The notes beneath the pieces are model-generated. The model was not told the origin of the DNA and did no database searches. It saw only the letters and a program-made list of their open reading frames with translations. Positions 1-33,002 of a DNA stretch of 33,002 nucleotides are shown in pieces (the stretch's first letter is position 1; every line of letters begins with the position of its first letter). The DNA is from Acidobacteriota bacterium (GTDB lineage Bacteria; Acidobacteriota; JAAYUB01; JAMOQF01), in NCBI GenBank assembly GCA_027064125.1, contig JAMOQF010000176.1:1-33002 (forward strand). Direction: 5' to 3'. The translations under genes and the position numbers were made by a program.

Positions 1-10
1 CTTAAATTTT

Positions 11-50
11 CTGCCTGACACCCTTTCCCTCTGCCTGACACCCTTTCCCC
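11..50. repeat. Two tandem copies of a 20-bp unit
   Basis: The unit CTGCCTGACACCCTTTCCCY occurs twice in direct succession, at 11-30 and 31-50, differing only at the last base. The core GCCTGACACC is the same as in the dispersed repeats further right. Confidence 0.9.
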
Positions 51-92
51 ATTTACTTTTCCAGAGGCCCCTAAAAATTTATGAAAACAAAT

Positions 93-427
93 GGTGCCAG
101 ACAAAAAATTTCTTCTTTTTCTTCTATAAGCTCATGGTGGGGATTGTAGAGGGGAATTCGATTATTTTAGCCTGACACCTTTTACACCTTTTATTTTTAT
201 CCAGATCTTGCCTGACACTTTTCTTAAGACACCTTTTTACAATCCCAAATCTAAAATCTTGTCTGGCACTTTTTCTTTCTTTTTCATTTTCATTTTTAGC
301 CTGATACCCTTTTCTTAATCTCATTTTCAGGTATGTCCCCATCCTAAGTCCTTGCCTCTTGCCTGTAACTTTTTCTTTTTAAATCTCGGATCTTGCCTGG
401 CACTTTTTTCAAGATTAGGTCTGTCCC
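93..427. repeat. Cluster of dispersed GCCTGRCAC / AGGTCTGTCCC motifs
   Basis: Copies seen: GGTGCCAGAC (93-102, opposite orientation), GCCTGACACC (170-179), GCCTGACACT (210-219), GTCTGGCACT (261-270), GCCTGATACC (299-308), GTATGTCCCC (331-340, degenerate), GCCTGTAACT (361-370, degenerate), GCCTGGCACT (395-404) and AGGTCTGTCCC (417-427). Most are followed by runs of T. The same two motifs recur at 32402-32550 and nowhere convincingly inside genes. They look like a REP-like intergenic repeat family. A link to an IS200-like (RAYT) transposase is only an inference, since none is in the window. Confidence 0.8.
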
Positions 428-544
428 TAAATCCTCCCTTTAATTAAATCTAAAAGACATGAATTAAACCAGATGTTTGCCAAGAAATTTGATCATAGAG
501 TTGATAATGATAAAGGAATGGGAAGAAAAGTTAAGTTATATATT

Positions 545-1498
545 CTATAAATTTTTTAACCCTTGAGTAACCCATTTAAATTTATACCCCCTTTTCCTCA
601 TTTTATCAATCAATATAGGTAAAATTTCATAAACCGGCTTTTTTCTCTTACTTCCAAGATGGAACAAAACAATTCCACCACTTATGCCATAAATTCTTTT
701 CCTTCCAAAATTTAAAATGGAATCCAAAATTTCAAAATTTGTTTTATACCTCTCATCTCTTTCATCATAGAGCCAATCTAACGTGTCAAGGGTTTCTCCC
801 AACTCATAATCCCTTGTCCACGAAATATGCGTGTATCCAAATTCATGTGCCCACTCATCTATTTCCTCATTCGTTTCACCATAAGGAGCCCTCCATATTT
901 TCTTCATCCTCTTTCCCGTTAAATTAAAATATAGTTCTTCATTTTTTAAGAGCATTCTCTTTAAAAAATCTCTGTTAACATAGTCCTTTGTAATATGTCT
1001 GTGTAATTTTTCCCACTTAGTTAAATGAACGTGCCTATATAAATGATTTCCCACCTCAACAAATTCACATTTTGAAATTAAATTAGAGGAATCTGGAAAG
1101 TGTTCTATAAATGTTCCATTTAAAAAAAAGGTGACAGGCACCCTCTTTTTTTCTACTATACCAATAATGGGTTTTACACAATTGTCAAGAGAACAACCAT
1201 CAAAGGTCAAAAATATCCACTTTTTATCTCTCCTGAATCTAAAAATATCGTATCTATCAACATAAATGGGGCCTCTCTCCCTTCTGGGAATAGATAGAGG
1301 GGAAATCTCTTTTTTTAAATTAATTTTCCCACTACTTACTCCATTTTCTACCTCGTCAACCCTTTTGTTTTTTACCAGAGAAACACTACCCTCATTAAAA
1401 GAAATCCCCCTATTTTTCCTGATAAAAAAATAAAGAAAAAGAAAAGACAGCAGAGTTAAAAAAATAACAGTTAATCTAAAAACTAAAGAAGGTCTCAT
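545..1498 (-). CDS. Membrane-anchored polysaccharide deacetylase (NodB-like, CE4)
   Basis: A 317-aa protein with an N-terminal uncleaved anchor (about residues 8-26, VFRLTVIFLTLLSFLFLYFF) and an extracytoplasmic NodB-type deacetylase domain. Visible motifs are LTFDGCSLDN (motif 1), VTFFLNGTF, GNHLYRH (HxxxH metal pair), RAPYG (motif 3) and a C-terminal LFHLG. Such enzymes remove acetyl groups from cell-wall or exopolysaccharide N-acetylhexosamines, using a metal held by Asp-His-His. Motif 1 is unusual: the canonical TFDDG is TFDGC here, so the usual metal-binding second Asp is missing or displaced, perhaps to the following LDN. The start is two bases after the uridine kinase stop and has no clear ribosome site of its own, suggesting translational coupling at the end of the nucleoside operon. 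Substrate is unknown. Confidence 0.85.
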   Translation of the reverse strand: MRPSLVFRLTVIFLTLLSFLFLYFFIRKNRGISFNEGSVSLVKNKRVDEVENGVSSGKINLKKEISPLSIPRRERGPIYVDRYDIFRFRRDKKWIFLTFDGCSLDNCVKPIIGIVEKKRVPVTFFLNGTFIEHFPDSSNLISKCEFVEVGNHLYRHVHLTKWEKLHRHITKDYVNRDFLKRMLLKNEELYFNLTGKRMKKIWRAPYGETNEEIDEWAHEFGYTHISWTRDYELGETLDTLDWLYDERDERYKTNFEILDSILNFGRKRIYGISGGIVLFHLGSKRKKPVYEILPILIDKMRKRGYKFKWVTQGLKNL

Positions 1499-1500
1499 GA

Positions 1501-2136
1501 TTACAAATCTTTTAAAATTCCATGTATCCTTGAAACAATTGTTTCAATCGCCACCAAATTGTGTGCCCCTTCTGGAATTATAATATCTGCATACCTTTTT
1601 GAAGGCTCAACAAATTGTAAATGCATGGGTTTAACAGTTGAAAGGTACTGATTTATTATGGATTCAAGTGATCTACCTCTTTCAAGTACATCCCTTTTTA
1701 ACCTTCTAATGAATCTCTCATCGGAATCACAGTCCACAAATATTTTGATATCAAAAAGGTCTCTCAGTTTTTTCTCCTGAAATACGAGAATACCCTCAAC
1801 TATTATCAAATTTGAAGGTTCAATGTGATTGGTCTCCTGCAATCTCGAATTTGTATGAAAATTGTAAATTGGCTGTTCAATGGGTTTAAAATTTATCAAA
1901 TCCCTTAAATGTTCAATAAACAACTTCCAATCAAAGGCAGCGGGATGGTCATAATTGGAAGTCTCCTTTATTTTTTGTGGCAAATCTTTTTCATCCAGGT
2001 AGTAGGAATCCTGATGAATTATAATGGGATTATACTCACCTAATTTTCCCTTCAATATCAAAGCAATGGAAGTCTTACCAGAACCGGTTCCTCCACAAAT
2101 TCCAATTAGAAGAGGTTTTTTTCTACTACTTTTCAT
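1501..2136 (-). CDS. udk: Uridine kinase (uridine/cytidine salvage)
   Basis: Phosphorylates uridine and cytidine to UMP and CMP. The P-loop GICGGTGSGKTS lies near the N-terminus, followed by the family signatures HQDSYY, NYDHPAAFDW (nucleoside binding) and LIIVEGILVF, and the Arg-rich lid DERFIRRLKRD. Length (211 aa) fits bacterial Udk. The ORF track begins at a TTG at 2154; I prefer the ATG at 2136, which gives MKSSRKKPLLIGICGG and an 11-base overlap with the upstream deaminase gene. It lies within the add-mtaD-udk-deacetylase operon, so pyrimidine salvage is co-expressed with adenosine deamination. Confidence 0.93.
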   Translation of the reverse strand: MKSSRKKPLLIGICGGTGSGKTSIALILKGKLGEYNPIIIHQDSYYLDEKDLPQKIKETSNYDHPAAFDWKLFIEHLRDLINFKPIEQPIYNFHTNSRLQETNHIEPSNLIIVEGILVFQEKKLRDLFDIKIFVDCDSDERFIRRLKRDVLERGRSLESIINQYLSTVKPMHLQFVEPSKRYADIIIPEGAHNLVAIETIVSRIHGILKDL

Positions 2137-3466
2137 ATTTTCTTGCCCTTTCAAGCAACTTTTTCAACTCAATTTCACATTCATAAATAATGGTTTCCCT
2201 ATTTAAAGAAGGAAAAAGCCCATTTTCATAAACAATATTTCCTTCTACCATGGTCATGGTCACATCCCTGCTCCCGAAATTGTAAACAAGGGCGCTATAA
2301 ATGTTTGAATAGGGAAATGAATGCAAATCCTTCCTCTTTAAAATAACAATATCCGCCTTTTTACCAAGTTCAATGCTCCCAATTTTATCATCCATTCTTA
2401 AAGCCCTGGCAGCATCAATTGTTGCCATTTTTACTATATCTTCAGACTTTAAAAAGCCGGGCCCTTTTCGAATGGACTGTATTAAACCTGCAAGTCTCAT
2501 TTCCATAAAAACATCCAGATTATTATTGCAGGGAGCTCCATCTGCCCCAAGAGATACAGAAATACCTCTCTCAAGCATCTCTGGAATCATTGCTATACCT
2601 GAACCAAGTTTCAGGTTGGACCCTGGACAGTGTAATACCCTTGTCTTTGTCTCAGAAAGAATGTTCATCTCATCTTCATCAACCCATATACAGTGGGCAA
2701 GATACAAAATATCCCCAGTGAGCCCCATCTTATGAAAATATTCTATATTCCTCATTCCTTTAACTTCATAAACAGATTCTATCTCCTTCAAATTTTCAGA
2801 GGAATGAGAATGAATTATAACCCTATTTTTTTGACAAAAATCCCTCACATCCTCTATCAATTTATCAGAACATGAAAGAGCAAATCTTGGAGCAACTGCA
2901 AGTTGTAGTCGTCCATTTTCGCTGTTGTGATATTTTTTATACAACTTCTCAACTTCATTCATTGCCTTTCTTCTACCCTGTTTAAGGGGTTTTGGCACCT
3001 TATCCCCCTCATCCATCATACATTTACCAACAATTGCCCTCTGTCCAGTTTCTTTAAGTGCTTCAAAAACCACATGGGTGTGATTTACTGTCTCCATGGT
3101 GAGTATCGTAGTAGTTCCCCCCGAAAGAAGTTCCATACTCCCCAAAAGAGCACTTTTAAATAAACTTTCCTCAGTGTGGGCTGCTTCAAAGGGCCATATT
3201 CTCCTCCTAAGCCAATCAAGTAACTCAAGGTCATCTGCAAGTCCTCTAAATATGGTTTGACATAGATGAATATGTGTTTGAATAAAACCTGGCAAGACAA
3301 TACTTCCGTTTAAATTTACCACATTTGAAACCGAGGTCTCAAATTTCCCAATACCAGTAATAACTCCATCTTCTATTAAAATATCACCCTCTATTATCTC
3401 CAGATTCTCATTCATGGTCACAATGTATCCATTTTTTAAAACCTTTATATCTTTGGTCCCACTCAT
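2126..3466 (-). CDS. mtaD: Amidohydrolase: MTA/SAH/5'-deoxyadenosine deaminase family
   Basis: A 446-aa metal-dependent amidohydrolase of the AtzA/TrzN-MtaD group. Metal ligands are visible as QTHIHL (HxH, about residue 65), HSHSSE, LAHCIW and the Asp in SLGADGAPCNNN. The C-terminal GSIELGKKADIVIL is the usual small beta domain of the superfamily. Relatives deaminate 5'-methylthioadenosine, S-adenosylhomocysteine or 5'-deoxyadenosine to inosine analogues, recycling by-products of SAM-using enzymes. The genomic partner adenosine deaminase supports a nucleoside substrate, but the exact one cannot be read from sequence. A guanine or chlorohydrolase-type substrate is less likely. Its ATG overlaps the upstream gene's TGA (ATGA), and GGAGAGG lies a few bases upstream. 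Confidence 0.85.
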   Translation of the reverse strand: MSGTKDIKVLKNGYIVTMNENLEIIEGDILIEDGVITGIGKFETSVSNVVNLNGSIVLPGFIQTHIHLCQTIFRGLADDLELLDWLRRRIWPFEAAHTEESLFKSALLGSMELLSGGTTTILTMETVNHTHVVFEALKETGQRAIVGKCMMDEGDKVPKPLKQGRRKAMNEVEKLYKKYHNSENGRLQLAVAPRFALSCSDKLIEDVRDFCQKNRVIIHSHSSENLKEIESVYEVKGMRNIEYFHKMGLTGDILYLAHCIWVDEDEMNILSETKTRVLHCPGSNLKLGSGIAMIPEMLERGISVSLGADGAPCNNNLDVFMEMRLAGLIQSIRKGPGFLKSEDIVKMATIDAARALRMDDKIGSIELGKKADIVILKRKDLHSFPYSNIYSALVYNFGSRDVTMTMVEGNIVYENGLFPSLNRETIIYECEIELKKLLERARKYEK

Positions 3467-4671
3467 GATATGATACCTCTCCTTTTTCCTATCTTCTCAA
3501 TCAGGTTTATAACCTTTCTAACATATTTTCTCTTTAACCTATATTCACATGGGAAAAAACTTCTTTTAAACCCATATATTAAAATGTCCTTCAAAGTCTT
3601 AAAATCTATGTTGAAATTTTCAATGGCAAGTTGTAATTCCCTTGAAACTGTGGTATTTGATACCAATCTGTTGTCAGTACAAATGGCAACGCTCAATTTG
3701 TTTTCAAGCATCTTTCTGAAATTGTGATTATCTAATCTTCCTATTGAGGGATTTGTCTGCATATTACTTGTAAGACATACTTCAATGGTAATCCTTGAAT
3801 CGGCAATATATTGAATAAGTTCTTTAACAAATTTTTCTTTATTTTCAATTCTACCATCTGTTATAGCGTCCACATCAAAAAGATAATACCCATGCCCAAT
3901 TCTATCTGCATGCAACTCAGAAATGGCTTGAAATATAGATTCAGGGCCAAAGGCTTCTCCAGCATGCACAGTTTTTTTCATAAAATTTCTGTGGACAAAA
4001 TCAAAGGCCTGCCTGTGATCCATTGCCGGATTACCCACCTCATCTCCAGCAAGGTCAAATCCAACTATTGGAATACCATAGTCATCTCTTATTTTCACAG
4101 AACCTTTTGCAAGTTCAAGAGATGCCATACTATATATTTCCTTTTTGTTGGAATATTTGTGAACGGAAAAAAATTTGTGATAATAACTGGAAAAAAAACT
4201 TTCAAACTTTCTCATGGCACAAACTATAATTCCATATCTATACTCAGGCTCATGAGGAGGTAGATTCAAATTATATTCATCACATGCCTTTTTCAATCCT
4301 TCATTAACCGCTTTTAAAACATCCTCCAATTGGAGATGGTCATTTATATGTAATTGTGGAGCAAATCTAACCTCAACATATCTAACCCCCTCTCTAATAT
4401 TGTCCTCCATCAACTCATACGCCACCCTTTCCAGATTTTCTGCACTCTGCAATACTGCAACAGTGTATTCAAATCCCTTGAGATATTCCGCTAAACTTTC
4501 ATATCTATCTTTAAACACAAGTTCCCTGAGACCCTCTTCAGTAAAGGAAGGCAAAGAGAGATTACCCCTCTTTGCAAGTTCTATAAGTGTGGAAAGTCTT
4601 AAGGATCCATCAAGGTGAACATGTAAATCACTCTTTGGCAATTCTCTTATAATGTCTAAATCTAAAACCAT
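3463..4671 (-). CDS. add: Adenosine deaminase
   Basis: Converts (deoxy)adenosine to (deoxy)inosine. All catalytic landmarks of the family are visible: SDLHVHLDGSLR near the N-terminus (HxH zinc ligands), VGFDLAGDE, the HAGEAFG motif (zinc His and catalytic Glu), DRIGHGYYL (catalytic His) and AICTDNRLVSNT (zinc Asp). At 402 aa it is longer than many Add proteins (about 330-350). The extra length is mainly an insertion around residues 135-190 with a run of aromatic and basic residues (FESFFSSYYHKFF). First gene of the nucleoside operon: AAAGGAG lies five bases before the ATG and a good promoter just upstream. Confidence 0.93.
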   Translation of the reverse strand: MVLDLDIIRELPKSDLHVHLDGSLRLSTLIELAKRGNLSLPSFTEEGLRELVFKDRYESLAEYLKGFEYTVAVLQSAENLERVAYELMEDNIREGVRYVEVRFAPQLHINDHLQLEDVLKAVNEGLKKACDEYNLNLPPHEPEYRYGIIVCAMRKFESFFSSYYHKFFSVHKYSNKKEIYSMASLELAKGSVKIRDDYGIPIVGFDLAGDEVGNPAMDHRQAFDFVHRNFMKKTVHAGEAFGPESIFQAISELHADRIGHGYYLFDVDAITDGRIENKEKFVKELIQYIADSRITIEVCLTSNMQTNPSIGRLDNHNFRKMLENKLSVAICTDNRLVSNTTVSRELQLAIENFNIDFKTLKDILIYGFKRSFFPCEYRLKRKYVRKVINLIEKIGKRRGIIS

Positions 4672-4700
4672 AAAAACTCCTTTCCCAAAATCATCTGGTA

Positions 4701-4729
4701 ATTATACTAACAATCCAGCCATTAGACAA
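4701..4729 (-). promoter_or_regulatory. Sigma-70-type promoter of the nucleoside operon
   Basis: On the minus strand TTGTCT (4724-4729) and a perfect TATAAT (4701-4706) are separated by exactly 17 bases. They lie about 30 bases before the add start codon, with the ribosome site AAAGGAG at 4677-4683. The predicted leader is only about 20-25 nt, leaving no room for a riboswitch. Confidence 0.75.
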
Positions 4730-4738
4730 AAATAAAAT

Positions 4739-6862
4739 TTACCCCCAATTAAAAAACTTCATTTTCTCCCCAAAAAAATCCTTCAATTCCGTCAAAATTT
4801 TATCATCCACTTCCGTAATTTCACTCATTGTTTTTAAATAACTTTCTACGTCATTACTTACTTCTTCCACCATTTCCCTGTCCCTTAATATGTTTGCAAA
4901 TTTAAATCCATCCACACCCCACTGTTTAACTCCCCCCAAATCTCCAATACCCCTAATCCTCATATCTTCTTCAGCAATTTTAAACCCATCTGAATTTTCA
5001 ACAAATACTTTTAATCTCTCCAGAGAATCTTCATTCTTAACTGAATGAACTATTAAAAAACATTTCCCTTCCCTTCCCCCCCTGCCTACCCTGCCTCTTA
5101 ACTGGTGCAGTTGTGCCAGACCAAATCTCTCTGCATGTTCTATCACCATAAAATTAGCATCTCCAACATCAACACCAACTTCAACAACTGTAGTAGACAC
5201 AAGGATATCTATTTCACCATTTTTAAATTTCCTCATTACATCTTCCTTCTGAAGGGTTCCCATTTTTCCATGCAAAACATCAACCCTATATCCACCAAAA
5301 CGCCTTTTAATCTCTTCAAAACCACTCATTAAACTCTTAAGTTCCATTTTCTCAGAATCTTCAATAATGGGAAATACAAAGTACCCCCTATTGCCTATTT
5401 CAAGTTCCTTTTCTATCATTCTGTAGACATTCTCCACCTGATTTTCAAAAAAAAGAAAGGTATCGACCCTTCTTCTATTTGGAGGCAACTCATCAATTAC
5501 TGACAAATCAAGATCTCCATACAGTGTAAGGGCAAGGGTTCTGGGAATAGGAGTGGCTGTCATTACAATTATATCAGGCGATAAAGATTTCCTATACAAC
5601 TTCATCCTCTGAATGACCCCAAATCTGTGTTGTTCATCTATAACCACAAGGCCTAAATTGTCAAATTCAACATCTTCTTCTAAAACACTATGAGTCCCAA
5701 CCAAAATTTTAATTTCGCCCATTCTCAATTTTTCTTTAATTTCTTCCTTTTCCCTTTTCTTTATTCCACTTTTTAAAAGAGCAATTTCTACATCTCTTTC
5801 TTCCAACATATTCTGAAAATTTATGAAATGTTGTTCCGCAAGTATTTCTGTTGGAGCCATCAAAACGGTCTGATAACCATTTTTTACTACAATTAACATA
5901 CTCATAAGGGCAATTATAGTCTTTCCACTTCCCACATCCCCCTGAAGCAATCTATTCATTGGATAAGGGGACTCAAGATCCCTTACAATTTCCCTCATAA
6001 CCCTCTTTTGAGCCTCAGTGAGTTTAAACGGCAGTATTTTCCCCAGATACCTTTTTAAATTTAAATCCACCACTATCTTTCTATTCTTTCTCTTTCTTTT
6101 AAATTTTTTAGCAACAAATTTCAAGCCCAACTGAAAGAGAAATAACTCCTCATATATCATTCGCTTATGGGAGTCAGTGGAAAAAGAGTTCAACCTCTCC
6201 ATATATTCTCCTCTGGAAAAGGGAAAATCCTCTCTATAATCCGGAAAATGTATCTCTCTTAAGGCATCTTCTCTTAAAGGAAATGAATACCTTTCTATAA
6301 TATAAGGTGGCAAAAACTCATCTATTTTCCCATTAACCTTTTTCAAAAGATTAAAAATAATTTCTCTTAACTGCCTTGAATTTAAACGCCCAATAGCTCT
6401 ATATATGGGAATAATTCTTTCCCTGTGGATATTGGATGAACCTCCCCTCTCCACTTCAAATTCAGGGTTTTGAAGACACAACCTATTTATGGAGTAAAAA
6501 TCCCTCACAACCCTTCCATAAAGATATAAAATCATTCCCTCTTTTAAACTTCTCTTCAAAAATGGCATATTAAAAAAATAGACATTTAATACCCCACTTC
6601 CATCCCCCACCACCATCTCAAAAACTTTTATCTTCTTCTTTCGGGTAATATTCACATCAGAGGCTAAAATCCTTGCCCTTATTAGAGAAAATTCTCCCAC
6701 CTTTAAGTCTGAAATTGGCTTTACAAATTCCCTATCCTCATACCTAAAGGGTGGATAATAGAGTAGATCTTTTATTTTAAATATTCCCTTTTTTCTAAGG
6801 ATTTCCGCCCTTTTTGGACCTACACCCTTTAAAAATTGTATATTTTCGTCCAATATTGACAC
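4739..6862 (-). CDS. recG: ATP-dependent DNA helicase RecG
   Basis: Branch-migration helicase that remodels stalled replication forks and Holliday junctions. N-terminal part: LKGVGPKRAEILRKKGI (HhH-like) and the OB-fold wedge domain (about residues 55-150). Helicase motor: Walker A LLQGDVGSGKT, Walker B/motif II VIDEQHRFG, motif III TATPIPRTLALTLYGD, VSTTVVEVGVDV, and the motif VI arginines QLRGRVGRG. The C-terminal accessory helices end in MKFFNWG. Full length at about 707 aa. The assigned start is a GTG without an obvious ribosome site, so the exact N-terminus is uncertain. It is separated from the upstream 271-aa gene by a GC-rich hairpin, so it may be an independent unit or rely on read-through. 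Confidence 0.96.
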   Translation of the reverse strand: MSILDENIQFLKGVGPKRAEILRKKGIFKIKDLLYYPPFRYEDREFVKPISDLKVGEFSLIRARILASDVNITRKKKIKVFEMVVGDGSGVLNVYFFNMPFLKRSLKEGMILYLYGRVVRDFYSINRLCLQNPEFEVERGGSSNIHRERIIPIYRAIGRLNSRQLREIIFNLLKKVNGKIDEFLPPYIIERYSFPLREDALREIHFPDYREDFPFSRGEYMERLNSFSTDSHKRMIYEELFLFQLGLKFVAKKFKRKRKNRKIVVDLNLKRYLGKILPFKLTEAQKRVMREIVRDLESPYPMNRLLQGDVGSGKTIIALMSMLIVVKNGYQTVLMAPTEILAEQHFINFQNMLEERDVEIALLKSGIKKREKEEIKEKLRMGEIKILVGTHSVLEEDVEFDNLGLVVIDEQHRFGVIQRMKLYRKSLSPDIIVMTATPIPRTLALTLYGDLDLSVIDELPPNRRRVDTFLFFENQVENVYRMIEKELEIGNRGYFVFPIIEDSEKMELKSLMSGFEEIKRRFGGYRVDVLHGKMGTLQKEDVMRKFKNGEIDILVSTTVVEVGVDVGDANFMVIEHAERFGLAQLHQLRGRVGRGGREGKCFLIVHSVKNEDSLERLKVFVENSDGFKIAEEDMRIRGIGDLGGVKQWGVDGFKFANILRDREMVEEVSNDVESYLKTMSEITEVDDKILTELKDFFGEKMKFFNWG

Positions 6863-6879
6863 TTTATTTTAATGGCAGG

Positions 6880-6904
6880 AAATGGGGGAGTATTTCCCCC
6901 ATTT
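6880..6904 (-). terminator. Perfect 10-bp GC-rich hairpin downstream of the 271-aa gene
   Basis: AAATGGGGGA (6880-6889) pairs perfectly with TCCCCCATTT (6895-6904) around a 5-base loop. It lies seven bases after the stop codon of the upstream minus-strand gene and before recG. No run of T follows on the transcribed strand, so it is a hairpin-only terminator, an mRNA 3'-end stabiliser or a read-through attenuator rather than a textbook terminator. Confidence 0.55.
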
Positions 6905-6910
6905 ATACAA

Positions 6911-7726
6911 TTACCTTGAATAGGATTCAAGGACTTTTTCTACTACCTTACTTTTTACCCTATTTAATTTTTTGTAATCTCTTTCAGGAGCCAGAGTATT
7001 CTGAAATTTATTTTCAACTCTTACTATCCTTTTAGCTTTAACAATACCCACAAACTTCCCCCTTTCAGAAACCCAATAATCCTCATTATAGTGGGTGGTT
7101 GTAATAAGCAAGAAATGTCCATTCTGTACCTTTTTTGTCTTTACAAGTTCCCTTTGAATGTGTTTACACTTAAAAGTACCTGCTGGAGTCTTAACCATTT
7201 CCACACCAACAATTTTTTCCTTTGCATCTGGATTTTTTAAATGTTTAAAAAGAGCTGCCCTGTTAAAGCCACTGTTTGCCTTTAAGTTTCCCTTCTTGAA
7301 ATCCACAGTTTCCTCAAAAATATCAGGTGCAACTAATTTTTCAATATCTTCAGCCTGCTTATCTACAAGCATTTTAACCATATGAACAGGTTTATTACCA
7401 TATTTAACAAGTTTTGTAGAATTGACAACTTTCTTCCCCTTTACATTCTTTACAGGTGGTGAAGAGGGTGTTGCAGAAGTTCCAAGAGGATTGGATATTT
7501 TATACTCAAGCCATATTTTTCCCTTTTCCTTTGCAGGCAAAACTGAAATATTTACTCTTTCAAACCTCGGCATTCCATTAAAGCCAGTGCTTGAAATGGC
7601 ATAGGTCAATTTATCTCCTGCCTTTAAATTTTTCACATTCCATATGGAAAATTCAGGATCAGATGCGGGAAAGACCAGCATTGCAAGAATTAATAAAAGA
7701 ATAGTTAAAAATATGATTTTTTTCAT
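6911..7726 (-). CDS. Exported protein of unknown function (DUF3108-like C-terminal features)
   Basis: A 271-aa protein with a clear signal peptide (MKKIIFLTILLLILAMLVFPAS) and no further membrane segment, so exported. The mature part starts SDPEFSIWNVKNLKAGDKLTYAIS. The second half contains VKTPAGTFKCKHIQRE and, about 25 residues later, DYWVSERGKFVGIVKAKR. This layout ('tPAGtF-C-xI' then 'yWvs...Gxv') resembles DUF3108/LolA-like outer-membrane-associated beta proteins; that is a weak inference from pattern. One cysteine is seen (in KCKH). AGGAG lies before the ATG. The gene is 63 bases downstream of the giant repeat protein gene with no obvious promoter between, so the two may be co-transcribed and functionally linked. 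Confidence 0.8.
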   Translation of the reverse strand: MKKIIFLTILLLILAMLVFPASDPEFSIWNVKNLKAGDKLTYAISSTGFNGMPRFERVNISVLPAKEKGKIWLEYKISNPLGTSATPSSPPVKNVKGKKVVNSTKLVKYGNKPVHMVKMLVDKQAEDIEKLVAPDIFEETVDFKKGNLKANSGFNRAALFKHLKNPDAKEKIVGVEMVKTPAGTFKCKHIQRELVKTKKVQNGHFLLITTTHYNEDYWVSERGKFVGIVKAKRIVRVENKFQNTLAPERDYKKLNRVKSKVVEKVLESYSR

Positions 7727-7751
7727 CTCACATCTCCTTTCATTGTTATTT

Positions 7752-7771
7752 TGGGGGCTAAACAGCCCCCA
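7752..7771 (-). terminator. Perfect 8-bp GC-rich hairpin after the giant gene
   Basis: TGGGGGCT (7752-7759) and AGCCCCCA (7764-7771) form a perfect stem with a 4-base loop, 18 bases past the stop of the 2043-aa gene and just before the ribosome site of the 271-aa gene. No U-tract follows. It could partially terminate or stabilise the upstream message, reducing downstream expression. Confidence 0.5.
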
Positions 7772-7789
7772 TCTACATTAACTAAAAAG

Positions 7790-10700
7790 TTAGTCAGCAT
7801 CACAGTGAAATACATCAAAGTCTAATCCGTTGTTATCCTCTACCCTTACTCCATAGACTTTTTCTACCCATAAGAAGTGAACTTCTCCAGCAGCTCCAAG
7901 CCCATTGTGATACAATTTCTCACATTCCGCATCTCCAAAACTAAAGGGCATATATGGATAGTTATATACAAATCCTCCATCTGCACCTGCATTTATTATC
8001 GAAACTATATGGAGATGTAATCCACCTTTTGAGTATACCCAGTCATCGTGCCAGTTCATGGTAAGGTCAAGATTTCCTGTCACACTTATTCCTGTTACAT
8101 GTAACCCTTCATCGGGATCCTCTCCAAGCCATGCAGATGCATCAATTTCATCATTTGGAATGCTTATATCAATTTGAGCAGATGAGAATGGAAAATCTCC
8201 AACTTCAACCACCCCAACCCCACGTAATTCTCCGATGGTACTTACACTCAACATTGAATCAAGTTTAAACATGCCAGTGGCATCTGAAACAACACCGTCG
8301 AGTTCAACTTCCCAGTAATCCTGTGGATTGTGATAGTGATATAGACAACCACCTGCTTCATTCAGGAACAAACCAGTACTTGAAAGAGGTATCCTCATTC
8401 CTGTTGCGGCAAGACATGCACTGTTAAAGGTTCCATCCCAGCCAAAATCAAAACTGAATTTTATTCCAACCATTGATGGTACCTGAAGGGTTCCACTTCC
8501 ATATATGTGTTCCTGATCAAAACCAAAATTACCGCCACTAAATGTATAATTTCCTATTTCAAAGGAAGGTAAGGACATTCCCCCTTCAAGTACATCCCAG
8601 CCACTGTTTAACACTCCGCCACCGGGATGTTTGCGAAGGTGTATAAAGCCTCCTGCTTCACCACTTATAAATTGTGGTAAACTGACATATCCTTCCACAT
8701 ATATTTCTCCGGGGCCAGGAAAACTCACATTTCCTGAAAAGGAATAGGCACCTATCGTTACGGACCCAGAGGTTCCCCCCACACTTAAAATGTGCCCATT
8801 CATATCAACTACCATATCACTTACTGAAACACTTCCAATTCCATCCACCAGGATTCCGCCTGTTAAGTGAAATCCTGGAATGGAAGCATCATATTGAGCA
8901 TCTCCATTAAAACTAAAGCCCTCGATCTGGCCAGACATACCGGTTAACTGAAAATCTGCAAGTTGTACCCCTGATGGGGTGTTTACAAGGGTAATAACCC
9001 CAGTTGCAGAAAGTGAAACCTCATCTGAATTCAAACCGATTGTACCTGAAAGAATTGTATGAGCACCATCCCAACTTGCCATAACATTATTTAAATAGAG
9101 ATCACCTATCTGTATATATCCACTCTGATAGGTAATGGTTCCATAACTATATACAGTTCCATCAAGTCCAACAGTTAAACCATTTATAGTAACATTTCCA
9201 TACTGTCCAAGTATTGCCTGTCCATTTATAACTATTCTATCGGGGCTACTCAGATAAGTTGCATTTCCGCTTATTGAAAAATCATTGTAGGATGCTGATA
9301 TACCGGTTATATTCATCTGGGTCAAATGAACCCCACCTGCAGTTGTAAATATGGCCTGGGCAGATGCGGAAAATCCAAGTACTCCCCCACTTAACTGAAT
9401 TCCATTAACTGAAATCGTGCCACCAACCATCAAGGCACTCCCATTCCAACTCACAATTACATTTGTTAAAGTGGCATTTCCTATTTGCATATAACTATTG
9501 GTATAGGTTATAGTTCCATAACTATAGACATGGCCATCAAATCCAACTTCAAGATCCGAAACTGAAACATTTCCATAACCTCCAATTGTGGCACTTCCGT
9601 CTATTTTAACCCTGTCAGGATTCTGAAGATATTGGGCACTACCATCTAAAATAAAGTCATTATAGGCAACATGAACATTTGACAGATTCAAACTCACAAG
9701 TTGAAAACCGCCACTTCCGAGGATAAAGGACGCATTTCCACCAAAGGCAAGGTCCATGGTCCCACCGGCAAGTTGGACATTGGGAATTAAGATATTTCCA
9801 GACACATACAGATTTGTGGAACTCCAACTTATACTTACATCTTTAAAGGTTACATTTCCAACAGTAAGTGTAGAAAGATTATAGGTTAATGTTCCATAGT
9901 TATAAACTGTTCCGTCAAGACCTATCTCAAGGTCATTAAAAGTAACATCCCCATATTGGGAAAGATGCGCACTACCATCTATTCTTATTCTGTCTGGAGA
10001 ATGGAGCAACACGCCACTACCCACTATTGAAAAATCACCATAAGTTGCCATTACCTTTGTTATTGAAAAATTTTGAACAACAAAACCTGACCCATTATTT
10101 ACTAACCCCACACTTACATTTGCAGTAAAATCAAGTGCCTGCCCGGAAAGGGAAACATTGTTTATATTTATATTCCCAGAAATATTTATGGCATCTGCAC
10201 TTAAACTTATTAAAAGATTGTTTATGGTAACATTATCTATCACAATCTGGGGGTTCTGATAAATAAGTGTTCCATAACTATAGACAGTTCCATCAAATCC
10301 AACCTCAAATCCATTTAATGTAAATGTACCATACTGAGTTGTATCAAAGGTTCCACTTATTGAAAGTCTGTCTGGATTGTGAATTAAATGTGCTTCTCCA
10401 TTTAAAGTAAATCCACCACCCACAACACTAAAATTGTTCACATCAAATTGTGAAAGTTGCAATCCTCCATCAATGGTAAAACTTGCTGAAGCAGTTGTGT
10501 TAATGGTTACAGGACTACCTGCAATCATTACATCTGGTATCGTTATATCACCTGAAATTCCAATGTGAAAGTCATCCAGAACAACATTCACATTATTTAT
10601 TGTGGCTCCATTAATATTTATACTACTACCACTATAGGTAACGGTACCATAAGAATGGACATGTCCATCAAGTCCCAATATCATATTCTCAACTGTCAAT

Positions 10701-13700
10701 GTTCCATACTGTCCAAGAACTGCATTCCCATTTAAGGTTATTTCATGGGTATTTCCATTATATGAACAACCACCACTGAAGGTAAAATCACCATCACTCA
10801 TGTTAAAATCGCTTATATCAAGAGACTGTAAATGACCTCCACTTATAACGGCACTGCCATTTGTTATGAGATTAAAGTTGTGTCCACCAATTGGGATGTT
10901 ATCTATCTCCACAGTGCCACTTACCTGTAAGGAATTTCCATCCCAGGTTATCTGGGCATTTGTAAAAGTAACCCCATCAATTGTGAAGGTATTGGCAGTA
11001 TAGGTTATGGTACCATAGTCTATCACATGCCCATCAAGACCTATTACAAGCCCGGATACATTCAAAGTTCCATAAATACTATTTGTAACTGTTCCATCAA
11101 TTGTGATGGAAGGAGGATTTGAACTATAAGTAACATTTCCATTTATTGTGGTGCTTTGAGAAGCCCCACTTATCTTGGTTATTTCAAAGGATTCAACGGT
11201 GGCACCTCCACCATTTAACCCAATTACCATTCTGACACTTCCTGAAAAATCAAAGGTTTCCCCCATCAACAAAACGCCACTAATATCAAAATTTCCATCA
11301 AGAATTAGATTGCTATCGGTTAAAACCACCGTTGGATTATTAATTGTCAAATTTTGATAGGTAAAGGAGTTTCCATTAAATACAACCGTGCCATAGGAAT
11401 AGACCTGACCATTAAAGCCAACTTCAAAATCGCTAAAATGAAATACACCCAAATCAGTTTCTATTTCCCCTTCAAGTTGCAATCTATCTGGATTGTGAAG
11501 TAAATATACATTTCCGTTAATCTGTACTGATCCACCTGTAACAGTGACATTATCAAGCAAGAAATCATTTAAAGTGGCTGCATTTCCAGAAAAACCTATC
11601 TCTGCAATTGCTCCTCCAGAAATATTTAGAGTAGTCCCCCCAAATGGAATGTTGCTAATTGAAAAATTACCTGATATGGAAAGGTTATCCTGTTTGAGTT
11701 CTACTGAAACATTTGTTAAAGTGATGTTATCAATCACAATATTGTCATTGTTATATAAGACACTACCCAAGTTAACTATGGAACCGTCCAATCCAACTTC
11801 AAGATCCGAAACCTGAAAATTCCCATAATTACCTGCAACAAGAGTCCCATCTATCCTTATTCTGTCTGGATTTTTGTAGAAGGAGGCATTACCATCTACC
11901 ACAACATTTCCCGCTTCTCCATGGATGGAGGAGATATCAAGTGCTGAAAGTTCAAGATCTGACCCCATAAAGGAAAGCATTGCCGTGATATCTGAAGAAA
12001 ATGTCAAGGGCGCTCCCATCAAGGTAACATCCTGAATTTTAAGACTCCCCTGAAGGTAAATTCCATCCCCATCCCACTGGACAAGCATATTATTTATATT
12101 TGCACTTCCTATGTTAAAGCCATTTCCACTGTAAGAAACAGTTCCATAAGAAAAAATATGTCCATCAAATCCAACCGTTAAATTTTCAAAATTCAATTCC
12201 CCATACCCATCTAAAATTGCCTTACCATTGAAGGTTAATTTATAGGGATTTGTTTCAAATGTACCACTTCCAGTCAGTGTAAGGCCACCTAAAAAACCAT
12301 TAATATTATCTGCCTCAAAATTTTCAAAAGTAAGATGTCCATTTTGAAATGTAAAATTGGCATTTGCATGCAAAGTTAACTCACTTCCAGCAAGTGGAAC
12401 ATCTGAGATTCTCAAATCACCATCTATATGAATTCCACTACTATCCCATACAATTTGAGGATTAAAAACTTCAATTCCATCAAAGGAAAAATTAGAACTA
12501 TTCACGGTTAAAGTGGGATAATTTAAAATCACAATTTGATTGTCCATGACAAATGAAGATAACTTCAATCTCAGATTGCTAATTGAAACCGTTCCCACTG
12601 ACGGCAATTCAAGGGTCCCATCAACCTGAAAATAATCTTCATCCGGATTTACAGAGACCACCACGCCATTTAAATCTATTTCAAAAGCATCACCTGGTAA
12701 AAAATCTATTCCATCGTGAGAGGTCATATCAAAGGGATCACCTTCATTTACAACCCTTTGACCCTTTAAATAACTATCCCAATATGTAAATTTTGAAATT
12801 GAAAGGTTGTCATAATCGGAAATATATTGATCAATTTCCGGTGGAAAATATATGGAAAATCCCTCAAAACCACCTTTTGCCTTTGAATAATTTCCAATTA
12901 CCATCTCATCCAGAATGTTGTTAAGTTTTCCCACACTATCATTTAAAGTATAGGCCTTTACGCTAATACCATTTAAAAAACTTCTAAAATCAACAAGAGA
13001 TAGACCCTCTTCATAGCCTATGGGATTTGTATTACCTCTCCACTCTCTTGCGATATCACCTGTTTTATTATCAAACTCCAGACTTATCAATGAAAACACA
13101 AATTTATTAAATGCATCAATGAACTGATCGGAAAAACCTGTATCAATTAAGGCAAGATGAGGTAATCCTTCCTTTTTAGCACTTATAAATAACTTTTTAA
13201 GTGACATATCAAAGTCACCATCTTCTCCACTTCCCAATGGATCCAAAAAGGTACTATACCAAAAATTCCCATCCAGATTTCCTCTTTCACAACCTGCATA
13301 GTAGGAAGTAACGTCTTTGAAGGCAAGAATATTTTCCAGGTTCAACTCATAGGGAACATCCATAAAAATCAAATTAAACTTCTTACCAGTACTTTGAGAA
13401 AAATCTGAAAGCAGAGAAGCAATATTATTTTCCCCTGAAATACCGAGTTTTCTACCTGTTTTTGGATTGGAAACAATATCAGAGAAGAAATCTCCATTCT
13501 CAGAAGAAAAATCGGCATAAAACCTTTTCAGGATAAAGACATAGTTGTCCGCTGGAAAATTATTTTTACAATAATTTAAAAAATAGGAAAGAGTAGTGGG
13601 ATCTCCTATGTCATAACCATTTCCATCAAGATATTCAACATTCAAATGCTTTTCATCTAAATCCTGATTCACGAGAAAAATTCCATTTTCACCGTGATTG

Positions 13701-13921
13701 TTTAGTTGTGTATTTGTGAAAAGTAAAACATTGCAATTTTCATTGCCACCAGCAAGTTCAAGATCGTTTAAAAAATTGTAAACCTCATCGTTAATAACCT
13801 GAGGACCATTCATATAAACCATGACGGTCCACTTTTTATTACCTGATTGGGAATATACACAAATTCCCATAAAAAAAGAAAAAATCAAAATGAATAAGAT
13901 AAATAGATGGATCCTCTTCAT
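7790..13921 (-). CDS. Giant exported protein: clostripain-like pseudopeptidase domain plus ~125-aa beta repeats
   Basis: 2043 aa, signal peptide about residues 1-24 (ending VYSQ). Residues 30-390 match peptidase C11 (clostripain) in layout: WTVMVYMNG at 31-39, VFILKRFYADF at 128-138 where active members have ILWDHG, FNLIFMDVP at 182-190 where they have FDAC, and the late signature GFEGFSIYFP at 351-360 followed by WDSYLKG. Both catalytic residues (His, Cys) are therefore absent. From about residue 410 the protein is a beta-rich array with Gly-Asp-Gly turns: at least nine units of ~125 aa, each with GLDGxVYSYGTxxY and NPDRxxIDGxA motifs. A distinct ~350-aa C-terminal region follows (GGCLYHYHNPQDYWEVELDG; ends FDVFHCDAD). 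No anchor or transmembrane segment is seen after the signal peptide, so it is secreted or surface-associated. GGAGG precedes the ATG. Likely an adhesin-, scaffold- or structural-type surface protein; function unknown. Confidence 0.85.
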   Translation of the reverse strand: MKRIHLFILFILIFSFFMGICVYSQSGNKKWTVMVYMNGPQVINDEVYNFLNDLELAGGNENCNVLLFTNTQLNNHGENGIFLVNQDLDEKHLNVEYLDGNGYDIGDPTTLSYFLNYCKNNFPADNYVFILKRFYADFSSENGDFFSDIVSNPKTGRKLGISGENNIASLLSDFSQSTGKKFNLIFMDVPYELNLENILAFKDVTSYYAGCERGNLDGNFWYSTFLDPLGSGEDGDFDMSLKKLFISAKKEGLPHLALIDTGFSDQFIDAFNKFVFSLISLEFDNKTGDIAREWRGNTNPIGYEEGLSLVDFRSFLNGISVKAYTLNDSVGKLNNILDEMVIGNYSKAKGGFEGFSIYFPPEIDQYISDYDNLSISKFTYWDSYLKGQRVVNEGDPFDMTSHDGIDFLPGDAFEIDLNGVVVSVNPDEDYFQVDGTLELPSVGTVSISNLRLKLSSFVMDNQIVILNYPTLTVNSSNFSFDGIEVFNPQIVWDSSGIHIDGDLRISDVPLAGSELTLHANANFTFQNGHLTFENFEADNINGFLGGLTLTGSGTFETNPYKLTFNGKAILDGYGELNFENLTVGFDGHIFSYGTVSYSGNGFNIGSANINNMLVQWDGDGIYLQGSLKIQDVTLMGAPLTFSSDITAMLSFMGSDLELSALDISSIHGEAGNVVVDGNASFYKNPDRIRIDGTLVAGNYGNFQVSDLEVGLDGSIVNLGSVLYNNDNIVIDNITLTNVSVELKQDNLSISGNFSISNIPFGGTTLNISGGAIAEIGFSGNAATLNDFLLDNVTVTGGSVQINGNVYLLHNPDRLQLEGEIETDLGVFHFSDFEVGFNGQVYSYGTVVFNGNSFTYQNLTINNPTVVLTDSNLILDGNFDISGVLLMGETFDFSGSVRMVIGLNGGGATVESFEITKISGASQSTTINGNVTYSSNPPSITIDGTVTNSIYGTLNVSGLVIGLDGHVIDYGTITYTANTFTIDGVTFTNAQITWDGNSLQVSGTVEIDNIPIGGHNFNLITNGSAVISGGHLQSLDISDFNMSDGDFTFSGGCSYNGNTHEITLNGNAVLGQYGTLTVENMILGLDGHVHSYGTVTYSGSSININGATINNVNVVLDDFHIGISGDITIPDVMIAGSPVTINTTASASFTIDGGLQLSQFDVNNFSVVGGGFTLNGEAHLIHNPDRLSISGTFDTTQYGTFTLNGFEVGFDGTVYSYGTLIYQNPQIVIDNVTINNLLISLSADAINISGNININNVSLSGQALDFTANVSVGLVNNGSGFVVQNFSITKVMATYGDFSIVGSGVLLHSPDRIRIDGSAHLSQYGDVTFNDLEIGLDGTVYNYGTLTYNLSTLTVGNVTFKDVSISWSSTNLYVSGNILIPNVQLAGGTMDLAFGGNASFILGSGGFQLVSLNLSNVHVAYNDFILDGSAQYLQNPDRVKIDGSATIGGYGNVSVSDLEVGFDGHVYSYGTITYTNSYMQIGNATLTNVIVSWNGSALMVGGTISVNGIQLSGGVLGFSASAQAIFTTAGGVHLTQMNITGISASYNDFSISGNATYLSSPDRIVINGQAILGQYGNVTINGLTVGLDGTVYSYGTITYQSGYIQIGDLYLNNVMASWDGAHTILSGTIGLNSDEVSLSATGVITLVNTPSGVQLADFQLTGMSGQIEGFSFNGDAQYDASIPGFHLTGGILVDGIGSVSVSDMVVDMNGHILSVGGTSGSVTIGAYSFSGNVSFPGPGEIYVEGYVSLPQFISGEAGGFIHLRKHPGGGVLNSGWDVLEGGMSLPSFEIGNYTFSGGNFGFDQEHIYGSGTLQVPSMVGIKFSFDFGWDGTFNSACLAATGMRIPLSSTGLFLNEAGGCLYHYHNPQDYWEVELDGVVSDATGMFKLDSMLSVSTIGELRGVGVVEVGDFPFSSAQIDISIPNDEIDASAWLGEDPDEGLHVTGISVTGNLDLTMNWHDDWVYSKGGLHLHIVSIINAGADGGFVYNYPYMPFSFGDAECEKLYHNGLGAAGEVHFLWVEKVYGVRVEDNNGLDFDVFHCDAD
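8990..12500 (-). repeat. Coding tandem repeat array (~375-bp period, about nine units)
   Basis: The SYGT-coding segment recurs near 9145, 9517, 9897, 10274, 10648, 11012, 11391, 11767 and 12147, a spacing of 364-380 bases. Units are divergent at DNA level in most places, but some share long exact runs: AATCCAACTTCAAGATCCGAAAC is present near both 9540 and 11790, suggesting occasional recent copying between units. Confidence 0.85.
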
Positions 13922-13950
13922 AAAAAACCTCCATTTATTCCTTCAATGTC

Positions 13951-13979
13951 ATTTTACCTAAAAAAAACATTTCAGTCAA
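13951..13979 (-). promoter_or_regulatory. Strong promoter of the giant gene
   Basis: On the minus strand TTGACT (13974-13979) and TAAAAT (13951-13956) are spaced by exactly 17 bases, each one base from consensus, about 30 bases before the start codon. An A/T inverted repeat, AATTTTTTG/CAAAAAATT (13978-13997), touches the upstream edge of the -35 and could be an operator or an end of the transporter transcript. Confidence 0.75.
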
Positions 13980-14013
13980 TTTTTTGAGCAAAAAATTTCA
14001 TTTATGTAGTTTT

Positions 14014-15123
14014 TTACCTGATTAGAATGTAGTAAACCAGGAGATATGAAATCAGAAAATATGGAATTGAATATTTATGAAAGTTTAAATAGATTTTGAT
14101 GCCTCTTTTTACCTCTTTTTCAAAGATTCTAAGGGCTATTATATTTGCCATTGAACCAATAAAAAGTCCTGTTCCTGCAACATTTACACCATATAATATC
14201 ATTTTGTAATTAGATGTAAATTTGGTCATAAAAATTGCCCCTGGAACATTACTTATTACCTGAGATATGATGGCAGATAAATTGAACACCGTTTCTGAGG
14301 AATTCAAATTAAAGGAAAATATGAATTTTCTTACATGGGAAAAGGATGAAATCAGATGAAAATCAATAAACATTAAAACAAAAGTCAAAATTAAAAAGTA
14401 GTCAAATTCCCTCAAAACCCTTCTATAAAACAAAAAGTAAAATAGTATCAAAATCACAAGTAAATATCGTACAAAGTTAAATTCCATGGAAAAAATAAAG
14501 AAAACAAAAAAGAGTAGAGAAATTAAAAAAAGAGGTTTATCCCATTTAAATTGAAATTGCTTACCTTTGTATGAAAAATTTTTATCTGGAAAAGAAAAAA
14601 ATATAAACAACATTAAGAGGATAAAAGAAACTAAAAATATGGGAAACATTAATTTAACAAAGTAAAGTGTACCTATTTTCCATTTTCTGAATAAGAAAAT
14701 ATTTTGAGGATTACCAAAGGGAGTCAAAAGCGAACCTATATTCACAGAGATTGCTTCAAAAATTATAAATTTAGATAAGTCCTTATCAAAATATTTTCCA
14801 ATGGAAAGTGTGAGAGGGACAACGATAAAAAGAGTTATATCGTTTGTTAAAAACATGGAAAAAAATACACTTAAAATCATTAAAAATAGTGCCAGAGATC
14901 TCTCGGATTTAAATTTTGATATATATTTCTGGGAAATGTAATCAAAGAAACCGGAAACTTTAAGCCCTGTGGTTATAACTAATAGACAAATTAATGCCCT
15001 TATTGTTGGAAAATCAATGTAGGAAAGAAAATTACCAACATCCCCATGGAAAAAAGGTAAGAGAAAAAATAAAAGTATTAAAAATAAGAAGAAAAGAGTA
15101 TTTTCTTTAAATATTTTCCCCAT
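14014..15123 (-). CDS. ArsB/NhaD-like (ion transporter superfamily) membrane transporter
   Basis: About 369 aa with roughly ten hydrophobic segments. Two signature re-entrant loop motifs of the ArsB/NhaD/CitMHS (IT) superfamily are visible: FLTNDITLFIVVPL in the first half and GSLLTPFGNPQNIFLF shortly after. The second half repeats the pattern with ISNVPGAIFMTKFT and GTGLFIGSMANIIAL. The family exports or antiports anions or Na+/H+; the substrate cannot be told. Shorter than ArsB (about 430 aa), as in the small 'anion transporter' members. The ORF track starts at TTG (15138), but GAAGG sits five bases before the ATG at 15123 (MGKIFKEN), which I take as the start. It is preceded by the tRNA-Leu unit; its own promoter is not obvious. 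Confidence 0.85.
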   Translation of the reverse strand: MGKIFKENTLFFLFLILLFFLLPFFHGDVGNFLSYIDFPTIRALICLLVITTGLKVSGFFDYISQKYISKFKSERSLALFLMILSVFFSMFLTNDITLFIVVPLTLSIGKYFDKDLSKFIIFEAISVNIGSLLTPFGNPQNIFLFRKWKIGTLYFVKLMFPIFLVSFILLMLFIFFSFPDKNFSYKGKQFQFKWDKPLFLISLLFFVFFIFSMEFNFVRYLLVILILFYFLFYRRVLREFDYFLILTFVLMFIDFHLISSFSHVRKFIFSFNLNSSETVFNLSAIISQVISNVPGAIFMTKFTSNYKMILYGVNVAGTGLFIGSMANIIALRIFEKEVKRGIKIYLNFHKYSIPYFLISYLLVYYILIR

Positions 15124-15193
15124 ATCTGCCTTCAACAAACAATTATAAATAAATAGTGAAAATAAAAAAACAAATAATTGTGGTAGGGCAGTT

Positions 15194-15217
15194 GCCTTCC
15201 CGCTGATGCGGGAAGGC
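15194..15217 (-). ncRNA. Strong hairpin within a possible small RNA downstream of tRNA-Leu
   Basis: GCCTTCCCGC (15194-15203) and GCGGGAAGGC (15208-15217) form a perfect 10-bp stem with a TGAT loop. The whole 15175-15300 stretch is visibly richer in G and C than other gaps in the window and contains a second pairing (minus strand GGGTTGCC with GGCAAC-TG-CCC). A run of Ts (GTTTTTTTATTTT on the minus strand) follows about 25 bases later, near 15160-15172. This could be the 3' part of the tRNA transcript, or a separate structured RNA of about 130 nt. No known RNA family is recognised; a 6S-like RNA is only a guess. Confidence 0.4.
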
Positions 15218-15312
15218 TATATATCTGGAAGGTAAATACCAATTGATAGGCAACCCAAGTAGGTAGGACGTTCCCTGGTGGGCAAATTTAAAGTAGGCCT
15301 TTTCAAAGTTCA

Positions 15313-15399
15313 TGGTGCCGAAGGCGGGACTTGAACCCGCACGCCCGGTTGGGCACCACCCCCTCAAGATGGCGTGTCTGCCAGTTCCACCACTTCGGC
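15313..15399 (-). tRNA. tRNA-Leu (anticodon GAG)
   Basis: The minus strand folds as a class II (long variable arm) tRNA. The acceptor stem is GCCGAAG/CTTCGGC with discriminator A and an encoded CCA. The D region is TGGTGGAACTGGCAGACACG, the anticodon stem CCATC/GGTGG with loop TTGAGGG (anticodon GAG, reading CUC/CUU), the variable arm TGCCCAACCGGGCG, and the T arm GCGGGTTCAAGTCCCGC. It closely resembles E. coli tRNA-Leu(GAG). The 86-aa ORF over it is spurious. Confidence 0.96.
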
Positions 15400-15415
15400 A
15401 CACGCTCTGGCAAAC

Positions 15416-15443
15416 ATTATAAATAAAAAAAATTATATTTCAA
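15416..15443 (-). promoter_or_regulatory. tRNA-Leu promoter
   Basis: TTGAAA (15438-15443) and a perfect TATAAT (15416-15421) on the minus strand, 16 bases apart. The -10 ends 16 bases before the 5' end of the mature tRNA, so the tRNA has its own start site with a short leader. Confidence 0.8.
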
Positions 15444-15461
15444 GTTTTTTTTAAAAAATAT

Positions 15462-16580
15462 CTATATTTCTTCTATAAATCCCCTTTTTTTTAGATCAAG
15501 GAGTTCCTTTAAAAGTTCATTTTCCTTTAAAGGAACCAATTTTAGGAGGGAATCAACATCCATTCCACCATTGATTCTGGAAAGTAAAAATGCATCAATT
15601 GGAGATATATCCTTATATTTTAATTCAGAAAGAGATACCTTAAGTTTAAATCTCTTTCCATTTTTAAAATGCTTTTTTAAATGTTCCAACTCAAAATTGT
15701 CAATTGAACTCTTTATATCATCATACTCTTTGCCATTAATTATAAAGTGCATTAATTCAAAAAGGGACTCTCTCGCTTTTTCAAACTCAAGTTTTTGGAG
15801 GTGTTCCTTAATCCTTTCCTTTATCTCCCTTTTTTTCCTATCATAATACTCATTTTCAGAGAGCCCTTTGTGGACTATTTCCACAAATCCTTTTTTAAAA
15901 AGGTTAAAAAGGGCAGAAGTAATTTCAAACTCCCCCCTCCTTGTAGCACACATAAGTTCCCTAACAGAAGAAGGAACCTTTAAGTATTTAAGGATTTCCC
16001 TTTCAAAGGGAGTCAATTTGTCGCCTTCAACATCTTTCTTTTCAACTAATTTAAAAATGGTATTTATATCCGGTATAAATTCCCTCAACTCTTTCCAAAT
16101 TTTTATCCTTTTAACACCTTCCACAATGATATCATTTAAATTTATTTCAATCTTAATTCCATTAAACTCTTCAAAATCAGACTCAGTAAAATAGTATTTC
16201 ACATTTTTCCACATAAAAATATCAAGTAAAAGTTCCCTATAATTATCCTTCACAAGGGAAGACAACTCTTCTGATGAAATCCCGGTCAATTCAGAAATTA
16301 TCTCTCCAATTTTTCTGCTCCCATCTATCTTCTCCTGAAACTCAAGGGCTTTTTTCAAAGTATTTTCATCTATTATTCCCTTACTTATTAGAAACTGGCC
16401 AAAAAGCCTGAAGGGGTCACTTGAAGAAATCCCCACCAGTTCCCCATTTTTGAAAAATAACTTTATGGAAAATTCCCCCTTCACCACCGTTAAAACACCA
16501 CTTTTGGATGTAACAGAAAGCCACTGTAAGATATCGCCAAAAAAACTATCCTCACCAAAAAACGATAAATCCCTTTTCAT
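15462..16580 (-). CDS. DUF4388 domain protein with winged-helix-like C-terminal part
   Basis: 372 aa, soluble. The N-terminal region (about residues 8-75: FFGDILQWLSVTSKSGVLTVVKG...IKLFFKNGELVGISSSD...FGQFLISKG) is a DUF4388/PatA-type domain, found in regulatory and gliding-motility-related proteins of Myxococcota, Acidobacteriota and similar phyla. The following ~50 residues (IDENTLKKALEFQEK...KIGEIISELTGIS) resemble the GspE-N/DUF4388-associated helical module. The rest contains repeated small helical units that look like winged helices (TPFEREILKYLKVPSSVRELMCATR; SPIDAFLLSRINGGMDVDSLLKLV). No enzyme motif is seen. Its ATG overlaps the selB stop (ATGA), so it is translated with SelB, though a functional link to selenoprotein synthesis is not implied by the domain. 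Confidence 0.75.
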   Translation of the reverse strand: MKRDLSFFGEDSFFGDILQWLSVTSKSGVLTVVKGEFSIKLFFKNGELVGISSSDPFRLFGQFLISKGIIDENTLKKALEFQEKIDGSRKIGEIISELTGISSEELSSLVKDNYRELLLDIFMWKNVKYYFTESDFEEFNGIKIEINLNDIIVEGVKRIKIWKELREFIPDINTIFKLVEKKDVEGDKLTPFEREILKYLKVPSSVRELMCATRRGEFEITSALFNLFKKGFVEIVHKGLSENEYYDRKKREIKERIKEHLQKLEFEKARESLFELMHFIINGKEYDDIKSSIDNFELEHLKKHFKNGKRFKLKVSLSELKYKDISPIDAFLLSRINGGMDVDSLLKLVPLKENELLKELLDLKKRGFIEEI

Positions 16581-18457
16581 AATCTTATCCTTCTAACATT
16601 TCCAAATCTTAAAGTAACACCTTTTCTATCCAGAAGTTCAAGAAGGGGAATTGCCCTTTTTCTGGTAAGTCCAGTTAAATCTTTAAAATCTCCAACAGAA
16701 AATTCTCCCGACCTTCCAAACTCTTCTTTTATTTTTCTAACAAGATTCTCAAAAACCCTCGAAGATATAAAAAAATCCCTATTTACAGCAATAATTTTTC
16801 CCCTTGAAATTAAAATTTGAAATATTTCTCCACCTTCTCTGCCAAATTTCTTTTCAAATTCTTTTGGAGAAATTCCTTCAAGCCCCCTTTTAAATACAAA
16901 TTCCTCATATTTATCCATTTTCTCATTTTCCACCCCTTTTTCTTCACGGTAAAAATCAAAATGAAAAATAACGTTATTTCTCTTAAAGGCGATTTTTTTT
17001 CTAAATAGCAAATCCAGTATTATCGAAAACATCAAGTTATCATAAAGTTTAAGCTTCTTCTGTAGGTTCTCCTTCTTAATTCCTCCCTCTCCTGAATTCT
17101 TCAAAAGTTCTTCAATATGACTAAAAATCTCTTCAATGTACTTTTTATTTACGTAAAATACTTTATCTTGATAATTTAATATACCAACAACACCATCATC
17201 CACAAGTTTATCCAAAACAGAAATTATTTTATCTTTATCTCTTCCAATTTTCTTCACAAGATACCCAAGGGTATGGATACCATTTTCCAGTTCATGTTTA
17301 ACAAAATCCTTTAAACCACATTTATCAAGTTTAAATAAAATATTTTCTTTTCTTTTTAATTCCTTCTTTCTTAATTTCCGGGAATTTATCTCAAGGATCT
17401 TCCCTCCCCCAATGGTTATTTCCGGAGAATATTGCCTTATGATAAATCTATCACATGGAAGAGAAAAAACTTCATCCTCAAGCCTTATTTGAGCAACTGT
17501 TTCCTCCCCTCTATCGAGAAAATTTTTCCCATCTGGAAAATAAACCTTTCCTACACTGTGAAAAGTCCCTGCATAAAAATGGATTTTATGGCCATCTTTT
17601 ATTCCCTTTTTATGGTTAACGGAACATCTTATTTTAACATTCAAAATTTGAAAGGGCTCAAATATATCCGGTAAAGTAAGACACACACCCCTTTTTAAAG
17701 AACTATAATCTACTCCAGAAATATTTAATGCTGTTCTCTGCCCTGAAAACGCCTCCTTTACATTTTTTTCATAAACCTGAATATTTCTTACCTTGCACCT
17801 TTTATCTAATGGAAGGATCTCCAACTCATCTCCCACTTTAAATTTTCCATCAATTGTTGTTCCAGTCACCACTATCCCTATTCCCTTCAATTTGAAAACT
17901 CTATCCACATATAATCTTGGTATCCCCCTGTCATCTCTTCTTACCAGTTTCGCCATCTTTAGTAAAGCATTTCTCAATTTTTCAAAACCTTCAAGAGTAA
18001 TTCCAGAAACTGGAACAAAATCAACTACATTAAAATCATATTGAGATAAAAAAAGAGACACATCTTCAATCCTTTTATTAACTGTGGTTCTCTCCACAAG
18101 GTCAATTTTTGTAATTGCCACAACAATATTTTTAATTTCAAGCATGGAGCAAATGTCCACATGCTCAATAGTTTGCGGCATTATGCCCTCATCAGCAGCA
18201 ACCACAAGCAAAACACCATCAATACCACTTACCCCCACAACCATATTTTTCACATATTTTTCATGTCCAGGAACATCCACAAAACCCATGTTAACCTCTG
18301 GAGTTATCCAGGGAGCAAATCCTATATCAATGGTTATCCCAAGTTCTTTCTCCTGAATAAGCCTGTCTGCGTCTATTCCAGTCAATCCCTTTAAAAGCGT
18401 TGTCTTACCATGATCAATATGCCCTGCTGTGCCAAAAACAACATTTAATTTTTCCAA
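16577..18457 (-). CDS. selB: Selenocysteine-specific elongation factor SelB
   Basis: Delivers Sec-tRNA(Sec) to UGA codons marked by a SECIS hairpin. GTPase motifs: G1 GTAGHIDHGKTT, G2 ELGITIDIGF, G3 DVPGHE, G4 TKIDL. Domain II/III EF-Tu-like beta barrels follow (PRLYVDRVFKLKGIGIVVTGT). The C-terminal third is the series of winged helices that bind SECIS RNA, ending DLTGLTRKRAIPLLELLDRKGVTLRFGNVRRIRL. Length (626 aa) is typical. The start is TTG, set by a perfect AGGAGG five bases upstream that overlaps the end of amrS. selA, selD and tRNA-Sec are not in the window, and no in-frame UGA selenoprotein was seen here. Confidence 0.95.
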   Translation of the reverse strand: MEKLNVVFGTAGHIDHGKTTLLKGLTGIDADRLIQEKELGITIDIGFAPWITPEVNMGFVDVPGHEKYVKNMVVGVSGIDGVLLVVAADEGIMPQTIEHVDICSMLEIKNIVVAITKIDLVERTTVNKRIEDVSLFLSQYDFNVVDFVPVSGITLEGFEKLRNALLKMAKLVRRDDRGIPRLYVDRVFKLKGIGIVVTGTTIDGKFKVGDELEILPLDKRCKVRNIQVYEKNVKEAFSGQRTALNISGVDYSSLKRGVCLTLPDIFEPFQILNVKIRCSVNHKKGIKDGHKIHFYAGTFHSVGKVYFPDGKNFLDRGEETVAQIRLEDEVFSLPCDRFIIRQYSPEITIGGGKILEINSRKLRKKELKRKENILFKLDKCGLKDFVKHELENGIHTLGYLVKKIGRDKDKIISVLDKLVDDGVVGILNYQDKVFYVNKKYIEEIFSHIEELLKNSGEGGIKKENLQKKLKLYDNLMFSIILDLLFRKKIAFKRNNVIFHFDFYREEKGVENEKMDKYEEFVFKRGLEGISPKEFEKKFGREGGEIFQILISRGKIIAVNRDFFISSRVFENLVRKIKEEFGRSGEFSVGDFKDLTGLTRKRAIPLLELLDRKGVTLRFGNVRRIRL

Positions 18458-18466
18458 TCAAGCCTC

Positions 18467-19471
18467 CTAAAATTTTCCTGCTATCAAGTAATTACAAAAT
18501 CTACATCTGCCATTTTTAATATTATTTTCACTCACACTAAACCCAATCCTTTTAATTAAAAGTTTCCCACAGGAGGGACAAAAAGTTGACTCTTTAAGAC
18601 CCGGCACATTTCCACAATAAACATACCTAAGTCCCGCTTTTTTACCTATCTCATAGGCCCTTAAAAGTGAATCTACGCTCGTGGAGGAAACATTAATCAT
18701 CTTGTATGCAGGATGAAAGGCAGAAATATGCCATGGGATATTTTTATCAATACCCGCAATAAAGTTTGCAATGTCACTTAACTCATCCTCTCCATCATTT
18801 ATCCCGGGTATAATTAAGGTTGTTATTTCAATCCAGATCCCCTTCTCATACATAAGAAAGATATTTCTCTTAACAGGTTCCACAGAAGCCTTACAATATC
18901 TCCTATAAAACTCATCTCTAAAACTTTTCAGATCCACATTGACACCATCAATTACCCCTACCATTTTCTCAATTGCTTCATCACTCATAAATCCATTTGT
19001 CACAAATACATTGTAAATTCCAAGATCCTTTGCTGAAAGGGCAATGTCATAAGCATATTCAAAAAAAATGGTCGGCTCCGTATAAGTATAGGAAATGGAC
19101 TTACAGCCTCTTTCATATGCCAAACTGGCAACCTTCTGAGGTAAAATTTCCTCCCCTTGAACTTTTCCAAAAAGAAATGGAAATTGACTTATTTCATAAT
19201 TTTGACAGAAATCACACTTAAAATTACACCCCACGGTGGCAATTGAAAGAGACCTGGAAGCAGGGAAAAAATGAAAAAGGGGTTTTTTTTCAATGGGATC
19301 CACGTGTAGGGCTATAGCACTTCCATATACAAGAGAAAATAAAACCCCATTTATATTCTTTCTAACCCCACAGATCCCAACCTTCCCTTCAGAAATTTCA
19401 CAATAGTGGGAACAAAGTGTACACTTTACTTTTTTATCCCCTTTTTTAAGGAAAAAAAGAGATTCTTTCAA
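18467..19471 (-). CDS. amrS: AmmeMemoRadiSam-system radical SAM enzyme (AmrS)
   Basis: Radical SAM protein with the cluster motif ATVGCNFKCDFCQN (CxxxCxxC), the N-terminal Cys set CTLCSHYCEISEGKVGICGVR, the family motif YTYTEPTIFFEYAYD, and a C-terminal zinc-type pair FCPSCGKL...GRCRFCNYL. It belongs to the family usually encoded with Memo and AMMECR1, whose substrate is unresolved; neither partner is adjacent here. The ORF track begins at 19519, but GGAG lies five bases before a TTG at 19471. Starting there gives LKESLFFLKKGDKKVKCTLC, which matches the usual short N-terminus of the family. It also frees a hairpin at 19488-19515 as untranslated leader. selB starts nine bases after its stop. 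Confidence 0.9.
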   Translation of the reverse strand: MKESLFFLKKGDKKVKCTLCSHYCEISEGKVGICGVRKNINGVLFSLVYGSAIALHVDPIEKKPLFHFFPASRSLSIATVGCNFKCDFCQNYEISQFPFLFGKVQGEEILPQKVASLAYERGCKSISYTYTEPTIFFEYAYDIALSAKDLGIYNVFVTNGFMSDEAIEKMVGVIDGVNVDLKSFRDEFYRRYCKASVEPVKRNIFLMYEKGIWIEITTLIIPGINDGEDELSDIANFIAGIDKNIPWHISAFHPAYKMINVSSTSVDSLLRAYEIGKKAGLRYVYCGNVPGLKESTFCPSCGKLLIKRIGFSVSENNIKNGRCRFCNYLIAGKF

Positions 19472-19487
19472 CTTTTCTCCACGAAAG

Positions 19488-19515
19488 GGGGCCATTCTTC
19501 TTAAAAAATGGCCCC
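19488..19515 (-). terminator. Perfect 9-bp hairpin between the small coiled-coil gene and amrS
   Basis: GGGGCCATT (19488-19496) pairs with AATGGCCCC (19507-19515) around a 10-base loop. It lies 40 bases after the stop of the coiled-coil gene and about 17 bases before the revised amrS start. As in the other two GC-rich hairpins here, the transcribed strand has G-runs on the 5' arm and C-runs on the 3' arm, with no long U-tract after it. Confidence 0.5.
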
Positions 19516-19555
19516 TCATAATGAAAAGATATATAAAATCTGAAAAATAAAAAAA

Positions 19556-19810
19556 TTACATTAAACCCTTATCACCCATTTCCTTTGCAAGATCCACTTC
19601 ACTATCAGTCAACTCACTCTTAACACCCAATCTCATACAGGCACCTTCATAAATCTGCTTTGCAGCCTTTTTTGCATTCTGGAGTTCAATTAATCTTTGC
19701 TTAACCCTTGCAAGTTCTTCTTCTATCTTTTTTTCAATGTCTTCAATCTCCTTGCGTGCCATCTCTCTTGTTTCTTCATAAAATTTCCTTTGTTCTTTTG
19801 TTAAATCCAT
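19556..19810 (-). CDS. Small coiled-coil protein of unknown function
   Basis: 84 aa. Residues 1-55 are a continuous charged amphipathic helix (TKEQRKFYEETREMARKEIEDIEKKIEEELARVKQRL) predicted to form a coiled coil. The tail is LGVKSELTDSEVDLAKEMGDKGLM. No signal peptide, membrane segment or catalytic motif. GGAGG is well placed before the ATG, and there is only a 49-base gap after the kinase-TonB gene, so it is probably a real gene co-transcribed with it. It may be an accessory of that fusion protein, but this rests on position only. Confidence 0.75.
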   Translation of the reverse strand: MDLTKEQRKFYEETREMARKEIEDIEKKIEEELARVKQRLIELQNAKKAAKQIYEGACMRLGVKSELTDSEVDLAKEMGDKGLM

Positions 19811-19859
19811 ACTCCCTCCACTTAAAATTGGTTTATATGTAATAAATATATAGTAATCA

Positions 19860-22800
19860 TTAAAACTTAATCCTCACAGTTTTCCAGACACGAACCTTTA
19901 CCCCATTTTTTTCAGCAGGTTTATACTTCCACTTTTTAAGAGAATTTTTGACACTTTCACTAAAAAGAGCCCTATTCCTCGGTGGAAGTACAGTAATAAT
20001 TCTAACTTTTTCCACTTCCCCCCTATGATTTATCAAAATTCTTGTTATAACAGTGGCATGCGCCCTTAAAATCTTCGCCTTAGAAGGATATGTGGGTTTT
20101 GGAGTTTTTATTGGTTTAGGAGGATTCACAGAAGAATCAAGGGGAACAATATCTCCCTCTTTAATAATTTTTCCAGTGGCCTTACTCCTGGTAGGTACAA
20201 TTGTTGTGGTGGTTTTAACGGGAGTAGAAGTAACTGGTTTAACTTGAGGCTTTTTCGTAACAACAGTAGGTTTGGTTGGCTTTACAGTAGGTTTAGCTGT
20301 TACAACCTTCTTTTCAGGCACCACCTTTTGAGATGGTTTTGAAACAACACTTACCTTCTTCTTTTCAACATTTTTCGCTTCAACAGGTATGGTTTGAACC
20401 TTTTTTTCAACATTTGAAGGAGGCGTTTTAGTTGAAGTTATTGGAGTTGTCGTTTTCTCTACTGGCACAAAAGGTTTTTTCTCTGTAGGTTTAAGGGTTG
20501 AAGAAGTAACAGGCCGTTTCTGAGTACTTACAGACGTGTTTGAAACACTTTTCGTTTTGGTTTTACCGGTAAAAGATTTTTTTGCAACCTGCTTAACAAC
20601 AGGAGTTTTCTCAGCAGGTGGCGTTGTGACTTTACCAGTGGTGGAAGGTTTTGAAGGAGTTATACCAACATTTTTACCCGTTGTTTGCTCACTCTGAATT
20701 CCAATATTTTCACTTCCACTTTCAGTTGTAGTAGCTGGTAATTCCTCTCCGATACCAGAAGAAGGAGTCTCAGATGTTGAAAGGGAATTTACTTTAGCCA
20801 CCTTTACAGGTTTTTTACTTTCTTTCCCTCCACCTCCAAAGAGAAGATATAAAACAACAGCTATCCCAACTATCACCAAAGCAGCGACTACAAATAACCT
20901 GCTCTTAGAACTTTCCTTCTCTTCTTCAGTACCAAAAGCAGGAGATGTAACCTGAACTTCAGGTTTTTTAACCTGTTCTTTACTCCTTAACTTTTTTGTG
21001 ACAGTAGTTTTTCTGGGTTTTTCAGGGGATATAACAGGTTCCTTCTTAACCGCCTTTTCAACAGCCTTTTTCTTTTCAACCTTTTTGGTCTTCACGGGAG
21101 TCTTTGCTGAAGGCTCCACTTTTTTTGCAACCACTTTTTTCTTTACTACAACTTTTTTCTTTGGCTGTTCAACTTTTTGCTTCTGTTCCACAACCTTTTT
21201 CTTAACCTTTTCCCCACTCAAAATTACCGTATCTTCTGAAAGTAGTTTTTCCCCCTCCTCAAATTTTTCCATAAAATCGTCAAATGTTAAATTTTTAACG
21301 TCCTCCGGTTTAAGTCCAAATTCTTCAGGATACAACTTCGTCAGAAAAGCTCTTAAATCCTTTGCTGTTGGTACAGGTTTGGATTCATTTATATACCTTC
21401 TCAAATCCGCTGCCATTTCAGCTGCTGTTTGATATCTCTTTTCAATATCTATTTCAAGGGCCTTTTTAATTATTTTTCTAAGTTTTGGTGGCACCTTGTT
21501 TATCTCATTCTCCAAAATCGGCATTTTCCCACTTCTGACCTTTTCAAGAACATCATATTCAGAAGAATCTTCAAAAAGCACCTTGCCACTTACAATCTCA
21601 CACAGCACAATCCCCATGGAATAGACATCAGACCGCTTATCTACATCTTTACCCCATGCCTGCTCCGGGGACATATAGAGAAGTTTTCCCTTTAACGCTC
21701 CCTTAACCGTATGATGTATTTTTGATTCCGCCTTTGAAATACCAAAATCAACTAATTTTACTTCCCCTTCCTTCGAAATTAAAATATTTTGAGGACTTAC
21801 ATCCCTGTGAACAATTTTGAGATCTCTTCCCTTATAATCTTTTTTATGATGTGCATAATCAAGGGCACTACAAATCTGTTCAGCAATATATGCAGCCAGT
21901 TTATGGGGTATTCTTATATTTAACTTTTTAGCTTTACTTAAAATCTTCTTTAAATCAAAGCCATCCACAAATTCCATTGCAATATAGTATGAATTGTCTA
22001 TCTTTCCGAAATCAAAAATGGTTGCAATATTCTGGTGGGAAAGTTGTGCTGCAAGTTTCGCTTCATCAATAAACATTGTCACAAGTTCTTTATTATCAGA
22101 AAGATGAGGTAATATCCTTTTTATTGCGAGAATTTTCTGAAATCCCTCTTCTCCCCTCTTTTTTGCTTTAAACAGTTCGGCCATCCCCCCATGTCCAATT
22201 TTTTCTATCAAAATATAATCTCCAAATTTTATCCCCTCTTCTTCCTCTTCTTCAACTTCATCTGAGCGGGGTTCAAGTGTTTTTTCAATATTTGTATCAG
22301 ATAAACCAACTCCATGCAAAGTATCACTCAACTTTTTTTCAATATCGGTATCAAAGGAACTTAAAATTTTTTCAACAGCTTTTTCCCCTTCACTCTTTTC
22401 CTCCTTTTTCTCAACTTCTTCCTTTAATTTTTCAAGCATCAACTCTCCGGTATCTTTTTTCTTTTCAACTTTTTCCTTTTTAACTGTTTCCTTATCAAGG
22501 TCAAGGGCAAGATTTAATGTATCCCTCAAAAGGGCGTCTATCTCTGCGTCTGTATCCACCTTCACCTTTTTTTCAGCTGAGACCTTTTCTCTTTTTTCTT
22601 CAACCGGCATTTCCTTTTTAGCTTCTATCTTCTCTTCAACTTTCTTTTCCCTTACCTCATCTTTAACTTCCTCTTCTTCAGAAATACCTTTAAAAATGTC
22701 ATTTTTAATTTCTACATCCGATTTTTTCACTTCCTTTTTAGAAGTATCTGATTTTTTCCTCTTACTCTTAATTTCCATACCGAGTCCAGACAAAGTCTCA

Positions 22801-23291
22801 CTGATTAATTTATCGAGATCATCTGTATCACTTATCTTTTTATCTATTTTTGACTCCAACTTTTCCTCTTTATGTCTTCTTTTAGACGCAGTCTCTACCA
22901 GTATTTCCTCTTCTACAAAATCTTTTTTTAAATGTTTCTTAACCAGCTTAACCAGAGCCTCATCTGAAATTGGTTTTTCGACATATTCATCAGCCTTATA
23001 TTCAATCTTTGCCTTCATACTGTGGTTTTTCCCCTTATAAATTGAGGTTGCAATAATTACGGGGACAGAAGCACCATCGGGGGTCATTTTTATTTTTTTA
23101 CAAACCTCAAGACCATTTTTCTTGGAAAGCATGGCGGAAAGTAAAACTACGTCAGGTTTTTTCTCTTCAAATTCAGCAAGTACAGAAGGTCCATCATTCG
23201 CTGAAATAACCTCAAAACCTTCCTTTTCAAAAAGTTGTTTAAGTCTTTGCAATTCTTTCGAATTATAATCAGCAATTAAAATTTTACTCAT
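19860..23291 (-). CDS. Pseudo-receiver / Ser-Thr kinase / TonB C-terminal fusion membrane protein
   Basis: 1143 aa in five parts. (1) Receiver-like domain, residues 1-120, with the phosphoacceptor Asp replaced by Ser (VVLLSAML, S52) and the acidic pair reduced to IADY, while the Ser/Thr and Lys (K106, EKP) remain: a pseudo-receiver. (2) Lys/Glu-rich linker, 121-355, with three related segments (LDKLISETLSGLG, IDALLRDTLNLAL, IEKKLSDTLHGVG). (3) Ser/Thr kinase, 356-630: IGHGGMAELF, AIK (K391), HRDVSPQN (D497), DFG (D515), SPEQ; all catalytic residues kept. (4) Basic linker then one TM helix (799-818). (5) Thr/Pro/Lys-rich extracytoplasmic stretch and a TonB-type C-terminal domain (KTPKPTYPSKAK...GEVEKVRI...LKKWKYKPA). 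It probably links cytoplasmic signalling to a periplasmic or outer-membrane partner. GAGGG precedes the ATG. Confidence 0.9.
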   Translation of the reverse strand: MSKILIADYNSKELQRLKQLFEKEGFEVISANDGPSVLAEFEEKKPDVVLLSAMLSKKNGLEVCKKIKMTPDGASVPVIIATSIYKGKNHSMKAKIEYKADEYVEKPISDEALVKLVKKHLKKDFVEEEILVETASKRRHKEEKLESKIDKKISDTDDLDKLISETLSGLGMEIKSKRKKSDTSKKEVKKSDVEIKNDIFKGISEEEEVKDEVREKKVEEKIEAKKEMPVEEKREKVSAEKKVKVDTDAEIDALLRDTLNLALDLDKETVKKEKVEKKKDTGELMLEKLKEEVEKKEEKSEGEKAVEKILSSFDTDIEKKLSDTLHGVGLSDTNIEKTLEPRSDEVEEEEEEGIKFGDYILIEKIGHGGMAELFKAKKRGEEGFQKILAIKRILPHLSDNKELVTMFIDEAKLAAQLSHQNIATIFDFGKIDNSYYIAMEFVDGFDLKKILSKAKKLNIRIPHKLAAYIAEQICSALDYAHHKKDYKGRDLKIVHRDVSPQNILISKEGEVKLVDFGISKAESKIHHTVKGALKGKLLYMSPEQAWGKDVDKRSDVYSMGIVLCEIVSGKVLFEDSSEYDVLEKVRSGKMPILENEINKVPPKLRKIIKKALEIDIEKRYQTAAEMAADLRRYINESKPVPTAKDLRAFLTKLYPEEFGLKPEDVKNLTFDDFMEKFEEGEKLLSEDTVILSGEKVKKKVVEQKQKVEQPKKKVVVKKKVVAKKVEPSAKTPVKTKKVEKKKAVEKAVKKEPVISPEKPRKTTVTKKLRSKEQVKKPEVQVTSPAFGTEEEKESSKSRLFVVAALVIVGIAVVLYLLFGGGGKESKKPVKVAKVNSLSTSETPSSGIGEELPATTTESGSENIGIQSEQTTGKNVGITPSKPSTTGKVTTPPAEKTPVVKQVAKKSFTGKTKTKSVSNTSVSTQKRPVTSSTLKPTEKKPFVPVEKTTTPITSTKTPPSNVEKKVQTIPVEAKNVEKKKVSVVSKPSQKVVPEKKVVTAKPTVKPTKPTVVTKKPQVKPVTSTPVKTTTTIVPTRSKATGKIIKEGDIVPLDSSVNPPKPIKTPKPTYPSKAKILRAHATVITRILINHRGEVEKVRIITVLPPRNRALFSESVKNSLKKWKYKPAEKNGVKVRVWKTVRIKF

Positions 23292-23343
23292 CGCATTCCC
23301 TCACCAAAAAATAATAAAGTAAATAAAATCACCCTTCTTTAAA

Positions 23344-23349
23344 ATTATA
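23344..23349 (-). promoter_or_regulatory. Candidate -10 box upstream of the kinase fusion
   Basis: A perfect TATAAT lies in the 81-base gap after rarA, about 50 bases before the kinase start. The -35 region (ATTTAT at 17-base spacing) is poor, so this is only a plausible promoter. Confidence 0.4.
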
Positions 23350-23372
23350 CACTAAAAATTTAAAGTATAAAT

Positions 23373-24656
23373 TTATTTTTTCTTTTTTTTAATTTTTTTT
23401 ATCTCGGAAAGTCTACCTTTTATTCTCGCCTCAAGCCCCAGATTTGTAGGTTCATAGTAAATTTTATCAGAAAGTTCATCTGGAAGACATTTCATGGGAG
23501 AAATACCATGTTCAAAATCATGGGCATACATATATCCATCACCATACCCCTCCCTTTTCATGAGGTCAGTTACACTATTTCTCAAATGAAATGGTACAGG
23601 ATAAACAAGCCCCTTTTTTATATCAGCCTGAACCTTCTTATACGCCTTATATACAGAGTTTGACTTAGGAGCAATTGAGACATATATTGCAGCCTGTAAA
23701 ATCGCAAGTTTCCCCTCCGGAAGTCCCAGAAAATTATAAGCATGCAAAGCATTTACTGCAATATTTAATGCATTTATATCTGCAAGCCCAACATCTTCAC
23801 TGGCACACTGAATAATTCTTCTCAAAATGTTCTCAGGTTCTTCTCCAGATTCAAGCATTCTGGTAACCCAGTAAACTGCCGCATCGGGGTCGCTATTTCT
23901 CATGGATTTGTGAAGAGCTGAAAGCATATTGTAATGTTCTTCACCCTTTTTGTCATACTTTAATACCCTTTGCCTTAAAACCACTTCCAGTATTTCTCTA
24001 TCAAAAAACACCTTGCCTTCCTTCAGGGAAAAATAAAACATCTGTTCCAAAATATTTATCGCTCCCCTTGCATCTCCAATTGATAACACAGCAATTTCAT
24101 CTAAAATATCATCCTTAATGTAAATTTCAAATTCATTCCTTAAAACATCAACTATCCTCATCAAAATTTTCACCACGTCTTCCTTCGAAAGGGGTTTAAA
24201 TCTATATACATTTACCCTGCTCAATAGGGCACCATTTATTTCAAAGGAAGGATTAAGAGTTGTGGTACCAATTAATATTATCTTACCCTTCTCTAAGAAG
24301 GGTAAAAATCCATCCTGTTGAGCCCTGTTAAATCTGTGAATTTCATCCACAAAGATAATTGTCTGCTTGCCAGTTCTTTCAAAAAAGTAGGAAGCATCTA
24401 TCATTGCCTCTTTAACTTCTTTCATGCCAGAAATGGCTGCATTAAATTCTATCACCTGTGTGTTTAAATTTTTAAACATCAATTTAGCCAGAGTACTTTT
24501 ACCACAACCAGGGGGGCCCCAGAAGATAGAAGAGAACAAAATTCCATCTTCAAACATTTTCCTTAGAGGCCTACCTTCTCCAATTAAATGTTCCTGACCA
24601 ACAAAATCTCCTATATTCTCGGGCCTAAACCTTTCAGAAAATGGCGTTTTATTCAT
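23373..24656 (-). CDS. rarA: Replication-associated recombination AAA+ ATPase RarA (MgsA)
   Basis: Clamp-loader-like AAA+ ATPase acting at stalled forks. Signatures: PFSERFRPENIGDFVGQEHLIG, Walker A WGPPGCGKST, Walker B IIFVDEIHRFNRAQQDGFLP, sensor 1 IILIGTTTLNPSF, arginine finger ALLSRVNVYRF, and the family-specific SDPDAAVYWVTRMLESGEEP...RRIIQCASEDVGLAD and APKSNSVYKAY. The ORF track begins at a TTG (24680); I take the ATG at 24656 (MNKTPFSERF), with AGAGG just upstream, giving about 427 aa and a 7-base gap from the glycosyltransferase. Last gene of a five-gene run beginning with the HD-GYP gene. Confidence 0.94.
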   Translation of the reverse strand: MNKTPFSERFRPENIGDFVGQEHLIGEGRPLRKMFEDGILFSSIFWGPPGCGKSTLAKLMFKNLNTQVIEFNAAISGMKEVKEAMIDASYFFERTGKQTIIFVDEIHRFNRAQQDGFLPFLEKGKIILIGTTTLNPSFEINGALLSRVNVYRFKPLSKEDVVKILMRIVDVLRNEFEIYIKDDILDEIAVLSIGDARGAINILEQMFYFSLKEGKVFFDREILEVVLRQRVLKYDKKGEEHYNMLSALHKSMRNSDPDAAVYWVTRMLESGEEPENILRRIIQCASEDVGLADINALNIAVNALHAYNFLGLPEGKLAILQAAIYVSIAPKSNSVYKAYKKVQADIKKGLVYPVPFHLRNSVTDLMKREGYGDGYMYAHDFEHGISPMKCLPDELSDKIYYEPTNLGLEARIKGRLSEIKKIKKKKK

Positions 24657-24663
24657 AAAACCT

Positions 24664-25764
24664 CTATAAAAAATTCTCAATGGAGTTTAGAAAAGAATTT
24701 ATTTCCCTTTCAGGAGTTAAATTTAAAACAACATGATTATGAGCCTTTTCAACCATGGATTTAAAACTATCCCTTTTCACTAAAAACTCTAAAATTTTTT
24801 CCGCAATTGCTTCTGAATCACCATATGGGACAAGAAAACCTCTACCTTCTTTTAGAAGATCTTTTATCCCTCCCACATCTGTACCTATGACGGGAATTTT
24901 ATAATACATTGCCTCTATTACACTGTTTGGCATACCATCTCTCAGTGAAGGATGTAAAAAAATATCCATGTCCAAAAGATTTCTTATATAATCCTTCCCC
25001 CTCAAAAAACCTGTTATTTCAACTAAATTTCTCAATCTATATTTTTTTAAAAGCAGTTTAAATAAATTCACTTCTTCTTTTCTCACATCTCCAACAATTA
25101 AAAATTTAAATTTTACACTTTTTTCCTTTAAAATTTTAAGTGCTTTTAAAATAACTTCCATTCCCTTCTTTTCTCGTAACTCCCCAGAAAAACCTATTCT
25201 GAAGATCTTTTTCCTTTTTTTATAATTTATATCCTTTAAAGTTATAACAGGCGAAAAACCATTTTCAATAAACACAACTTCCCTTTGAAGTACTCTTTCA
25301 AGGAAGGACTTCATGTCTGAAGAAACAGCAGTTACAACTTCCGAATTTTTTAAAGAATAATATATTGTGGGGAAATATTCCCTTGTAAAAAAAAGTTTAT
25401 CCACATCATTACCCCTCCCACTTGTCATATGGGGAATTTTAAGTTTTCTGGAAAGCAAAAATCCCAGAAAAGATGAGGGGTAAAAATAAATTGAATGAAC
25501 AAAGTCAAATCTCACGTTTCCCAAACTATTCAAGACAAACTCTGAAAGTAAGGTAAAGTTTTCTCTATTTTTCCATTCAAAATCTCTAATAACCTTAAAT
25601 CCATCATAAAAAGTGGGCTTTATTCCTTCCACCACCTTTCCACCCAAATCAATCACCAACACATGGTGCCCTTTTCTTATATATGATTTTGCGATACGGT
25701 GGGAAGAAGAAGAAACTCCCCCCACATGGGGGGGGAATTTATAGGTTATCAATAAAATATTCAT
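24664..25764 (-). CDS. Glycosyltransferase family 4 (GT-B)
   Basis: 366 aa. The N-terminal acceptor domain starts MNILLITYKFPPHVGGVSSSSHRIAKSYIRKGHHV, with the typical FPPxxGG loop. The C-terminal donor domain shows GFSGELREKKGMEVILKAL, LIVGDV, VEITGF and the GT4 EX7E-type region LRDGMPNSVIEAMYYKIPVIGTDVGGIKDLL. It transfers a sugar from a nucleotide donor to a lipid, glycan or other acceptor; no acceptor can be named and no polysaccharide cluster surrounds it. Its ATG overlaps the lipoprotein stop (ATGA). Oddity: codons 10-16 hold an 8-C run and a 6-G run (TTC CCC CCC CAT GTG GGG GGA), rare in such AT-rich DNA and a possible slippage site. Confidence 0.88.
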   Translation of the reverse strand: MNILLITYKFPPHVGGVSSSSHRIAKSYIRKGHHVLVIDLGGKVVEGIKPTFYDGFKVIRDFEWKNRENFTLLSEFVLNSLGNVRFDFVHSIYFYPSSFLGFLLSRKLKIPHMTSGRGNDVDKLFFTREYFPTIYYSLKNSEVVTAVSSDMKSFLERVLQREVVFIENGFSPVITLKDINYKKRKKIFRIGFSGELREKKGMEVILKALKILKEKSVKFKFLIVGDVRKEEVNLFKLLLKKYRLRNLVEITGFLRGKDYIRNLLDMDIFLHPSLRDGMPNSVIEAMYYKIPVIGTDVGGIKDLLKEGRGFLVPYGDSEAIAEKILEFLVKRDSFKSMVEKAHNHVVLNLTPEREINSFLNSIENFL

Positions 25765-26678
25765 TTTTGAATAACCAGATCATCTCTCAACTCAAATTTA
25801 AATTCAGTTTCAACTGGTAATTCTATCTCCTTGCCCTTGGTGTTTAAGACAACCGCCGTTCCAGTACCACCGGCAATTAAAGCACCAATCCCAGCGCCCT
25901 TTTTACCACCTACAATACCACCTATTATGGCACCCAGAGCAGAACTTCCTCCAATAATAGCGGCATCCTTTTTAGTTGTTTTCCTGGCAACCATCCTAAT
26001 CTTATTGGTTCTTATCTCATACCACTTTCCCCTTATCTTAATTCTTGTAAGCCTTAAAGTCATTTTAGCCCTACCCGAAACTTTACCAGATGGCTCACAT
26101 TCAACAACCTTTCCTTCAACTTTAGTTTTGACAGGAATCTTATATCCATTTTTTAACTTAATAGATTTGTCCAAAACTCCCCTAAATCTATCTCCCACTT
26201 CATTTTCAGCTGTTGAGAGGCGTTCCATCAGAGAAACTACCAATTCTGTTCCCTCAGGAATAACTATTTTTCTGGTTTTTACAGCAATCTTCTCTTTTTC
26301 CTTTTTCTTTTCAACTTCTTTAGCCCTTCTTTCCTTTCCAAGTGCGGCCCTTTCTCTTTCAAGTCTCTTCCTCTCTGCCTCTAATCTTGCCTTTTCAGCC
26401 TTTAATTTCTCCATCTCCATCTGAAGTTTTGCAGCCCTTTTCTGTTCTTCAATTTCCAGTTCTTTTTTTCTCAACTCTTCTTCCTTTTCTTTCAACTCTT
26501 CCTGCTTTTCTTCAAGTTCCTCTTTTTGTTCTTCAAGTTGACTTTCCTGCGCTTCATTTTCTGAAACAACAGCTGTCTTTTGTGCTTCTCTTTTCTCCTG
26601 TTCACTTTTTTGGGTAAGTTTACTACAACTTACTGCAAAGAAAAAAAGAAGTACCAGGACAAAAATTTTATACTTCAT
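25761..26678 (-). CDS. Lipoprotein with long coiled coil and glycine zipper
   Basis: 305 aa. A lipoprotein signal (VLLFFFAVSCSK, lipidated Cys18) is followed by a very long charged coiled coil, about residues 25-130 (repeats of EEQKEELEEK and KLKAEKARLEAERKRLERE). A globular beta part follows from VIPEGTELVVSLMERLSTAENEVGDRFRG, containing a glycine zipper, AIIGGSSALGAIIGGIVGGKKGAGIGALIAGG, of the kind seen in outer-membrane lipoproteins. It is probably attached to an envelope membrane with the coil spanning the periplasm. Function unknown. TAGGAGG, where TAG is the stop of the upstream GTPase gene, serves as ribosome site five bases before the ATG. Confidence 0.85.
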   Translation of the reverse strand: MKYKIFVLVLLFFFAVSCSKLTQKSEQEKREAQKTAVVSENEAQESQLEEQKEELEEKQEELKEKEEELRKKELEIEEQKRAAKLQMEMEKLKAEKARLEAERKRLERERAALGKERRAKEVEKKKEKEKIAVKTRKIVIPEGTELVVSLMERLSTAENEVGDRFRGVLDKSIKLKNGYKIPVKTKVEGKVVECEPSGKVSGRAKMTLRLTRIKIRGKWYEIRTNKIRMVARKTTKKDAAIIGGSSALGAIIGGIVGGKKGAGIGALIAGGTGTAVVLNTKGKEIELPVETEFKFELRDDLVIQK

Positions 26679-26687
26679 TTATACCTC

Positions 26688-27680
26688 CTAAATATGTATT
26701 TCAACTATCATCCCATCTTCCAAAAGGAAATCTTTTGTAACCTTAATTCCATCATATGGTGGATTTCCCCAAACCCTTGCAAACTTAAACTTTTCAAAAA
26801 TCTCTTTATGAATTTTAAGACATAGATCTCCTACATTGTCTCCTCTTTTAAGGACAAAGGGAGGATCACTTTCAACTAATTTTCTCCCCGGTTCCTTGGT
26901 AAAAACCCTTATCAAATCTAAAGATTCAAATATCCTTTTCCCTATAAATTCTTTATAGTCAATTTTAAACTCATGAAGAGATATTCTGTAAAACTCAAAA
27001 CTTTCCCTAAAAAATTCTTCAACCACCTCTGCACTTTCTTCACCCTCTTCAATATCCACTTTATTTAGCAAAAAAAGACTTTTAATATATAAAAAATTAT
27101 CCCCAAATTCCTGTACATCCTCCTTTTTTAATAAGATCTTTTTATCCTTTAAAATATCACATAAAACTTCAATATCTTCCATGGGAGCAAGTGTGGATAA
27201 ATCCACAAAAATGAGTAAAAAGTCAGAACTTCTAATTAAATTAAATACAAAAGGTTCAACATACTCTGTTGACAATGGAGGAAGATCTATTATTTGGAAC
27301 TGTATCCCACCCCAATTCATCATACCTACCTCGGGAACCCTTGTAGAAAAGGGAAAGGGAGCCACTTTAGATTTTGCCTTTGTAACAAGATTTAAAAAGG
27401 AAGACTTTCCACTATTTGGAAACCCTACCAAAGAGATTCTCGCCGCCCCCTCCTTGGGAATCCTCGATAAATCACTTCTCTTTATATTCTTTTTACTTTT
27501 TAAACTTTCTCTCAAATTGGCAATTTTTCTTTTAATATCAGCCTGCAATTTTTCAGTTCCCTTATGCTTTGGAATTAATGCAAGCATTTCCTTCAAAGCC
27601 TCAAGTTTTTCAGCATCATCTCTGGCTTTTTTATACTTTTCCTCAGCCCTTAAATATTGTGGCGTAAGATTTGCAGGCAT
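26688..27680 (-). CDS. Obg/DRG-like GTPase with C-terminal TGS domain
   Basis: 330 aa. A helical N-terminal part (YLRAEEKYKKARDDAEKLEALKEMLALIPKHKGTEKLQADIKRKI) is followed by the G domain: G1 LVGFPNSGKSS, G2 around PFPFSTRVPEVG, G3 IIDLPPLS and G4 LLNKVD. The C-terminal TGS-like domain is PPFVLKRGDNVGDLCLKIHKEI...RVWGNPPYDGIKVTKDFLLEDGMIVEIHI. The architecture is like archaeal/eukaryotic DRG and the Obg-HflX superfamily rather than canonical bacterial Obg, since no glycine-rich Obg fold is present. G3 is DLPP rather than DxPG. Likely ribosome-associated, from family knowledge. Eight bases downstream of the HD-GYP stop. Confidence 0.85.
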   Translation of the reverse strand: MPANLTPQYLRAEEKYKKARDDAEKLEALKEMLALIPKHKGTEKLQADIKRKIANLRESLKSKKNIKRSDLSRIPKEGAARISLVGFPNSGKSSFLNLVTKAKSKVAPFPFSTRVPEVGMMNWGGIQFQIIDLPPLSTEYVEPFVFNLIRSSDFLLIFVDLSTLAPMEDIEVLCDILKDKKILLKKEDVQEFGDNFLYIKSLFLLNKVDIEEGEESAEVVEEFFRESFEFYRISLHEFKIDYKEFIGKRIFESLDLIRVFTKEPGRKLVESDPPFVLKRGDNVGDLCLKIHKEIFEKFKFARVWGNPPYDGIKVTKDFLLEDGMIVEIHI

Positions 27681-27688
27681 ACCTTTTT

Positions 27689-29152
27689 TTACTCCTCATT
27701 GCTTTTTTCCCTAAAACACCTGATAAATGCCTCAACAACTTGAGGATCATATTTTTTACCCGCCTTAGATTCTATATCGCTTAAAGCATAATTTTCATCG
27801 ACAATGGACTTATAAGAATACTCGTTTGTCAATGCATCAAAACTTTCAGCAACCGCAATAATCCTCGATTCAAGTGGAATATCTTCTCCTGAGAGTCCCT
27901 CGGGATAGCCACTACCATCATATGCCTCGTGGTGGTATTTAATTATTTCAGAAATATCTTTCCACATTTCAATTTCACCCACAAGTTCAGCTCCAAGGGT
28001 TGGATGTAATTTATATTTTTCAGGAATCCCCTGTAGTTCAACAGGTATTTTTAAAAATCCTATATCATGCAGTAAAGCGGCAAAGTAAAGCCTCCTTCTC
28101 CTTTCCTCATCCATATTCAATTCCCTCGAAATCATATTTGAATACCTGGCAACATTTTGCAAATGATTTTTAGGAACAATATTTCCTTCAAGGGACATCA
28201 CAAGTAAATTTACTGTATGCGTAAAAAAGTTAACCTGTAAATCTTCATATTCTATTTTTCTCAAATGAAGGCTCAAATAATGAGAAAATACCCTCATTTT
28301 ACCAACTTCATTACTTGAAAAGTTATTTTTCTTTCTACCTAAAATTACATAAAAAGAACCATCTTTTATATCACTTTTAAAAACATATAAAAACTTAGAA
28401 TCTTTAAAAAACTTTCCATATTCTTCATTTAACTCCAGGTTAAATTCATCACCATCACCTAACTTTTCTAAAAATTTTATCACAAAGTCCTTATTCAAGT
28501 TGTATGTCTTTATCTTTCCCCTTTTAATCAAAAGGGATACAAAATCTGGATTGAATAACTTTTCATATAACTCCGTGGCCTTCTCATAAAGAATATCGTA
28601 ATCCTTTATATTAAAAAAATCTATTTGAGATTCCACAATGGACCTATTTACAAAGTTCTCATCTCTGAAAAAATTAAATAGTTCAAACAATTTTTTCCTG
28701 AAAGAAAAAAAACTAAAAAAGGAAAGTAAAAAGGTAAATCCTATCAAAATAGTTATAATGTAAAGAAGAAGTAACTTCTGCTCTTTAATCAAAATGGGAA
28801 ATATCCATAAAAGAGTAAAAATGGCTATAAACAAAAGAGGTACAACAGATGTCAAAACATATACTTTTAATAAAAATAAAAGAGGTGCTTCTATTTCCTC
28901 TTCTTTTTCGCCGAAGGTTTTTAATTTCCTGAAAGAATAAAAAAAGCCGAAAATCATCAGAAAAGAAGTCAAGAGCGCAAAAAAACCTATAATTTCAGAA
29001 AAACTTTCGATGGAGGCTGGAATATTCCTGGAAAACAAAAGATAAATTCCCAATAAAAAAAGTGGTAAAAAAGAAACAAAGACAAAAACAAAATCCCACC
29101 CCTGAAAAAACCTCATCAACTTTTTCTCAGGCTTTATTATCTTAAAATCCAT
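27689..29152 (-). CDS. Membrane-bound HD-GYP cyclic-di-GMP phosphodiesterase
   Basis: 487 aa with about four N-terminal membrane helices in the first 150 residues, a cytoplasmic linker that may be a degenerate GAF-like sensor (about 190-300), and a C-terminal HD-GYP domain. The HD pair is AALLHDIGFLKIP; other ligands and the hallmark are in IIKYHHEAYDGSGYPEGLSGEDIPLESRIIAVAESFDALT, with HHE and GYP intact, so catalysis is expected. The domain hydrolyses c-di-GMP to pGpG/GMP. No GGDEF or EAL domain is present. AAGGTGG precedes the ATG. First gene of the run HD-GYP, GTPase, lipoprotein, glycosyltransferase, rarA, with gaps of under 10 bases or overlaps. Confidence 0.9.
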   Translation of the reverse strand: MDFKIIKPEKKLMRFFQGWDFVFVFVSFLPLFLLGIYLLFSRNIPASIESFSEIIGFFALLTSFLMIFGFFYSFRKLKTFGEKEEEIEAPLLFLLKVYVLTSVVPLLFIAIFTLLWIFPILIKEQKLLLLYIITILIGFTFLLSFFSFFSFRKKLFELFNFFRDENFVNRSIVESQIDFFNIKDYDILYEKATELYEKLFNPDFVSLLIKRGKIKTYNLNKDFVIKFLEKLGDGDEFNLELNEEYGKFFKDSKFLYVFKSDIKDGSFYVILGRKKNNFSSNEVGKMRVFSHYLSLHLRKIEYEDLQVNFFTHTVNLLVMSLEGNIVPKNHLQNVARYSNMISRELNMDEERRRRLYFAALLHDIGFLKIPVELQGIPEKYKLHPTLGAELVGEIEMWKDISEIIKYHHEAYDGSGYPEGLSGEDIPLESRIIAVAESFDALTNEYSYKSIVDENYALSDIESKAGKKYDPQVVEAFIRCFREKSNEE

Positions 29153-29179
29153 AACACACCACCTTAGTTACTTTTTTTC

Positions 29180-29185
29180 ATTATA
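29180..29185 (-). promoter_or_regulatory. Candidate -10 box of the HD-GYP operon
   Basis: Perfect TATAAT on the minus strand in the 65-base gap after tadA, 27 bases before the HD-GYP start codon. No good -35 hexamer lies at 16-18 bases upstream. Confidence 0.45.
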
Positions 29186-29217
29186 CTACATTTTAAAAAT
29201 TTAATGAATTCAAAAAC

Positions 29218-29676
29218 TTACCTTTTCCTCCTTTGCTCAAAAAATTTTTGAATTAAATCTCTACACCTATCTTCAACTATACCCATTTCATATAAAAAAT
29301 GATGATTAAAAATTTGCCTCTTTCCAAAATCCAGCAGGGACACAATGGCCCCAAATCTTGGATCAGGAGTACCAAAGTAAATTTTTTTTATTCTTGCATG
29401 AATTATAGCCCCAAGGCACATTATACAGGGTTCCACTGTCACAAATAATTCACATGAATTCAATCTATAATTTCCCAAAACTTTAGCGGCTCTCCTAATT
29501 GCCACTATTTCCGCATGTAAAGTTGGATCACATCCATTAATTACCTCATTATGCCCCCGTGAAATTATTTCTCCATCCTTAACTAATACAGCTCCAATGG
29601 GGACCTCTCCAACATTAAATGCTTTTTCAGCCTCCTTTATAGCTTCATTCATAAATTCTTCAACTTTTGTAATCAA
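29218..29676 (-). CDS. tadA: tRNA-specific adenosine deaminase TadA
   Basis: Deaminates A34 to inosine in tRNA-Arg(ACG). Zinc and catalytic motifs are DPTLHAEIVAIRRA (HAE) and TVEPCIMCLGAIIHARI (PCxxC), with the family landmarks NEAIKEAEKAF, GEVPIGAVLVKDG and YFGTPDPRFGAI. Length (152 aa) is typical. The start is a TTG at 29676 supported by a strong GGAGG seven bases upstream; an ATG eight codons later (29652) lacks a comparable site. It overlaps the end of mutS by 17 bases, so the two are a coupled pair. Confidence 0.94.
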   Translation of the reverse strand: MITKVEEFMNEAIKEAEKAFNVGEVPIGAVLVKDGEIISRGHNEVINGCDPTLHAEIVAIRRAAKVLGNYRLNSCELFVTVEPCIMCLGAIIHARIKKIYFGTPDPRFGAIVSLLDFGKRQIFNHHFLYEMGIVEDRCRDLIQKFFEQRRKR

Positions 29677-32170
29677 AAAGCGTCCTCCCTATCTCAAATC
29701 TATCCAATTCTTCCTCTATGCTTTTTTTCTGATACTTTGCAAGATCTATTTTTCTTTTTTCAAGTTTTTTAAGTATTTCCTTCGCCCTCTCAACCACCTC
29801 TCCAGGTAACCCTGCAAGTTTTGCCACTTCAATTCCATAACTTTTATTTGCAGGCCCCCTGATAACTTTTCTCAAAAACAATATTCCACCCTCTACCTCT
29901 TTTACAGAAACGCTAAAATTCCTTACATTTGGATAAAGTTTCTCAAGCCTTGTTAACTCATGGTAATGGGTAGCAAATAATACCTTTGAACGATGATTAT
30001 CCTTATTTACAAGATACTCAGCCACTGCCCATGCAATTGATAGGCCATCAAAGGTAGATGTTCCCCTCCCAACTTCATCCAGGAGAACAAGACTTCTGGG
30101 GGTACAGGTGTTTAAAATATTTGCTGTCTCAAGCATTTCAACCATAAAAGTAGATTTTCCCATGGATATATTATCACCAGCTCCAACCCTTGTAAAAATT
30201 TGATCCACCACTCCAATTTTTCCATAAGAAGCAGGTATAAACCCTCCCATTTGAGCCATTATTACAGACAAACCTATCTGCCTTAGATAGGTGGATTTTC
30301 CCCCCATATTGGGACCTGTTAAAATTATTAAAGTACAATCTTTACCTATTTTAAAATCATTGGGAATAAAATTTTCTTCAAATTTTTCAAGAATTGGATG
30401 CCTGCCATCTCTAATTTCAATTACATTTTCTTTGACAATCTCCGGGCATACATAATCATTTTTCACTGCAGCTTCAGCAAGGGAAAAATAAAAATCAATT
30501 TCGGCAATATATTTTGAAACCTTAAGTATTCTATCTGAATTGTCTATAACAAAGTTTCTTAAATCATTAAATATTCTCTTTTCTATTTCCTCGATCTTCA
30601 TTTCAGCAGTTTCAATTTTTTCTTCAAACTCCTTTAACTCAGGTGTTATAAATCTCTCTGCATTAACAAGGGTTTGCTTTCTAATATAATTTTCAGGAAC
30701 AAGGTTTAAATTTGACTTAGTAACCTCAATATAATACCCAAACACCTTGTTGTATTTCACTTTTAAATTACCAATACCAGTTCTTTCTCTCTCCCTTCTT
30801 TCAAGTTCCAGTAAAAACTCTTTTCCTCTACTGGATATTTCCCTCAATGAGTCAAGCTCAGGGTCAAATCCAGATTTTATTCTGAAATTTCCAAAAATTT
30901 CTTCTTCCCCCTCAGAAATTGTATCTTCTATCCTTTTTACTATATCTTCCAAAATTTCAAATCCTCTCAACATTTCAGAAAATCTCTGACTCCTTAATTG
31001 AAGCAAAATATTTCTCAGATGGGGAAGAACCTTTAGCGAATTTTTCAAAGAAATAAGATTGGCAGGCAAAACAGTACCTGAAGCTATCTTTGAGATAAGC
31101 CTTTCAAGGTCATCTATCTCAGAAAGGGAATTTTTAAGTTCTCTTTTCAGGTCAAAGGAATCATATAGTTCTTTTACACATTCCTGCCTTTTTAAAATCT
31201 CATCCAGATTAAAAAGAGGTCTCAACAGCCAGTTCTTTAGCAACCTACTTCCCATATTTGTACAGGTATAATCAATGACTCCCAGTAATGATCTTTTTTT
31301 ACTGCCATCTACAGATTTTACAAGTTCAAGATTTCTTATGGTTTCTCCATCTAATTTTAAAAATGAAGAAGGGCTATAGAAATTTACCGTAATGGGCTGT
31401 TTTAAGATAAGTGGGTTGTTTTCCTCAATATAACTTATTATGGCCCCAAAGGTTAAAATAGCGTATCTTTTATTTGAAAGGCCAAATCCTTCAATGGAAT
31501 GTTCTCCAAAATATTTCTTTATTTTAAAAAGGGAATATTCATAATCAAAAAAATAATCTTCCACCTGAGTTATATTTATTCTCTCAAAAGAAGAATCTTC
31601 CCTTTTTAATTTTTCAACAATTTCTCTTTGAAACCCCACCACAATTAATTCAGAGGGAGTAAAGTGGTGAAGTTCTATTTTTAAGTTTTCAATCAAGTTC
31701 TCACTTTCAAACTCCACAATATAAAACTCACCTGTAGTAACATCCGCAAAGGATATACTTCCCCCATCCCCACCCCTATAAAAGGAGGCAAGAAAATTAT
31801 TCTCTCCCGGATCTATACTTATTTCATCAACCACTGTTCCCGGGGTGATAATTTTAACTATATCCCTTTTTACAATTTTCCCTGGCACAGGGTCTTCAAG
31901 TTGTTCACAAATTGCTACTTTATATCCTTTTTTTATCAATCTGGAAATGTAATTATTTACAGAGTGATAGGGAACACCACACATGGGAATGTTATTTTTT
32001 TTATCTCTTGTGGTAAGGGTTATTTCAAGCTCCTTAGAGGCTATAAAGGCATCATCATAGAACATCTCATAAAAGTCCCCCATCCTGAAGAAAAGTAAGA
32101 TCCCGGGAAGTTTCTTTTTCATCTCAAAATACTGCTTCATCATGGGGGTTAACTTTCCATCCTTTTTCAT
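29660..32170 (-). CDS. mutS: DNA mismatch repair protein MutS
   Basis: Recognises mismatches and small loops. N-terminal mismatch-binding motif LLFFRMGDFYEMFYDDA (Phe-x-Glu), connector and lever domains, then the ABC-type ATPase: Walker A LTGPNMGGKSTYLRQIG, SFMVEMLETANIL, Walker B SLVLLDEVGRGTSTFDGLSIAWA, LFATHYHELT. The C-terminal part ends RTLFDYKS. The ORF track starts at a GTG (32212) with no ribosome site; the ATG at 32170 has AAGGA seven bases upstream and gives MKKDGKLTPMMKQYFEMKK, which lines up with E. coli MutS. I use that start (836 aa). No mutL is adjacent; tadA follows. Confidence 0.96.
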   Translation of the reverse strand: MKKDGKLTPMMKQYFEMKKKLPGILLFFRMGDFYEMFYDDAFIASKELEITLTTRDKKNNIPMCGVPYHSVNNYISRLIKKGYKVAICEQLEDPVPGKIVKRDIVKIITPGTVVDEISIDPGENNFLASFYRGGDGGSISFADVTTGEFYIVEFESENLIENLKIELHHFTPSELIVVGFQREIVEKLKREDSSFERINITQVEDYFFDYEYSLFKIKKYFGEHSIEGFGLSNKRYAILTFGAIISYIEENNPLILKQPITVNFYSPSSFLKLDGETIRNLELVKSVDGSKKRSLLGVIDYTCTNMGSRLLKNWLLRPLFNLDEILKRQECVKELYDSFDLKRELKNSLSEIDDLERLISKIASGTVLPANLISLKNSLKVLPHLRNILLQLRSQRFSEMLRGFEILEDIVKRIEDTISEGEEEIFGNFRIKSGFDPELDSLREISSRGKEFLLELERRERERTGIGNLKVKYNKVFGYYIEVTKSNLNLVPENYIRKQTLVNAERFITPELKEFEEKIETAEMKIEEIEKRIFNDLRNFVIDNSDRILKVSKYIAEIDFYFSLAEAAVKNDYVCPEIVKENVIEIRDGRHPILEKFEENFIPNDFKIGKDCTLIILTGPNMGGKSTYLRQIGLSVIMAQMGGFIPASYGKIGVVDQIFTRVGAGDNISMGKSTFMVEMLETANILNTCTPRSLVLLDEVGRGTSTFDGLSIAWAVAEYLVNKDNHRSKVLFATHYHELTRLEKLYPNVRNFSVSVKEVEGGILFLRKVIRGPANKSYGIEVAKLAGLPGEVVERAKEILKKLEKRKIDLAKYQKKSIEEELDRFEIGRTLFDYKS

Positions 32171-32325
32171 ATCACAATCCTTACAACCACTTTTTGAGGA
32201 AATTTTAAACACAATATTATCAAAAAATCCAGGACCTTTCCACCTTCAGATCATTTTATACTTTACTTAACATTCTCTATAAATTAGAAACCGTTAATCC
32301 TATATTTTTTAACATAGTTAAATTT

Positions 32326-32350
32326 CATATCAATACATATCATATCAATA
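32326..32350. repeat. Short direct repeat CATATCAATA
   Basis: CATATCAATA occurs at 32326-32335 and 32341-32350, a 15-base period. Meaning unknown; could be a protein-binding pair or chance in AT-rich DNA. Confidence 0.6.
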
Positions 32351-32401
32351 TCAAATTTAACAAAAAGATTTCAGATGAAGTCAGATTTCAGGTTACAGGT
32401 T

Positions 32402-32550
32402 AGGTCTGTCCCCAATTCCCCCCAATTCCCAATCCAAATTTCAAATTCTGCCTGACACCAAATTACTTGTTTAATTTTCACTTTTTGCTTTCTTTTTGCT
32501 TTTGCCTGCTTTTTACTCGCCTGGCACTTTTTTAAATTTAGGTCTGTCCC
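32402..32550. repeat. Second cluster of GCCTGRCAC / AGGTCTGTCCC repeats
   Basis: AGGTCTGTCCCC (32402-32413), GCCTGACACC (32450-32459), GCCTGGCACTTTTTT (32519-32533) and AGGTCTGTCCC (32540-32550), plus a tandem CCCAATTCCC duplication at 32411-32430. The last two motifs form a composite with the same order and spacing as at 395-427 at the other end of the window. Confidence 0.85.
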
Positions 32551-32646
32551 TATTAATCCTTTAATCGTTTAATATTCCCAATATTTTTAAAATAGACAAA
32601 TTAGTAACAAAAAATCATATATCTTGAAACATTCTTATTTCACATT

Positions 32647-32655
32647 TGTTATAAT
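32647..32655 (+). promoter_or_regulatory. Extended -10 promoter of the partial plus-strand gene
   Basis: TGTTATAAT fits an extended -10 (TGnTATAAT). It lies 29 bases before the ATG at 32685, with GGGAG at 32674-32678 as ribosome site. A TTGAAA is upstream but at about 20 bases, too far for an ideal -35. Confidence 0.65.
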
Positions 32656-32684
32656 TATGTTGAAAGATTAAATGGGAGAAAAAA

Positions 32685-33002
32685 ATGGGAAAAAAATTTT
32701 TTATCCTGTTATCCTTTTTTACTTCCTTTTTTATTTTTATCTTTTCATACACCAATTCAATCTATTTTCCACTTACACCTGCCTATGATCTACAAAGTGG
32801 AGAAATTACTCCAGTTCAATTGAAGTATAAGGTAATAGTATTTAACGCAGGAGATGAACAGGAGGTTGTATCTCTCAGAGTTTACAACTCTCAAGGTAAA
32901 AGTATTGGATTAAAAAAGGAAATAGTAAATCCACTTGGCACCTGGGAAGTCAACCTCGAAGAAGTTCCCACAAATAGCGAAGATGTATCCAAAATAACCG
33001 CC
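32685..33002 (+). CDS. Partial exported protein of unknown function
   Basis: 106 codons, open at the window edge; not in the ORF track. It starts MGKKFFILLSFFTSFFIFIFSYTNSIYFP, a strong signal peptide, followed by LTPAYDLQSGEITPVQLKYKVIVFNAGDEQEVVSLRVYNSQGKSIG. This beta-rich segment resembles an immunoglobulin-like or pilus/adhesin-type extracellular module, although no family is recognised. GGGAG is six bases before the ATG and a good extended -10 is upstream. It is the only plus-strand gene in the window. Confidence 0.85.
   Translation, partial: MGKKFFILLSFFTSFFIFIFSYTNSIYFPLTPAYDLQSGEITPVQLKYKVIVFNAGDEQEVVSLRVYNSQGKSIGLKKEIVNPLGTWEVNLEEVPTNSEDVSKITA

Follow-up and report, generated by a model that had tools for sequence, protein, structure and literature searches.

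The window considered here, i.e., the whole stretch of 33,002 nucleotides that was analysed (contig C176 of an Acidobacteriota genome), carries on its minus strand a single, intact open reading frame (ORF) of 1143 aa (19863-23291, or 19860-23291 with the stop codon), in which a receiver, a Hanks-type kinase, one transmembrane (TM) helix and a TonB_C domain follow one another in one chain (Table 1). The Pfam matches of this protein (Response_reg, Pkinase and TonB_C) all exceed the curated cut-offs, and an AlphaFold2 model built with 28 aligned sequences shows a confident receiver, kinase and TonB_C domain, with the linkers between them disordered. A fold search with the full-length model gave kinases only among its matches, Stk1 and PknB being nearest to the kinase fold; the receiver fold is assigned by homology to solved receivers (E 9e-17), and the C-terminal part is similar in sequence to E. 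coli TonB of known structure (1XX3, E 4e-9). An assembly fusion was ruled out, since the entire protein is found again in other genomes, and the counterpart in another genome from this genus (G001) aligns with residues 1-1143 over the full length at 71% identity. A further ORF of 84 aa begins 49 bases after the kinase gene, with a strong ribosome-binding site. Its product was modelled by AlphaFold2 as one helix (residues 5-61, pLDDT 88), and a search against Pfam and NCBIfam returned no family above cut-off.

Table 1. Features of the kinase gene and its small partner gene, with positions in the window.
Feature	Position	Strand	Evidence
Pseudo-receiver, residues 4-117	22941..23282	-	Pfam Response_reg E 1.8e-18; pLDDT about 93
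M1 copy 1, DLDKLISETLSGL, residues 158-170, in disordered cytoplasmic linker	22782..22820	-	recurs family-wide, not in shuffles
M1 copy 2, DIEKKLSDTLHGV, residues 316-328	22308..22346	-	recurs family-wide, not in shuffles; model helix 302-325
Hanks-type Ser/Thr kinase, residues 360-622	21426..22214	-	Pfam Pkinase E 3.9e-43
Single TM helix, residues 799-818, no His	20838..20897	-	hydropathy scan; model helix 800-818
Pro/Thr/Lys-rich disordered periplasmic spacer	20103..20837	-	pLDDT <50 over most of it
TonB_C, residues 1064-1143	19863..20102	-	Pfam TonB_C E 1.3e-13; pLDDT 89-97
Small partner ORF, 84 aa, one long helix (coiled coil)	19559..19810	-	preceded by GGAGGG; downstream of family kinases

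The kinase domain retains K391, E410, HRD (495-497), N502, DFG (515-517) and SPE, and its catalytic residues do not vary among 28 homologues, in agreement with the first-pass annotation, which had called the kinase intact. With catalytic Lys, HRD and DFG intact, the domain is, by its sequence, a Hanks-type kinase. Its setting resembles that of the PASTA-type receptor kinases PknB and Stk1, which likewise combine a Hanks kinase, a juxtamembrane linker, a single TM helix and an extracytoplasmic binding domain. However, TonB_C here replaces the PASTA repeats, none of which was found in a Pfam search (PknB_PASTA_kin scored 256 bits vs. a cut-off of 450), and an N-terminal pseudo-receiver and a conserved small partner gene are added. 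In a comparison of the locus with L047, in which the dN/dS ratios are rough because synonymous sites are saturated, the small protein is the most constrained product (96% identity, dN 0.022, dN/dS about 0.015), the small protein and the kinase are the slowest to evolve, the receiver is also under constraint (dN 0.089, dN/dS about 0.03), and the periplasmic spacer evolves fast (dN/dS about 0.59).

It had been claimed that the receiver lost its phosphoacceptor Asp and one of its acidic pair, and this is borne out by S52 (codon 23136-23138) in place of the phospho-Asp and Y9 (codon 23265-23267) in place of the second acid; D8, T82 and K106 are retained. Across 56 family receivers, the first acidic position is mostly Asp or Glu, the second is acidic in none (mostly Tyr or Phe), and the phosphosite is occupied by Ser (20), Arg (11), Glu (10), Asp (5) or else by Tyr, Thr, Ala or Asn. 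Homologues with Asp at position 52, which the annotation had held against its own proposal, thus nominally exist (5/56), but none of the five has the second acid, and the normal phosphorylation site is missing in 56/56, i.e., the pseudo-receiver assignment holds family-wide. With the fold present, the phospho-Asp gone and the acidic pair incomplete, the domain is, by its sequence, an aspartate-less receiver. A decaying receiver was ruled out, as the degeneracy is shared by the family and yet the sequence is constrained. Pseudo-receivers are common: they make up as much as about 4% of all receivers, Acidobacteria are one of the phyla richest in them, and Glu and Ser rank high among the residues that replace the phospho-Asp (PMC4395418). 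A role as a binding module is therefore to be expected, and a pseudo-receiver is not unusual by itself. The mechanisms of pseudo-receivers remain a mystery according to a 2025 review (PMC12632262). The nearest comparison is with FrzS-like aspartate-less receivers, which have the receiver fold without the phospho-Asp and acidic pair and in which Ser and Glu are common (PMC4395418, PMC12632262). Those are joined to a coiled coil or a DNA-binding domain, whereas the present receiver is fused to a Ser/Thr kinase, a TM helix and TonB_C, and the main texts of PMC4395418 and PMC12632262 make no mention of TonB.

Family kinases are present in 97 of 347 sampled Acidobacteriota genomes, and the full-architecture relatives in the named collection belong to Acidobacteria, Thermoanaerobaculia and Holophagae. 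For relatives from Myxococcota, Deltaproteobacteria and Nitrospirae, the match is confined to the kinase domain. Because Myxococcota kinases score similarly over this domain, the family cannot be delimited by E-value alone, and membership was judged by the architecture together with the adjacent small gene. No relative was found in viral contigs.

The conserved small partner gene had escaped the first-pass annotation. Of the 97 family kinases, 89 have it as their immediate downstream neighbour (three of the eight exceptions come from one genus, and one is due to a contig break), and its homologues occupy the same place in 37/40 family genes checked by hand. The gene is generally single copy, and its profile finds matches in 118/347 Acidobacteriota. 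It is absent at 69 loci with kinase relatives, almost all of which are from other phyla, and the profile has no match in 45 genomes with kinase relatives, in 146 Myxococcota or in 118 genomes from the phylum of Manganitrophus; nor did the small protein match anything in plasmids. A wider conserved operon was ruled out, the small gene alone being shared. Neighbouring accD-folC genes recur in several families, as do selB, radical-SAM and DUF4388 genes in the window's order, and both recurrences are read as local synteny. In the window itself, a SelB elongation factor and then a DUF4388 protein are encoded at 15465-18457 (-), and a DUF4388 gene is found near the kinase in several families.

The disordered linker on the cytoplasmic side has two recurrent short motifs, M1 (DLDKKLSDTLSGV type) and M2 (LTSEDIFGDVLAEVE type), the regular expressions of which have 0 occurrences in shuffled sequences. 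With scores calibrated on shuffles and motif models trained on proteins of this very family, M1 or M2 rises above the shuffle limit in all 42 receiver-bearing proteins that adjoin a small gene (42/42); three proteins from genomes without the small gene have no motif or a weak M2 remnant. These three exceptions belong to one lineage, and the association between motif and small gene therefore counts as a single evolutionary event. It suggests that M1 and M2 may dock the small protein, a proposal that rests on one lineage and on family-trained motif models.

The composition of the module varies. Twenty loci were taken at which the small gene has no high-scoring kinase beside it or which lie at the family's edge: seven encode receiver-TM-TonB_C proteins without a kinase, six TM-TonB_C only, two have kinases (L225 and L227), and five are truncated or lack such a neighbour. 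Since the small gene adjoins kinase-less proteins of both types, the kinase is an optional module. In a midpoint-rooted tree of receiver and TonB_C (224 columns), the kinase-less proteins are nested inside the kinase-bearing family, and the kinase-bearing L225 falls among them with support of 97-98. Such nesting makes loss of the kinase likelier than a late gain, and the kinase was probably lost in these relatives. At the phosphosite, every receiver of the kinase-less proteins has Glu (7/7), and so does that of L225. The genome of L225 additionally encodes a receiver fused to a pseudokinase-like domain without TonB_C (L250:96-1874 (+)), which has HGN for HRD and CLE for DFG. A short, kinase-less TM-TonB_C paralogue is present on contig C118 of the window's own genome (L234:5286-6320 (-)); it shares a nearly identical KEGDLVPLDSSVEPP stretch, which in the kinase protein is located in the C-terminal half.

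TonB_C can likewise be missing with the rest kept, as in Holophaga-like (L065, L067, L068 and L080) and Thermoanaerobaculia-type (L082, L084 and L104) members. As receiver, kinase, TM helix and small gene are retained there, contact with the outside is not essential to the module. Kinase-TM-TonB_C proteins without a receiver also exist, namely the Acidobacteriota paralogues L247-L249, so that the fusion of a kinase to TonB_C is not unique in itself; one case (L246:2774-5092 (-)) occurs in the Myxococcota sample. Their kinases, however, are divergent, scoring about 180-350 bits with the family profile vs. >430 within the family.

In E. coli TonB, a His in the TM helix matters for coupling to ExbBD. 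This TM His is absent in every family member listed; it is present in the N-terminal TM helix of L001 and L002, the two TonB_C proteins that this genome encodes on contigs with ExbBD. The 33-kb window contains no exbB or exbD, and the kinase gene has no exbBD operon partner. A check for ExbBD in the genome, which had been recommended, did find homologues (three of ExbB and six of ExbD), but all on contigs other than C176, i.e., C3, C80, C159 and C174. The earlier claim that the chain ends, past a TM helix, in a TonB_C domain is supported by Pfam, the 1XX3 match and the confident model, whereas the coupling of the kinase to an energy-transducing module is not supported: the TM helix lacks His, the window lacks exbBD, and TonB_C is itself dispensable. 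While the C-terminal domain is homologous to that of TonB energy transducers, the long cytoplasmic half, the missing TM His and the missing linked exbBD set the present protein apart, and energy transduction by the family protein is not supported by these features. The proposal of an unusual, inside-out direction of signalling is also unnecessary, because receptor kinases that signal from the outside in ordinarily have this layout of a Hanks kinase, one TM helix and an extracytoplasmic domain.

The simplest reading of the mechanism is a receptor kinase with TonB_C where the PASTA repeats would be. On balance, we consider it somewhat probable that the protein is a single-pass receptor-type kinase or a trans-envelope scaffold of Acidobacteriota, acting with a dedicated small coiled-coil protein. 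The ligand, the substrate and the direction of signalling are inferred. TonB_C, on a spacer long enough to cross the periplasm, would bind an outer-membrane or periplasmic partner and may sense contact or tethering without being powered by ExbBD, and such outer contact would alter the clustering or activity of the cytoplasmic half. The pseudo-receiver may act as a constitutive protein-binding module, the helical M1 and M2 in the linker may dock the small coiled-coil protein, and the latter could serve as substrate of the kinase, promote clustering, or do both. A bolder version, which we regard as conceivable though rather unlikely, describes a separate class of trans-envelope signalling module, specific to the phylum, in which the TonB_C sensor of a receptor kinase touches the outer membrane and the dedicated coiled-coil protein sits on the linker motifs; given Glu at the phosphosite of the kinase-less relatives and L225, a locked, phosphomimetic-like receiver may have made the kinase dispensable.

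Other explanations place the weight on different parts of the protein. An ExbBD-energised TonB, the force output of which would be controlled by the attached kinase with the signal running from the cytoplasm to the outer membrane, is very unlikely: the TonB_C domain is genuine and ExbB and ExbD homologues are encoded in the genome, but the His and exbBD evidence above speaks against it, as do the position of the TM helix about 800 residues from the N-terminus and the loss of TonB_C in several lineages. The evidence from His and exbBD only lowers this reading, however, since Myxococcus GltG, which consists of an FHA domain, a TM helix and TonB_C and binds the ExbB-like AglR (PMC3169522), joins a cytoplasmic domain, TM helix and TonB_C in an ExbB-like-driven machine. 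A polarity or motility component like GltG or GltJ, with TonB_C linked to an outer-membrane adhesion complex and an AglRQS-type motor, is itself improbable here. GltG and GltJ share with the present protein a cytoplasmic signalling module, one TM helix, a flexible periplasmic linker and TonB_C (PMC3169522), the FrzS pseudo-receiver is similar in sequence (2GKG, E 2e-11), and the linkers and coiled-coil partner would fit a scaffold. In contrast, the kinase protein has a receiver and a kinase and no FHA domain, no glt- or agl-like genes were recognised in the 33-kb window, and the distribution differs, with the small gene in 0/146 Myxococcota. It is similarly improbable that TonB_C is only a passive anchor, tethered to peptidoglycan or the outer membrane, and that the working unit is the kinase with the small protein as its substrate. 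The loss of TonB_C with the rest kept in Holophaga-like and some Thermoanaerobaculia members and the slow evolution of the small protein and kinase agree with such an arrangement, but other lineages have kept TonB_C and the small gene and lost the kinase instead, which argues for a role of TonB_C of its own there.

A literature search for a kinase combined with TonB_C and a receiver, which reached few subscription journals, found nothing. Each part is known. In the literature searched, there appears to be no description of how the parts are combined, of the conservation of this combination across Acidobacteriota, of the unnamed small gene or of the modular losses. A conserved two-gene envelope module is thereby defined in a large, little-studied phylum, and the undescribed family of small proteins offers an obvious handle on it. 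The receptor-type reading also suggests that signalling kinases may have TonB_C as their outer half with no sign of being powered by ExbBD. Lineages that have lost TonB_C, the kinase, the receiver or the small gene amount to a natural series of deletions in which the function of pseudo-receivers can be studied. Elsewhere in the window, a 2043-aa ORF (7790-13921 (-)) has a sub-threshold clostripain (Peptidase_C11) match only, and a tRNA-Leu (GAG) lies at 15313-15399 (-).
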